From: Spirochaetaceae bacterium
Lineage (GTDB): Bacteria > Spirochaetota > Spirochaetia > SZUA-6 > Bin103
Direction: 5' to 3'
Assembly: GCA_028821475.1 (NCBI GenBank)
Contig: JAPPGB010000164.1
Location: 1 to 56,629 of the forward strand
DNA: 56,629 nt
Below the pieces are notes generated by a model. The model saw nothing but the letters and a program-made list of their open reading frames with translations, had not been told where the DNA came from and did no database searches. The position numbers and the translations under genes are program-made. Shown here one piece after another: positions 1 to 56,629 of this stretch (the stretch's first letter is position 1; the number at the start of each line of letters is the position of its first letter).

Positions 1-176
1 ACACACCGTTCCGGATGTGTCCAGTCCCTCTCACACCCGTAGACCGAATGCTTACAAGCCTGGAGCGTCGACCGGCGCCGCCACACGATCCGCTGCGCCA
101 GCTTTGTGCAGCGCGACCCGATCTTCCGCGACCTGTTCCGGAAGCTCGCCGCCGCCGCCTGAAACGGCGCCCCCGA
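1..176. other. Window edge; possible 3' remnant of a plus-strand gene
   Basis: No complete gene is visible. One plus-strand frame is open from about 43 to a TGA at 160-162 and reads like a protein tail ending in RDPIFRDLFRKLAAAA, convergent with the ABC transporter operon. It has no start codon of its own and follows an in-frame TAG at 40-42, so it may be a remnant or chance. Confidence 0.2.
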
Positions 177-1253
177 TCAGGAGCTGCCCGCCGCCGCGCG
201 AATGCCCTCGAGCTCGAGCGAGTCCGCGAAGTGGCAACTGGCGAAGTGGTTGTCATCGACCTTCTGCAGGGGGGGCTCCTGCTCGGCGCAGATGTCCTGG
301 GCGTACTTGCAGCGGTCGCGGAAGACGCAGCCCGACGGCAGGTTGGAGAGGTCCGGCGGCTCGCCGGGGGTAATGGTGCGCTGACCGCGGACCCCCCTGG
401 CGGTGCGCGGCACGGCGGCCAGCAGCAGCTCCGTGTAGGGTTGGCGAGGCGCGGACAGGACATCGGCCTTGGGCCCGAGCTCGACGATCCTGCCGGCGTA
501 CATCACCGCGATGCGGTCGCAGATGTAGCGGACCACGCTCATGTCGTGCGACACGAACAGGTAGGTGAGGTGGAACTCCTCCTGCAGGCGCTTCAGGAGG
601 TTCAGGATCTGCGCCTGGATGGAGACGTCGAGGGCCGAGACGGGCTCGTCTGCGACGACGACCTTGGGGTTGACCACCAGCGCCCGGGCGATGCCGATGC
701 GCTGGCGCTGCCCGCCGCTGAAGCTGTGCGGGAAGCGGCGCAGGTGCTCGACCCGCAGCCCCACCTGCACGATCACCTCCCTGACGCGCTCCTCGAGCTC
801 GCGGCCGCGGGCCACGTTGTTCACCAGCAGCGGCTCGCCGACGGTATCGAGGATGCTGAGGCGCGGGTTGAGCGATGAGAAGGGGTCCTGGAAGATGATC
901 TGCGCCCGGCGCCGGAACAGCTTCATGTCGTCGCCGCTCAGGTTCATTACATCGAGAGACCCTTCGTCGAGGTTGAGTTGGATGGCGCCGTCGGTGGGCT
1001 CGTAGAGGCGCAGCAGGCAGCGGCCGAGGGTGGTCTTGCCGCAGCCGCTTTCCCCGACGATGCCCAGGGTCTCACCCGGATCGACGGTGAAGCTCACGCC
1101 GTCGACGGCCTTGACGTAGCCTACGGTGCGGCGCAGGAAGCCCTGCTGGACGGGAAAGTACTTCTTGAGATCCCGCACCTCGAGCAGCGGCGTGCGCTGT
1201 TCGGTCCCGGGCGCGGTAGGCGTCGCGGTGGTCTCGTCTCGGTCCTGGCTCAC
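177..1253 (-). CDS. Oligopeptide-type ABC transporter ATP-binding protein (OppF/DppF-like)
   Basis: This is the second ATPase of a peptide/nickel-type importer, about 358 aa. It couples ATP hydrolysis on the cytoplasmic face to substrate uptake. Visible motifs are a Walker [10 protein letters not shown] at about residues 67-75, signature SGGQRQR, Walker [13 protein letters not shown], and a C-terminal Cys-containing oligo_HPY extension ([14 protein letters not shown]). I chose the GTG at 1253 because it overlaps the stop of the upstream ATPase gene as GTGA, and because the ATPase domain starts just after it ([13 protein letters not shown]). It is the last gene of the five-gene operon that begins with the binding protein near 6494. 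The substrate cannot be told from sequence; peptides are the family default. Confidence 0.92.
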
Positions 1254-2308
1254 GGTCCCTCCGCGCCGCCCTCGCCGCTCCCGGTCTGGTGGTCGTCGGT
1301 GTACAGGAAGCAGCGTACGGTGTGGTTCGGGCCGACCTCGATCTCCGGCGGCCGGCGCTCGTCGCAAACGCCGGGGATGCACTGCGGGCAGCGGGTGGAG
1401 AACGGGCAGCCGCGCTGGACGGCGAACGGGCTCGGCACGTTGCCGGTGATCGGCACCAGCTCTTCGAGCGGTCCGTCGATGCGCGGGATCGAGCGCCACA
1501 GCGCCTGGGTGTAGGGGTGCTTGGGGTCGTCGAAGATGGCGTCCGCACTGGCGTACTCCATCACCATACCCATGTACATCACCATGATCTCGTCGGCGAG
1601 ACCGCCGACCACGGCGAGGTCGTGGCTGATGTAGAGAATCGCCATGTGCAGCTCCTGCTGCAGTTCCTGGATGAGGTTGAGGATCTGCGCCTCGATGGTG
1701 ACGTCGAGGGCGGTGGTGGGCTCGTCGGCGATGAGCAGCCGGGGCCGGCACGCCAGCGCCATGGCGATCATCGCGCGCTGGCGCATGCCGCCCGAGAACT
1801 GGTGCGGGTAGGCGTCGACGTTGCGCTGCGGGTTGGGGATGCCGACGTGGCCGAGCAGCTCGGCGGCGCGCTCGCGAGCGCCCTTCTTGTCGAGATCGGT
1901 GTGCAGCAGCAGTGACTCCATGATCTGGTTGCCGATGGTGTGCACCGGGCTGAACGAGGTCATCGGTTCCTGGAAGATCATGCCGATTTCCCCACCGCGG
2001 ATGCCCCGGTACTCCGTCCCGGTCCTCGGCAGCCTGGTCAGGTCGACGCTGCTCACGGTACCGGTCTCTTCGTCCTCGATGTTCAGCAGGATCTGTCCGT
2101 TGACCAGCTTCGCGGGCGGCGAGGGCACGATGCCGAGGATCGACTGCGCCGACACGGACTTGCCCGAGCCGCTCTCGCCGATCACGCCGAGCGTCCGGCC
2201 CGGGCGGATTGCGAAGTTCACCCCGTCGACGGCGCGCACCACGCCCTCGGCCAGGTGGAAGTGCACCTGGAGGTCTTTCACCTCGACGAGCGCCCGGGAA
2301 TCCGCCAC
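1250..2308 (-). CDS. Oligopeptide-type ABC transporter ATP-binding protein (OppD/DppD-like)
   Basis: This is the first ATPase of the importer, 352 aa. It has a Walker A GESGSGKS at about residues 44-51, signature SGGMRQR, Walker [13 protein letters not shown], and a C-terminal oligo_HPY region with [10 protein letters not shown]. The start is a GTG one base after the stop of the permease gene (stop 2310-2312). The end overlaps the next ATPase by four bases. This tight packing means translation of the two ATPases is probably coupled, as expected for an OppD/OppF heterodimer. Confidence 0.92.
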
Positions 2309-2309
2309 C

Positions 2310-3497
2310 TCAGTTCGCCTCCGAGTAGGGGTCGGCGGCGTCGCGCAGGCCGTCGCCGATGAAGTTGAACAGCAGCACGGTGGCGATCACGAAGATGGCA
2401 GGGATCAACTGCCACGGCTGATGCGCAATGGCGACGATGTCCTGGGCGTCTTGCAGCAGCGTGCCCCAGCTCACGGCGGGCGGCTGGATGCCGAGCCCGA
2501 TGAAGCTGAGGGCGGTCTCGGCGAGGATCATGCCGGGCACCGCCAGGGTGATGCTCACGATCAGGTGGCTGGTGAAGCCCGGCAGCAGGTGCTTGAAGAT
2601 GATCCGGCGCTTGCCGGCCCCGGCCGCCTGCGCGGCGAGGGCGTAGTCCTCCTCCCGGAGGGAGAGCAGCTTGCCGCGCACCACGCGGGCGAGGCTGGTC
2701 CAGCCAACGATCGACAGGATGATGGTGATGGCGAAATAGGTCCGCAGCACCGGCCAGTCCCGCGGCAGCGCCGCCGACAGCGCCATCCACAGGGGCAACT
2801 GCGGAATCGAGATCAAGAAGTCGACCATGCGCTGGACGATCTCGTCCACCACACCGCCGAAGTAGCCGGAGATGCCGCCCAGGGCGACGCCGAGGACGAA
2901 GCTCAACAGCACCCCGATGAGCCCGATCGACAACGAGATGCGACCGCCGTTGAGGGTGCGGCTGAAGATGTCGCGGCCGAGCCGGTCCGCGCCGAACAGC
3001 AGCAGCGGCGGGGGGGACTCCCCCGGGGTGCCGAAGAAGTGGATGTCGGTCGGGAACAGCCCCAGGAACTCGTACGGCTCGCCGCGGACGAACAGCCGGA
3101 GCGGGTAGATCTGGCTCTCGTCGTAGACGAACTCGTAGCGGAAGGTCTCGGTGTCCAACTCCCGCTCGAGGCCGAGATAGTGGGGCCCGATGAAGCGACC
3201 CTCGTTGAACAGCCGGATCGCCATCGGTGGCGCCTGCTGGTACTGGTCGAAGCGCTGGCTGGGCGAGTAGGGGCTGAAGAAGCCTGAGAACATCGACAGG
3301 ATGTAGATCAGGACCAGCAGGACGCCGGAGCCGATGGCGAGGCGGTGGCGGCGGAAGCGCCACCAGATCAGCTGCCACTGGCTGGCGTAGTAGATGCTCT
3401 CGTCGACCTGTTCGCCGCCGAAGGTGACGGCGGTCTCGTCGGGCGCGTCCGGGCCGGGAAGGTTCGCTAGACGGTCCGGGGAATCGCGGTGGCTCAT
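2310..3497 (-). CDS. ABC transporter permease (OppC/DppC-like)
   Basis: This is an inner-membrane permease of the peptide/nickel family, about 395 aa. The N-terminal ~60 residues are hydrophilic, followed by a first membrane segment (AIGSGVLLVLIYILSMF), a long periplasmic-type insert, and the BPD_transp_1 core. The EAA-type loop reads DYALAAQAAGAGKRRIIFKHLLPG, which contacts the ATPases. The ATG at 3497 overlaps the stop of the partner permease (ATGA), which fixes the start. It is longer than a typical ~300-aa DppC because of the insert between the first membrane segment and the core, as in OppC relatives of the YejE type. Confidence 0.9.
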   Translation of the reverse strand: MSHRDSPDRLANLPGPDAPDETAVTFGGEQVDESIYYASQWQLIWWRFRRHRLAIGSGVLLVLIYILSMFSGFFSPYSPSQRFDQYQQAPPMAIRLFNEGRFIGPHYLGLERELDTETFRYEFVYDESQIYPLRLFVRGEPYEFLGLFPTDIHFFGTPGESPPPLLLFGADRLGRDIFSRTLNGGRISLSIGLIGVLLSFVLGVALGGISGYFGGVVDEIVQRMVDFLISIPQLPLWMALSAALPRDWPVLRTYFAITIILSIVGWTSLARVVRGKLLSLREEDYALAAQAAGAGKRRIIFKHLLPGFTSHLIVSITLAVPGMILAETALSFIGLGIQPPAVSWGTLLQDAQDIVAIAHQPWQLIPAIFVIATVLLFNFIGDGLRDAADPYSEAN

Positions 3498-4492
3498 CTG
3501 CTCACCGCCCCGTAGCGGATGCGCGGATCGAGCCACGCCAGCAGGATATCCGAGACCAGGGTGCCGATCACGGTGAGGGTGCTCAATATCAGCACGATGC
3601 TGCCGGCGAGGAACATGTCCTGCGCGAGCACGGCCCGCAGCAACAGCGGGCCGGTGGTTTGCAGGCCCAGCACGAGAGAGACGAGCACCTCGCCGGAGAA
3701 GATGGCGGGCAGTACCCAGCCGATGGTGCTGAGCACCGGGTTCATCGCGAGCCGCACCGGGTACTTGAACAGCAGCCTGAGTTCGGCCACGCCCTTGGAG
3801 CGGGCCGTCACCACGTACTGACGCTTCAGCTCGTCGAGCAGGTTGCCGCGCATGATCCGGATGGTGGCGCCGGTGCCGGCCAGGCCGATGATCAGCAGGG
3901 GCAGGATCAAGTGCTGCAGGATGCTCACGAACTTGGGCCACGACATCGGCTCTCCCACGAAGGAGATGTCGTACAGGCCGCTGGAGGAAAAACCAAAGAA
4001 CCGGAACAGCACCCAGGCCATGACCAGCGCCAGCAGGAATCCGGGGATGGCGAGGCCCAAGAAGCCGAAGAAGGTAAAGGCATAGTCGGGAGTCGAATAC
4101 TGGTGGGTGGCGGAGTAGATGCCGATGGGGAGGGCGATCAGCCACGACACCACCAGCGACAGCAGCGAGATGAGCAGGGTTAGGGGCAGGCGCTCGGCCA
4201 GCAGGTCGTTCACCGGGCGCGCCCACTGGAACGACCAGCCGAAGTTGAAATCGAACACGATGCCCCTCATCCAGCGCAGGTAGCGCTCATGGACGGGCCG
4301 GTTGAAGCCGTACAACGCCTCGAGGCGGTCGGCCTCCTCTTCATCGAGCTCGATGCCGCTGTCGCGAAGCGTCGCAAGTCGCACGTCGATCCAGTCGCCG
4401 GGCGGAAGCTCGATGATGACGAACGACACGACCGAGATCAGGACCAGGATGGGGACCAGCATGATCGACCGGCGAACGATGAACCCTAACAC
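3494..4492 (-). CDS. ABC transporter permease (OppB/DppB-like)
   Basis: This is the first permease of the importer, 332 aa. It opens with the family-typical MLGFIVRRSIMLVPILVLISVVSFVI first membrane helix and a GDW motif. It has several further membrane helices and an EAA-type loop (QYVVTARSKGVAELRLLFKYPVR). The start is a GTG. It lies just downstream of the binding-protein gene, separated by a strong hairpin (4519-4548), and overlaps the second permease by four bases. Confidence 0.9.
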   Translation of the reverse strand: MLGFIVRRSIMLVPILVLISVVSFVIIELPPGDWIDVRLATLRDSGIELDEEEADRLEALYGFNRPVHERYLRWMRGIVFDFNFGWSFQWARPVNDLLAERLPLTLLISLLSLVVSWLIALPIGIYSATHQYSTPDYAFTFFGFLGLAIPGFLLALVMAWVLFRFFGFSSSGLYDISFVGEPMSWPKFVSILQHLILPLLIIGLAGTGATIRIMRGNLLDELKRQYVVTARSKGVAELRLLFKYPVRLAMNPVLSTIGWVLPAIFSGEVLVSLVLGLQTTGPLLLRAVLAQDMFLAGSIVLILSTLTVIGTLVSDILLAWLDPRIRYGAVSR

Positions 4493-4518
4493 CTAACGTC
4501 TCCCGGAAGCGCAGCGGG

Positions 4519-4548
4519 CGCCTGCCGGGCGATAGAGCCCGGCAGGCG
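4519..4548 (-). terminator. Intercistronic hairpin between binding-protein and permease genes
   Basis: A perfect 12-bp inverted repeat (4519-4530 and 4537-4548) encloses a 6-base loop. There is no T-run after it in the direction of transcription. It is therefore more likely an mRNA-stabilising or attenuating stem that favours binding protein over membrane components than a full terminator. Confidence 0.6.
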
Positions 4549-4565
4549 GTCGGTGAGACGGTGCG

Positions 4566-6494
4566 TTATTGCGACGTCCGATAGAAGAACTGCTCGCCGC
4601 TGTTGTTGCCGCCAATGGCCTGGCCCCCATGAGGCACGTTGCCGAGGTCGGCGTTGGTAACGAGCGCGTAGCGCACCCGCTCGGCGATGTTGAATATGTA
4701 GACGTTGTCGTGGTGGATCTGGAAGATCTGGGCGTAGATCGCCTTGTCCTCATCGCTGCCGGGGATCGCCCTGATGCGGCCCTCCTGCAACTCGTAGATG
4801 CGCCGGACTGCTTCCGGCGGTTCCTCCCCATCGGCGCCGGAGGTGTTGTACCAGGTTCTCCATCGTGGGCCCCACCTCGTCGTCGGGGTGTAATCGGTCC
4901 AGGTGCCGTTGGGCCACATCGGCTGCACCGCCCATACCACGCTCGCTTGCAGCTCGTTGGCGGCGGCGCGTTGCCCGACGAGCGAGCCTTCGATGACGTT
5001 CAGGGTGGCACGGATCCCTACGTCCTTGATGTGCTCCACCAGCAGCTCGGACACCGGGATGATGTCCGGGGCGTGGTTGGCCGTCTCGATGGGGATGCTG
5101 AACGGCTGTCCACTGGGGCTCAGCCGAAAGCCGTCGTCGTCGCGCTTGTCCATGCCGATCGAGTCGAGAATGCGGTTGGCCTCCGCGACATCGTAGACGC
5201 TCGGCACCAACTGTGGGAGATCCGCCAGACCGAAGTAGATGCTGTCGATGATCTCCTGGCGGTTGATGCTCATGTTCAGCGCCCGGCGGAACTCGAGGTT
5301 GCCGGTCACCTCGCGCCACACGGGATCGTCGAAGGTGTAGTTCAGCCACAGGGCGGTCGGGTCGACGTGATTGTCGAGCAGGGCGACCTGGAAGCCGCCT
5401 TTCGCCTCATTCTCCTTGTACAGCGGGAGCTTGATCAGGGCGGTGTCCTCGCGGAGGAGGTCGACGTCGCCGGTCAGCACGTTGAGGTTGACCATGTCGG
5501 AGTCTTCCACCAGGACCGAGACGACCTCGTCGATGTAGGGGAGCTGCTGGCCGGTGGTGTCGACCTTGAAGTAGTAGGGGTTGCGGGCGAACTGCATGAT
5601 GCCGGGCTCGCTGGCCTCGACGCGCACCCACGGGTAGAGGGCCGGGAAGCCGATGCAGCTCGCCTTGGTCAGATCCCAGTTGCGGCAGTTCCTGGCGGTG
5701 AACAACTGCGCCCACTCGTTACCGAGGTTGGCCGCGTCCAGGGCGGCGCGCATGTCGTCGAGGGAGGTGTAGTCGATGTGGAACTGCTGGAGGTGGTGCG
5801 ACGGCTGCATGACGTCGGTGTAGCCCTGCCAGCCCTTGATGGTGAGTTCGCTCAGCAGCGTACCGTAGGGCTCCGTGAAGGCCATGGTGAAGGTGTGGTC
5901 GTCGACGATCTGCAGGTTCACGATCTCGCCGTCGGGCCGCCCGCCGGCGCGGAACTTGGCCGGGAAGCTCGGCGTGAGCTCCTCGTTGTGATAGACGTCT
6001 TCAAACATGAAGCGCACGTCCTTGGTGGTCACGGGCATGCCGTCCGACCACTTGAGGCCCTTGCGCAGGTGGAAGGTGAAGACGGTGTTGTCGTCGTTCG
6101 CCTCGAAGGCCCTCAGCACGTTGGGGCGGATGCCATCCACGCTGATGCCAGGAGCCATGAGCAGGTGCTCGTTGAGCATGATGAAGATGTCAGGGTTCCA
6201 GTCGGGGCCGGGATGCGCCATGTGCAGGGTGCCGCCGTACCGCCCGGGCTCCCAGTCCAGGTTCTCGGCGTGCACGATCACGCCCGGGCCGACCATAAAG
6301 GGCTCATCCGGCAGGCGGTCGGCGACCGCGGGCAACTCGCCCGAGGCGACCTGCTCGGCCAGGATCGGCGCCTCGGAGTAGTCCTGCGCCAGCGCGGCCG
6401 GAACGAGACCAAGCGGTAGCAGCAGGGCCGCCAGGACGAGGCCCTTGGCCCGGCAGATAGCTTGGACGATGGGGTGCAGCTTATCGAAGTTCAC
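4566..6494 (-). CDS. Extracellular substrate-binding protein, family 5 (SBP_bac_5)
   Basis: This is a periplasmic or lipid-anchored binding protein for the importer encoded downstream, 642 aa. The N-terminus has a signal peptide (hydrophobic core LVLAALLLPLGLVPAALA, cleavage expected after ALA). The family 5 core follows, with FTFHLRKGLKWSDGMPVTTKDV near residue 150 as the signature block. The start is a GTG at 6494, preceded by GGAGG with six bases between. It is the first gene of the operon. The ligand is unknown: family 5 members bind peptides, nickel, sugars or opines. Confidence 0.9.
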   Translation of the reverse strand: MNFDKLHPIVQAICRAKGLVLAALLLPLGLVPAALAQDYSEAPILAEQVASGELPAVADRLPDEPFMVGPGVIVHAENLDWEPGRYGGTLHMAHPGPDWNPDIFIMLNEHLLMAPGISVDGIRPNVLRAFEANDDNTVFTFHLRKGLKWSDGMPVTTKDVRFMFEDVYHNEELTPSFPAKFRAGGRPDGEIVNLQIVDDHTFTMAFTEPYGTLLSELTIKGWQGYTDVMQPSHHLQQFHIDYTSLDDMRAALDAANLGNEWAQLFTARNCRNWDLTKASCIGFPALYPWVRVEASEPGIMQFARNPYYFKVDTTGQQLPYIDEVVSVLVEDSDMVNLNVLTGDVDLLREDTALIKLPLYKENEAKGGFQVALLDNHVDPTALWLNYTFDDPVWREVTGNLEFRRALNMSINRQEIIDSIYFGLADLPQLVPSVYDVAEANRILDSIGMDKRDDDGFRLSPSGQPFSIPIETANHAPDIIPVSELLVEHIKDVGIRATLNVIEGSLVGQRAAANELQASVVWAVQPMWPNGTWTDYTPTTRWGPRWRTWYNTSGADGEEPPEAVRRIYELQEGRIRAIPGSDEDKAIYAQIFQIHHDNVYIFNIAERVRYALVTNADLGNVPHGGQAIGGNNSGEQFFYRTSQ

Positions 6495-6566
6495 ATGTTC
6501 CTCCTTGTGATATAGCGACGCGCAGAGTAACCGAGCGCCAGCAATGTGTCAAACTGTCGGAAAGGC

Positions 6567-6600
6567 CGGTAGTGCGTCAGTTCAACCTGACGCACTACCG
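6567..6600 (-). terminator. Rho-independent-like terminator after the dioxygenase gene
   Basis: A perfect 14-bp stem (6567-6580 with 6587-6600) has a 6-base loop. Read on the minus strand it lies 19 bases beyond the dioxygenase stop and is followed by GCCTTTCC, a short weak T-tract. It would insulate the ABC operon (start 6494) from read-through. Confidence 0.65.
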
Positions 6601-6618
6601 AAGAGCCCCGCACGGCGC

Positions 6619-7425
6619 TCAGACTTCCGGGGCGCTCTCGCCCGCGGCCACCTTCACCCGCTGCACGGTCATGAATCTCGGGCTCGTACCGCAGTTGGGA
6701 GCGGGCGCGTGCAGCAGCCAGGGGTGGCCGACGACAACGTCGCCGGCCCGGCCAGTGAGCTCGACGACCCGAACGGGGACGCCTCCGAGTTCGTGATCGG
6801 CCCCCATGAACCGCTCCTCGCGGTCGCCGGCATCACGGTCCGACGAGAGCGCCCGCAGCCACGGGTCGCTGGCGAGGAACGCCTTGCGGACCTGCTTCAT
6901 CTTCATCTTCTCGAGCGCCTCCCTGGGCTGATCCTCCACGTAGCGCCGTATCAGCCGATGCGACCCCGCCACTACGACCGTGCCCCCGGCACCTGGCCCG
7001 ACGTCGGCGAGGAAGGCGAACACCAGCGCGCCGGCAACCTCGCCCGGGGGAAGCTGGTAGTCGAAGTCGGTGTGCCAGACGTCGCTCGGGACCGTCCACT
7101 CTGCGTCCGGCGTTGGAAAGGTCACGAGCAACTGCCCCCAGTTGTTCGGGCGGACCCAGCGGCCCTCACCCAGGAGGTCATCGAGCGCCGCCACGGTGGC
7201 GGGGCTCCCGATGGCGGCGAACGCCGGCGCGGTCTTGAGGTGACCCAGGCCAACCACCATGGTCAGGTTCCAGGTGCTCGGGTCGCCGCGGATCACGCCT
7301 TCTCTGGCTTCCGCGTCCGCCCACACCAAGTCCTCCATGGCGGAGGCCTCGGTCGCTGTGAAGGCCGACGGGATCCGGACGAAGCCGCGCTCGTCGAACT
7401 CCGTGCGCTGTTCGGGCGTCAACAT
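6619..7425 (-). CDS. Phytanoyl-CoA dioxygenase (PhyH) family protein
   Basis: This is a 268-aa Fe(II)/2-oxoglutarate-dependent oxygenase of the PhyH family. The iron-binding triad is visible: the HTDFDY block gives His and Asp near residues 115-117, and the second His is in GHPWLLHAPAPN. The 2-oxoglutarate-binding Arg is probably in TSPRFMT. Members hydroxylate diverse small molecules, so the substrate is unknown. The start ATG lies about nine bases from a TATACT box, which suggests a short or absent leader. It is divergent from the second ABC transporter cluster and is followed by a strong hairpin. Confidence 0.85.
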   Translation of the reverse strand: MLTPEQRTEFDERGFVRIPSAFTATEASAMEDLVWADAEAREGVIRGDPSTWNLTMVVGLGHLKTAPAFAAIGSPATVAALDDLLGEGRWVRPNNWGQLLVTFPTPDAEWTVPSDVWHTDFDYQLPPGEVAGALVFAFLADVGPGAGGTVVVAGSHRLIRRYVEDQPREALEKMKMKQVRKAFLASDPWLRALSSDRDAGDREERFMGADHELGGVPVRVVELTGRAGDVVVGHPWLLHAPAPNCGTSPRFMTVQRVKVAAGESAPEV

Positions 7426-7433
7426 GGACCCGC

Positions 7434-7439
7434 AGTATA
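7434..7439 (-). promoter_or_regulatory. Candidate -10 box for the dioxygenase gene
   Basis: On the minus strand TATACT ends nine bases before the ATG at 7425. No good -35 hexamer is seen at 16-18 bases. If used, the transcript would start almost at the start codon. Confidence 0.3.
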
Positions 7440-7499
7440 TGATGGTCCGCTGCTACCGAGCGGTGCGCCGAGCACTGCCGCGGCATCGCTGCGTGCGGG

Positions 7500-7528
7500 T
7501 TGACACGCGGCGGACGCGGAGCTTAATT
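7500..7528 (+). promoter_or_regulatory. Candidate sigma-70 promoter of the second transporter cluster
   Basis: TTGACA (7500-7505), a 17-base spacer and TTAATT (7523-7528) face the binding-protein gene. Transcription would start near 7535, leaving a leader of about 187 bases. Just upstream of the ribosome site the leader carries an inverted repeat CAACAC/GTGTTG (7681-7686, 7696-7701). No known riboswitch was recognised. Confidence 0.5.
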
Positions 7529-7721
7529 TGGTTTTCGTGGCCAGATACCCTGTGGTCAGGTACGTGTGCGACTCGCGGCTCCGCCGCGGGCGCCCGCGCC
7601 CGATCTGATTCGGCCCGGCCCTCGCGCCGGCCTACCACCGGTATGCACCAGCCACCGGAGCCGGCGTTGCCGGCAATACGCAACACATCGATCACGTGTT
7701 GACCCGAAAGGAGGATCCACT

Positions 7722-9512
7722 TTGGTTTCAAGATTCGTTCCGTTAGTTTTAGCGTTCGCGCTCGCAGCGACCGCAGGTTTTGCCGCACCCGCCAGCGAAA
7801 GCGCCGGCTCGGCTTCGACCGCGGAGAAAGAGATGATCCGCAATGCCTGGGGTGAGTTACAGGAAAAGCCCAGGTATGGCGGCACCATCAACTATGTATA
7901 CTGGGTGCCAGCGATTGAAAATAGCATGGACAACTACTGGGGCTGGGGAGGAATGTGGAACTCTGCCGGCGAGAGGCTCGGCCAGAATAACTGGGCAGTC
8001 TCCCGCGAGATTGAGGACTACAAGAACTGGTGGGGCCCGAATACCATGGGACCCGGCCTCGCGGAAAGCTGGGAACAGCCGGACCCCGGAACTACCATCT
8101 TCCACATCCGTGAGGGCGTCAAGTGGCATAACCTGCCGCCGGTAAACGGACGCGAGTTCACCGCCAAGGATGTCGAATACGTGTTCCATCGAGTATGGGG
8201 TTTGGGCAGCGGTTTTAGCGAGCGAAGCCCGTACGCAGGTGAGCCGTTCTTCAACAAGATTACTTCCGTGGAAGCCACCGACAAGTATACGGTGGTGTTC
8301 AAGCACCCGGTAAATGCCTACAGTCTACCTACTTTTCTGACTGCTGGCTGGTCCGATATGATAGCTCCGCCCCGAGAAGTCGTCGAAGAGTACGGCGACA
8401 TGAAAGACCCGGCCCATGTGATCGGTACCGGCCCGTGGATGTTCGCGGACTATGTTCCCGGCACTTCCTTGACATGGGTCAGGAATCCCGACTACTGGCA
8501 GAATGACGCGCTCTTCCCGGACCACGAGTTCCAACTGCCCTATGCTGACGAATTCAGGCAACTTGCGATGCCGGAAAAGTCGACCCAGCTGGCGGCATTG
8601 CGGTCCGGCAAGCTTGACCGAATGGATGGCAATAACTGGGGCGACACCGGGATTACGTGGGAGCAGAAGGAGAGCTTGGAACGGACCAACCCCGAGCTTC
8701 AGTTCGCCGCTTACACAATGACCGGCTCAGGATTGACGTATCGGTATGGCACTGAGCCTCTCTGGCCTGACATCAGGGTGCGCCAGGCGCTTGATATGGC
8801 GATCGATCGTGAACAAATTGCCAGGACATGGGGTGGCGGTTATGTGGATGCGATTCCCAAAGCATGGAGTTATACCGCTGTCCCGGGCTTCTACAACCCG
8901 TGGGATCAGATACCTGAGGAAGTTCGCGAGACATACACCTATAATCCGGAGAAGGCGAAGCAGCTCTTGGCAGATGCCGGCTACCCCGATGGCTTCAAGA
9001 CGCAACTCTTACTGCCCTCCGATCAGGATACGGACCTGTACCTGATAGTGCAAAGCCACTTGGCCGAGATTGGCGTTGATATGGAGATTGAGATCCTGGA
9101 CCCCAGCGCTCACGTGGCTTTGGTGTCGAGTGGAGAATGGGAAGGGATGTCCATCCGGGGTTGGGGCATCGGTTATCCCGGGCCCATAGGCCCGGCTCGC
9201 CATTTTTATGGCCCGGATGCAGGTGAAAGTAACCCACAATTTATTCAGGACCCCGAATATGACGCCCTGATTGATGCGGCAGCCGTGGAAGCTGACTTGG
9301 ATGAGTATCAAGGACTGCTAACGGCAGCCAATGATTACATCGTTCGCCAGCACTGGAGGATGTTCATCATCATGAATGCTGAGTTCAGAGCATGGCAGCC
9401 GTGGATCAAGAGCTACCGGGGGGAGAACCGGCTGGGAACTGATTACGGTCACGGCCTGGTTATGGCCCACGTCTGGGTTGACCAGGAGTTGAAGAAATCC
9501 ATGGGGAACTAG
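7722..9512 (+). CDS. Extracellular substrate-binding protein, family 5 (SBP_bac_5)
   Basis: This is the binding protein of the second importer, about 596 aa. The start is a TTG at 7722, preceded by AAAGGAGG with about seven bases between. The residues that follow form a clean signal peptide (FVPLVLAFALAATAGFAA). The family 5 signature appears as TTIFHIREGVKWHNLPPVNGREFTAKDV. The C-terminal lobe contains the usual QALDMAIDREQIA segment. Codon choice is less extreme in GC than in the first transporter operon. A hairpin and the permease genes follow. The ligand is unknown. Confidence 0.88.
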   Translation: MVSRFVPLVLAFALAATAGFAAPASESAGSASTAEKEMIRNAWGELQEKPRYGGTINYVYWVPAIENSMDNYWGWGGMWNSAGERLGQNNWAVSREIEDYKNWWGPNTMGPGLAESWEQPDPGTTIFHIREGVKWHNLPPVNGREFTAKDVEYVFHRVWGLGSGFSERSPYAGEPFFNKITSVEATDKYTVVFKHPVNAYSLPTFLTAGWSDMIAPPREVVEEYGDMKDPAHVIGTGPWMFADYVPGTSLTWVRNPDYWQNDALFPDHEFQLPYADEFRQLAMPEKSTQLAALRSGKLDRMDGNNWGDTGITWEQKESLERTNPELQFAAYTMTGSGLTYRYGTEPLWPDIRVRQALDMAIDREQIARTWGGGYVDAIPKAWSYTAVPGFYNPWDQIPEEVRETYTYNPEKAKQLLADAGYPDGFKTQLLLPSDQDTDLYLIVQSHLAEIGVDMEIEILDPSAHVALVSSGEWEGMSIRGWGIGYPGPIGPARHFYGPDAGESNPQFIQDPEYDALIDAAAVEADLDEYQGLLTAANDYIVRQHWRMFIIMNAEFRAWQPWIKSYRGENRLGTDYGHGLVMAHVWVDQELKKSMGN

Positions 9513-9545
9513 GAGTCTCGCATTTCGTGTTGTCTGCAGGCAACG

Positions 9546-9577
9546 GGGGGAGGCAGGGCTTGGTTTCTGCCTCCCCC
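9546..9577 (+). terminator. Intercistronic hairpin after the second binding-protein gene
   Basis: A perfect 11-bp stem (9546-9556 with 9567-9577) has a 10-base loop and no following T-run. It occupies the same position relative to its binding-protein gene as the stem at 4519-4548, suggesting a shared way of lowering permease expression. Confidence 0.6.
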
Positions 9578-9634
9578 GAATCCTTACCCGGAAACTGAAC
9601 CATACATAGCGACAGTTTTTCCGGTCGGTGACAC

Positions 9635-10594
9635 GTGTTTAGCTATTTCGTAAGGAGAGTACTTCTTACGATACCGACGCTGCTGTTGGTGTCCATTATC
9701 GTCTTTCTGACTATCCGGCTTATTCCAGGTGACGTCATCGACGTCATCCTTAGTCAGATGCAATTTATAACGGAACGTGACTCACAGCGTGAAGCTATCG
9801 AGGCGATACTCGGGCTCGATGCACCCATCCATATCCAGTACGTACGCTGGATTGGAGATATTCTGCTACGCGGCAGCCTGGGTGATCCACTGATCGGAAC
9901 ACGGCCGGTAGCCGAAACCATAATGAGCAGGCTGCCGACTACTCTTGAACTCTCTATTCTTGCCACCATAATAGCCGGACTGGCCGCCGTTCCGATTGGC
10001 GTCTACTCGGCTCTGCGCCAGGATACGGTTGGTGACTATCTGGCACGCAGCGTGTCGATCATCTTTGTGTCGGTTCCCACCTTCTGGACAGCCACCATAG
10101 TCATACTCTACCCCTCGATCTTGTGGGGCTGGTCACCGTCAACAGAACTCATTCCGTTTTTTGAGGACCCCCTCGGCAACCTGGGCATGTTCCTGCTTCC
10201 GGCAGCCATATTGGGCATGGCCCTGTCCGGCGTCACCATGCGAATGACGCGGACGATGATGTTGGAAGTGCTGCGCCAGGACTACATTAGGACGGCCTGG
10301 TCAAAGGGCGTCAGGGAGAGACGTGTGGTAATCAGACATGCCCTGAAGAACGCTCTGATACCGGTGGTCACCCTGATTGGCATCCAGTTTCCCTTGATTG
10401 TTGGAGGATCGCTCATCATTGAGGAGCTCTTCCAACTGCCGGGTATTGGCCGCCTGATGATGGATGCAATTGGACGGAGAGATTACCCGGTTGTATCGGG
10501 AATCAACCTCATTGTCGCCACGGTAGTTGTGCTGATGAATGTTCTGGTCGACCTTACCTACGCCTGGATCGACCCGCGAATACATTACCGATGA
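9635..10594 (+). CDS. ABC transporter permease (DppB-like)
   Basis: This is a 319-aa inner-membrane permease of the peptide/nickel family. It opens with MFSYFVRRVLLTIPTLLLVSIIVFLTIRLIPGD, the canonical DppB first helix and GD motif. The EAA-type loop is YIRTAWSKGVRERRVVIRHALKNALIP. It has about six predicted membrane helices and ends with the typical DPRIHYR. The start is a GTG. It lies 122 bases after the binding-protein gene. Confidence 0.9.
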   Translation: MFSYFVRRVLLTIPTLLLVSIIVFLTIRLIPGDVIDVILSQMQFITERDSQREAIEAILGLDAPIHIQYVRWIGDILLRGSLGDPLIGTRPVAETIMSRLPTTLELSILATIIAGLAAVPIGVYSALRQDTVGDYLARSVSIIFVSVPTFWTATIVILYPSILWGWSPSTELIPFFEDPLGNLGMFLLPAAILGMALSGVTMRMTRTMMLEVLRQDYIRTAWSKGVRERRVVIRHALKNALIPVVTLIGIQFPLIVGGSLIIEELFQLPGIGRLMMDAIGRRDYPVVSGINLIVATVVVLMNVLVDLTYAWIDPRIHYR

Positions 10595-10688
10595 GTCAGT
10601 GCGGTCACCCCGTGCTACGGAAGACGGTGAAACCCGATGCGCAAGCATTGCCCGCCGTCCGGCTGTTTCGGGCCAGGGTCGGTAACCG

Positions 10689-11618
10689 GTGAACAGTTCG
10701 ATCGACACACCGACTACCATGGGCCCGGAACGGCGGCGCCCGCGCATCGTTGATTTTGTGGTCAGAATGGCCAAGAAGAAGCCAGCCGGTCTGGTCTTTG
10801 GTGCGGTGCTGATCTTCATGCTGTTCACCGGCATCTTTGCGGATCGTATGGCGCCGTATGGCATGAACGATCTGCACTTGGACAACCGCCTGGAGACGCC
10901 GTCGGCGCAATTCTGGCTCGGCACCGACCAGCTTGGCAGAGATGTCCTGAGCCGCCTCCTGTATGGTGCCCGTATTTCCGTAATAGTGAGCCTGTCGGCA
11001 ACCACCATCTGTATTTTCATTGCGGCTCTTATTGGCGTTCCATCAGGATTCCTCGGTGGCAAGTTTGACGTTGTCGTGCAGAGAGTAGTCGATGCCCTCA
11101 TGGCGTTCCCGGGTTTGCTCCTGCTGATTACCGTGATGTCCCTGGTTGGCACGGGTGCACTGCAGATAATCCTGATACTGGGGTTCTACTACGGTATTCA
11201 AAACTGTCGAGTGATCAGAAGTGCCGTGATCGGAATCAAGGAGAACGCTTACATGGCGGCGGCTGAATCCATCGGCAGCCCCGCGTACAGGACTATTGCG
11301 CGGCACGTAATTCCGAATATAATGGCGCCGACCATAATTATTTTCACTACTACCATCGGCGCCGTCATCATGTCCGAAGCGTGGCTCAGCTTCCTGGGAT
11401 ACGGCCTGCCTCCCGATGTCGCAAGCTGGGGAGGAATGCTCAGTTGGGATGGGCGCAAATACATGGAATTGGCGCCGGCTCTGGCAATCTGGCCGGGTCT
11501 TTGCCTGACCGGTGTGGTTTACTGCGCCAACATGTTTGGTGACACGCTCCGGGATCTGCTTGACCCCAGATTGATGGGTAGCGCAGGACGTTACGGAGGA
11601 GTGAAAAAACGAACATAG
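10689..11618 (+). CDS. ABC transporter permease (DppC-like)
   Basis: This is the second permease of the cluster, 309 aa. A hydrophilic N-terminus is followed by a membrane helix (AGLVFGAVLIFMLFTGIFAD). The core shows the family signature FWLGTDQLGRDVLSRLLYGARIS, and the EAA-type loop YMAAAESIGSPAYRTIARHVIPNIMAP. The start is a GTG, 94 bases after the first permease; the gap holds no gene. No ATPase genes follow, so this importer must borrow ATPases, perhaps those at 177-2308. Confidence 0.9.
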   Translation: MNSSIDTPTTMGPERRRPRIVDFVVRMAKKKPAGLVFGAVLIFMLFTGIFADRMAPYGMNDLHLDNRLETPSAQFWLGTDQLGRDVLSRLLYGARISVIVSLSATTICIFIAALIGVPSGFLGGKFDVVVQRVVDALMAFPGLLLLITVMSLVGTGALQIILILGFYYGIQNCRVIRSAVIGIKENAYMAAAESIGSPAYRTIARHVIPNIMAPTIIIFTTTIGAVIMSEAWLSFLGYGLPPDVASWGGMLSWDGRKYMELAPALAIWPGLCLTGVVYCANMFGDTLRDLLDPRLMGSAGRYGGVKKRT

Positions 11619-11641
11619 GGCTATAGACCGTCCTTATCTGC

Positions 11642-12249
11642 CTAATCATGACCGGATCCCACCGCTACCGCCTTACCGCTGGCAAGGGACTCGAACACCG
11701 CATCGACTACTCTCATGTGAGCGATGCTCTGTTCCGGTGTGACACGGTGCGGCACACGCGCTCCGGCTCCTCACCGAAGATCCACAGCGCATGGTGGAGG
11801 TTGTAACATCCCATCCAGCGCACCGCGCCGCCCCCGACGCTGCTGATGAAACGGCTGGTATTCGGGCGGCGGTCTTCAAACCGGCTGTAGAAGGTACTGA
11901 GGATGTGCATCGCCTCGCCGATGCCGCCCTCGTCGACAATCTGCTTGGCCTTCAGATGCTGGGGATGGTGGCGAAACTTCCACCCCTCGGCTATCAGTAC
12001 GCCGTTGTTACGGCAGGCCGCGATCAGCGCTTCCGCATCAGCCGCCGTCAGGGAAAGCGGCTTTTCGCACAACATCGTCCTGACCCGCCCTGACTCGGCG
12101 ATCCGGATGGCCACGGCCGGCTGATACACCGCCCCGGTGCAGGTGATGGCGATGTCGATCGGTTCCTGCTCCAGCATCTCCTCGAGGACGGTATACCTCC
12201 CATCGTACCGCCAGAGGCGCCCAACCGCAACATTTCCGGCCACCCTCAT
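11642..12249 (-). pseudogene. Decayed Gfo/Idh/MocA-family oxidoreductase
   Basis: The minus strand encodes a recognisable middle of a Gfo/Idh/MocA NAD(P)-dependent oxidoreductase: EEMLEQEPIDIAITCTGA, then MLCEKPLSLTAADAEALI with the catalytic EKP Lys, then AEGWKFRHHPQH. The N-terminal GxGxxG strand is missing. After ALWIFGEEPERV the frame breaks, and a second frame ending in a TAG at 11642-11644 supplies the family C-terminus (AHMRVVDAVFESLASGKAV). About 100 residues of the C-terminal domain are absent between the two pieces. I read this as a pseudogene with an N-terminal truncation and an internal deletion. Confidence 0.75.
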
Positions 12250-12290
12250 TCTACAGGCGGAAAGCGTTCCTCCGACGGGGGATCGATCAG

Positions 12291-12662
12291 CTACAGGATG
12301 CGGCAGTCGTAGTCCGCGATCAGGGAGTCGTCGGTCACTAGCGTGAGATCGTTGATCTGGCTCTGCACGATCAACATGCGATCGAACGGATCTCGATGGT
12401 GGAGCGGCAGTTCAGCCAACTGATGCGCCTCCCGCGGGCTGAAGTCGAGCCACTCGAAGCCTGCTTCCTCGACTGCGGGAAGCAGGTCCACATCGACGCT
12501 CAACTTGCCGATCGAAACTTTGATGGCGACCTCGGCAATCGAAATTGCGCTGACGAAAACAGCGTTGGCAGGGTTCTCGATCGACTCGCGGCGCTGGCGG
12601 GAGAGCCGTTCCGGCTCGGTGAGCGCATGGAGCAGAATGTGCGTATCGAGGAGCAGCTTCAC
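12291..12662 (-). CDS. PIN-domain toxin (VapC-like)
   Basis: This is a 123-aa PIN-domain ribonuclease, expected to cleave RNA (tRNA or mRNA) when freed from its antitoxin. The acidic metal-binding set is visible: D6 (LLLDTHIL), E44 (SIAEVAIK), D91/D94 (HRDPFDRML) and D111/D112. The HHRDPFDRMLIVQ block is typical of the VapC subgroup paired with Phd/YefM antitoxins. The GTG start overlaps the antitoxin stop as GTGA, so the two are translationally coupled. Confidence 0.88.
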   Translation of the reverse strand: MKLLLDTHILLHALTEPERLSRQRRESIENPANAVFVSAISIAEVAIKVSIGKLSVDVDLLPAVEEAGFEWLDFSPREAHQLAELPLHHRDPFDRMLIVQSQINDLTLVTDDSLIADYDCRIL

Positions 12663-12901
12663 TCGCTTCGGTCGCCGGTCGGGTAGAACAGGTCGTTGAT
12701 CGCGGGATCCTGGTCGGTGAAGTCGTCAGGAACGACTATCCGACCGCGCAGCAGCCCGAGCCGGCGTTTGCCGCGCGGCTGGTGTTTGACGAGATCGGCA
12801 ATCGGCAGGTTGTTCTTGGCGATGGTCACGGTCTCGCCGTGATACACCCTGTCGAGCAAGCTCGAAAGCTGCGCCTTGGCTTCGGACACGTTTACGACCA
12901 T
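12659..12901 (-). CDS. Phd/YefM-family antitoxin (VapB partner)
   Basis: This is an 80-aa antitoxin. The N-terminal half (MVVNVSEAKAQLSSLLDRV...GETVTIAKNNLPIADLV) is the DNA-binding Phd/YefM dimer fold. The C-terminal tail would wrap the toxin. The ATG at 12901 is preceded by a GGGGG ribosome site and, further up, by a promoter lying inside a palindromic operator. This is the usual arrangement for negative autoregulation by the toxin-antitoxin complex. Confidence 0.87.
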   Translation of the reverse strand: MVVNVSEAKAQLSSLLDRVYHGETVTIAKNNLPIADLVKHQPRGKRRLGLLRGRIVVPDDFTDQDPAINDLFYPTGDRSE

Positions 12902-12920
12902 GCGGCACCCCCATCATCTC

Positions 12921-12955
12921 TGACCAATCTGACCGATTCAGGTCTATCTGGTCAA
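12921..12955 (-). promoter_or_regulatory. Promoter/operator of the vapBC-like pair
   Basis: On the minus strand TTGACC (12950-12955) and TCAGAT (12927-12932) are 17 bases apart. They are embedded in an imperfect inverted repeat with outer arms TGACCA/TGGTCA (12921-12954) and inner GACC/GGTC boxes. Overlap of operator and promoter implies autorepression. Confidence 0.5.
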
Positions 12956-13087
12956 GCAATTCCTTGTGCACGTGCCGGCTAGGAAGTCGGCCCGTGGCGA
13001 GGCGCGGACCGACCTCCGTCGGCCAACCGCGGACTGCTCGCTGTCGCCGAACGCGGGTCGCGTGACGCGGCCCGCCGCGAACAGTAC

Positions 13088-14101
13088 TCAGGACCAATCG
13101 AAGACCACGCCCACGTACTCGTCCTTGCGGGTCGCGAGGGCTTCGTAGACGGCGGGGGCGTCCTCGGGTCTGGCCACGTGGGTGATCAACTTGTGCATCT
13201 GCAGCCGGCCGGTTTGTTGCAGCCACCACGCAACGCGGGAGTTGCGCTCCAGGGAGTGCTTGGTGTTGGGGTCGTGCATGGCGGGATACCGCCACTCGTG
13301 CGCCCCCTTGAGCGTGACACAGCCGCGCGGCCACAGGTGTACGCCTCTCAGCAACTCCGTGAGGTCGCCCTGGACTTCTCCCCGAGGAGTGCCCAGGAGA
13401 ATCAATTCGCCCCGCTCGGCCACCCAATCCATCTCGGCGACGATCGCCCGCGTGTCCCCCGTGGTGTCGATCACGGTTGCGGCGCCGTCGCCGCCGGTCA
13501 GCTCCCTGATGCGTTCCGCGGCGTCCTCCCGAGAAGCGTCGATCGTCTGCTGCAGGCCGCATTGCCGGGCCAGGTCGATGCGGCCGGCACTCATCTCCAC
13601 CCCGATGACGCGGCCCCCCTGAATCTGGGCGAGCTGTGCGGCCAGGTTGCCGACCGGGCCGAGACCGGCCACCGCCACGAAGTCGCCCGCCTCGATGTCG
13701 GACACCCTGATGCTGGTAAACGCAACCGTGGCAAGACGGGTCATGGCGGCGACCTTGACGTCGACTCCTGCCGGTACCGGCAGCAGGAAGTCGCCCAACG
13801 TTCTGCGATTGTAGGACTGGTGGCCGCCGTAGTGCAGCACCACCTCGCCCTCGCGCAGGCCGGTCACGGAACCGCCCAACGCCACGATGCGGCCCACCGT
13901 CGCGTAGCCCGGCACGCCCGGAAACGGAAACCACTCTTCCAACCCCGCGAGACAGGCGAGCTCGGTACCCGCACTCACCGCCGAGCAGATCGACTCGACG
14001 AGCAGCTCGTCGGCGCCAAGGCCGCCGGAACCGACCGCTTCCTGCTGAACCTCCACCGTCTGTGGTGCGGAAAAAACGATCCTGCGGTTGCTGCTTTGCA
14101 T
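13088..14101 (-). CDS. Medium-chain dehydrogenase/reductase (zinc-type alcohol dehydrogenase-like)
   Basis: This is a 337-aa MDR-family oxidoreductase. A GroES-like N-terminal domain (VSAGTELACLAG, FPGVPGYATVGRIV) precedes a Rossmann domain with the nucleotide motif VAGLGPVGNLAAQLAQ. The usual catalytic CGTD/GHE zinc residues are replaced by SAGTEL and GVPGYA, as in the bchC-like/cd08255 group, so the catalytic zinc may be absent. I chose the ATG at 14101, preceded by GGAG at eight bases; an ATG at 14125 is an alternative. The substrate is unknown. It is a single gene between the toxin-antitoxin pair and the ATPase gene. Confidence 0.82.
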   Translation of the reverse strand: MQSSNRRIVFSAPQTVEVQQEAVGSGGLGADELLVESICSAVSAGTELACLAGLEEWFPFPGVPGYATVGRIVALGGSVTGLREGEVVLHYGGHQSYNRRTLGDFLLPVPAGVDVKVAAMTRLATVAFTSIRVSDIEAGDFVAVAGLGPVGNLAAQLAQIQGGRVIGVEMSAGRIDLARQCGLQQTIDASREDAAERIRELTGGDGAATVIDTTGDTRAIVAEMDWVAERGELILLGTPRGEVQGDLTELLRGVHLWPRGCVTLKGAHEWRYPAMHDPNTKHSLERNSRVAWWLQQTGRLQMHKLITHVARPEDAPAVYEALATRKDEYVGVVFDWS

Positions 14102-14189
14102 CTTCAGACTCCGATCCGTCAACATCTGCCTGTCAATCACGCCGGCCGAAAGCGTTCTTGCGCGCGCCCTGGGCGACGGTTTCGGGGCG

Positions 14190-15440
14190 CTAGCCCAGCG
14201 ACCACGCCACGGGCACCGCCGTGATGCCGTCGGCCAGGCGCTGGATCTGTGCGTCGTTGGACAGCACCAGCGCGTGCAGGACCGGCTTGTCCAGCACCCC
14301 GTCGAGGCGGCGAAGGTGGCGGGCATCGCGCGCCGAGACCCGTTCGGTGAGCTTGACTTCGAGGGGAACGTAGCCGTCCTCCAACTCCAACAGGAGATCG
14401 ACCTCTCGTCCGTCGGAAGTGCGCAGGTGATGGAAGGTGACGGGAAGGCGGCAGTTTCTGATCTGCTTGTAGATTTCGGAGATCACCGCGCTCTCGAACT
14501 CGTTGCCGGCTGGTACGCCGCGCCTGCCCAGGAGGGCGCGCTGCACGCCGGGGTCGATGAAATGGACCTTGGGTGATCTGGACAGCCGCTTGCCGAGGTT
14601 GCGGAACCATGGTTGCAGCAGGATGATCTGGTAGCTGATCTCCAGGTAGGTGACGAAGCGCTTCGCGGTCTGCGCCGTGATGCCCGCGTGGTTGGCCAGG
14701 TGGGCCAGGTTGAGGATGCCGCCGGTCATCGCCGCGAGGGTTCTCTGGGCGCGCACGAACGGCTCCAACTCGCGCAGGTTGGCCAGGTCGCGGAGGTCGC
14801 GCTGGAGATAGGTGCGCACGTAGGCGGACAGCCAATCGTACTTTTCCTCCTCGTCCAGGGACTGGTGGGTCAGCGCCGGCAGGGAGCCAAACTGCAAGTA
14901 GGACTCCAACAGCCGGCGTACCCGGGCGTAGCGAGTCTCCGCGCGCGGTACACCGTGCCAGAAATCCGACGGCGCACCGCTCTTCAGCCACTCGATCAGG
15001 GACGACTCCCGAACCGGGTCGTCCCACGAGTCGGTGAGCAGCTCCGGAAACGTCAGGGGGTACAGCTCAAGCAGGGAGGCGCGCCCGGCCAAGCTCTCGC
15101 GGACCCTCTCCATCAGCAGTATCTGGCTCGATCCCAACAGGATATAGCGTGTCTCGGGGTAGCGGTCGTAGGTAGCCTTGATCGACTCGAGCAGACGCGG
15201 GGCCTTCTGAATCTCATCCAGAATGGCCATCGGGTACTGCTGCCGCCACTGCGCCGCCGAGAGCGCCAGAAAGTCGGGCCGGGTGACCGGATCCTCCAAC
15301 GACAAGAACTCGTAGCCGGTGACTCCCGCCTGCACCAGCGTGGTCTTGCCGGTTTGCCGCGCGCCCGTGAGCACCATGATGCGACCGAGCCGCGACGTCG
15401 CCTTCTGCTGCAGATAGACAAGGGATGCCCTGTTTTTCAC
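14190..15440 (-). CDS. AAA_14/DUF4143 ATPase, probable 5' frameshift
   Basis: This is a 416-aa P-loop ATPase of the AAA_14 plus DUF4143 family. It has Walker A GARQTGKTT, Walker B MAILDEIQ, sensor LLGSSQ, and a C-terminal DUF4143 nuclease-like region (RTSDGREVDLLLEL...VPLEVK). The PD-(D/E)XK-like spacing ends EVKLTE. Function in the cell is poorly known. The open frame starts at a GTG at 15440. Upstream another frame starts at an ATG at 15459 (MDKRDLRE) under a perfect TATAAT; removing one base from the A5 run at 15433-15437 would fuse the two as MDKRDLRENRASLVYLQQ. A frameshift or assembly error at the start is likely. Confidence 0.8.
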   Translation of the reverse strand: MKNRASLVYLQQKATSRLGRIMVLTGARQTGKTTLVQAGVTGYEFLSLEDPVTRPDFLALSAAQWRQQYPMAILDEIQKAPRLLESIKATYDRYPETRYILLGSSQILLMERVRESLAGRASLLELYPLTFPELLTDSWDDPVRESSLIEWLKSGAPSDFWHGVPRAETRYARVRRLLESYLQFGSLPALTHQSLDEEEKYDWLSAYVRTYLQRDLRDLANLRELEPFVRAQRTLAAMTGGILNLAHLANHAGITAQTAKRFVTYLEISYQIILLQPWFRNLGKRLSRSPKVHFIDPGVQRALLGRRGVPAGNEFESAVISEIYKQIRNCRLPVTFHHLRTSDGREVDLLLELEDGYVPLEVKLTERVSARDARHLRRLDGVLDKPVLHALVLSNDAQIQRLADGITAVPVAWSLG

Positions 15441-15464
15441 GTAAATCCCGCTTATCCATCACTG

Positions 15465-15470
15465 ATTATA
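15465..15470 (-). promoter_or_regulatory. Candidate -10 box (TATAAT) for the AAA_14 ATPase gene
   Basis: A consensus TATAAT on the minus strand ends six bases before an ATG at 15459, so transcription would begin at or next to the start codon. No clear -35 is seen. Confidence 0.4.
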
Positions 15471-15525
15471 CGTCAAATTGCCCCACGCGGCCAACGCCGC
15501 CTCGCGACTTTGCGGCGGCCGCCGG

Positions 15526-17799
15526 TTACACCTGCGCCGCTTGCGGTTCGTCTTGGGGTGCGGGGAGGAGTGCGGTGACTTCCTCGACGGAGGTGGCGGC
15601 GAGCACCTCCTCCGCCAGGGCCTCGGCCTCCGCCAGGTCGATGCGGGCGACCGTGGCCTGCACGGCGGGCAGGTAGATCGGCTCCACGCTGAGGTGGCGC
15701 ACGCCGATGCCGATCAGGAACGGCAGGTACTGCGCCTGGTGGGCCATGTCGCCGCACACCGACAGCGGCACGCCGCGCTCGGTGCAGGCGCTGGCCACCG
15801 CGTGCAGGGTGCGCAGCACGGCCGGGTGGTGCGGAAGGTAGAGGTGGGCGACCTTCTCGTTGGTGCGGTCCACCGCCAGCAGGTACTGGATCAGGTCGTT
15901 GGTGCCGATGGCCAGGAAGTCCGCCTCGCGCGCGAACTGGTCGATCAGCGGCACCATGGAGGGCACCTCCACCATCGCGCCCACCGCCACCTCGTTGCTG
16001 AAATCGAGGTCCTCGGCGTGCAGTTCCGAGATGCACTGCTCCACCATCCCGCGCCCGGCGCGCAGCTCCTCGATCGACGAGATCATCGGAAACATCACGT
16101 GCAGCTTGCGCCCGGCGTTGGCGCGCAGCATGGCGCGGATCTGCTGGATGAAGATGTCGCGGTTGCGCAGGGTGAAGCGGATCGAGCGCACGCCGAGAAA
16201 CGGGTTCTGCTCGCGCATGTCGGGGAAGTAGGACAGCACCTTGTCGCCGCCGACGTCGAGCGTGCGGAAGTGGATCTCGCGGTGCGGGAACCGGGCCACC
16301 AGGTCGCGGTACAGCTCGTACTGCTCCTCCTCGGTGGGCAGCTCGCGGCGCACCATGAACGGAAACTCGGTGCGGTAAAGGCCGATGCCCTCCGCGCCGA
16401 GCCGGCGCGCCAGGTCGGCGTCGCTCATCAGGTTGACGTTGGCCATCAACTGGATGACGGTGCCGTCGCTGGTGCAGGTGCGCGGCGCGATGGCGCTGGG
16501 GTCCTCGGCACGCGCGGCCTGCGCGGCCAGCCGGGTACGGTAGTGACCGACCACCGCCTGGGTGGGGCGCACGTAGACGCGGCCATGGTCGGCGTCCACC
16601 AGGATGTCGGTGCGCGACGGCAGCGCCAGCAGGCGCGGGTCGTTGACGATCACCAAGGGCACCATCAGCGAGCGGGCCAGGATGGCGACGTGAGAGGTGA
16701 CGCCGCCGGTCACCAGGATCACGCCCGCCACCTGCTCCGACGACAGGCGCAGCAGTTGCGACGGGAAGAACTCGCGCGCCACCACGATGCGGCCGCGGCA
16801 GCCGAGCGATTCGGCCTCGGATCCGGTGAGGTTGAGCAACAGGCGCGTGACCACGTCGCGCACGTCGTTGGCCTTCTCGCGCACGAAGCCGACGGGACTG
16901 GACTGGAAGCGGCGCAGGTAGCCGTCGGCCACCTGCAGCACGGCGCGCGGAACCGTCATGCCCTGGTCGATCATCGATTCGACGCTGGCGGTAAATCCGG
17001 GATCCTTCAGGATCAGCAGGTGGGAGGAAAAGATCAGCGACGCCACGTCGGACAGCCGTTCGCCGACCTGCGCCTGCATATTCTCCAACTGCTGCTCGGT
17101 GGCGCTCACGGCGGCGCGGAAGTCCTTGAGGGTCAGGCCGGTCGGGTAGTCGGCGGTGGCGAGCGAGTCGTATTGGCCCTCGCGGTCCAGGATCAGGCTC
17201 GGGCCGCGCGCGAGCCCGTCGGACGCCCCCTGCCCTTCGAAGGTGGCCTCGACATCGGGCGCCAGGGAGTCTTCTCCCTCGCTCGGCAGCGCGCTGGTGC
17301 CGAGCAGCAGGCGGGCGTTCTCGATGGTGCTGGTGAGCTGCGCCCCGACCGCGCGCAGCCCCTGCACGTCCATGCGCGTGAAGCGGCGGTTCTTGCGGCG
17401 CTGCACCACCAGCACGCCGATGCGGGTGATGCCGCGGGTCAGCGGCACCGCCAGGAAGGACTCGAATTCCTCTTCCCTGAGTCCGGGAACGTGCCGGTAG
17501 AATGGGCTCACGCTGGCTACCGGTTCCTCGATGTGGCGCAGTTCCTTGAGGGCGGTGCCGGTGAGCCCCTCGCCAAGCTTCAGCCGCACGGTCCCCAGCA
17601 GGTCGCGGTTGAGCCCGTGGGTGGCGGTCATGGTGAGTTCACGCTCGGACGGGTTGTAGAGATAGATGGAGCACACATCGGCCCGCATGTGCTCGGCAAC
17701 CATGCGCGCCGTCCGGTCGAGGAAGGTGCGCAGATCCATCGCTTCGTGAAACAGCGCACTCAACTCGTTGATGTTGCAGATTAGGCTATAGTGCTCCAC
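15526..17799 (-). CDS. ptsP: Phosphoenolpyruvate-protein phosphotransferase with GAF domain (EI-Ntr)
   Basis: This is a 757-aa enzyme I of the nitrogen-type phosphotransferase system, transferring phosphate from PEP to an HPr-type carrier. Domains: GAF sensor at about residues 1-165, HPr-binding helical and swivelling phospho-His domains at 180-470 with the active His in GGVTSHVAILAR (H370), and the PEP-binding TIM barrel from about 480. The barrel shows GIGLYRTEFPFM, FRTLDVGGDK and the active-site Cys block SVCGDMA. The GTG start follows the conserved spacing to the GAF domain. It is divergent from the PHP gene with 34 bases between starts. No HPr or EIIA gene is nearby. Confidence 0.92.
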   Translation of the reverse strand: MEHYSLICNINELSALFHEAMDLRTFLDRTARMVAEHMRADVCSIYLYNPSERELTMTATHGLNRDLLGTVRLKLGEGLTGTALKELRHIEEPVASVSPFYRHVPGLREEEFESFLAVPLTRGITRIGVLVVQRRKNRRFTRMDVQGLRAVGAQLTSTIENARLLLGTSALPSEGEDSLAPDVEATFEGQGASDGLARGPSLILDREGQYDSLATADYPTGLTLKDFRAAVSATEQQLENMQAQVGERLSDVASLIFSSHLLILKDPGFTASVESMIDQGMTVPRAVLQVADGYLRRFQSSPVGFVREKANDVRDVVTRLLLNLTGSEAESLGCRGRIVVAREFFPSQLLRLSSEQVAGVILVTGGVTSHVAILARSLMVPLVIVNDPRLLALPSRTDILVDADHGRVYVRPTQAVVGHYRTRLAAQAARAEDPSAIAPRTCTSDGTVIQLMANVNLMSDADLARRLGAEGIGLYRTEFPFMVRRELPTEEEQYELYRDLVARFPHREIHFRTLDVGGDKVLSYFPDMREQNPFLGVRSIRFTLRNRDIFIQQIRAMLRANAGRKLHVMFPMISSIEELRAGRGMVEQCISELHAEDLDFSNEVAVGAMVEVPSMVPLIDQFAREADFLAIGTNDLIQYLLAVDRTNEKVAHLYLPHHPAVLRTLHAVASACTERGVPLSVCGDMAHQAQYLPFLIGIGVRHLSVEPIYLPAVQATVARIDLAEAEALAEEVLAATSVEEVTALLPAPQDEPQAAQV

Positions 17800-17833
17800 C
17801 TGAAACGCTCGGAGTAATATACGGCCCAGGCTA

Positions 17834-18664
17834 ATGATGGTGAAGCTTCACGACCAGCACCTGCACTCGCGCCACTCGATCGACTCCAAGGCCGATCCCG
17901 TCGCCAACTGCGAGCAGGCCCTGGCCGCCGGCCTCGGCGGCCTCACGTTCACCGAGCACTACGACATGCACCCCACCGAGCGCGGCACGTGCCAGTGGGA
18001 CTACGACGCCATCGCCGCCACCATCGAGGGTCTGCGCCGGCGCTTCTCGCCCGGGCTGGAGATCGGCTTCGGCATCGAGGTGGACTACCAGGCGGCGCAG
18101 ATGGAGGAGATCCTCGGCTACCTGGACCGGCACGCGTTCGACGTGGTGCTGCTCAGCGTGCACTGGTGCGGCGGGCGGCCGCTGCACCTGCCTCGGCGCT
18201 GGCAGGGGCTGACCGCCGCCGACATGCGGCGCGACTACCTGGCCGAATTGCGCGGCGCGGCCGACCTGTGCCGGGAGCTGGCCGCCGGCGGCCGCCGTCC
18301 GTTCGACATCGTCAGCCACCTCGACTACGTGAAGCGCTACCTGGTCGATTACTGGGACACGCCGTTGGCAGCGCTGACGGAGGATGAGCTGGATCCGATC
18401 CTGCAGGCGTTCATCGCGGCCGGCGTGATCCCGGAGATCAACACCGCCGGGCTGCGGCGAGACGAGGCGGAGGCTTATCCCACGTGGGAGATCCTGGAGC
18501 GCTACCGGGAACTCGGCGGCGAGCTGGTGAGCATCGGCAGCGACGCCCACCGCAGTGTCGACATCGGCCACGGCTTCGATGCGGTGGCGGCCCGCCTCAA
18601 GGCGATCGGGTTTGCCGGCGAGGCGGTGTTCCGCGCGCGCGAGCAACGCGTCATCCACTGGTAA
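17834..18664 (+). CDS. PHP-domain phosphatase (histidinol-phosphatase family)
   Basis: This is a 276-aa metal-dependent phosphoesterase of the PHP family. Metal-binding motifs are in order: DQHLHS (D7, H9, H11), TEHYD, LSVHW, IVSHLDYVKRY, and the terminal GSDAHRSVDIG. The pattern fits histidinol-phosphatase HisK-type proteins, but no his genes are nearby, so the substrate may differ. A second ATG lies three bases downstream. It is divergent from ptsP, with which it may share regulation. Confidence 0.86.
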   Translation: MMVKLHDQHLHSRHSIDSKADPVANCEQALAAGLGGLTFTEHYDMHPTERGTCQWDYDAIAATIEGLRRRFSPGLEIGFGIEVDYQAAQMEEILGYLDRHAFDVVLLSVHWCGGRPLHLPRRWQGLTAADMRRDYLAELRGAADLCRELAAGGRRPFDIVSHLDYVKRYLVDYWDTPLAALTEDELDPILQAFIAAGVIPEINTAGLRRDEAEAYPTWEILERYRELGGELVSIGSDAHRSVDIGHGFDAVAARLKAIGFAGEAVFRAREQRVIHW

Positions 18665-18743
18665 CCGGCGGTACCGGCGGTGGCCGCGCATTGCCGCGGC
18701 GGCGGGAATTGCCCTACACTGTGGCCATCCAAGGAGCATGACC

Positions 18744-21092
18744 ATGAGCGACACTACTACTGACAACACAACTTTCCGCTGGATCGGCAAGCGCCCGGTG
18801 CGCCATGACGGCGTCGACAAGGTAACCGGCCGCGCCCAGTACGGCGCCGACTTCAGCCTGCCCGGCATGCTGTACGGCAAGGCGCTGCGCAGCACCTGCG
18901 CGCACGGCATCATCAAGTCGATCGACACCGGCGCCGCGCGCGCGCTCGACGGCGTCAAGGACGTGATCACCGGCGCCGACCTGCCCGAGGTCAGTTCCGA
19001 GGGCCAGATCGAAGGCGAGGCGCCGGCCAGCGTCCGCGATACCGCCCACAACGTGATCGCGCGCCGCAAGGTGCACTACCACGGCCATACCGTGGCGGCG
19101 GTGGCGGCCACCAGCCCGTCGGTCGCCGAGGCAGCCCTGAAGCTGATCAAGGTGGAGTACGAACGGCTGCCGGTGGTGCTCGACGTGATGGAGGCGTGCT
19201 CGCCGGATGCGCCGCTGATCGAAGAGCACCAGCACACCAACGGCGACACCTCCAGTGCGCCCTCCAACATCGCCTCGACCAACACCTTCGAGGACGGCGA
19301 CCTGGAGCAGGGATTCGAGGCCGCCGACGTGATCATCGAGCGCGAACTCGACAGCGGCACCGTACACCAGGGCTACATCGAGACCCACGCCTGCATGGCG
19401 GAGGCCAAGGAGAACGGCGAGATCACCCTCTGGGTGTCGAGCCAGGGCCACTTCTCGATCCGCGACGCCACCGCGCAGGTGCTGGCCATCGAGCCGTCCC
19501 GGATCAAGGCGATCGCGGCCGAGATCGGCGGCGGGTTCGGCGGCAAGACCACCGTCTACCTGGAGCCGCTGGCGGTGCTGATGGCGCAGCGCACCGGCCA
19601 CCCGGTGAAGATGGTGATGACCCGCGACGAGGTGTTCCGCGGCACCGGGCCGGCGCCCGGCAGCCACACCCGCATCCGCATGGGCGCCACCGGCGACGGG
19701 CGTATCACCGCGGTGGACTGCGACCTGTGGTTCGAGGCGGGCGGCTATCCCGGCTCGGCGGTGGGCGCCGCGATGATGGCGCTGATCGCCCCCTACGACG
19801 TGAATAACTTCCGCATCGTCGGCTACGACGTGCTGGTCAACAAGCCCAAGTCGCACGCCTACCGCGCGCCGGGCGCGCCCAACGCCGCCCACGCGGCCGA
19901 GATCGTGATCGACGAGATCTGCGAGCAGATCGGCATGGATCCGCTGAAGTTCCGGCTCAAGAACGCCGCCAAGAAGGGCACCAGGGCGCCGTACGGCCCG
20001 GTGTTCCCGGAGATCGGCATGATCGAGACCGTGCAGGCGGCGATGGACCATCCCCACTACCAGGCGCCGCTGGGCGCCAACCAGGGTCGCGGCGTGGCCT
20101 CCGGCTTCTGGATGAACGGGGGCGGCGACGCCACCGCGCACCTCTCCGTGCTGCCGGACGGCAAGGTGACGCTGGTCACGGGGCGGCCCGACATCGGCGG
20201 CTCGCGCGCCGGCCACGCCATGGTGGCGGCGGAGGAGCTGCAGATCGACGTGGAGGACGTGCGGCCGTCGATCGGCGACACCGACTCGATCGGCTTCAAC
20301 GGGGTCACCGGCGGCAGCAGCACCGCCTACTCCGCCGCGGTGGCGGTGTACGAGGCGGCGCACAAGCTGATCGCCGACGCCAAGCGGCGGGCCGCCGAGA
20401 TCTGGGAAGTCAAGGCCGACGACGTGGAGTGGCGCGACGGCGCCGCCCACCTGAAGGCGGGCGTCAACGGCACCGAGGCGCCGCTGTCGCTGAAGGACCT
20501 GGCGGCGAAAGCGTCGCAGACCGGCGGGCCGCTGGCGGCCGACGCGGCGGTGAACGCCAAGGGCGCCGCGCCCGCGCTCGGCACCCACATCTGCGACGTG
20601 GAGGTGGACCCGGACACCGGCAAGGTGGACGTGATCCGCTACACCGTGGCGCAGGACGCCGGCCGCGCGCTGCACAAGAGCTACGTGGAAGGCCAGATGC
20701 AGGGCGGCGCCGTGCAGGGCATCGGCTGGGCGCTGAACGAGGAGTACCTGTTCGACGAGGACGGCGTGATGGAGAACGCCGGCTTCCTGGACTACCGCAT
20801 GCCGGTGGCGCTCGACCTGCCGATGATCGACACCGTGGTGGTCGAGGTGCCCAACCCGCGCCACCCGTACGGCATCCGCGGCGTCGGCGAGAACGCCATC
20901 GTGCAGCCGCTCGCGGCCATCGCCAACGCCATCTACGACGCCGTCGGCGTGCGCCTGTACGAGGTGCCGATGTCACCTCCCAAGGTGCTCAAGGCCCTGC
21001 AGGACGCCAAGGCCACCCGCCACGTCGCCGCGGACGGCAACGGCGCCGCCGCCCAACCCGCCCGCGAACCCGAACCCGTCACCGCGGGTTAA
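18744..21092 (+). CDS. Xanthine dehydrogenase/aldehyde oxidase-family molybdenum-binding subunit
   Basis: This is the large molybdopterin-binding subunit, about 782 aa, of a molybdenum hydroxylase. It has the Ald_Xan_dh_C domain near residues 20-130 (DKVTGRAQYGADFSLPGMLYGK), then the Mo-binding domains with IAAEIGGGFGGKT and AYRAPGAPNAAHAAE. The catalytic Glu is in GIRGVGENAIVQPLAA near the C-terminus. I chose the ATG at 18744, seven bases after AAGGAG; an ATG at 18738 is too close to it. The FAD and 2Fe-2S subunits normally encoded beside it are absent. The final ~580 bp are repeated at 23387-23969. Confidence 0.9.
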   Translation: MSDTTTDNTTFRWIGKRPVRHDGVDKVTGRAQYGADFSLPGMLYGKALRSTCAHGIIKSIDTGAARALDGVKDVITGADLPEVSSEGQIEGEAPASVRDTAHNVIARRKVHYHGHTVAAVAATSPSVAEAALKLIKVEYERLPVVLDVMEACSPDAPLIEEHQHTNGDTSSAPSNIASTNTFEDGDLEQGFEAADVIIERELDSGTVHQGYIETHACMAEAKENGEITLWVSSQGHFSIRDATAQVLAIEPSRIKAIAAEIGGGFGGKTTVYLEPLAVLMAQRTGHPVKMVMTRDEVFRGTGPAPGSHTRIRMGATGDGRITAVDCDLWFEAGGYPGSAVGAAMMALIAPYDVNNFRIVGYDVLVNKPKSHAYRAPGAPNAAHAAEIVIDEICEQIGMDPLKFRLKNAAKKGTRAPYGPVFPEIGMIETVQAAMDHPHYQAPLGANQGRGVASGFWMNGGGDATAHLSVLPDGKVTLVTGRPDIGGSRAGHAMVAAEELQIDVEDVRPSIGDTDSIGFNGVTGGSSTAYSAAVAVYEAAHKLIADAKRRAAEIWEVKADDVEWRDGAAHLKAGVNGTEAPLSLKDLAAKASQTGGPLAADAAVNAKGAAPALGTHICDVEVDPDTGKVDVIRYTVAQDAGRALHKSYVEGQMQGGAVQGIGWALNEEYLFDEDGVMENAGFLDYRMPVALDLPMIDTVVVEVPNPRHPYGIRGVGENAIVQPLAAIANAIYDAVGVRLYEVPMSPPKVLKALQDAKATRHVAADGNGAAAQPAREPEPVTAG
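20511..21092 (+). repeat. Direct repeat, copy 1 (3' end of the molybdenum-subunit gene)
   Basis: This segment is repeated almost identically at 23387-23969, in the same orientation. The copies differ by a few substitutions and a one-base insertion. This copy is the intact one. Confidence 0.9.
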
Positions 21093-21122
21093 GGACGACC
21101 GCGCAGCCGTCCCCTGCCATGC

Positions 21123-21140
21123 CGGCCGGGGCGCCGGCCG
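21123..21140 (+). terminator. GC-rich hairpin after the molybdenum-subunit gene
   Basis: A 7-bp stem (CGGCCGG/CCGGCCG) with a four-base loop lies 30 bases after the stop. It lacks a T-run, so terminator function is uncertain. The rest of 21093-21275 shows no gene. Confidence 0.3.
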
Positions 21141-21275
21141 CGGGCGGTTCAGGCCGTGTGTGGGAAGTTGCAAGCCTGTGGACAACGCTGGACATCGGTG
21201 CCAGCCTGACCACCATTGTAGCGGGATCGGCCGGCGCGCGGCCGGTTGTCCTCACAGCACCATCGGAGGTATGCG

Positions 21276-21866
21276 ATGAGGGGTGCAGCGCCACGACGCG
21301 TCACCGAATCTGGATTCTTCGAGTGGCCATGGGACACCCCACACGGTCTTGCCGTTGTCGTGGGCGCATCCGGAGGCGGCGGAGGCGGCGGAGGCGCCCT
21401 TTGTCTTGAGGGCCTGAATCTCTTTGGCGCGGCTGGCGGCGGAGGCGGCGGAGGCGGTGCTGCAACCACCATTCGGGCCGCAGGGGGAGTCCATAGGGCA
21501 GCCGGCGGTAGTGGTGGTGACGGAGGCGATGGCGGTGGCCTAGTCGACGGCAAGCCGGTCAAGGGGCACAACGGCAAGGGCGGTGAATACGGGGCTGGCG
21601 GCGACGGCGGCCGCGGAGCGGTCGCACCTCCGGCCGATGGCCGCATAGTGTCCAATGGCGGTGACGGCGGCAAGGGATTTCCCGGAGAAACCCGGATTGT
21701 GGAACTTCATCGATTGTCTCAAGGCGATCGGTTCGAGATCGAAGTCGGCCAAGGAGGGGACGGCGGGGGTAGCGGAAGTGGCTACCAGCAAGGGGATGCG
21801 GGAGCCGGCGGCGACCGCGGATCTGTGTTGTTTGTACCTTTGTTCGCCAACGGTGGAGAAAATTAG
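21276..21866 (+). CDS. Glycine-rich domain protein
   Basis: This is a 196-aa protein. After a short lead (VTESGFFEWPWDTPHGLAVVV) it consists of glycine runs (two GGGGGGGG tracts, then many GGDGG/GAGGDGG units). It ends in a strand-like tail LHRLSQGDRFEIEVGQGGDG and GSVLFVPLF, as in the Gly_rich_2-type domains of phage tail-fibre and surface proteins. No signal peptide or membrane segment is seen. The ATG at 21276 follows GGAGG by six bases. The stop codon overlaps the start of the next gene by one base. Co-translation with an antitoxin/toxin pair is unusual for such a protein; its role is unknown. Confidence 0.7.
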   Translation: MRGAAPRRVTESGFFEWPWDTPHGLAVVVGASGGGGGGGGALCLEGLNLFGAAGGGGGGGGAATTIRAAGGVHRAAGGSGGDGGDGGGLVDGKPVKGHNGKGGEYGAGGDGGRGAVAPPADGRIVSNGGDGGKGFPGETRIVELHRLSQGDRFEIEVGQGGDGGGSGSGYQQGDAGAGGDRGSVLFVPLFANGGEN

Positions 21867-22426
21867 TGGCGCCCGCTCAAGCCGAGAGAGGCCGCGTCGG
21901 CCAACCTCGGGACTTTCCAACGGACGCCTTGGTGAAGCGTGGCGTTTCCATAGTGGGAGCCTTCCAGATTGCTGACGATCGCCGCACGCTGAAATCGATC
22001 CGCCCACACCATGACAAATACTCGGCCCCTTCGAATCAGGCACGTGGTGGCTCAGGACAGATAGCTGGCAGGCTGACTGGACCTGTCCAATTCATCCGGA
22101 AATTGAAGGAATCTTGGCACCTCGGTATGCCTGACGCAGTTGTAATTCTGGGTTACGATTCAGAGGATATCGAGCATGTCTCCGCTGTACTGGATGGGCA
22201 GGAGCAGTTCCGCGGACGGGATGTGAGGGATAGAATCGCCCATCTGTTCTTTATTCGCAGAACGCTGTGGTCAATGTTCCGCGATCTGGATGTGGAAAAC
22301 GACTGGTTGCGAGAGCAACACCACATGTTGAGCGACACGTCGCCATTGTCCCTTATGCTTGAGGGCTCCATGGAATCCCTTTTGTTGGCGCGGGAATATG
22401 TCGAGTCGGCGGCCGGAGTTCGGTAA
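21866..22426 (+). CDS. Xre/MbcA/ParS-type antitoxin of a RES toxin
   Basis: This is a 186-aa protein. Residues from about 75 fit the antitoxin fold of RES-Xre systems: an HTH-like part (IRKLKESWHLGMPDAVVILGYDSEDIEHVSAVLDG), a helical link (RDVRDRIAHLFFIRRTLWSMF), and the C-terminal toxin-binding segment (WLREQHHMLSDTSPLSLMLEGSME). The first ~70 residues match nothing I recognise and could be an extension or a mis-set start. The GTG start overlaps the stop of the glycine-rich gene. The end overlaps the toxin start as TAATG. Confidence 0.75.
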   Translation: MAPAQAERGRVGQPRDFPTDALVKRGVSIVGAFQIADDRRTLKSIRPHHDKYSAPSNQARGGSGQIAGRLTGPVQFIRKLKESWHLGMPDAVVILGYDSEDIEHVSAVLDGQEQFRGRDVRDRIAHLFFIRRTLWSMFRDLDVENDWLREQHHMLSDTSPLSLMLEGSMESLLLAREYVESAAGVR

Positions 22427-23064
22427 TGCTTGAAGGCATATTGAGCGAGAGCCGTAGACGAGTCGTATTCCGATTTTCGAGAGTATCGCGTGACGACAAT
22501 GAGTTTCTTGCAGAGTTGGACCTGGACCCCGATGGTCAGGTGGAGATGTTGGATTTGTTGTCCGGACTGATTCCCCGAGGCCCAATCGATGAGCTTCTCG
22601 ACGGTCCGTTTCGCCAGATGACGAAGTTGCGAAATAGGACGCGTTATTCTGATGGATCTTATCCCGTATTCTACAGTGCACTGGAGGCGAAGACTGCGGA
22701 AGCCGAGGTGGCTTTCTGGTTCCGCAAAGAATATGTTGGAACTCCGAAACGCGATCGTACGGCCTACTACCAGGGATTCCGTTGCACCTTCGATGGTGTT
22801 GAGAAGGACCTTCGGTCCAGGAAACGAGAGTGGCCAGACCTAGTCCATGATAGCGATTATTCGTTTTGCAACCAACTCGGCGCAGAAGCCAGAGCACTCG
22901 GGATAGGCGGATTGGTCGTCCCATCAGCCCGGCAAGAAATGGGGACAAACATGCCGATCTTCGTGCGCGGTGTGCTGAGCGATCCGAAACTGGATGAGGT
23001 CGTAGCGGTGACCTACCGTGTCGATAGCGACGAGGTAGCGGTCGCTCGCCTGCCCCAGCGATAG
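22426..23064 (+). CDS. RES-domain toxin
   Basis: This is a 212-aa RES-family protein. RES toxins degrade or modify NAD+ and stop growth when unopposed. The Arg-Glu-Ser pattern is visible: TRYSDGSYPVFYSA (R73), TAEAEVAFW (E94) and GGLVVPSARQEMG (S167), followed by the family's NMPIFV strand. An N-terminal ~60-residue extension precedes the domain. The ATG overlaps the antitoxin stop. The gene is less GC-rich than the flanking metabolic genes, suggesting acquisition. Confidence 0.8.
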   Translation: MLEGILSESRRRVVFRFSRVSRDDNEFLAELDLDPDGQVEMLDLLSGLIPRGPIDELLDGPFRQMTKLRNRTRYSDGSYPVFYSALEAKTAEAEVAFWFRKEYVGTPKRDRTAYYQGFRCTFDGVEKDLRSRKREWPDLVHDSDYSFCNQLGAEARALGIGGLVVPSARQEMGTNMPIFVRGVLSDPKLDEVVAVTYRVDSDEVAVARLPQR

Positions 23065-23156
23065 CCTCCCAATGCCCTCGCCTTGCCATAGAGGTGGGCT
23101 TCCCGCGCACACACGTTGCTGCGACAGTTTGGTGCTCACGGGTTGTCGGGTCAGCA

Positions 23157-23202
23157 ATCACCCGTCGCTGCCACCTTGGTGAACGAGACGGTCACGGGTG
23201 AT
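23157..23202. repeat. 9-bp inverted repeat downstream of the RES toxin gene
   Basis: ATCACCCGT (23157-23165) and ACGGGTGAT (23194-23202) are perfect inverted copies 28 bases apart. They lie between the toxin gene and the fused gene fragments. This could be a structured transcript end or the trace of an element boundary. Confidence 0.35.
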
Positions 23203-23261
23203 AACCAATTTGGTGCGATCATGGTGGTGGGCGGTCCGCATCGACACTCGGACGGCGTCGA

Positions 23262-23383
23262 AACACGCGTACGAAGCTGGCCTCGGCGACGGCGACGATC
23301 GTCTTGACTCCGGTGATGCCGCAGGCGAGCGACAGGTCGGGGCGCACGAATTCGGCGATGCGGCAGCCGATCAGCGATGCGAA
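23262..23383 (-). pseudogene. Fragment of an enolase-superfamily (ManD-like) gene
   Basis: The minus strand encodes FASLIGCRIAEFVRPDLSLACGITGVKTIVAVAEASFVRVF in one continuous frame. This closely matches the middle of the dehydratase at 26769-27887 (about 27050-27170), at roughly 85 percent nucleotide identity by eye. Nothing of the rest of the gene is present. The fragment is joined directly to the molybdenum-subunit fragment at about 23384-23387. Confidence 0.75.
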
Positions 23384-23386
23384 GAG

Positions 23387-23969
23387 GCGTCGCAGACCGG
23401 CGGGCCGCTGGCGGCCGACGCGGCGGTGAATGCCAAGGGCGCCGCGCAGGCGCTCGGCACCCACATCTGCGACGTGGAGGTTGGACCCGGACACCGGCAA
23501 GGTGGACGTGATTCGCTACACCGTGTGCCAGGACGCCGGCCGCGCGCTGCACAAGAGCTACGTGGAAGGCCAGATGCAGGGCGGCGCCGTGCAGGGCATC
23601 GGCTGGGCGCTGAACGAGGAGTACCTGTTCGACGAGGACGGCGTGATGGAGAACGCCGGCTTCCTGGACTACCGCATGCCGGTGGCGCTCGACCTGCCGA
23701 TGATCGACACCGTGGTGGTCGAGGTGCCCAACCCGCGCCACCCGTACGGCATCCGCGGCGTCGGCGAGAACGCCATCGTGCAGCCGCTCGCGGCCATCGC
23801 CAACGCCATCTACGACGCCGTCGGCGTGCGCCTGTACGAGGTGCCGATGTCACCTCCCAAGGTGCTCAAGGCCCTGCAGGACGCCAAGGCCACCCGCCAC
23901 GTCGCCGCGGACGGCAACGGCGCCGCCGCCCAACCCGCCCGCGAACCCGAACCCGTCACCGCGGGCTAG
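23387..23969 (+). pseudogene. Direct repeat, copy 2: frameshifted 3' fragment of the molybdenum-subunit gene
   Basis: This segment nearly duplicates 20511-21092. It lacks a start and carries one extra T in GAGGTTGGACCC near 23480, which breaks the frame, so it cannot make the C-terminal domain as one reading frame with its 5' part. Other differences are few (for example GCGCAGGCG for GCGCCCGCG, and GTGTGCCAG for GTGGCGCAG), so the duplication looks recent. It ends at a TAG in place of the original TAA. Confidence 0.85.
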
Positions 23970-24085
23970 TAGCGGGCAACCCGTGGTGGAACCCGGGCGT
24001 CGCGCCAACAAGCGGCGGCGCCCGGATGACGGGGAGATACAACGGGCATATCGGCCACGGTGAGCGACGAGCAACGTGCAGCGAT

Positions 24086-25192
24086 TCAGCACTCCGCGAC
24101 GCGTCGTCGTCTCCGGGGCCTGTGTTTGCGCTCTATCTCGCCATAGAGGTCGCCTGCCAGATCGGCAACCGTCCCCGTGATTCCGAGCAAGTCCCGCGAG
24201 CCCTCATATCCGGTCGAGAGTAATCGGTGGGCTTTCTGGAGACTCCCTTTCGCGTCGAGTAGTGCCTCTTCGAATACCGTCGAGGCTGGACGACTCAGTT
24301 CGAACGCCACATCAAGGTCGATCCCGTCTCGCAGCGCTGCCACGGCTTCCCGATTTCCGAGCACCGCGGCAAGCTGGCGGAGGTGCGGATTCTGTCTTGC
24401 AATGACCGGCGGTTGAGACTCTCTCTTGCTGCCATACACCCACCGAAGCAGCTCCCCCAGCTCACCTCGCTTGTCGTCCGGAACGGGACAGGTCGCTTCG
24501 TCATCCGCCGACTGCAGACCAATGAATTCGCGAATCTCAGGACAGTCGACCGCGAAGACGAGAAGGGAAAAAGAAAAGAATGAATAGTAGCGGTCGCTAC
24601 GGTCGAATACCCTGAGCCTCTCAGCCTGCTCCAGGACCATCAGTGCGCGGTAGAGCCGCTGTACCGTGCCGTGGTTGTCACCGATCTGCCGTGCTATGTC
24701 GCCGAGTGGCACGTCGTACTTCCTGTGCACATCGGCAATGTAGCGAGACTTGGCGTAACTGCCCCACTTGGCTGGGCCATTGATGTGTTTGAAGCCGAGG
24801 TGATGCGAAGAGTCCCGGCGCGTCCCGATCAATACCGGCAGCTCGTTCAGCGATTCCCGGGCATCCCTCGAGAGTTTGGGGATCGTGACTTGTCCGGAGT
24901 CGACGATGCCCGGCTCAAGCAGGACACGCACCGCCGCCAGACGGCGGTTACCCTCGATGACGATGTTGTTGCCCGCCTCCCGGGCAACGACCAATCGTTC
25001 GTACCGGAAGAACCCGCCCGCCGAGATTGACAACACCAGCTCATGAATGTCCATGGTGTCCCACAGAAGCTGTATCATCTCTTCGTCAGTTGTCTTAGGT
25101 GTGACTCCGAATTCGACGAGACGCGCGCTGTGGCGGTCAAAGTTCAGATGATCGACTGGTATTGCGATCCGCAAGTCTGAACACCCTCTCAT
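24086..25192 (-). CDS. ParB-like N-terminal domain protein (defence-associated type)
   Basis: This is a 368-aa protein. The ParB/Srx-like domain contains NIVIEGNRRLAAVRVL at about residues 77-92, followed by LGFKHINGPAKWGSYAKSRYIADV and an HTH-like part (PLGDIARQIGDNHGTVQRLYRALMVL). This is a ParB relative, not a chromosome-partition ParB, since no parA or parS setting is present. It is a paralogue of the protein at 33008-34150. The ATG overlaps the stop of the NotI-like gene (ATGA), making it the third gene of a methylase-nuclease-ParB operon. A regulatory or DNA-sensing role within that operon is inferred. Confidence 0.8.
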   Translation of the reverse strand: MRGCSDLRIAIPVDHLNFDRHSARLVEFGVTPKTTDEEMIQLLWDTMDIHELVLSISAGGFFRYERLVVAREAGNNIVIEGNRRLAAVRVLLEPGIVDSGQVTIPKLSRDARESLNELPVLIGTRRDSSHHLGFKHINGPAKWGSYAKSRYIADVHRKYDVPLGDIARQIGDNHGTVQRLYRALMVLEQAERLRVFDRSDRYYSFFSFSLLVFAVDCPEIREFIGLQSADDEATCPVPDDKRGELGELLRWVYGSKRESQPPVIARQNPHLRQLAAVLGNREAVAALRDGIDLDVAFELSRPASTVFEEALLDAKGSLQKAHRLLSTGYEGSRDLLGITGTVADLAGDLYGEIERKHRPRRRRRVAEC

Positions 25193-25692
25193 AACGGCGA
25201 TAGCTTGGAACGCAGCGTAGTCTCGAATTCCGTACGCCTGACCGTGCGTGCCGCCTGCAATTTCTCGCTGGACTCATCCAGGGACAACATCTCCCAATGG
25301 TAACGCTGCAATCTGTATTGAGCGGAGAGTTTTGGCACCAACCAGATTACCTCGCCTTCGTCCAGATCCTGGATCGGTGGCTCGCTCGGACCTCCAATCG
25401 CCCCAAAGAACGCCTGATCAACAGCTACCGCAAGCTTCTTTCCCCAACGACGAAGCGTGGGGACCTTGATTTGCAGCTGTGGCATGAGCCGCTTCGCACT
25501 GGATGACCGCCAATCCGGACGGCGGACCGAGTCGGGAAACGGCGGATTACACGGTTGATCGCCCGGCTGGAAGGGACATCGTGGGGCCGTACCACTGGCG
25601 GTCAGCGCGATGGAAGCAAGTTCCTTTCGACGGACGGGGACCATAGCTGTGAATGGTTCACCGTACCATTCCGCAATGCCATAGCGGCTCAT
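25189..25692 (-). CDS. NotI-family restriction endonuclease-like protein, probably shortened
   Basis: This is a 167-aa protein. Its N-terminus (RYGIAEWYGEPFTAM, then RCPFQPGDQPCNPPFPD) resembles the opening of NotI-type endonucleases, with part of their Cys-rich metal site (C39, C48). Its C-terminus (QLQIKVPTLRRWGKKLAVAVDQAFFGAIGG, EGEVIWLVPKL) resembles a later NotI-family segment. The middle with the remaining Cys residues and catalytic core is missing; intact relatives are about twice as long. An in-frame internal deletion around residues 52-68 would explain this. It overlaps both neighbours by four bases, so it is embedded in the operon. Enzymatic activity is doubtful. Confidence 0.6.
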   Translation of the reverse strand: MSRYGIAEWYGEPFTAMVPVRRKELASIALTASGTAPRCPFQPGDQPCNPPFPDSVRRPDWRSSSAKRLMPQLQIKVPTLRRWGKKLAVAVDQAFFGAIGGPSEPPIQDLDEGEVIWLVPKLSAQYRLQRYHWEMLSLDESSEKLQAARTVRRTEFETTLRSKLSPL

Positions 25693-26678
25693 GCAAAGAG
25701 CCGTTCGCGAGTAATCACCAATTCAGCCAAGCGATTGTGATGCGCATTCTTCATTCGCACCTGGACAGCCTGGAAACCGTAGCGGGCAACCAAGCGAACG
25801 ACCTCGGGAGAGTAGTCATAGGTCATCAACACGCTGCCTTCGTGCTGCGCCAGAATCCAGAACAGGCGCTCGTGGTCGAGGTCATTATGCGTGTAGAGGC
25901 GAGTTCCTGCTCGCTTGCCGCCGGCAGTATAGGGTGGATCAACAAACACTGCTGCATCACGGCCCCAGGACTGCAGCAACGGCTCGATCATCTGCATGCT
26001 GTCAGCTTCGTGGAATGTGATACGGTCGGCGTGTGCCGCAATCGCGCTCAACCGAGCGATCAAGGTCTTGGGGTACCAGCGGGAGAGGATACCCTTGCCG
26101 TTTTCACCGTGCCTGCTGAGGGACGACCCCGGTGCAAGAATACCGGCCCGATGGGTGCGGTTCAGCACAAGAGTACGGAAACCCTGTTCAACCACACCTT
26201 CAGGGGTACCGCGTTCCAGGTCACGAACCCGCTCCCGCGTCGGCGTGAATTCCGCGATACGAGCGACAAGTCTTGGCCCGTGAAGGAGTGCGGCTCGCCA
26301 GAATGCGGCAACATCACGGTCGCGTTCGACAAGTGTCGCCCGTTCTGCCAAGTCCTCCATGATCGCGGTCAGAGAGACGATGGCTCCGCCGGCGAATGGC
26401 TCGATGAGCATCTTTCGGCGCGTACCGGATAGCCACGAGCGTATGTGCGGCACCAGCCACGTCTTCCCACCGGGATAGCGCAGGGGGCTCCGCTGAGGCA
26501 CCTGTGCGACGTTCACCGCCGGAATGCGACTGATCGGATACGGGATGTCTCGATCAGGGCCGCCCGATACCTCTCGCCTCGGCGGGCGCGACGACTGGAT
26601 CGCCGTTGAGCTTCCAAAATCCAGGCAGCGATTTTCTTTCGTTGCCCCGCCCGCAGAAGTTGCAATCGCGTCAGTCAT
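25689..26678 (-). CDS. Adenine-specific DNA methyltransferase (Dam/D12 class)
   Basis: This is about 329 aa and transfers a methyl group from SAM to adenine N6 in a specific site. Motif X is PLRYPGGK (about 65-72), motif I is IEPFAGGA (about 92-99), and catalytic motif IV is DPPYT (from 247). Then come LFWILAQ and a C-terminal NRLAELVITR. The first ~60 residues precede the fold and are not recognisable. An ATG at 26678 is chosen; the frame is open further to 26762. It leads the overlapping operon with the NotI-like and ParB-like genes, so it is probably the protective enzyme of a restriction-type system. Confidence 0.85.
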   Translation of the reverse strand: MTDAIATSAGGATKENRCLDFGSSTAIQSSRPPRREVSGGPDRDIPYPISRIPAVNVAQVPQRSPLRYPGGKTWLVPHIRSWLSGTRRKMLIEPFAGGAIVSLTAIMEDLAERATLVERDRDVAAFWRAALLHGPRLVARIAEFTPTRERVRDLERGTPEGVVEQGFRTLVLNRTHRAGILAPGSSLSRHGENGKGILSRWYPKTLIARLSAIAAHADRITFHEADSMQMIEPLLQSWGRDAAVFVDPPYTAGGKRAGTRLYTHNDLDHERLFWILAQHEGSVLMTYDYSPEVVRLVARYGFQAVQVRMKNAHHNRLAELVITRERLFA

Positions 26679-26768
26679 CGCTTGCAAGCGTACCGTAGAG
26701 CGGCTCCTTCCGCCACGCTGCGTCACAACGCTCCGCTTGGGCCTTAAGCCAAAGATGGGCACCCCCGG

Positions 26769-27887
26769 TCAGTGGCGGATGGAGGCATCGGGGTTGTGGG
26801 GGACGGTGGGGCGGCGGGGGTGGAACGGGAAGCGGGCGGCGGCGGACTCGTCGATTTCGATGCCGATGCCGGGGCGGTCGGGGAGTTGCAGGTAGCCGTC
26901 GATCACTTGTGGGGGGTGGTCGACGATTTCGCGGGCGGCGCTGTGCGGCAGGTTGGCCTCCTGGACGTAGTAGTTGGGGATGGCGGCGTCGACCTGGGCG
27001 AAGGCGCAGGTGTTGACCGGGCTGCCCATCAGGTGCGGGAACACGCGCACGAAGTTGGCCTCGGCGACGGCGGCGATCTTCTTTACCTGGGTGATGCCGC
27101 CGGCGAGCGACAGGTCGGGACGGACGAAGGCGGCGATGCGGCGGCCGATCAGCGATGCGAACTGGAACAGGTTGTAGCTGCGCTCGCCGGCGGCGATCGG
27201 CAGGTCGACGTGGCGGGCGACGTACTCCAGGGCGTCCTCGTTCTCCGGTGGCAGCGGGTCCTCGTAGTAGCTGAGCCGGAACGGGGCGAGTTCGTGGGCC
27301 AGGGTGATCGCCTCGTCGGGGGTAAGGTTGCGGTGGATTTCGACGCCGAGGTCGGCGCGGTCGCCGACGGCGTCGCGAATGGCGCCGACTATCTCGACGG
27401 CCTCGCCGATCACGGCGCTGGAGGATTCCGTGCGCTCCCAGCCGGCGAAGAACGGCTGCGTGCGCAGCGCGGTGAAGCCGCGTTCCACCAGTTCGCGGGC
27501 GTGGTCGGCGCGCGCCTCGACGTTGTCGCCGGCGACGTTCTCGAACACCTTGATGCGGTCGCGGCAGCGGCCGCCGAGCAGGCGGTGCACCGGCAGGCCG
27601 GCCGCCTTGCCGGCGATGTCCCACAGCGCCACGTCGATGGCGCTGAGCGCGGCGCTGGCGACCGAGCCCATGAAGTGGGTGGCGCGCGACAGCGCCTGGT
27701 GGTGGTGCTCGATGCGCGCCGGGTCCTTGCCGACGAAGTACTCGGCGAGCGACTCGATCTCGCGCGCCACCACCTCGTGGCGAGCCCACAGGCCCGCCTC
27801 GCCGTTGCCGGTGAGGCCGGCGTCGGTGGCCACCCGCACCAGCAGGTAGCGGTCGGTCAGGATCGGCGTGACGGCGGTGATGCGCAT
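26769..27887 (-). CDS. Enolase-superfamily dehydratase (D-mannonate dehydratase/RspA-like)
   Basis: This is a 372-aa member of the mandelate racemase/muconate lactonising group. Metal ligands are E183 (GVEIHRN), E209 (YYEDPLPPEN) and E235 (IAAGERSYN). Instead of a KxK pair it has ALRTQPF near residue 140 and His185 after the first ligand, the pattern of ManD/RspA-type sugar-acid dehydratases (aIRvQ, DvHhRltP). It probably dehydrates a sugar acid. It ends an operon with two isomerases, a sugar kinase and a glycosidase-like fusion, two bases after the upstream isomerase gene. A diverged fragment of a related gene is at 23262-23383. Confidence 0.87.
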   Translation of the reverse strand: MRITAVTPILTDRYLLVRVATDAGLTGNGEAGLWARHEVVAREIESLAEYFVGKDPARIEHHHQALSRATHFMGSVASAALSAIDVALWDIAGKAAGLPVHRLLGGRCRDRIKVFENVAGDNVEARADHARELVERGFTALRTQPFFAGWERTESSSAVIGEAVEIVGAIRDAVGDRADLGVEIHRNLTPDEAITLAHELAPFRLSYYEDPLPPENEDALEYVARHVDLPIAAGERSYNLFQFASLIGRRIAAFVRPDLSLAGGITQVKKIAAVAEANFVRVFPHLMGSPVNTCAFAQVDAAIPNYYVQEANLPHSAAREIVDHPPQVIDGYLQLPDRPGIGIEIDESAAARFPFHPRRPTVPHNPDASIRH

Positions 27888-27889
27888 GT

Positions 27890-28774
27890 TCAGTGAATCG
27901 CCACGCCGGCCTCGGCGGCGATGCGCTGCACGTTGGCCACCGCAGCCGGGATGCGCTCGTCGGGAAGGTGTTCGACCAGCAGGTAGCGGTCCGGGGCCAG
28001 CGCCTCCCAGCGGCGCACCGCGGTGTGCAGGTCCAGGCAGCCCTCTCCCGGGAGGGCCTCGTCGAGGTGCACGACGAAGCCGTCCGCCGTGGCCAGATCC
28101 TTGATGTGGCCGATCGGGGCGATCGGTCCCATCACGTCGAAGATGTGGTCGATGCGCGCCGTGCTGGCATAGGCCTGCTGCAGCGACTGGAAGTGGTTGA
28201 CGAAGTCCATCACCACCCCGAGCCGCGGCGAGCCCACCGCCTCGATCACCCGGCGGTTGATCTCCGGAGTGCCGAGAATGGTCAGGTTGTGGGTCTCCAC
28301 CACCACCGTGATCCCGGCCGACTCGGCGGCCGCGGCAACGGTGCGCAGCTCGCCGATCAGGGTTTCCAGGCGGCCCGGCTCGTGGTTGCGCGGCGACGGG
28401 CTGTAGGAGCCGGTGCGGCTGAGGCTGCCGGTGCGGATCAACACCACGCCGGCGTCCAGTTCACCCGCCGCCTCGAGGCCGCGCGCGATAGTGGCCTGAA
28501 TGGCGGCGCGCACGGCCGGATCGGGGTCGAACAGACACTCGCCGTAGCCGACGCCCATCTGCGCCAGCCCCAGCCCGGCGTCCCGGTAGCGCTGCCGGCA
28601 GGCGCGCAGATCGGCGCCGGTCAACTCCGCCAGTACCGCCGCGGGCACGTGGAAACAGGCCGCCGAAACGCCGAGGGCGGCCACCCGCTGCAACTGCTCG
28701 CCGGTGATCGCGCGCGGGTCGGCCGGCACCATGCCGACTATGCCGAGCCGCACTGCCCTACCCCGGCCGCGCAT
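27890..28774 (-). CDS. Sugar phosphate isomerase/epimerase-like TIM barrel protein
   Basis: This is a 294-aa protein of the AP_endonuc_2/xylose isomerase-like fold. Visible blocks are TVVVETHNL (metal Glu), LGVVMDFVNHFQSL (metal Asp), IGHIKDLATADG (His) and the end YLLVEHLPDERIP (final Glu), the usual four-ligand metal site. The true start may be slightly inside, at VRLGIVGMVPAD. It lies two bases upstream of the dehydratase gene, and so is probably co-translated. The substrate is unknown; sugar or sugar-acid epimerisation is inferred from the operon. Confidence 0.83.
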   Translation of the reverse strand: MRGRGRAVRLGIVGMVPADPRAITGEQLQRVAALGVSAACFHVPAAVLAELTGADLRACRQRYRDAGLGLAQMGVGYGECLFDPDPAVRAAIQATIARGLEAAGELDAGVVLIRTGSLSRTGSYSPSPRNHEPGRLETLIGELRTVAAAAESAGITVVVETHNLTILGTPEINRRVIEAVGSPRLGVVMDFVNHFQSLQQAYASTARIDHIFDVMGPIAPIGHIKDLATADGFVVHLDEALPGEGCLDLHTAVRRWEALAPDRYLLVEHLPDERIPAAVANVQRIAAEAGVAIH

Positions 28775-28843
28775 CGGCGGCCCGCTAGCGATCCGTGCGC
28801 TTCGTTGTTCGTTGCTTTCGGCGTCATGGAGTTGCCCTGCCCG

Positions 28844-29677
28844 TCAGTCGAGTTCGGCCAGGTAGGCGCGCATCTGGCGAACGTATTGCGGGAAGCCGAC
28901 CTCCGGCTCGGGCAGGTAGTCCTTCCACGCCTTCTCCCACTCCAGGGTCAGGTAGCCGTCGTAGCCGCCGGCCTTGAGCACACGCAGCGCGTCACGCACC
29001 GGCATGTCGCCGTCGCCGAGCAGGCAGTAGCGGTAGCCGTCCTTCTCGCCGTCGGTCAGGAACGAGTCCTTGAAGTGGGTGTCCACCACGTGCGGGCCGA
29101 GGTTTTCCCAGCACTGCGCCGGGGTCTGGCCGAACATGCGCCACGGGTGATGCACGTCCCACTCCACCTTCATGAACGGGTGATCCACGCGCGCCAGCAT
29201 GTCCCTGACCAGGAACGAGTCGACGAAGCCGTCGTGCGTCTCGATCGCCGCGGCTACCCCGACGGTGGCGCCGTATTCGGCCACGGTGCGCAGGCAGTCG
29301 GCAATCCAGCCGTAGGCCTGTCCGGGGCCGACGTCCGGGGCGATGTTGCCGCCGTACAGGCGAATCTTGTCGGTCCCCATGGCGCGCGCCAGGTCCATGT
29401 TGGCCTTCGCCTCGTCGACGTTGGCCTGCCGGTCGGCGGCCGAGGCCGAGGAAAACCGGCAGCCGGTCATCAGCATCATGATCTCCAGGCCGGCGTCGTG
29501 CGCCATGCGGAGCGTCTCGGCGCGGCGGCCCGGCTGCAGTTCCGGCACCTTGAGCAGGTCCATCTCGCCCATCACGCCGCGGATCTCGAACCCGTCGAAG
29601 CCATACTCGCGCGCCCGCGCCACGATGGTTTCGTAGGGCCAGCGCGGGCAGCCGAGCGTGGAAAAGCCGAGTTTCAT
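28844..29677 (-). CDS. Sugar phosphate isomerase/epimerase (xylose isomerase-like TIM barrel)
   Basis: This is about 277 aa, opening with the classic MKLGFSTLGCPRWPYETIVARAREYGFDGFEIRG. Metal-site blocks are AAIETHDGFVDS, VEWDVHHPWRMFG, VVDTHFKDSF and YLTLEWEKAW. It is distinct from the adjacent isomerase (little shared sequence), so the operon carries two different members of the family. The ATG at 29677 is chosen because the first beta strand starts there. It sits 85 bases downstream of the kinase gene. Confidence 0.87.
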   Translation of the reverse strand: MKLGFSTLGCPRWPYETIVARAREYGFDGFEIRGVMGEMDLLKVPELQPGRRAETLRMAHDAGLEIMMLMTGCRFSSASAADRQANVDEAKANMDLARAMGTDKIRLYGGNIAPDVGPGQAYGWIADCLRTVAEYGATVGVAAAIETHDGFVDSFLVRDMLARVDHPFMKVEWDVHHPWRMFGQTPAQCWENLGPHVVDTHFKDSFLTDGEKDGYRYCLLGDGDMPVRDALRVLKAGGYDGYLTLEWEKAWKDYLPEPEVGFPQYVRQMRAYLAELD

Positions 29678-29762
29678 ATTGCTTTGTCCCAAAGAGCCGC
29701 CAGCAAGAGCTGCCGGTGCATCGATTTCAGAGTCATCCGTGCCACGGAGCGACCGTGCTTGC

Positions 29763-30800
29763 TCATGTTCGTTGTTCCTTGTCCGAAAGCGCCGGCCGGC
29801 TGGCGATGCTTCGGTATCGGTCTTGATCGTCGTCCGTGTCACGGGGTGACCGTACAGACTCGAGGAATGTGTCGACCTGTTCGCGCGTGTGGTAGGCGGG
29901 CAGGGTGGCAAGCCGGGTGCAGCACAGTGCAGCGGCGGCGTTGGCGAAGCGCGCCGCCTCCACAAGCGGCTGGCCCTCGGAAAGCGCCACCGCGAGGGTG
30001 GCGTTGAAGGCGTCGCCGGCGCCGGTGGTGTCGACCACCTCTTCGATCGCGAAGCCGGGCACGTGCTCGCTGCCGGCGGCGGTGACGCACAGGCAGCCGC
30101 GCTCGCCGAGGGTGAGCAGGGCGGCGCCGCAGCCGCGCTCCAGCAGGCGGCGGCCCAGGGTTTCCTCGTCGGCACGCTCGGAGGCCGCCATGCCCAGGCA
30201 CACGCGCGCCTCGGTCTCGTTGGGGGTGATCACCGACACGCTCAACAGGTCGTGCGCCGACAGGTCCTGCGCCGGTGCCGGGTTGAGGATGGTGGTGCAG
30301 CCCGCCTCGCGGCCGCGCCGCATGCCGCGCATGGCGGTGGCGAGCGGGATCTCGAGCTGGGTGAGCACGGTGGCCGGGGGGCGCATGGCGGCGCCGGCGC
30401 GGTCCACGTCGGCGGTCGAGAACCGCCCGTTGGCGCCGCTGTCGATGGAAATCATGTTCTGGCCGCCGGGGCCGAGGATCACGAAACCGACGCCGGTGGC
30501 GATCCCCTCTTGCAGGTGCAAGTGACCGGTATCCACGCCCTCGCCGGTGAGCATGGCGCGGAACGCCCGCCCGCGCCCATCGTCGCCGACGCGGCCCGCG
30601 AACGAGCAGCGCGCCCCGAGGCGGGCGGCCTGCACCGCCATGTTGGAACCCTTGCCGCCGTGGGTCTCGAAGTAGCCGCCGCCGTTCACGGTCTCGCCGA
30701 CCGCCGGGAACCGCTCCACCTCCATCACCAGCGCCACCAGGTAGCTGCCGATCACCACCACCGCCGCCGGCTCCCGCGCCGGCGCCTCGCGCGCGGCCAT
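29763..30800 (-). CDS. PfkB-family carbohydrate kinase (ribokinase-like)
   Basis: This is about 345 aa. It phosphorylates a sugar with ATP in the cytoplasm. It has the PfkB N-terminal block ETHGGKGSNMAVQAARLGA with the substrate-binding GGKGxN, and the C-terminal DTTGAGDAFNATLAVAL containing the catalytic Asp and the anion hole. A GANG segment (DSGANGRFS) also fits ribokinase. The ATG at 30800 lies five bases after the stop of the upstream fusion gene. The last ~30 residues are a polar extension not typical of the family. Confidence 0.88.
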   Translation of the reverse strand: MAAREAPAREPAAVVVIGSYLVALVMEVERFPAVGETVNGGGYFETHGGKGSNMAVQAARLGARCSFAGRVGDDGRGRAFRAMLTGEGVDTGHLHLQEGIATGVGFVILGPGGQNMISIDSGANGRFSTADVDRAGAAMRPPATVLTQLEIPLATAMRGMRRGREAGCTTILNPAPAQDLSAHDLLSVSVITPNETEARVCLGMAASERADEETLGRRLLERGCGAALLTLGERGCLCVTAAGSEHVPGFAIEEVVDTTGAGDAFNATLAVALSEGQPLVEAARFANAAAALCCTRLATLPAYHTREQVDTFLESVRSPRDTDDDQDRYRSIASRPALSDKEQRT

Positions 30801-30805
30801 CGCCC

Positions 30806-32890
30806 TTACGCCTCGTCCTTGACGCAGCGGAAGCCGATGGTGGCGCAGCGGTCGGTGCCCGGGTACATCAGCAGCACCTTCTCGTGGCAGTCGTTGGGCT
30901 GCGCGCCGCTGGCCTGGTACCACTTGCTGCCCACCACGATCAGGTGGCTGCCGCCGCGCACGATGGCGTAGCGGGTGTGGCCGTCGTCGCGCTCGCTCTC
31001 GGTCCACTCCCACACGTTGCCCGCTAGGTCGAGGCATCCCCACGGGCTCGCCCCGTCCGGGAAACGGTCGACCGGCGTGGTGTCGTCGCCGGCGCCGTTG
31101 CAGCGCTCCGCGTCGAACACTTCGCCCCACGGCCACATTCCGTTGCCGGCGGCGCGGTGCCACTCCGGCTCGGTGGGCAGCCGCTTGCCGGCCCAGCGCG
31201 CGTAGGCGCGGGCGTCGTCCAGGTCCACCCACACCACCGGGTGGTTGTCCTTGGCGTCCGGGATGCGCCACTGCCACGGCGCCTCCGCCGCCTCGCCGCG
31301 GTCCCAATGGCGCAGGTAGTTGTGCAGTTCGGTGGGCCGGTAGCGCGCGTCCTCCAGGAACGACCGGTACTGGGCATTGGTGACCTCGGTACGGTCGACC
31401 CAGTAGTTTGGCAGGTCCACCGTCTGCGGCGGATGGTGCTTGGCGCGGTGCTCCTCCTGGCTGCCGTAGCACGCGCCCTCCATGAACGCGGCCACGTTGT
31501 GACGGAGCTGCATCTGCAGCGGCGGACCGCTGTCCACCCGGCACATGTCGGCGGGCTCGCTGCCCGGCACCACCGGCGGGGTCGCGGTGACCGGGCGCGG
31601 CTCGTGGTCCTCCACCGTGACCCGGTCGCGGTACGCGCGCCCGCGCGTGGTCACGGCTTCCGCGGCGGCGGGCGGATCGGGCGGCGGGAAACGCACCGCT
31701 GCGTCCCCCGGCGCCGACACGATACAGCCCGCCGACTCGGGCGCCATCGTCACCGGCAAGGTCGCGAACTCGCCACCGCCGTCGGACGACGCCGCGGTCA
31801 ACTCGCGTCCGTTCCACAGGTCATAGTGGCGCAGGGCGCCGCCGGTGGCGTCACGGGCGGCAACGCGCAGCAGTGGCCCTTCGAGCGGCGACCCGGACGC
31901 GTTGAACAGGGTGTGCACCGTGGTCTGCCCATCCTGCCAGCGATGCGCGTATACGCCGTCGGCCAGGGTCGCCACGTAGGGCTGCCAGTCCATGTCCTGG
32001 AAGGCGCCGGCATGCTCGCGCAGAATCCAGGTGCAGCGGCGCAGCAGGGCGCGGTCCGCCTCCGCCCATGGGTTCCACCAGCCGAATATATTCTCCCACA
32101 CCACGTGCCCGCAGCCGTGGAAAAACCCCTTCTGCACCACCTCGCTGCGATCGAGCGCGGTGCGCTCGATGGCGCGGAACGAAAAGCGCGGCTGCAGCCA
32201 GCGAATGGTGAGCAGCCCCGGTGGAGTGACCGCGCGCCGCTGCAGCCAGCTCCCGGCCACCGAGGACAGTGCCGACGTCGGCGGAATGCCCTCCGGGTTG
32301 AACACGATCGACGGATTGGCGCGCTCCAGCGGCTCGCGGAAGCCGGGCTCGTCCATGGTCATGGTGTCCAGAAACACGCCGTCGGCACCGATCGCCGCGA
32401 TGATGCCAGCCAATCCCTCGCCGTCGCCCTGTCCGTCCTGCTCGCGCCGGGTGCCGACGTCCCACGGGTTGTAGTTCACGAACACGCGCACGCCGCGGTC
32501 GTGGGCGCGCTGCACCATGTCGCGCAGTCCCGGCAGGCCGCCCGGCATGTCGCGGTACAGGTCCAACTGGTTGCGGCCGTCGATCCCCAACCGCGGATAC
32601 GACTGCCACAGCAGAATGAAGTCGTAGCCGCCGAACTCGCGCTCGCCGTCGTCCAGGACCTCGTCTATCCGGTAGCGCCCGGCGGCGCGGTCGTAGAACG
32701 ACGTGTCGTACATGAACAGGAACGCTTCCACCCAGGCGCCACGGTACCAGGCCAGGTCGTCGCGCTCGAACAACCTGCCGTCGAGCTGCTCGCGCAACTC
32801 CGCCCGGCGCTCCTCCAGCGCCTGTGCCGCCGCCGCGTCGCGCCCGACCAGCGCGGCGCCATCGTAGGACCACTCGTGAAGATCAATCAC
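30806..32890 (-). CDS. Glycosidase-like TIM barrel fused to an FGE-sulfatase (SUMF1) domain
   Basis: This is about 694 aa. The first ~430 residues look like a glycoside-hydrolase-type barrel (FILLWQSYPRLGIDGRNQLDLYRDMPGG, VRVFVNYNPWDVGTRREQD, GADGVFLDTMTMDEPGF) with a beta-rich end. From about 490 a formylglycine-generating-enzyme-like domain follows (NYWVDRTEVTNAQYRSFLED, GKRLPTEPEWHRAAG, DLAGNVWEWTES, VRGGSHL, IGFRCV). The paired active-site cysteines of true sulfatase-activating FGE are not evident, so this is more likely the lectin-like/EgtB-PvdO type. The start is one of two adjacent GTGs (32890 or 32893). It is first in the sugar operon. The fusion is unusual. Confidence 0.75.
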   Translation of the reverse strand: MIDLHEWSYDGAALVGRDAAAAQALEERRAELREQLDGRLFERDDLAWYRGAWVEAFLFMYDTSFYDRAAGRYRIDEVLDDGEREFGGYDFILLWQSYPRLGIDGRNQLDLYRDMPGGLPGLRDMVQRAHDRGVRVFVNYNPWDVGTRREQDGQGDGEGLAGIIAAIGADGVFLDTMTMDEPGFREPLERANPSIVFNPEGIPPTSALSSVAGSWLQRRAVTPPGLLTIRWLQPRFSFRAIERTALDRSEVVQKGFFHGCGHVVWENIFGWWNPWAEADRALLRRCTWILREHAGAFQDMDWQPYVATLADGVYAHRWQDGQTTVHTLFNASGSPLEGPLLRVAARDATGGALRHYDLWNGRELTAASSDGGGEFATLPVTMAPESAGCIVSAPGDAAVRFPPPDPPAAAEAVTTRGRAYRDRVTVEDHEPRPVTATPPVVPGSEPADMCRVDSGPPLQMQLRHNVAAFMEGACYGSQEEHRAKHHPPQTVDLPNYWVDRTEVTNAQYRSFLEDARYRPTELHNYLRHWDRGEAAEAPWQWRIPDAKDNHPVVWVDLDDARAYARWAGKRLPTEPEWHRAAGNGMWPWGEVFDAERCNGAGDDTTPVDRFPDGASPWGCLDLAGNVWEWTESERDDGHTRYAIVRGGSHLIVVGSKWYQASGAQPNDCHEKVLLMYPGTDRCATIGFRCVKDEA

Positions 32891-33007
32891 CACCCCCCCA
32901 GCATGCCACGAATCCCCCGCCCCCTGCACCCGTGCCGCGCCGCCGTCACTCGCCGGGCGCTCGCCAGCACTCACGAGATGGTGCAACTTTCTCGATTTTG
33001 CGCCATC

Positions 33008-34150
33008 ATGGGCGCCACTCCGATGGATCTTGAGGTTACTACCAAGGCGCCGGTCGATCGGTTGCAACTCGATCGGATGAACCCGCGACTGATCGGTCAG
33101 GCCGAGGAAGCATCTGACGAGGGAATCATTGCGCGCCTCTACCGCAGCGCCGAACTTGGTGAACTCCTCCAGTCGATGTCTGCAAACGGTTACCTGGACA
33201 TCGAGCCGCTGATCGTGCTGGAAGACTCCGCGAGCTCCGGCCTGATCGTGCTGGAAGGCAATCGGCGACTCGCCGCGCTCCGCTTGCTGCGTGAAGCAGA
33301 TCTGAAAGCGCGCCTTTGGTCTTCCGAAAAACTCCGCGTCAGCGTCCCGTCCGTGGACGCCTCCCTGCGTACCACGTTCGACCGTGTCTCCGTGTACCCG
33401 GTTGCCAGCCGGGAACGAGCGCGATCGTTTATCGGCTTCAAGCATATCAATGGCCCCGCCAGGTGGGACGCTTACGCCAAGGGTAAATTTGCCGCCGACT
33501 GGTACAAGTCGAGTCGACGTGACGGCGTCAGCCTGGAACAGATCGCCAGTTCCATCGGTGATCGCCATGACACGATCAAACGCATGGTGTTCGCGATCTA
33601 CGTTCTAGATCAGGCTCAGCGAGCCGATCTGTTTGACGTCCAAAATCGCTATACGAAGAAGTTCAACTTTTCTCATCTCTACACTGCACTGTCGCGCTCT
33701 CAATACATGGACTTTCTCGAACTTGGAAAGACCTGGGCTCGGTACGATCCGAGACCCGATCCGGTTCCGGTTGAGCGCCTCGACGAGCTCCGAAAATTGT
33801 TGGTTGGGATTTACGGATCGAAGTCGGACGGCGAGTTACCCGTCGTGCAGGCTCAGAATCCTGACATAAAACGACTGGGCGAGGTGCTCGCACATACCGA
33901 GGCCCGTCTCTTGCTCGAAACGACTCACAACCTCGATCAGGCGCATGAGAGTACCGAGGCCGTCGACAGGAAGTTTACCGGTTCATTGTTTCGTGCACGG
34001 GATGCCATTCGGGACGCTTCGGGGTCGCTGCGCGCATACGACGGACGCGACAGGTCGCTTCTTGACGTCGCCGAGGACGTGAAGGAACAGTCGGATAGCG
34101 TATACGCAAGTATGGAGAGAAAGTACCGTCGCTCCATAGCCGCCGAATGA
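33008..34150 (+). CDS. ParB-like N-terminal domain protein, second paralogue
   Basis: This is about 380 aa. It has the ParB-like motif LIVLEGNRRLAALRLL near residues 79-94 and FIGFKHINGPARWDAYAKGKFAADW. The HTH-like part is VSLEQIASSIGDRHDTIKRMVFAIYVLDQAQRADLFD. The same order and motifs occur in the protein at 24086-25192, so the two are paralogues of one family, both in nuclease operons. Start candidates are ATGs at 33008 and 33023; no ribosome site is obvious for either. The stop overlaps the next ATG (ATGA), coupling it to the putative nuclease. Confidence 0.78.
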   Translation: MGATPMDLEVTTKAPVDRLQLDRMNPRLIGQAEEASDEGIIARLYRSAELGELLQSMSANGYLDIEPLIVLEDSASSGLIVLEGNRRLAALRLLREADLKARLWSSEKLRVSVPSVDASLRTTFDRVSVYPVASRERARSFIGFKHINGPARWDAYAKGKFAADWYKSSRRDGVSLEQIASSIGDRHDTIKRMVFAIYVLDQAQRADLFDVQNRYTKKFNFSHLYTALSRSQYMDFLELGKTWARYDPRPDPVPVERLDELRKLLVGIYGSKSDGELPVVQAQNPDIKRLGEVLAHTEARLLLETTHNLDQAHESTEAVDRKFTGSLFRARDAIRDASGSLRAYDGRDRSLLDVAEDVKEQSDSVYASMERKYRRSIAAE

Positions 34151-35148
34151 CATCCTCTCTCTATCTTCCGACCGACGCGGTGACAGGACGAGCCACCGAC
34201 TTTGACCTTGCTGCGGATTTTCTCGAGCTTGCCGCGTTCTTCTCGGCTGACTCCACGGTTGCAACATCGGACCTCGCCAACACGGCTTCGATAGCCGCGG
34301 CCGAAGACCATGACGACCTTGAAGACGAGATCGACAACGGTGAAGAAGAGATCGTATCGGGTGCTGTCAACCGGTTGGATCTACGTGCCCGGCTAATTGG
34401 TCGCTGTTACCCGTTCGCTCTTGATGACGGTGGCGATATCCTCACATGCACCCTCCACGAAGAGTCCTTTGGACAAGCGGCGTATGCTCTGAGCCTCGTA
34501 CTATCGAATCTGGAGTCCCTTTCGCCCATTCTGAGTGGTTCACCCCTTCATCCCGCCAACCATGAGGTACGGAAGCTACGCGAGTATTTCCAGTATTTCG
34601 CAACTGCTGCACTTGCGGCTGAGGTCAGCGGTGATGCTTGGTCGTTCGGGTTTCCGCGACCGGATCACTCTCCGTTTCTCGACAAACTACAGCAAGTATG
34701 GGGTGTTCTTTGCGACGGAAGAGTTGATGCACAGATCGGCGCTCCCACACAACCGAAAGACGATCAGGTTGACGTTTTCGCCGCACGGTTACACCATGAT
34801 ATGCTACCGGGATTCCCCCTGGCGGCGGCACAGGTGGCAACCGGAAAGAATCCGGCGCAGAAGTCATTGAAGGGCCACCTGTCCGCATTCAAGAGCCGCT
34901 GGTTCTCCACTCAGCCCGTGACCGAGTTCATCGCCTACATGATCGTACCATTCGCCATAAAGGACAGCGAATTCGTGGATGATGTGCGTACTATGGGAAA
35001 CGTCCTGCACCGGTTGAGGGTGCCACGTAGGGTTGCTGAAGCCAACCAGCTGGTCACGAACGGCAGGTCGAAAGAAGGATACGAACACTTGTCGGAGGCC
35101 GCTCGCTGGGTAGCGCAATACAGATTGCGCGGGAATACATCGGCCTGA
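34147..35148 (+). CDS. Putative PD-(D/E)XK-type nuclease partner of the ParB-like protein
   Basis: This is a 333-aa protein that I do not recognise as a named family. Residues 198-242 read IGAPTQPKDDQVDVFA...PGFPLAAAQVATGKNPAQKSLK. The D-V-D strand followed about 20 residues later by an (A)QVATGKN...K segment fits the PD-(D/E)XK layout with Gln in place of the usual Glu (DX..QXK variants). The N-terminal ~75 residues are acidic (EDHDDLEDEIDNGEEE). The start overlaps the ParB-like gene by four bases. A nuclease role is inference from motif and context. Confidence 0.6.
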   Translation: MTSSLYLPTDAVTGRATDFDLAADFLELAAFFSADSTVATSDLANTASIAAAEDHDDLEDEIDNGEEEIVSGAVNRLDLRARLIGRCYPFALDDGGDILTCTLHEESFGQAAYALSLVLSNLESLSPILSGSPLHPANHEVRKLREYFQYFATAALAAEVSGDAWSFGFPRPDHSPFLDKLQQVWGVLCDGRVDAQIGAPTQPKDDQVDVFAARLHHDMLPGFPLAAAQVATGKNPAQKSLKGHLSAFKSRWFSTQPVTEFIAYMIVPFAIKDSEFVDDVRTMGNVLHRLRVPRRVAEANQLVTNGRSKEGYEHLSEAARWVAQYRLRGNTSA

Positions 35149-35182
35149 GAGGAGACTCCAGAGCTTGCGTTCTTCTATTCGG

Positions 35183-35446
35183 TCAATGCGAACCACCGTC
35201 CGGACCGGCGCCCACATTCGGATGGGTCGACAACGTCGCGCGACCCTCATCGGTAATGACGTAGACACCACGCTGCGGCCTCGTGATGTGTCCACCCTTC
35301 AGAAGCCAAGAGAATGGGAAGCCTGCCGTCTTCCTCAGCGTCTCGTCAGTGAAGCCGTCAGCCAACATGCAAGTGAGGATGTCATCGCGTCGAGCTGGAC
35401 ATCCATCGGACAGCGCCCGCAGAATACGCCATCTCTGCTCAGTCAT
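35183..35446 (-). CDS. Small winged-helix protein (Mrr-N-like)
   Basis: This is about 87 aa. The sequence MTEQRWRILRALSDGCPARRDDILTCML...GFPFSWLLKGGHITRPQRGVYVITDEGRATL fits a winged helix such as the N-terminal DNA-binding domain of Mrr endonucleases, here without a nuclease domain. In-frame ATGs at 35446 and 35452 are both possible. The gene overlaps or abuts the end of the HicB-like gene (stop 35439), so the two are co-translated. It is convergent with the ParB/nuclease pair, with 34 bases between. Confidence 0.65.
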   Translation of the reverse strand: MTEQRWRILRALSDGCPARRDDILTCMLADGFTDETLRKTAGFPFSWLLKGGHITRPQRGVYVITDEGRATLSTHPNVGAGPDGGSH

Positions 35447-35678
35447 CTTCATCGTATGCCACCCCTCCTTCAACCTCCGCGGGGCAATTCAGCCGCACCG
35501 GTATCGCATGGTCGCCATGGTCGAGAAGCATGGAAATCACCTCTTTGGGGTCATCGGAGAGCTCCTCGATCGTTTCCCCTTGGGTATGCGCACCCGGGAA
35601 ACCAGGAACATAACCGACAAAGAACCCGGTATCCGGGCAACGCTCCACGACTGCGGTATACGTGTGAACGGCGGACAC
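35439..35678 (-). CDS. HicB-family antitoxin-like protein
   Basis: This is a 79-aa protein of the HicB/RNase H-like fold: YTAVVERCPDTGFFVGYVPGFPGAHTQGETIEELSDDPKEVISMLLDHGD. This is the usual HicB core without a C-terminal HTH. A HicA toxin (short dsRBD-like with catalytic His) is not seen on either side. Its immediate partner is the winged-helix gene, which it overlaps, suggesting the missing DNA-binding function is supplied in trans. The start is a GTG with a weak AGGA ribosome site. Confidence 0.7.
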   Translation of the reverse strand: MSAVHTYTAVVERCPDTGFFVGYVPGFPGAHTQGETIEELSDDPKEVISMLLDHGDHAIPVRLNCPAEVEGGVAYDEDD

Positions 35679-35824
35679 TTCCTCATTCTACGAAGACGGG
35701 GACCGCCACACCAGGAGAGCTGCCGAGGATCCCGACGGTCCCTAGCTCGGCTCGGTGGGCCGGTGGAGTCGGCGGCAGCGGTTCCGGGGTTGCCTTCCGG
35801 GCATCGTTGGGAGGACGATTCGGC

Positions 35825-37222
35825 ATGATCTCGAATATTGCGGCGCACCCCGAGGTTGCCTCCGGCATCGAGTTGCTGAGCGCGTGGATCGAGGCGCAGA
35901 TGGCGCAGCGCAGAGAGCCGGGCCTGTCGATCGGGATCGTCCACGATCAGGAGCTGGTGTGGGCGCGCGGCTTCGGCTACGCCGACTTGAACGAGCCGAT
36001 CCCGGCGACGGCGGCCACGCGGTACCGGATTGCTTCCATCACCAAGCTGTTCACCAGCACCGGCATCCTGATGCTGCGCGACGCGGGGATGCTGCAACTC
36101 GACGACCCGGTTGAGCGGCACCTGCCCTGGTTCACGATCCGGCAACGCTTCCCGGACGCGGCGGCCATCACCATCCGCCACCTGCTGACCCACACCGCCG
36201 GCTTGCCGCGCGAGGCGGCCTTCCCCTATTGGACCGACGCCGACTTCCCTACCGGCGAGCAGGTCAGAGATGCGTTGCCGCGGCAGGAGACGGCGTTTCC
36301 CACCGAAACACGCTGGAAGTACTCCAACCTGGCACTGGTCCTGGCCGGCGAGGTAGTCGGCGCGGTTTCCGGCCGGCCCTACGAGGACTTCGTGCAACAG
36401 CGCATCCTCGATCCGCTCGGCATGCGCGACACCCTGGCCGGTCCGCCGCCTCCGGGCGCCGCCGGGGTGGCCGTGGGGCATGGACGGCGGCTCCCCGGAG
36501 CGGACCGCCCGGTGCTGAGCGCCCTTGTCGACTACCGCGGGATCGCCTCGGCCGCCAACATGACCTCCAACGTGACCGACCTGGCGAAGTTCGCGATGCT
36601 GCAGTTTCGGGACCGGCGGGCCGGGGGCGATCAACTCCTGTGCGGCAGCTCGTTGCGCGAGATGCAGCGCGTGCACTGGCTCGACCCGAGCTGGGAATAT
36701 GGCTGGGGACTCGGTTTCAAGGTGATCAGGCAGGGAGACGCCACCTACGTCGGGCACAGCGGTCAGGCGCCGGGGTACCGCACCCAGGTGCTCCTCCGTC
36801 CGGCGGACAAGACCGGCGTGATCGCGCTCAGCAACGCGCACGACTGCGATGCCCTGCGCTACTGCGACCGCGCTTTCCAGTGGGTGCTGCCGGCGGTGCT
36901 GCGAGCCTCCGCACCCGCACCGGAACCGGTCACGCCGGACCCCGGCTGGCAACGCTACGTCGGCCGCTACCGCGATGCCTGGAGCGACTCCCAGGTGCTG
37001 GTCCGCGGCGGCAAGCTGGTGATCATCGACCCGGCTGCGGACGATCCTTTGGACACGATGGCTACGCTCGCGCCGGTAGCCGAACACGTCTTCCGCTACG
37101 AGTCCGGCGACGGCTACAGCTCAAGCGGCGAACTGGCGGTGTTCGAGGTAGACGACGCCGGCAAGGTGCAGCGCCTCAAGCTGGACGAGAACTACACCTA
37201 CCCGGTCCGGGACTGGCAGTAA
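35825..37222 (+). CDS. Serine hydrolase of the beta-lactamase/penicillin-binding (class C) family
   Basis: This is about 465 aa. The three catalytic motifs are present: S71-I-T-K74 (RIASITKLFTS), Y166-S-N168 (WKYSNLAL) and H311-S-G313 (YVGHSGQAPG). A C-terminal ~90-residue beta domain follows (WQRYVGRYRD...). No signal peptide is visible, so it may act in the cytoplasm as an esterase or peptidase rather than as a resistance enzyme. The ATG at 35825 is preceded by GGAGG at ten bases. It is high in GC, unlike the neighbouring toxin-antitoxin genes. Confidence 0.86.
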   Translation: MISNIAAHPEVASGIELLSAWIEAQMAQRREPGLSIGIVHDQELVWARGFGYADLNEPIPATAATRYRIASITKLFTSTGILMLRDAGMLQLDDPVERHLPWFTIRQRFPDAAAITIRHLLTHTAGLPREAAFPYWTDADFPTGEQVRDALPRQETAFPTETRWKYSNLALVLAGEVVGAVSGRPYEDFVQQRILDPLGMRDTLAGPPPPGAAGVAVGHGRRLPGADRPVLSALVDYRGIASAANMTSNVTDLAKFAMLQFRDRRAGGDQLLCGSSLREMQRVHWLDPSWEYGWGLGFKVIRQGDATYVGHSGQAPGYRTQVLLRPADKTGVIALSNAHDCDALRYCDRAFQWVLPAVLRASAPAPEPVTPDPGWQRYVGRYRDAWSDSQVLVRGGKLVIIDPAADDPLDTMATLAPVAEHVFRYESGDGYSSSGELAVFEVDDAGKVQRLKLDENYTYPVRDWQ

Positions 37223-37341
37223 CCGTTGTCTTGGCGCTTGTCCTCGCCAGCTTACCATCGACCAGTCCCGCCCTCACTGACTCGCCGTCAGTAGGAGCAA
37301 TCGAATCCCGCGTCGTCGATGTCGTACCGCACCTCAACAAG

Positions 37342-38064
37342 CTATGATGGACGAAGCGGGGAAGCGGGTAGCTGATCCCACGTTCGGCCGTCCAGAGTTC
37401 GCCCCACCTTTTTCTTGAACACGCCACCCCATTGTTTGAAAAAGAACGGCACACCACAGCGCACGCAGTTGTCCCTGATATCGCGCACCCACTCGGGCTC
37501 CATCGGACGAGCGCCGGGGCCAGACTCACCTCCGGCTATCACCCAGTCGATACCTTGCAGCGGGATTCCGTGTAGTGGTCCGAGCAGAGGCTCAAGCGAC
37601 AGGAACCGAGTGCGAGCACCGGTTGCCCGGAGCTTCTTGAGCCGGCCTAGCCATCGTTCGGACTCGATACTCGTACCGAGCCAAATATTCGGCGTCCATG
37701 ATAATCGGTTGTTCAGCCGGACCGCACGGCTCGGTCGCTTGGTGAGAACCTGGAACGTATGTTGCGATGCGCGGTTCATGATTTTGAACACAGCTTCGAT
37801 AAATGTCGATGGTACTGCTTCGTGGAACAGGTCTGACATGGAGTTGACAAACACGATCCGCGGCCTCCGCCAAGTCAGCGGCTCACGGAGGATGCTTTCG
37901 TGAACTGTCACCGTAAACCCGTCACGGTACTTCTCCAACCCCATGGCTTGCAAACGATTGGCCATCCGCTCTGCGTAGCAGTACTTGCACCCATCACTGA
38001 TCTTCGTACAACCGGTCACCGGATTCCAGGTAACCTCGGTCCACTCAATAGTAGATCGCGACAT
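37342..38064 (-). CDS. DUF5131 (phage Gp37/Gp68) family protein with three-Cys motif
   Basis: This is a 240-aa protein. It begins SRSTIEWTEVTWNPVTGCTKISDGCKYCYAERMA, with a C-x5-C-x2-C cluster like that used by radical-SAM enzymes for a 4Fe-4S cluster. Then come FVNSMSDLFHEAVP, QVLTKRPSRA, NIWLGTSIES, FLSLEPLLGP and WVIAGGESGPGARPM, all signature strings of the DUF5131 family. The family is known from phage and defence-rich regions; its reaction is not established. It lies two bases downstream of its usual partner, the TcmP gene. Confidence 0.87.
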   Translation of the reverse strand: MSRSTIEWTEVTWNPVTGCTKISDGCKYCYAERMANRLQAMGLEKYRDGFTVTVHESILREPLTWRRPRIVFVNSMSDLFHEAVPSTFIEAVFKIMNRASQHTFQVLTKRPSRAVRLNNRLSWTPNIWLGTSIESERWLGRLKKLRATGARTRFLSLEPLLGPLHGIPLQGIDWVIAGGESGPGARPMEPEWVRDIRDNCVRCGVPFFFKQWGGVFKKKVGRTLDGRTWDQLPASPLRPS

Positions 38065-38066
38065 CG

Positions 38067-38930
38067 CTAGATATTGTCGACTATATGTTTCGCGATGCGT
38101 TTGGCCAGCGCGACTGCCCTTGGATTGCTGCTACCAACACAGAACATCATGACAAAGAGAGCCGAGCCCTTGGTGTTCTTGAGAATTCGAGTGTCCAATA
38201 GAAATCTCTCTCCGAATAGCTGAATGAGTTTCGTCTCGTAAATCGTCACGAGTCCGTCGATCCCAGGATCACGCTCATGCTCAACTCTCCCGAATAAGTC
38301 AAGCTGTCTACTCTCCCTATAGAGCTCTCGCCAGCTGTCGTCACCATACACTCGCTCTAGTCGATTGACCCATCCATCTGCAATTTCATCAGGCCGTTTC
38401 GATGTTGGAAGCATACGCGCAATTGCAGAGACGGGAAACATAATCCACGTGTCGAGCGCTCCAAATCCAGCTATCTTCTCGACGGTCGACCACTCCACCT
38501 GCGTTGCAAAAGGATCAAGAAACAACACACCACGCCATATGCTCCAGTCTTCGCGCAAATACCTCAGGTACTGATTCGCATCCATGTTTCTGACTTCGAT
38601 GTCCCTATCTCTGTGTTTATTCCGTAGCCGCTCCAGCTCGGCGTAGTGGCTCGGATCGTTTTCGACAAGGACTATCCTGTCGAACGGTTTGTCCTTCGTT
38701 AGCAGCGCTCTCATCGCGGAACCGTGTATGAATTCGGTTTCAGCCTGTCCAAACCCCACGCGGCCAGTGCCGGCAAACGCATCAATGTACATGAGTCGAA
38801 ACGGTTGGTTCTTCATTGCTGTCGTGTAACGATCGAGGTAGTGTCCTATTACACTCAGTTTCTCTATGGTCCATCCGCCACCGTACTCAGCTCGAGCTTC
38901 TGCCACTTGCTGCTGCATGATATTCGTCAT
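38067..38930 (-). CDS. tcmP: Three-Cys-motif partner protein TcmP
   Basis: This is about 287 aa. Features are the N-terminal block KLSVIGHYLDRYTTAM, a methyltransferase-like motif I YIDAFAGTGRVGFG, and a motif IV-like VLFLDPFATQVEWSTVEKIA. These match the TcmP family, which is regularly encoded beside DUF5131 proteins. The family resembles SAM methyltransferases but its substrate is unknown. I chose the ATG at 38930 (MTNIMQQQ); a longer frame upstream is not protein-like. A candidate promoter TTTACT-17-GACAAT lies just upstream on the minus strand. Confidence 0.85.
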   Translation of the reverse strand: MTNIMQQQVAEARAEYGGGWTIEKLSVIGHYLDRYTTAMKNQPFRLMYIDAFAGTGRVGFGQAETEFIHGSAMRALLTKDKPFDRIVLVENDPSHYAELERLRNKHRDRDIEVRNMDANQYLRYLREDWSIWRGVLFLDPFATQVEWSTVEKIAGFGALDTWIMFPVSAIARMLPTSKRPDEIADGWVNRLERVYGDDSWRELYRESRQLDLFGRVEHERDPGIDGLVTIYETKLIQLFGERFLLDTRILKNTKGSALFVMMFCVGSSNPRAVALAKRIAKHIVDNI

Positions 38931-39243
38931 AGATGTACATTGTCGCCGCACGTAGCAGAATAGTAAAGGGCTCGTTTCCGAGGACACACACCGAAATCTG
39001 TGTGCAACGTGTCCGGTTACTACTTGCGCCTTCGTCGTTCTGTGTACACGTTCCGGACGTCCAACCCGGGAATGAGGATCCAACACAGCGAGCGTTCAGC
39101 AATCCGAGCCAAGCCCGACACCGCGCTAGCCACCGGTGTAACACGACCTCCTTCAACTGACTCAACTGAGGCTGGCACGCGCCGTGGACTACGTGCGGGG
39201 CGGCGTGCGATGCTCGGTGTATAGATCTCTGACGGAGATGCCC
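38931..39243. other. Divergent intergenic region without a recognisable gene
   Basis: This is about 310 bases between the TcmP gene (minus) and the aminotransferase gene (plus). It presumably holds both promoters. On the minus strand TTTACT and GACAAT lie 17 bases apart near 38950-38985. I see no RNA gene or repeat. Confidence 0.5.
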
Positions 39244-40605
39244 ATGTCCACCGCTGCCGTTGCCGGCGACACCACCGTTACCATCGAATCGCTGTTGTCC
39301 GAGTACCGGGAGCGGAACAAGGCTTCCTACCGGTTGTTCCAGCGGGCGCAGTCGATGTTGCCGGGGGGGAACACGCGGACCGGGGTGTTCGTGGAGCCGT
39401 TTCCGCTGTACGTGGAGCGCGCGGCGGGGGCGGAACTGGTCGATGTGGACGGCAACCGGCGCGTCGACTTCGTGAACAACGCCAGCGCGTTGATTCTGGG
39501 GCATGCGCATCCCGCCGTGGTGGGGGCGATCGGGGAGCGGGCGGCGCGCGGGACCGCCTACTTCGCGCCCTGTCCGCTGGAGGTGGAGCTCGCGGAGCTG
39601 CTGGCCGAGCGCATCCCGTCGCTGGATCGGCTGCGCTTCTGCAGCTCCGGGACGGAGGCGGTGCTGGGCGCACTGCGGGCGGCGCCCGCGTTCACCGGGC
39701 GGCCGATGATCGCCAAGTTCGAGGGCGCCTACCACGGCATCGACGACCCGGCGCTGATCAGCTACCTGCCGCCGCTCGGCCCGGAGCTGGGGCCGGCGGA
39801 ACGGCCGCTGCCGGTGGCCGCCTCCGCGGGGCTGGCGCCGGGTACGGCCGAGCATGTGCTCGTGCTGCCGTTCAACGACGGCGAGGCGTGCGATGCGTTG
39901 ATCCGCGAGCACGCTGAGCGGCTGGCCGCGGTGATCGTTGATCCCCTGTCCACCGCAGCCCGCATGACCCTGCCGGCACCCGGCTTCCTGGAGACCCTGC
40001 GCAGTGTTACCAGCGAACTCGGCATTGTGCTGATCTTCGACGAGGTGGTGAGCTTCCGCGCCGGCCGCGGCGGCGCGCAGGGCGTGTACGGCATCCGGCC
40101 CGACCTGACCTGCCTGGCAAAGGTGGTGGCCGGCGGCACGCCGGGAGGCGCGTTCGGCGGGCGCGCCGACATCATGGCGCTGTACGACCCGAGCGACAGC
40201 GGGCCGGCGATCCCGCAGTCCGGCACCTACAACGGCAACCCGATCGTGATGGCGGCGGGCCTGGCCACGCTGCGAACCATGACCGACGCGGCGTACGGTG
40301 ACATTCACGAGCGCACCGCCCGGCTGGGCGACGGCCTGCGGCGGGTGTTCTCCGACGCGGGAGTGCCGGGCTGCGTGGTCACCGCCGGGTCGCTGTTCCA
40401 GCTCTACTTCCTGGCCGAGGCGCCGCGCAACTACCGGGAGGCGGCCCGCGACGACGGCGCGCGGCAGCGCTGGCTGTACTTCCGGCTGATGAACCATGGC
40501 ATCGTGACCCGCCGCGGCGGCAACGTGTCGCTGCCCATGACCGACCGCCACGTCGACCGGCTGGTGGAGGAAGTGGAGAGCGCCCTGCGCCACCTGCCGC
40601 GCTGA
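39244..40605 (+). CDS. Class III pyridoxal-phosphate aminotransferase (glutamate-1-semialdehyde mutase-like)
   Basis: This is about 453 aa. It has the class III layout: LPGGNTRTGVFVEPFPLYVERAAGAELVDVDGN, then GHAHPAVVGAI, RFCSSGTEAVLGALRAA (phosphate-binding), KFEGAYHGIDD, IFDEVVSFRAG, and the PLP lysine in LTCLAKVVAGGTPGGAFGG. It resembles glutamate-1-semialdehyde 2,1-aminomutase but has no tetrapyrrole genes around it, so it may act on another amino compound. The ATG at 39244 has GGAG six bases upstream; an ATG at 39238 is too close to it. It stands alone on the plus strand. Confidence 0.88.
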   Translation: MSTAAVAGDTTVTIESLLSEYRERNKASYRLFQRAQSMLPGGNTRTGVFVEPFPLYVERAAGAELVDVDGNRRVDFVNNASALILGHAHPAVVGAIGERAARGTAYFAPCPLEVELAELLAERIPSLDRLRFCSSGTEAVLGALRAAPAFTGRPMIAKFEGAYHGIDDPALISYLPPLGPELGPAERPLPVAASAGLAPGTAEHVLVLPFNDGEACDALIREHAERLAAVIVDPLSTAARMTLPAPGFLETLRSVTSELGIVLIFDEVVSFRAGRGGAQGVYGIRPDLTCLAKVVAGGTPGGAFGGRADIMALYDPSDSGPAIPQSGTYNGNPIVMAAGLATLRTMTDAAYGDIHERTARLGDGLRRVFSDAGVPGCVVTAGSLFQLYFLAEAPRNYREAARDDGARQRWLYFRLMNHGIVTRRGGNVSLPMTDRHVDRLVEEVESALRHLPR

Positions 40606-40919
40606 ACCGTGGGTGCTGCAATGTCATACCGGTTGCCACTCGCACATCGCGCTCGGCCGGTTCCGACTGCTGCGCACCGGGGGCGCGACGCGTCACGGAG
40701 ACGCATGGCTGCCCGGTCCGTAGGCGCGGACAGCGGCGCACCCGTCGCAGGCCGCAGCCGTGTGCCGGTCCGGCTCGGTGTGATGACTGTGACGACTCCC
40801 CGCCGGTTGACAGTCGCGCGCCTCCCGCTCGGTCCCGACTGCGCCACGCCGGGGGCGAGTCGCGTGCGCGTTCCGCACCCTCTGACCGGGCTGCCGGCGT
40901 GCGCACCCGTCCAGCCGCG
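40606..40919. other. Intergenic region without a supported gene
   Basis: This is about 310 very GC-rich bases between the aminotransferase and aldose epimerase genes. A short open frame exists but its composition is Arg/Pro-rich and shows no domain. Two imperfect copies of a CGGGGGCG...TCGCGT-type string occur near 40678 and 40850. There is no tRNA, and no promoter I trust. Confidence 0.45.
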
Positions 40920-41993
40920 ATGAGCATCGCTCGCACGCGATTCGGCGTGGTCGACGGCCGTCCGGTCGAGCGCTACCTGATGCGGAACGGCCGCGGTACG
41001 AGCGCCGCGGTGCTGACCCTTGGGGCCAATCTGCACTCGGTGCGCACCCGCGGGCGAGACGGCTTCGACGAGATCACGCTGGCCTACGACGACGTGGCCG
41101 GCTACCTGGCCGCGGGCGGCCCCTACTTCGGCGCCATCGCCGGCCGGGTGGCCAACCGCATAGCGCGCGGCGAGTTCACCCTGGACGGCACACACTACCG
41201 CCTTGCCCGCAACCACGGCGGCGTGCACCTGCACGGCGGAGAGGTGGGCTTCGACCGGCGCATCTGGGAGGCCGCCGCCGATGAAGGGGACGGCGAAGAC
41301 CGCGTTACGCTGAGCTACGTGAGCGCGGACGGCGAGGAGGGCTACCCCGGCACCCTGACCGCCGAAGTGACCTACCGGCTCAGCGACGATGACGAACTGT
41401 CGATCGAGCTGACCGCCACCACCGACGCACCGACCATCGTCAACCTGACCAACCACGCCTACTGGAACCTGGCCGGCGCCGGCAGCGGCGACATCGAGGA
41501 TCACGAGTTGCAACTCGACTGCTCGCGGGTGCTGGAGAAGGATGCCGACGAGCTGCCCACCGGCGCCATCGTCCCGGTGCGCGGCACGCCGCTCGACTTC
41601 ACCAGCCCGCGCCGCATCGGCGAGCGGATCGAGGCGGCCGGCGGCTACGACCACTGCCTGGTGATCGACGGTGACCCCGGCACCCTGCGCACCTTCGCCC
41701 GCCTGCGGTGCCCCGCCGCGGGCCGGACGATGGAGGTGGCCACCACGCAGCCCGGCGTGCAGCTCTACAGCGCCGAGTTCCTGACCCGCACCGCCGGCGC
41801 CGGCGGCCGCACCTTCGACCGGCGCGGCGGCCTGTGCCTGGAGACCGAGCACTTCCCGGACAGCGTGCACCATCCCCACTTCCCCTCCACGGTCCTGCGC
41901 CCCGGCTCGACCTACCGCCACCGCACCGTGCACCGCTTTGCGTTGGACAGCGCCGCCGTATTCTCTACGGACGAAATCAGCAACGAAACGTAG
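40920..41993 (+). CDS. Aldose 1-epimerase (galactose mutarotase family)
   Basis: This is about 357 aa and interconverts alpha and beta anomers of aldoses. Family blocks: YFGAIAGRVANRIARGEFTLDG, NHGGVHLHGG with the substrate His, IVNLTNHAYWNLAG with the catalytic His, GYDHCLVID, and GLCLETEHFPDSVHHPHFP with the catalytic Glu. The ATG at 40920 begins just before the first strand. No signal peptide is present. It may serve the sugar pathway encoded at 26.8-32.9 kb, though it is not in that operon. Confidence 0.92.
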   Translation: MSIARTRFGVVDGRPVERYLMRNGRGTSAAVLTLGANLHSVRTRGRDGFDEITLAYDDVAGYLAAGGPYFGAIAGRVANRIARGEFTLDGTHYRLARNHGGVHLHGGEVGFDRRIWEAAADEGDGEDRVTLSYVSADGEEGYPGTLTAEVTYRLSDDDELSIELTATTDAPTIVNLTNHAYWNLAGAGSGDIEDHELQLDCSRVLEKDADELPTGAIVPVRGTPLDFTSPRRIGERIEAAGGYDHCLVIDGDPGTLRTFARLRCPAAGRTMEVATTQPGVQLYSAEFLTRTAGAGGRTFDRRGGLCLETEHFPDSVHHPHFPSTVLRPGSTYRHRTVHRFALDSAAVFSTDEISNET

Positions 41994-42020
41994 GCTCCTC
42001 TCCGCGGAGGCAGCTTCGCT

Positions 42021-42911
42021 TCACTTGCCCGCAGCGGCCAACCTCCGCTCATGAGCATCGTCAACAGAACTATTGAGTTGCCGTACTTCAATAATCAATT
42101 GACTAATAGATCGATCAGGATCCAACCTCATCCACCGGATATAGCCTAGTAGCGTTCTTAGGCAAACCTCCGTGCACGGCGACGAAATCCTGGGGTCAGG
42201 ATCGCGAAAACCTAATTGAGGGAAATAGTATCTCCCCTTGCGCGTTAGATGGTGCTTATAGATGTCGAACCAGTCTCCGTGAATAAAGTGACTAGAGTTT
42301 CCAAACGAATACGCATATGGGTATCTCCCCACCCTTTCCATCATCGCACGGAAGTGCAATCCGTCTGTGTTCCATATCCTGTTGTGACGCAGCTCCTTTC
42401 TGGATATACGATCTCTCCTCAACCAACTACTGATCGATTTAAGCATCCGTTCTTCTATCGGCTCAAGAGGCCGGGTCTTCTTCTTCTCCATTAGATCATC
42501 TACCTCCTCTCTCTCTGGTCTGTACGAAGTCACCACGAAACTTCGGAGTGACTTCGCCTTATTGGAAGAGACACAAAGGTACTCTGTCCGCACCGCGCAC
42601 TCGAATATCATTCGGTGGAATAGGACCGCAAGCTCAGTTTGCCGCTGCGATACGTGAAGCGCTAGACCCTCATACAACTTCACAAGCCGCACCATGTGTC
42701 CGACTATTATTGCCCTGTGCTTCGAGTATCCCCGTTTTGCTACCGTAGTACTAGGTGTGAGAGAGGCACCAAGTCTCAACAGGTAGATACATCGGTTCAT
42801 TAGTTCGACTGAGAAAGCCATAAACGCATCATTGTCGGAGAAGCTATACGGATCAGGAGCTTCATCTATCCAACTTCGAATGTTGCTTAAATTGCGCATA
42901 ACGTGCAACAT
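42021..42911 (-). CDS. DUF5677-like protein
   Basis: This is about 296 aa from the ATG at 42911; the frame is open to a TTG at 42956. It is mostly helical, with Arg-rich stretches and a conserved-looking VLFHRMIFECAVRTEYL and HFIHGDWFDIYKHHL. These suggest the DUF5677 group, whose biochemical role is not known and which often occurs in defence or mobile regions. It is much less GC-rich than the aldose epimerase gene beside it. It lies downstream of the helicase/ATPase operon on the same strand but is separated from it by more than 300 bases. Confidence 0.6.
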   Translation of the reverse strand: MLHVMRNLSNIRSWIDEAPDPYSFSDNDAFMAFSVELMNRCIYLLRLGASLTPSTTVAKRGYSKHRAIIVGHMVRLVKLYEGLALHVSQRQTELAVLFHRMIFECAVRTEYLCVSSNKAKSLRSFVVTSYRPEREEVDDLMEKKKTRPLEPIEERMLKSISSWLRRDRISRKELRHNRIWNTDGLHFRAMMERVGRYPYAYSFGNSSHFIHGDWFDIYKHHLTRKGRYYFPQLGFRDPDPRISSPCTEVCLRTLLGYIRWMRLDPDRSISQLIIEVRQLNSSVDDAHERRLAAAGK

Positions 42912-43268
42912 AGTATCTCTTGATTCGGCGAAGTCCACGTTATCAGATCCTGTCAAACTGGGTTGGGCGATGAGAATTCAAGTTTCCTTGGGAACGGCTA
43001 CTAAGGCTTCTCGGCACTACTGGCCCAGTCCGACCAGCAGGCGCTTCGACGAGGGGCTTGCAAGCACATCCGCTCGGCGCGCGTACACACTGCCCTGAGC
43101 TTAGCGGGAAGCTCGGTAGTTTCGGCGGTAAAGAATGAATTCGCCGACATATAGTCTGATCCCGCGGTTGGACTAACGCCACATCAGAAAGCGTTGCAGC
43201 GCTGTGACAGGTCAGGTATTGACGAAACGGCGATAGCTGTCGGCCTACCCACCGCAACCCTACAACGG
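42912..43268. other. Intergenic region between the DUF5677-like gene and the helicase operon
   Basis: This is about 350 bases, both neighbours on the minus strand. It must hold the promoter of the DUF5677-like gene and the end of the operon transcript. I see no convincing terminator, tRNA or repeat. Confidence 0.45.
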
Positions 43269-45281
43269 TCAGAGATTCACCTTCTCTATGACCCTTATCT
43301 GCGCGAGCCAGCGACGAAAGGAGCTCCAAGGCACCGAACGTCGCCTCTCTTCGGCCGCAAGTTCACTCGACAATTCGTCATAGAAGCGGCTAGGATCGGC
43401 GAATCTCTTGGCAACGCTGAGTGGTAAGTCTGCGTCCCGTTCGGTCCGCATCGCCCAGTCGTGTAATGCTTCAATGGTGATTCCCTCGTTCGGCATTGGA
43501 CCGTGAACTCCAATAGTCGATGGTCTATACGGTCCTTTCGACCCATATCGCGTGAGAAACTGTGCGACCAGCCGATTGAACGGCTCGCCCCCCCACGTCT
43601 TCAACTCCAATCGGAAAATCTTCCAGGTGGTTGGATCTTGACACAACTGTCGAGCAAGCGCCCAAACCACACTACGACTAAGCGGCTGACCGCGACCAAC
43701 TGCCCTAATCCGAGCTATCCGTCTCGAACGATTCACCGAATCAGACAAGAACGAATCACCACCAGTGTCTTGGACTAACCTACGCATAGAGCCTCCGACA
43801 AACACGGCGTCACCCGAACGCGTATCGTTTGCCATGCGCAGCGCTGCCTCACCTGTTTTCGAATCACGGACGACAACGCTACTCTGTCCGGCTATGACGG
43901 TGTGAATTCGTCCGGCGTCTGCTACGTCAACCAAGCGATCGCAAGGAAGAAGCGCGCCACCGACATTCTTAAGGCGCCCGGTGTCGACCATGTCCCGTAC
44001 CACGCCTGCATGCGTGGTTGTACCCGCTTCTCTGGCAAGCGCTGCAAGCGTCAACCCTCTGTCGCTACGCATCGCCCGCCAGCATAGACTAACAACTTGC
44101 TGAAATCTTACTGACGCTCTATCATACTCGTGAGCGTCATCGAGCTCCCCTCTCCGTCCGCAGTCGACTAATGCGTGGAACACTTGCTCTTCCTCGATCG
44201 AACTCCTAAATCCCAAGACACGACAGATGTCACTGCGACGATTGCCGCGTCCGATGCGCTGGAGAAACGCACTTACACTGGCAGGCAGCTCCGCGAGCGC
44301 GACTGCATCTATGTCGCCGATGTCGATACCTAGCTCAAGCGTAGAGGTAGCTATACAGACCCCGCATTTCTCGCGCCGCATAAGATCCTCGACTCGTTCG
44401 CGGTGAGACGCCGAGAGGGCGCCAAAGTGCAGATGTACAGGCCAGCGCGTACCTTCGAGTTCTCGGTGAAGGTGTGCCGCTATCGAATGTGCTGTGTTTC
44501 GAGCGTTGGCGAAGATGAGTAGCTTATCGACATCGACGCTATCAAGCCATCTCGCGATTGCGCGAGCTCGACTCAGAAGCGGATCCTGCGCCGAGTCCTC
44601 CGGCACATCCAATAGCTCGCTTGTGATCTGCCGAGGTGAACCCTCCGACACAACCTTTGCTCCGTCTCCCAACCATATGTCGCGAACCGTCTCGATATCG
44701 TCAAGAGTTGCGGTCATCCCAACGACCTGAAATCTGTCCCGTTGCGAGGCGACCGAAGTCGAAGCCACCCTCAACCGATCTATAACATGTCGGAGTTGTT
44801 GTCCGCGCGGCTGCCCGTGCAACAGATGAATTTCGTCGATCACGACAGCGCGAACATCGGCAAGTGTCTCCGGGTGCCGCAACTGTAGCGAATCTAGAGC
44901 CTCCGGTGTCACCAAGACACAGAACCTTCCTACAGGATCGCGAAGTTCGTGCCGGTCGCCGGTATACCGAGCAAAGGCATTCGGAAACCTCGCCCGGAGC
45001 GCCCCGACTAATCTCTCGTACAGATCGTTTACGAGCGCCTTTGTCGGCGCGACATAAACGGTTGACAGCACTGATCTCCGAAAGGAAAGATGTCGTTGGA
45101 GGAGCGGCGCGATGGCTGCTTCCGTCTTTCCCGACGCTGTCGGAGCAGCGAACAGAACATCTTGCCCGCGAACAATCACGGGCATCACGGACGCTTGTGA
45201 ATCGTATGGTATGCGTCGATCGAAGAACACCGGAAAAGCATCCGGCATCATACGCTGTAGACTTTTCCGGGTCTCAGTCAT
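43269..45281 (-). CDS. Lhr-like superfamily 2 DEAD/DEAH-box helicase (BrxHI-like)
   Basis: This is about 670 aa. SF2 helicase motifs are in order: APTASGKT (about 46-53), VAPTKALVNDL, VLVTPEALDSL, VVIDEIHLLHG, GMTATL, LIFANARNTAHSIA, IATSTLELGIDIGDID and QRIGRGNRRSD. The sequence is of the Lhr/BrxHI kind and carries a C-terminal ~250-residue region with winged-helix character. The ATG at 45281 overlaps the stop of the upstream ATPase gene by eight bases, which decides the start over a longer frame to 45365. It is the last gene of the five-gene operon. A DNA-unwinding role in a defence complex is inferred. Confidence 0.85.
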   Translation of the reverse strand: MTETRKSLQRMMPDAFPVFFDRRIPYDSQASVMPVIVRGQDVLFAAPTASGKTEAAIAPLLQRHLSFRRSVLSTVYVAPTKALVNDLYERLVGALRARFPNAFARYTGDRHELRDPVGRFCVLVTPEALDSLQLRHPETLADVRAVVIDEIHLLHGQPRGQQLRHVIDRLRVASTSVASQRDRFQVVGMTATLDDIETVRDIWLGDGAKVVSEGSPRQITSELLDVPEDSAQDPLLSRARAIARWLDSVDVDKLLIFANARNTAHSIAAHLHRELEGTRWPVHLHFGALSASHRERVEDLMRREKCGVCIATSTLELGIDIGDIDAVALAELPASVSAFLQRIGRGNRRSDICRVLGFRSSIEEEQVFHALVDCGRRGELDDAHEYDRASVRFQQVVSLCWRAMRSDRGLTLAALAREAGTTTHAGVVRDMVDTGRLKNVGGALLPCDRLVDVADAGRIHTVIAGQSSVVVRDSKTGEAALRMANDTRSGDAVFVGGSMRRLVQDTGGDSFLSDSVNRSRRIARIRAVGRGQPLSRSVVWALARQLCQDPTTWKIFRLELKTWGGEPFNRLVAQFLTRYGSKGPYRPSTIGVHGPMPNEGITIEALHDWAMRTERDADLPLSVAKRFADPSRFYDELSSELAAEERRRSVPWSSFRRWLAQIRVIEKVNL

Positions 45282-46740
45282 CCCAAGGAAGAACTTCCCC
45301 TGACACTTCAACAGCCGCACGGCTAATTGCTTCAGCAAGTTCATCCGGCTCAAACTGTCTTTCATGGCTAAGCAAGACGGCTGGCCCCAAGCTTGCTAGT
45401 TTTGTCCAATTCCTCAACAGTCGGTCATCACCCGTCGCTTGCGCGAAGTTTGCCCTCAGGATACCGGCGATCTGAGTGCTCACTTGTGTGTCTGTGAGAA
45501 CGTGCACTTTCGGCCCAAGATGCTCCGCACAAGCCGCGAGGAAGTCCTCACACCAGCGTCCGTACGCTGCCTCGGGCGGTGGAGAAAGCTGCACGACATC
45601 CGATCCTTCTTGGACCAACAAACTCAAACTTACGTTACCGCTCGAAGCTGGCCGATCGTTAGATTCCGCCTCCGTCAGGCCCACAAAAAGCACAAAGTGA
45701 GGTCCTTCCTTCCAGAAGGACGGTAAACCTAGGTCACCATAGTCATCGTGTGGATCGGCAAGGTGTAGTTTCGGAGGCTGCGCACACCGAGCAAGCACGT
45801 CGAGAAAGTTGCTTGCCCGTACATATCGATTGACTGAGTACGTCCGGACATGCTCCGCCTCGTCGACGACGATTGCAAGCCCCTTGTACCCCAATTCGCG
45901 GAGGATGTGGTGTAGGACAACCAAATTGTAGGCATACACTACTCCGGTGTCCTTTACTTGAGGAAGAGAGGGTATCTTCTGCCTGTATCCGGCACGCCAA
46001 CTTAGCGATCGGATCGCTCGGATCTGCTTCACTTGCCCGGCGAGCCAGTTCACGGCGGCGACATAGTCGGGATCGTCTCGTCGGTGCGACAGATACAATA
46101 GAGCTCTAAGACCATGACGGAACCAAGGCGAACGCTTGACGTAGGGAAGCTCGCTGACAATTCCCCAATTCTGCCGAATCTCTTTAACGAGGTCGAAAAA
46201 GTCAATACTCTGAGAGCCATCTTCACGCGCTGGGAACTCTAGGCTGGCGATCAGCGCTTGGTAAACCGTGGACGGCTTGGCGGGATCGGCTGCTTTTGGA
46301 TCAAGTTCTAGGCACGCGGTGACCCAGCCGTCACGCAGGGCTACTGACCTTACCACTCGAAGGTGATGGGACTTCCCCGATCCATAGTATCCCAAATAGG
46401 TTCGGCACGCGCCGCGAACCGCCGCACGACTAAGCAACGCACTAAGCTCGGCATCGAGCTTCTGTCCCCCGATCGTAAGCTTTACTAGCCTAGTGGGATC
46501 GGTGGGAACGACTCCAAGATTGACAGCTTCGAATGTCTTACGAAACTCGATGTCTGAGACAGACTGCTCTTTCTGAGGAGGCAAGTTCGGCTTTGCGGAA
46601 CCAACACGAGTCTGCAATTCGGAGATCGCAACGTCGATTCTCTCGCCAAAGAATTCAACGGTCGCTACATCTCCGAAAACCGTCACTACATTGCCAATTC
46701 CGAATTCGATATGCTCTACTTCAGATCCTGCGTCAATCAT
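45274..46740 (-). CDS. BrxD/DUF2791-like P-loop ATPase B
   Basis: This is about 488 aa. A ~45-residue N-terminal segment (EVEHIEFGIGNVVTVFGDVATVEFFGERI) looks like a small beta barrel of the SH3/CarD-helicase type. It is followed by FEAVNLGVVPTDPTRLVKLTIGG, the Walker A TYLGYYGSGKSHHLRVV (about 117-124), a Walker B GLAIVVDEAEHV, and the ATPase C-terminal half. The order and motifs match BREX BrxD-type (DUF2791) proteins. I chose the ATG at 46740, which overlaps the stop of ATPase A by eight bases; an in-frame TTG/ATG pair lies further up. Confidence 0.83.
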   Translation of the reverse strand: MIDAGSEVEHIEFGIGNVVTVFGDVATVEFFGERIDVAISELQTRVGSAKPNLPPQKEQSVSDIEFRKTFEAVNLGVVPTDPTRLVKLTIGGQKLDAELSALLSRAAVRGACRTYLGYYGSGKSHHLRVVRSVALRDGWVTACLELDPKAADPAKPSTVYQALIASLEFPAREDGSQSIDFFDLVKEIRQNWGIVSELPYVKRSPWFRHGLRALLYLSHRRDDPDYVAAVNWLAGQVKQIRAIRSLSWRAGYRQKIPSLPQVKDTGVVYAYNLVVLHHILRELGYKGLAIVVDEAEHVRTYSVNRYVRASNFLDVLARCAQPPKLHLADPHDDYGDLGLPSFWKEGPHFVLFVGLTEAESNDRPASSGNVSLSLLVQEGSDVVQLSPPPEAAYGRWCEDFLAACAEHLGPKVHVLTDTQVSTQIAGILRANFAQATGDDRLLRNWTKLASLGPAVLLSHERQFEPDELAEAISRAAVEVSGEVLPWDD

Positions 46741-48028
46741 CCGGCCCACCGCCAAGAGGTGGCTCGTTCCCATCGACAAAGTGACGCGCTTGCTCGGAGC
46801 TGATAGACTGTTCGAGTTCCAATTGCTGATAGAGAAAGCGACAATATTGGTATACGAAAAACCTCGGCTTGGGCGTTTCGAACTCCTTCTGTTCCTGCGC
46901 GCGTACGACCTTTCTCATATTCGAAAGCTGGAGCTTCTCGTTCCATTGCCTATCATACGCACGACCAAAGACGCTGAGTAGCTTTTCTCCGATGCTGTAG
47001 ACCACGTCTTGCGAGTAAGCTTCCTCGATATTGATGAGGGGCACCAGCGGACTGCCCACGGAAAACGCTTTCGTCCCGATGCGATCCTGAAGAGCACGAT
47101 ATGTGCTGATGACTTCCGCGCGGAAATCGGGTGTTGCAGCGTAAATAAACATAACACCTCCGAATTCACCCTCGGCGTTTTGGTTGATCATTGTCAGGAG
47201 ATTTTCGATTGCCTGTCGCTGCCTCGGAGACCCGCGCCGAAACGACGACGTTCGAGTTCCTTCGTCGAACGCAATAACGAAGCCGCGATAAGCCATACGC
47301 GTGCGCAAGAAAGAGATCACTGTCTTGAGCCGGCGAAAGGCGTTGTCATCCCGTGCCGGCTCATATAGTCCGCTGGCTCGTAGTCGGCTAGAGCGAGCAT
47401 TCTCACCCCTTATCCAAGCTATCAATTCGATGTCTGACACGGCATCGACAGCTCCGCATGCCAACTCCAACAGCCGCTTACTAAGCTGCGCGAGCGCGGC
47501 CGCCATCTGAGGGTCCGGGGCGCCCCGCCACAGCCCCACAATCTGCTGTTCAAGCTGCCTCTGTACCAGCTCCGGGACGTCTTCACCGGGCTCCGCGCCA
47601 AGTTGTCTGATTCTTCGATGGATCCAGCTGTCAATCAAGACCTCAATTCCCTTTGAATCGTCGTCCGCGGAATGTTCGCTGAAAGGAGGCTGAAAAGACT
47701 CCATAACCGCCCGAAATATTCCTACCGGAGAGTTGAACGGACACTCGACGCCAACCGTCACGATGGACGTAACTATCTCCTGCTCACTCGCCCTTCGAGA
47801 AAGACTATTAATGAACTGCGTCTTTCCACTCCCGTAGTCGCCCTCGAGATACTTGAAACACCCAATACCGGCTGCTAACTGGCCTCGAAAGTAGTTGTGA
47901 TCAAGCGCGTTAAGTATGTGGTCGGTCCCGGAATTGATAAAATACGAATACCTACCTGGCGCAATCGGGGCGTTCATCAACACCTGCAACAGACGAAGGG
48001 CATCGTTCTTGCTGATCGTCACTTCCAC
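46733..48028 (-). CDS. BrxD/DUF2791-like P-loop ATPase A
   Basis: This is a 431-aa ATPase. It opens ISKNDALRLLQVLMNAPIAPGRYSYFINSGTDHILNAL, then Walker A FKYLEGDYGSGKTQFIN (63-70), the Walker B strand FVIAFDEGT, and a sensor-like MFIYAATPDF. This is the DUF2791/BrxD layout without the N-terminal barrel of ATPase B, so the two are distinct members that may form a hetero-oligomer. The GTG start has a strong ribosome site (GAGGAGG) lying across the preceding stop codon. It is the third gene of the operon. Confidence 0.84.
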   Translation of the reverse strand: MEVTISKNDALRLLQVLMNAPIAPGRYSYFINSGTDHILNALDHNYFRGQLAAGIGCFKYLEGDYGSGKTQFINSLSRRASEQEIVTSIVTVGVECPFNSPVGIFRAVMESFQPPFSEHSADDDSKGIEVLIDSWIHRRIRQLGAEPGEDVPELVQRQLEQQIVGLWRGAPDPQMAAALAQLSKRLLELACGAVDAVSDIELIAWIRGENARSSRLRASGLYEPARDDNAFRRLKTVISFLRTRMAYRGFVIAFDEGTRTSSFRRGSPRQRQAIENLLTMINQNAEGEFGGVMFIYAATPDFRAEVISTYRALQDRIGTKAFSVGSPLVPLINIEEAYSQDVVYSIGEKLLSVFGRAYDRQWNEKLQLSNMRKVVRAQEQKEFETPKPRFFVYQYCRFLYQQLELEQSISSEQARHFVDGNEPPLGGGPDD

Positions 48029-48042
48029 TCCTTTCCTCCTCT

Positions 48043-48930
48043 TTAGCCCATCTTTCGCCGCATATAGATCATCGGCCTCACTATCGTCCCCTCTGCGTTA
48101 GCCGGCACGAAGAATGGTCGCGATCTGGGACCGTGAGCTTGGTTGAGCGTCGCCGGCACCAATTCAAAGCGATCCTTCCTTCCGGATGATGACCGATGTC
48201 GGCGCCAATTGATTAGATTCGAAACAAAGACGGCCTCCGGCACATCTTCAAAGTACCGCCGTGACGGGTTGCCCCAAAACCGCGGACTTTGCACGGCCAC
48301 CTTGAACAACCTCGCGACATCTGAAATTAGTACCTCTTCACCCTCTGAGATGTGCTTTGCGATGCCCCACGAGAGCTCTAATCGATCGAGAAAAATGTCA
48401 ATCGGAAGGGTCCACCTATCAACGGCTTGGTCGGCAGCCACAAATCCGGCGACTACGTATCGGACGTCGGCGGGAATCTTTTCGACGACCGGATAGTGAC
48501 GTGTCATAGACCAAGACCAATTTTGGCCACCCGTGTCGGAAACAAGAATCAAGCGACCGGCAAAGAACTGATTGTCCTTGCTTCCGGTACGTACACCCTG
48601 CAGCTTGCTCATCACTTGAAGGGCAAACCGTCGACGGTTCTCTAGATGTCTCATTCGTTCCGCATGCTCTCGAACTGCCCGCGTCGCCTCCAAGACCTCT
48701 CCGACGACCGCCGGTCGATTGGCACCCTCTTCGGAAAGTGTTAATCCAGCGAGCTCCTGCTGCCGCTCGATGACCGCTGGTGGCATGTCGAGACCGTCGG
48801 CGCGAGTGTGTCCTTGACCGAGTATCCGCGGGAGTCGTGCAGCCAAGATACCGCGAGCGTTAGCCAACAGGCCGGTCTGCTCGACGAACTCGGCAAATGC
48901 GGGAAACAAAATGGGCTGCTCTTCCGTCAC
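48043..48930 (-). CDS. Unknown 295-aa protein of the helicase/ATPase operon
   Basis: I do not recognise a family. The N-terminal third is helical and charged (QQELAGLTLSEEGANRPAVV, RAVREHAERMRHLENRRRFALQVMSKL). The middle and C-terminal parts alternate strands and helices (NQFFAGRLILVSDTGGQNWSWS, RYVVAGFVAADQAVDRWTLPIDIFLDRLELSWGIAKHI). There is no signal peptide, membrane segment or nuclease motif. The GTG start lies 20 bases after the SF1 helicase gene and the stop 14 bases before ATPase A, so it is a core part of the operon. It could be the adaptor or target-recognition subunit. Confidence 0.7.
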   Translation of the reverse strand: MTEEQPILFPAFAEFVEQTGLLANARGILAARLPRILGQGHTRADGLDMPPAVIERQQELAGLTLSEEGANRPAVVGEVLEATRAVREHAERMRHLENRRRFALQVMSKLQGVRTGSKDNQFFAGRLILVSDTGGQNWSWSMTRHYPVVEKIPADVRYVVAGFVAADQAVDRWTLPIDIFLDRLELSWGIAKHISEGEEVLISDVARLFKVAVQSPRFWGNPSRRYFEDVPEAVFVSNLINWRRHRSSSGRKDRFELVPATLNQAHGPRSRPFFVPANAEGTIVRPMIYMRRKMG

Positions 48931-48950
48931 CTATCAGGGCACCTCTTGAT

Positions 48951-51251
48951 TCAGGATTGTGTTAAATCGAATAGTCGCCGCGACACGCGCCGAAGAATTG
49001 ACGGAAAGTCCTCGGCCACGATGAATAGTCGCCGCGTTGGTCGCGAGAGCGCGACATATGCTCGATTGATGGTGCAGTTTAACGATGCACTCTCGACCTC
49101 CTCCAACCCAAGGATAATGCACGCGTCAAACTCGATCCCCTTAATTCGCTCGACGGACGTCGTAAGCAGGCCTTTACCAGATCCTGCCCACGCCGGCGCG
49201 AGAGGCATGCCGAGGCGACGAAGCTCGGAACGCATGCGGATGAGGGATTGGTCGTCTTCATTTATCTGAAGGAGCGCTACACTCTCTATATCCGCCGAGC
49301 GTCGCAGCACGGCTACGAGTTGGCTAATTCGAAGCGCATGACGATGTGGCGGGGATAGAATCAAGTGCGGCTTAATGTCCTCGAGCACATCGTTAACAGA
49401 GAAAGTCGGTCGCTCACCGAAAGCCTGTTCGTAGAAGCCTTGTAGAAAACTCCCGATTTGCTTACTTTGCCGCATATTTCTAGCAAACGGAAAGACGCGG
49501 TCTGCTCCGTACTCGCGTATTGTACTTCCAACGTGAAGCGCCTCCGGCGACGTCATTCCACGAACCGGGCTGACGATCTGCCGAAAGTCTGAGGACACTG
49601 TCAAGGCTCCGCGCGGATCGACAAGTGAGGAGATCAGCGAGGCAGCGGCTACACTGAGATCTTGCGCCTCGTCGATCACGATGTGAGTCCATCGAAGGTC
49701 GCCGGTCATTGCGGGGACGATGGCGGCGGGCACATTAAAGAATCCCGAGTGCGGGTCGTTAGTCTCCGGAAGCACGAAACGCAGGAGCCAAGCGATCCAG
49801 GGGCGATCGTCCAAACTGTAAATGCGGTCGGTCCAGTCTTCCAGCATGTTACGGAGCACGGTTGCCTCGTCCACCCTACTTCCAGTACCACGACGCATCC
49901 TATAAGCTGCTTCGGCGCTCCTGCTACCAAAGTATGATTTCAATGCCGACAGAGGGTCATATACGTCGTACAACCATTGGTGAAATAGTGAGTCGAAGCG
50001 TCGACGCGATCCACGAGGTACGGACAACCTCGCCCGGGAATAGCTATCTCCGACCGACGAATGGACCGCTTGCATCGACAATCTTGAGGCCGAGGGGTCA
50101 GTACCAATCCGGACTTGGGAGCTAACCGCAGCAAGACGGCTTGCCAGATCTGCAAGAGCACCTCGTTCGTCTCGACCGAGCGCCATCCATGATGAGCGGC
50201 GGGCAAACTTGAGCTTGGAAACGATTTGCCGCTCGTAGACCTCCCATAGGCGCATGAGGTCATGGTGGTCCGAAAGGCCCAACACAGCGGCTCGTGCGGC
50301 GCGTTCCAGCGGAGAGAGTGTTCTTTGACGTGGACGAGCACCATGCCTATACGGCCAAGTATGGCTGATATAGCTATCGATGAACTCTCTAACAGACAGG
50401 ACGATATGTTCGGGGATATCTAGTTCTTCGTTCAATAAGCGCTTCGCTTGCTCGGCCAAGTTGTCGTTTGCTAGAAAAACGCGCGTCAGGCTTGGTTCAT
50501 AGTGAACGCCGTGGTTGTCGGACCAACCCTCATATTGCTGGTCAAAAAGAAGTCGGATGCGCTGGAAGGCGACGGTTGTCTTTCCCGATCCTGGAGCTCC
50601 CGTTACGATCATCAGACCGGTCATCCGGGATATGAACGCAGACACCTGGTCACTTGTCATATCCAATTTCACGGACTTTAGTCCAATCTTGGCACGCGCA
50701 GAGGTGCGTGGGCGTACGGCTCCACCAGGCTGATAAACACCAGAAATCTCAGGGAACAGGTTGTCGAATCGAGCTCTTGCAGAGGGCTCTACGCTGATTA
50801 GTCGGTAACCGGGCTCGCGGATACTCTTGCGGTCACCAATCTCGTGCGTTATTGCAATCTGGAGCCCGGGATGTGTCCAAGAAAGTACATTCAACGACTG
50901 ACCGCTATGACTTAGGACCTCGTTTGACGAGGAATTTGTATTTGCATACCAGAGTTGCTTCTGTTTTGTTGGTTTGTCGCCGTCACCGGCGACTTCGGTG
51001 CTGACCTCCACCATAACGTGGAATGGTTCGTCGGTAATTGCTTCAAGGGCTGCACGGCGTCGACGGAATGTCTGTCTGCGACGATTGGTTGGGTCTGGCG
51101 GATCAGTGATGGAGGGGGGCGGTGGCGGTCGGAGATTCGTAAGTTGGAATCTTGCCGCTTCAACAGCGAGGTCGGCATTCCGACGATCTCGCCTTACCCG
51201 GTCATCAAGTGTTGATTCGGTGGGGAGTCCGTGTCCACCCGCTTCGTTCAC
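48951..51251 (-). CDS. UvrD/Rep-type superfamily 1 helicase-like protein
   Basis: This is 766 aa. A ~210-residue N-terminal region precedes the motor and has no recognised domain. Motor motifs: GAPGSGKTTVAFQRI (about 218-232, motif I), TRVFLANDNLAEQAKRLL (Ia), WTHIVIDEAQDLSVAAASL (II), TVSSDFRQIV (III), VERIKGIEFDACIILGLEEV (V), and NRAYVALSRPTRRLFIV (VI). The arrangement fits UvrD_C_2 or HelD-like helicases. The GTG start coincides with the expected transcription start of a TTGACA/CATACT promoter. It leads the five-gene operon. Confidence 0.83.
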   Translation of the reverse strand: MNEAGGHGLPTESTLDDRVRRDRRNADLAVEAARFQLTNLRPPPPPSITDPPDPTNRRRQTFRRRRAALEAITDEPFHVMVEVSTEVAGDGDKPTKQKQLWYANTNSSSNEVLSHSGQSLNVLSWTHPGLQIAITHEIGDRKSIREPGYRLISVEPSARARFDNLFPEISGVYQPGGAVRPRTSARAKIGLKSVKLDMTSDQVSAFISRMTGLMIVTGAPGSGKTTVAFQRIRLLFDQQYEGWSDNHGVHYEPSLTRVFLANDNLAEQAKRLLNEELDIPEHIVLSVREFIDSYISHTWPYRHGARPRQRTLSPLERAARAAVLGLSDHHDLMRLWEVYERQIVSKLKFARRSSWMALGRDERGALADLASRLAAVSSQVRIGTDPSASRLSMQAVHSSVGDSYSRARLSVPRGSRRRFDSLFHQWLYDVYDPLSALKSYFGSRSAEAAYRMRRGTGSRVDEATVLRNMLEDWTDRIYSLDDRPWIAWLLRFVLPETNDPHSGFFNVPAAIVPAMTGDLRWTHIVIDEAQDLSVAAASLISSLVDPRGALTVSSDFRQIVSPVRGMTSPEALHVGSTIREYGADRVFPFARNMRQSKQIGSFLQGFYEQAFGERPTFSVNDVLEDIKPHLILSPPHRHALRISQLVAVLRRSADIESVALLQINEDDQSLIRMRSELRRLGMPLAPAWAGSGKGLLTTSVERIKGIEFDACIILGLEEVESASLNCTINRAYVALSRPTRRLFIVAEDFPSILRRVSRRLFDLTQS

Positions 51252-51257
51252 GACTTG

Positions 51258-51287
51258 AGTATGCTAGGTCTCGATGAGACTTGTCAA
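51258..51287 (-). promoter_or_regulatory. Promoter with internal inverted repeat for the five-gene operon
   Basis: On the minus strand TTGACA (51282-51287), an 18-base spacer and CATACT (51258-51263) precede the GTG at 51251 by seven bases, implying a leaderless transcript. Within the spacer GTCTC-GAT-GAGAC (51268-51280) is a perfect inverted repeat, a likely operator. Confidence 0.55.
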
Positions 51288-51459
51288 GAATACCTGGTGG
51301 CGGGGTAGCAGCTTTCACGCGCGCGTGGAAACCGAGTATGTAGGATCTGATAGAGATCGTACGAGATTTTTCGGTCGGACGCGTAGTCAGTGCTCCGAAC
51401 GGAATCTAAGTTCCGGCAGGGAAAGTATATACGTATTGACGTCGGAGTTCGGCTCGGCG

Positions 51460-53703
51460 CTACAACGGCGCCGCTTCGATGCCGGTGAACGCCAGCGTGG
51501 CGTGATTGGCGAACCAGGTCAGCCGGTCGCCGGCCGGGTTCCAGTGGCGGCCGATGATGGTGCGCCGGCCGTCGATGCAGACGTCGACGATGTCGCCGCT
51601 GGTGATCACCTCGACGGCAATCGGGCGGTCGAGGCCGGCCACGTCGGTGATCACCGCCTCGGAAACCGTGCCGTCGGGCTGCGCGTGGGTGGTGCTGAGC
51701 GTCACGGTCCCGGCGTGCGGGTGGAAGGCCAGCACTCCGGCACGCGCCGCAAGCGGTGCCGGGCCGCGGCCACCACAGCGCAACGCCACGCCGAAGCTGC
51801 TGGACGGGCCGAGCGTCGAGGGGTCCGGAGCCACCGTGAACCGCAGCCGCGCGTCGGCCGGCGTGCCGGCGTGGATCGCGGCCTGGGCGCCGGACGCCGC
51901 GCGCAGCGTAACGGCGGAGCTGCCGCCGGACGCGCCGCCGGTGAGCGCACCGCTGGTAAGCGCACCGCTGGTAAGCGGCCGGTAGCGCAGTTTCGCGGGT
52001 GGTCCGGCCACCGGCGCCATCTCCGGCGGGAAGCGGGTGCCGAGGGTTCCGTCGGGGTGCTGGATGAGTTCCCGGAACACGACGTTGCCGCCCCAGCCGC
52101 GGTCGGCCAGGAAGCCGGCAGATATGCGGCGTCCCGGGGGAAACGGCGCGGTCTTCGGTACCGTGGGTATGTCCAGCCGTACCGGGCGATGCTGCCGCCA
52201 TGGGCCGAACGGCTGCCGCGACATCCACACCCCGCCGCGCCCGTCGAAGCCGGCGAACAGGTAGTACCAGCCGTTCCACTCGAACAGGTGCGGGCAGATG
52301 TCGATGTTGTACTCGTCACGCACCGTCACCAGCACCGGTTCGGCCACGCGCGTCCAGTTTCGCAGGTCGCGCGAGGTCCAGCGGACCACGGCCACCTCGC
52401 GGCCGGCGCGGTCGTCGGTGGTGAGCAGGTGGTACGTCCCGGTGGCGGCGTCGTGAAAGATGTCGCAGTCGTAGCCGGGCAGCGCCGGGTGCGGCTGCTG
52501 CGCGGTGAAGTGAACGCCGTCGGTGCTGGTGGCGAGCTGTACCCCGCCGCACGGCCGCTCGGAGAGCAGGCTCGGGCCCTTCTGGTAGGTGAACCAAGTG
52601 CCTTCGTGGAGCGCGAATGAGCCGGTGCCCCACCAGCTTTGCCACTGCTCGGAGATCGGCACGGCGATCGGATGCTGCCGCCAGCGGCGCAGGTCGCGGG
52701 TGGACGCGTGCCAGATCTGCAGGCCGCCGTGCCCGCTCTGCCACTTGCCGTGATGGTTGCGCCGTACCACCAGGTAGTACAGGTGGAACGTCTCGCCGTC
52801 GAAGTACGGCATGCAGTCACCCGCGCGGGCGTTGTGACCGGGCGGCCGCCAGTACTGGAGCCGTTCACCGGCGGTGCCGAGAATCTCGCCGCGGCGGCGC
52901 GCCACCTCGCCTGCACCGCCGCTCAGCGCGGTGATTTCGGCGTCGGAGAGGGCGCGGTCCCACAACGCGACGTGATCCACAAGGCCGTGGAAGCCGGCGC
53001 GTATGCCGTCCGGCGTGGCGGCGGCGCCGATCAGTAGTGGCGCGGTGCTCGGGCGGGTCGTGCCGACCGGAAACTCCTCGTCGACCAGCACACCGTCGAC
53101 GAACAGCTCCAGCTTGGGGCCGGTGAAGCGCACCACGACGTCGTGCCAGCCGTGCGCCCCGACGTGGGCCACCGGCACGTTCACCTTCATGATGCCGCTG
53201 CGCGCTTCACCCAGGAGCGGCTCACCGCATCCCCGCTCCTGCAGCGCGGCGACGATGCCGGCGTGCGGCGTGGTCCCCCAGGTGAACTCCAGCAGTGCGG
53301 TGCTGCCGCGCACCGCCCGCGGCCCGCCGGGCATGCCGAACAGGTCCCGGTAGGGGGTGTGGTGCGCGTTCTCCCCGTGCCGGATGGTAAACGGCTTGGC
53401 GGCGCCGTCCGTACCCTCCAGGAAGAAACTCACCGTATCGTCGGCGCCGTAACTGCCGAACAGCGGCGCCTGCCAGGTGCCGTCACGGTCGCGCAGCCGC
53501 ATGCACAGGCTCATCCCGGCGCCGGTAAGGTCAGGCAGCCCGGCCAGCGGGGGCGCCGCGGCGCCGACAGAGCGTTCGCCGGCGGTGGAGCGGCCCCTTG
53601 CCGCGTCGAGTTGCTTCGGCGCAGTGCCGCGCTCCCGGTCACGGTATATCCCGGCGGCCGTGAAGCGCAGGTGTGGCGCCGCGACCACGGTTGTTGCAGC
53701 CAT
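51460..53703 (-). CDS. LamG domain fused to a GH32-like five-bladed propeller
   Basis: This is about 747 aa. Residues about 60-270 form a LamG/concanavalin-like domain (MSLCMRLRDRDGTWQ, WHDVVVRFTGPKLELFVDGVLVDEEF, IRAGFHGLVDHVALWDRALSDAEI). From about 300 a GH32/GH43-type propeller follows: ARAGDCMPYFDGETFHLYYLVVRRNHHG with the nucleophile-type Asp, then GYDCDIFHDAATGTYHLL and EYNIDICPHLFEWNGWYYLFAG. A beta-sandwich ends the protein. No signal peptide is visible from the ATG at 53703. It is divergent from the sulfatase gene with 54 bases between starts, so both may be co-regulated for a sulfated or fructan-type glycan. Confidence 0.82.
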   Translation of the reverse strand: MAATTVVAAPHLRFTAAGIYRDRERGTAPKQLDAARGRSTAGERSVGAAAPPLAGLPDLTGAGMSLCMRLRDRDGTWQAPLFGSYGADDTVSFFLEGTDGAAKPFTIRHGENAHHTPYRDLFGMPGGPRAVRGSTALLEFTWGTTPHAGIVAALQERGCGEPLLGEARSGIMKVNVPVAHVGAHGWHDVVVRFTGPKLELFVDGVLVDEEFPVGTTRPSTAPLLIGAAATPDGIRAGFHGLVDHVALWDRALSDAEITALSGGAGEVARRRGEILGTAGERLQYWRPPGHNARAGDCMPYFDGETFHLYYLVVRRNHHGKWQSGHGGLQIWHASTRDLRRWRQHPIAVPISEQWQSWWGTGSFALHEGTWFTYQKGPSLLSERPCGGVQLATSTDGVHFTAQQPHPALPGYDCDIFHDAATGTYHLLTTDDRAGREVAVVRWTSRDLRNWTRVAEPVLVTVRDEYNIDICPHLFEWNGWYYLFAGFDGRGGVWMSRQPFGPWRQHRPVRLDIPTVPKTAPFPPGRRISAGFLADRGWGGNVVFRELIQHPDGTLGTRFPPEMAPVAGPPAKLRYRPLTSGALTSGALTGGASGGSSAVTLRAASGAQAAIHAGTPADARLRFTVAPDPSTLGPSSSFGVALRCGGRGPAPLAARAGVLAFHPHAGTVTLSTTHAQPDGTVSEAVITDVAGLDRPIAVEVITSGDIVDVCIDGRRTIIGRHWNPAGDRLTWFANHATLAFTGIEAAPL
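51939..51976. repeat. Short in-gene tandem repeat (15-bp period)
   Basis: About two and a half copies of a 15-base unit lie in the GH32-like gene and encode SGALTSGALTGGA on the minus strand, probably a linker. Confidence 0.6.
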
Positions 53704-53757
53704 GTGGACCCTCAATGCGGCCGGCTGCGGTTCCCGCTAGCGGCTGGAGATGGCACC

Positions 53758-55308
53758 ATGGCGCGCATGAGTAGCCGGCCCAATATTCTGCTGCTTTTTT
53801 CGGACCAGCACCACGCCAAGGTGCTCGGCCACAAGGGGCACCCGGACGTGCACACCCCTCACCTCGACCGGCTTGCGGCCGAGGGGGTGCGGTTCGACAA
53901 CGCCATCACTCAGAACCCGATCTGCACGCCCAGCCGCACCTGCTGGCTGTCGGGGCAGTACTGCCACAACCACGGCTACTACGGCCTGAGCGGACCCAAC
54001 CCGGGCGGGCTGCCGACGCTGTTCGGCCACCTCCGCCGGCACGGCTACCGCACCGGCGCGGTGGGCAAGATCCACTGCCCGGAGTACTGGGTGGAGGACG
54101 ACGTGGACTTCTTCCTGGAGACCTGCGGATCAAGCATCGGCGGGCGCTCGGCGGCGTACGCCGACTACCTGGCCGAGCGCGGCCTGACCGAACTGGAGGA
54201 CCACGGCGCGATGCAGGAGTTCGGCGCCGCCGGCCGCCAGACCTGCGACGCACGCGCGAGCAAGGTGAGCTACGAGGATGGCCAGGAGGGCTACCTGACG
54301 CGCGCCGGCATCGACTTCATGCGCCGCTGCGCTGACGAGGGGCGGCCTTTTTTCCTGCAGGCCAACTTCCCCAAGCCGCACCAGTGCTACACGCCGGCGC
54401 AGCCGTTCTGGGACCTGTACGATGAGGACGGCCTGACCCTGCCGCCCAACGCCGACCACGACCTGCACGGCAAGGCGCCGCACTTCCGGGCCACGGTCGA
54501 ACGCTGGCGCACCACCGACTGGCCGCTGTTCGAGCCGCGCACCTTCGTGGCCGGCCGGCTGCGCAAGCTGCACGGCTACCTGGGCAACGTGAGCCACGTC
54601 GACCACGCGGTGGGTGAGTTCCTGCAGTTCCTGGACGACGCCGGCCTGGCCGGCGATACCATCGTCGTGTACTCGTCCGACCACGGCGACTACGCCGCTG
54701 AGTTCGGCATCATGGAGAAGGCGCCCGGCATCTGCTCCGACGCCATTACCCGGGTGCCGTACATCTGGCGCTGGCCGGGCCATTTCCCGGCCGGCCGGGT
54801 GGCCGACGAGCTGGTGGAGAGCGTCGACTTCGCCGCCACCGCGTGTGCGCTGGCCGGCATCGAAGAGATGGAGACCGGCGACGGCCACGACATCTCCCAC
54901 TTGCTGCGCGGCGAGACCGGCGGCGTGCGTCGCATCGCGGTGACCGAGTTCGCGTTCAGCAAGAGCGTACGCAAGGGCCGCTACCGCTACGTCCACTACC
55001 CGGTGGGAATGTTCGCCCGCTTCGGCGCCGAGTGGGAGGAGCGCGGCTTCGCGGAACTGTACGACCTGGAGACCGACCCCTGGGAACAGGACAACCTGGC
55101 CCCGCAACCGCGGCACCGCGACACCGTGGAGGAGCTGCGCACCGAATTGATCGACTGGCTGGTCACCACCACCCGTCCCGCCACCGTGCTGCGCCTCCCC
55201 GACGCGCCAACCGAGCAGCGCACCTGGCGCTACCACAACCCGGTCAACCGCGACGGCAAGTTCAACCCCCGCCGCATCCCCGAGCTGGCCACCCTCAACT
55301 ACCTCTGA
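53758..55308 (+). CDS. Sulfatase (formylglycine type)
   Basis: This is about 516 aa. It hydrolyses a sulfate ester. The core motif C56-T-P-S-R (NPICTPSRTCWLSGQY) supplies the cysteine converted to formylglycine. The metal-binding start is NILLLFSDQHHAKVLG, and the second metal block is VVYSSDHGDYAAEFG. No signal peptide is present, so it probably acts inside the cell or is exported otherwise. The ATG at 53758 has GGAGA eight bases upstream; an ATG at 53767 is an alternative. Maturation needs an FGE enzyme; the only FGE-like domain here (30806-32890) lacks clear active-site cysteines. Confidence 0.9.
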   Translation: MARMSSRPNILLLFSDQHHAKVLGHKGHPDVHTPHLDRLAAEGVRFDNAITQNPICTPSRTCWLSGQYCHNHGYYGLSGPNPGGLPTLFGHLRRHGYRTGAVGKIHCPEYWVEDDVDFFLETCGSSIGGRSAAYADYLAERGLTELEDHGAMQEFGAAGRQTCDARASKVSYEDGQEGYLTRAGIDFMRRCADEGRPFFLQANFPKPHQCYTPAQPFWDLYDEDGLTLPPNADHDLHGKAPHFRATVERWRTTDWPLFEPRTFVAGRLRKLHGYLGNVSHVDHAVGEFLQFLDDAGLAGDTIVVYSSDHGDYAAEFGIMEKAPGICSDAITRVPYIWRWPGHFPAGRVADELVESVDFAATACALAGIEEMETGDGHDISHLLRGETGGVRRIAVTEFAFSKSVRKGRYRYVHYPVGMFARFGAEWEERGFAELYDLETDPWEQDNLAPQPRHRDTVEELRTELIDWLVTTTRPATVLRLPDAPTEQRTWRYHNPVNRDGKFNPRRIPELATLNYL

Positions 55309-55473
55309 ACTCCCGACCCGATGCAGGCGATGACCGTGGAGATGTACACGGTAACAATACACGTAATAGAGACTCGTTTTAGAGATTTGCAGATGCTATA
55401 GACATTCCAACCAACCGTGGGTAGGGTGCTCGGTGTGGCGCCTCCTCTTGCGCAAATGAGAATCCGGTCGGCA

Positions 55474-55500
55474 GCCGAGAGCCGAGAGCCGAGAGCCGAG
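55474..55500. repeat. 7-bp tandem repeat (GCCGAGA, about four copies)
   Basis: Perfect tandem GCCGAGA units lie between the sulfatase gene and the secreted-protein remnants. This may be slippage-prone non-coding DNA. The rest of 55309-55499 shows no gene. Confidence 0.7.
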
Positions 55501-55817
55501 CCAGGCGCTGTCCTTCCCCGCCGCCTCCCCGCTTCTTCGCGTCCCGCTTCGCTACCCGCCTCGCGCGCGGATGGCTCGCGACGGCGTACCTGCTCAGCCT
55601 CGCCCTGTCGCTCGCCACGGGGACCGTTGCGGCAGAAGGCACATTGCCCACGGTAAGCGTGTCGGATGTGCATGCCTACGGGGTCGCGCTCTCCGACAGC
55701 GCGGCGACGCTGACCGAGAGCGACTCCGAGGACACGACGGCGACGCTGACCATCGCCGGCCACACCGACGCTCGGTGGTACAAGGAGAACGCGCCGTCCC
55801 GGATAGGGAGCGGCTGA
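55500..55817 (+). pseudogene. Secreted-protein remnant with signal peptide and fibronectin-like strand
   Basis: One frame without a start codon reads RFATRLARGWLATAYLLSLALSLATGTVAAEG, a signal peptide. It continues LPTVSVSDVHAYGVALSDSAATLT...TATLTIAGHTDARWYKENAPS, a beta-strand repeat of the kind found in large secreted proteins. It stops at a TGA at 55815-55817. The upstream Pro/Arg-rich part resembles the N-terminus of the next gene, so the two are paralogues. It lacks an ATG/GTG/TTG in frame before the signal peptide. Confidence 0.5.
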
Positions 55818-55821
55818 CGCC

Positions 55822-56610
55822 ATGGGCCGCACCTCCCTTGAGCGGCCCGGCACGGGCTCTTCGACAGGCTCAGGGCAGGCTCCGGGCGGCCCGCGGGAGC
55901 GCCATGGCCGGCTGAGGGCCGGCCTCCGCCGACCGGCGGGCCCCGCGCCCGCCTCTCCTTCCCCGCCACCTTCCGGATTCCGGCTTCCCCGCCTCGCGCG
56001 CGCCTGCGCGGTGGCCGCCGCCTTCGTCCTGCTGATCCTCGGAGCCGGGGCGGCCGAGGCGCAGCAGCCGGTCGAGCTCGTAGACGGCGGAGAGGGTGGC
56101 TGCAGCTCGGGCTGTCCGCACCGGCCGACGGGCTATGCCGTGCCCGGCCCCGGCGCCCGCCAGGTCACGCTCTACTGGACGCCCGCGACCACCGGGCCGG
56201 CCGCCGACAGATGGATCGTCTACTTCGGTCCAGCGGACTCATTCGTCTGGAGGACCGTTGGCCGACCGGCGGATAGCCGCAGCTCCACCCTGACCGTTGC
56301 GGCGGGGGTGCCCCGGATCGACGTGGGAGTGGCCGGCCAGCGGGGTCCTGGGTCGGCTGCGGATAATGGCAGGCTTGCCGTAGCGTACGACATCGTGGTG
56401 CCGGACCTTCCGTTCGCCGCGTTCGCCCTCGACAGCGCGTCGGTGGACGGGGCCACGGTGAAGTTGACTTTCAGCACGACCTTGGGCAAGGACTCCGTCC
56501 CCGCGAAGGGCAGCTTCTCGGTGTCGCTGGCCGGGACCGCCCAGACCCCGACCCGCGTGTCGGTCGACGGCAAGACCCCTGATCCTCGCCTAGTGCGGCG
56601 CGTGGTGTGA
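55822..56610 (+). CDS. Secreted protein with a truncated SwmB-like repeat
   Basis: This is 262 aa from the ATG at 55822, though the first ~50 residues are low-complexity and may not be translated. A signal peptide follows (FRLPRLARACAVAAAFVLLILGAGAAEAQQ). Next is a domain of unknown type (GYAVPGPGARQVTLYWTPATTG, WIVYFGPADSFVW). The final part, FALDSASVDGATVKLTFSTTLGKDSVPAKGSFSVSLAG, is the start of a SwmB-type repeat. Where the repeat should continue TVTLTL, the frame instead runs PDPRLVRRVV and stops, so the gene appears truncated by a frameshift. Intact relatives are long surface proteins. Confidence 0.5.
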   Translation: MGRTSLERPGTGSSTGSGQAPGGPRERHGRLRAGLRRPAGPAPASPSPPPSGFRLPRLARACAVAAAFVLLILGAGAAEAQQPVELVDGGEGGCSSGCPHRPTGYAVPGPGARQVTLYWTPATTGPAADRWIVYFGPADSFVWRTVGRPADSRSSTLTVAAGVPRIDVGVAGQRGPGSAADNGRLAVAYDIVVPDLPFAAFALDSASVDGATVKLTFSTTLGKDSVPAKGSFSVSLAGTAQTPTRVSVDGKTPDPRLVRRVV

Positions 56611-56629
56611 AGGAAAATTCGTCGGAATA

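Follow-up and report, generated by a model that had tools for sequence, protein, structure and literature searches.

The window analysed here, a stretch of 56,629 nucleotides from a Spirochaetaceae bacterium (contig JAPPGB010000164.1, forward strand), carries five adjacent genes for two helicases, two ATPases and a 295-aa protein. A first-pass annotation, made from the sequence alone, proposed that they form an undescribed defence system. We asked whether these genes are a conserved unit of their own, a derivative of a known system such as Shango or type 2 BREX, or a module for another purpose.

Organization of the operon

The operon spans 43269-51251 on the minus strand and consists of five co-directional ORFs, all of which are intact (Table 1). 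When ATG 46740 and ATG 45281 were taken as the starts of ATPase B and the SF2 helicase, the junctions in gene order were +20, +14, -8 and -8 bases, exactly as described in the annotation. Its gene assignments also held: both of the two different BrxD-like ATPases matched Pfam BrxC_BrxD, the SF2 helicase was identified as Lhr-like by its Pfam domains and PADLOC, and the 295-aa protein, described as unknown, had no match in Pfam, PADLOC or NCBIfam. Neither PglX nor PglW was detected among the operon genes in these searches.

Table 1 Features of the operon and its surroundings in the window.
Feature	Positions	Strand	Remarks
SF1 helicase, 766 aa	51251-48951	-	Distantly HelD-like; apparently accessory gene common only to the window and Falsiroseomonas
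295-aa core subunit	48930-48043	-	Helical N-terminus, central beta strands, putative C-terminal winged helix
ATPase A, 431 aa	48028-46733	-	ORC/Cdc6-type BrxD-like AAA+; PF10923 1.9e-35
ATPase B, 488 aa from ATG	46740-45274	-	Diverged paralogue; PF10923 4.3e-19
SF2 helicase, 670 aa from ATG	45281-43269	-	Lhr/BrxHI/SngC-like; DEAD + Helicase_C
Block absent from same-genus genome	41939..51454		9.5 kb; five genes and DUF5677 gene
DUF5677 protein, 311 aa	42021..42956	-	PF18928 1.9e-12; 48% GC; inside the same block
TcmP + DUF5131 radical-SAM pair	37342-39086	-	PADLOC candidate PDC-M41, 1.3e-66 and 9.8e-115

Two ATPases and an SF2 helicase outside the known clades

In PADLOC, ATPases A and B both matched BrxD and the Shango ATPase SngB. 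The Walker A and Walker B motifs are GDYGSGKT and VIAFDE in ATPase A, and GYYGSGKS and AIVVDE in ATPase B. A regular expression recovered both motifs in nearly all A and B proteins; for Walker A it missed two plasmid B proteins, in which GSGK[ST] is present, and a truncated frame from a planctomycete locus. Against the NCBIfam BrxD equivalog, the two ATPases scored 77.5 and 52.3 bits, far below the cut-off of 350. Phylogenetic analysis placed A (17 rows) and B (19 rows) in separate supported clades, each including the window protein, and BrxD and SngB formed further clades apart from both; the small plasmid, fusion and three-gene groups lay on long branches, and their placement is unsure. ATPases A and B are two ancient paralogues distinct from BrxD and SngB.

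The PADLOC matches of the SF2 helicase to BrxHI (1.4e-60) and SngC (4.8e-57) were nearly equal. In the helicase tree, the module helicases formed their own clade, with a 100/100 split from BrxHI and SngC jointly. The annotation had cited type 2 BREX; the nearest named relatives also include Shango, represented by SngB and SngC, which had been overlooked.

Because the best PADLOC matches are BrxD/SngB and BrxHI/SngC and the ATPase-helicase pairing is the same, the module could be regarded as a degraded or divergent Shango or type 2 BREX that lost TerB or PglZ, PglX and PglW. We consider this improbable, and it is already disfavoured: the module helicases and ATPases are placed, with strong support, outside the clades of BrxHI, SngC, BrxD and SngB, and the pair of ATPases together with the ~290-aa subunit is a constant feature. 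SngA (TerB) had no match in the window proteins or the module loci, although several true Shango loci did match. The annotation had also described the module as PglZ-free, and PF08665 matched neither the window genome nor that of Falsiroseomonas, the second genome with all five genes. PglZ was absent from 10 of the 18 genomes examined.

Conservation of a four-gene core

By scanning 84,980 genomes with the helicase alignment, we identified the alphaproteobacterium Falsiroseomonas tokyonensis (L044) as a carrier of the complete five-gene set in unchanged order. The E-values were 5e-284 for SF1, 2e-135 for the 295-aa protein, 2e-208 for ATPase A, 4e-184 for ATPase B and 9e-257 for SF2, and identities to the window proteins ranged from 58% (SF1 and ATPase B) to 73% (ATPase A). 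Four genes, encoding the ~290-aa protein, ATPase A, ATPase B and the Lhr-like SF2 helicase, occurred on the same strand and in the same order at 20 loci. These comprise the window, L044, 15 further scanned loci (from Methanoperedens, Myxococcota, WOR-3, Acidobacteriota, Chloroflexota, Chlamydiota, Latescibacterota and Desulfobacterales), one Aulosira and one Desulfomonile plasmid, and another genome of the window's phylum, in which the SF2 helicase is frameshifted (L031:6887-8600). The core is thereby spread over at least 10 phyla, including an archaeon. Its compact members have junctions of a few bases or short overlaps. The planctomycete locus (L058) has the last three core genes, and one helicase-clade member (L046) is without recognisable partner genes; some members of this clade sit on short or broken contigs.

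Since the loci were recruited via the helicase, the co-presence of the other three core genes is independent evidence. The occurrence of five genes in order in an alphaproteobacterium and of four in order at 20 loci indicates that the gene order is not due to chance. Pairwise distances of the four core genes correlated with r of 0.90-0.94 (n = 19), as expected if the genes travel together, although plain linkage predicts the same. The annotation had treated the five genes as one unit. This stands for L044, but all five co-occur only there and in the window; the conserved core consists of four genes, to which the SF1 helicase is, judging from this distribution, an accessory in one sub-clade.

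Among 393 genomes of the window's phylum, the window's own 295-aa protein was the sole convincing match; weak matches (E about 0.002-0.007) were taken as chance. Searches of viral contigs and plasmids gave no close relative of either the 295-aa protein or SF1. A search of open-access papers retrieved no published name for the four-gene set, which is apparently widespread and unnamed.

A three-gene relative, encoding a ~260-aa protein and ATPase A-like and B-like proteins, was observed at five loci (L030, L032, L034, L040 and L043) in one family of the window's class. At L032, L040 and L043, it is accompanied by a divergent PbeA-like helicase that lacks the N-terminal part of PbeA.

The 295-aa protein

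The 295-aa protein was tied by phmmer, directly or via intermediates, to the proteins at the same position of other core loci. Its L044 ortholog detected the proteins of L066 (7e-8), L067, L069 and L109; these in turn led to L045, L047, L048 and L054, and from there to the plasmid proteins. When the 295-aa protein was compared directly with the Aulosira/Desulfomonile pair at profile level, the similarity was not significant, and this link was visible only through the intermediates. In a 17-row alignment of the ~290-aa family, the N-terminus was helical and variable, and a C-terminal pattern was common to all members.

The AlphaFold model (AF2) of the 295-aa protein had a pLDDT of 78 and a pTM of 0.71. 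Residues 177-289 of the model follow a helix-strand-helix-helix-strand-strand order, as in a winged helix, and this predicted order of secondary structures suggests that the C-terminus is a winged helix. Foldseek against PDB returned nothing significant, with no E-value below 0.5; the top match, the C-terminal winged helix of yeast Cdt1 (E 0.54), followed lower down by several ORC chains, serves as a lead only. Given the winged helix-like C-terminus of the model, a DNA-binding or adaptor role is plausible for this protein.

SF1-type motors joined to the core

The SF1 helicase has the Walker A motif GAPGSGKT at residues about 218-225 and showed weak matches to UvrD, GajB and HelD-type motors. 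The likeness to HelD had been missed in the annotation: the best PDB match was HelD (6yxu, 8.5e-7), and NCBIfam HelD/HelR families were matched at about 1e-8 and about 31 bits, where the cut-offs are 419 or higher. This likeness is restricted to the helicase motifs, the N-terminal region being unmatched, and the structure model (pLDDT 37) was unusable. The ortholog in Falsiroseomonas lies at L044:4043-6337, and 295 other genomes of the window's phylum gave no match for a HelD-like SF1 helicase.

HelD and HelR being the closest proteins to SF1 in PDB and NCBIfam, and the SF1 N-terminus being about as long as that of HelD, SF1 might serve as the effector, removing RNA polymerase from foreign templates or inactivating it there, with the rest of the module targeting SF1. 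We think this very improbable, as SF1 is present in only two module loci and its similarity to HelD is motif-confined and far under the family cut-offs.

At three other loci, the SF2 helicase is C-terminally fused, in a giant protein, to a different SF1 helicase of the AAA_11/AAA_12, Upf1/IGHMBP2-like type (L062:9983-15328, L068:10013-15682 and L102:8471-14365). Together with the HelD-like gene, these fusions indicate that an SF1-type motor was joined to the core at least twice. The L102 fusion also contains a weak Cas4-like match (E 0.008) between its SF2 and SF1 parts.

Horizontal acquisition of the operon

The operon was horizontally acquired. A genome of the same genus (G002, locus L134) is collinear with the window up to 41938 and again from 51455, with 88-91% DNA identity, and lacks the intervening block; in this genome, only about 100 bp separate the glycosidase-like gene from the aldose-epimerase gene of the flanks. 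The GC content of the block is 54.6%, compared with 71-72% in the flanks. This contrast favours insertion in the window over deletion in G002, although the latter is formally possible. Neither an integrase nor a clear target-site repeat was seen at the block. The DUF5677 gene is probably cargo of the same insertion; it is absent beside the operon copy of L044. The TcmP and DUF5131 pair, with 53.6% GC adjoining a flank of 72% GC, is probably a second acquired defence-type unit. The operon is conserved and mobile, and the earlier description of a stand-alone module is supported, PglZ being absent from both five-gene genomes.

Genomic context and proposed function

In Chloroflexota and Acidobacteriota, extra genes are nested in the operon, either between the two ATPase genes or between the genes of ATPase B and the SF2 helicase. 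They encode HigB, PIN proteins (one of them with a MazE-like partner), RelE with an antitoxin, an AbiEii-like nucleotidyltransferase, an HNH protein and an N6/N4 methylase that may be paired with an endonuclease. The Aulosira core copy directly adjoins a set of PglZ, BrxD-like and BrxHI-like genes, and a plasmid-borne core lies near an AbiE pair. Many core loci are flanked by ordinary metabolic genes rather than defence islands. PADLOC analysis of 133 neighbouring ORFs gave some defence-type matches, inflated by generic helicase and ATPase families and obtained without a control set.

Toxin-antitoxin, PIN, HNH, OLD-like ATPase or restriction-modification genes were located inside or right behind the ATPase pair at L057, L061, L065, L066, L067, L069 and L109. 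About 1.7 kb behind the module of L066, a strong match to a DpdF/PsyrT-type helicase was found (L066:10844-13687, 9.6e-219).

The toxin-antitoxin, restriction-modification or nuclease genes nested in several relatives make defence the best reading. We consider a defence function likely on this comparative evidence, and the five-gene operon probably acts against viruses or plasmids, as a system that is related to Shango and BREX but distinct from both. A different function was weighed, namely that of a mobile module for DNA maintenance or repair (replication restart, fork clearing or plasmid upkeep), the ATPases of which load helicases on the DNA of the host or of the element itself. ORC/Cdc6-like ATPases, an Lhr-like helicase and a HelD-like motor would all suit replication or repair, the operon is nuclease-free, many chromosomal neighbours are metabolic and one plasmid copy is near ParA. 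However, the very patchy distribution (1 of 393 phylum genomes, the window's own, with a convincing 295-aa match), the foreign GC content, the empty site and the nested genes all argue against it, and the closest functional relatives are defence systems; we judge maintenance or repair to be unlikely.

For the defence reading, we infer complex formation and helicase loading as well as defence itself, and rate the loading mechanism lower than defence. ATPases A and B would form a mixed ORC/Cdc6-like AAA+ complex, which the 295-aa protein may tether to DNA via its helical N-terminus and putative winged helix, and this complex would put the Lhr-like SF2 helicase on invading DNA. Where present, the HelD-like SF1 helicase could act as a second motor that remodels this DNA too, for instance by stripping off RNA polymerase or other proteins bound to it. 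Since the window operon encodes no nuclease, the module would act by keeping the invader from being replicated or expressed, or by making its DNA accessible to nucleases of the host; the toxin or nuclease genes nested in several relatives could provide a killing back-up. On balance, we lean towards a horizontally mobile immune-type module in which an ATPase A-B complex and the 295-aa adaptor load the SF2 helicase on invading DNA. More tentatively, it may exemplify a previously unnamed immune system that spans phyla and works by a logic like that of MCM loading by ORC, Cdc6 and Cdt1. An ORC/Cdc6-like loader of hetero-oligomeric make-up, aided by an adaptor with a winged helix, would deliver one or two helicases to the DNA of the invader; the SF1 motor would be exchangeable, and the nested toxin or nuclease genes would be cargo.

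Comparison with known systems

PbeABCD (PMC6459918) was considered owing to the PbeA matches next to three-gene relatives, but its gene content speaks against it: only the divergent SF2 helicases beside the three-gene sets of L032, L040 and L043 resemble PbeA, whereas PbeC is an ABC ATPase and PbeD is related to DndE (PMC10853773), both unrelated to the module ATPases. The SF1 helicase resembles the RNA polymerase recycling motors HelD and HelR in its motor motifs and in the distance of Walker A from the N-terminus, but its N-terminal region is unmatched and its operon context is different.

Shango, which consists of the TerB protein SngA, the ATPase SngB and the helicase SngC, is experimentally antiphage (PMC10250203). 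The module shares with it a BrxC/D-family ATPase beside an Lhr/BrxHI-like SF2 helicase in a stand-alone operon without PglZ, but has no TerB gene, two ATPases instead of one and a different subunit of ~290 aa; SngB and SngC also belong to supported clades of their own. Type 2 BREX likewise contains a linked pair of an ORC/Cdc6-type ATPase, BrxD, and a Ski2/Lhr-like SF2 helicase, BrxHI (PMC12839542); loading of BrxHI by BrxD-type ATPases is a published suggestion only (PMC12839542). From this system the module is set apart by the lack of PglZ in the window and Falsiroseomonas genomes, by the separate clades and by ATPase scores below the BrxD equivalog cut-off. By the tests made, the module is a member of neither system, yet would work like the BrxD-BrxHI or Shango ATPase-helicase pair. 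It represents a third, separate lineage of such pairs, one that comes with two ancient ATPases and a putative adaptor of its own. As the core genes are few and intact, and as Falsiroseomonas tokyonensis strain K-20, a named isolate, carries them, the role of BrxD-type ATPases for their helicases is testable in a simple system free of methylase, phosphatase and nuclease.
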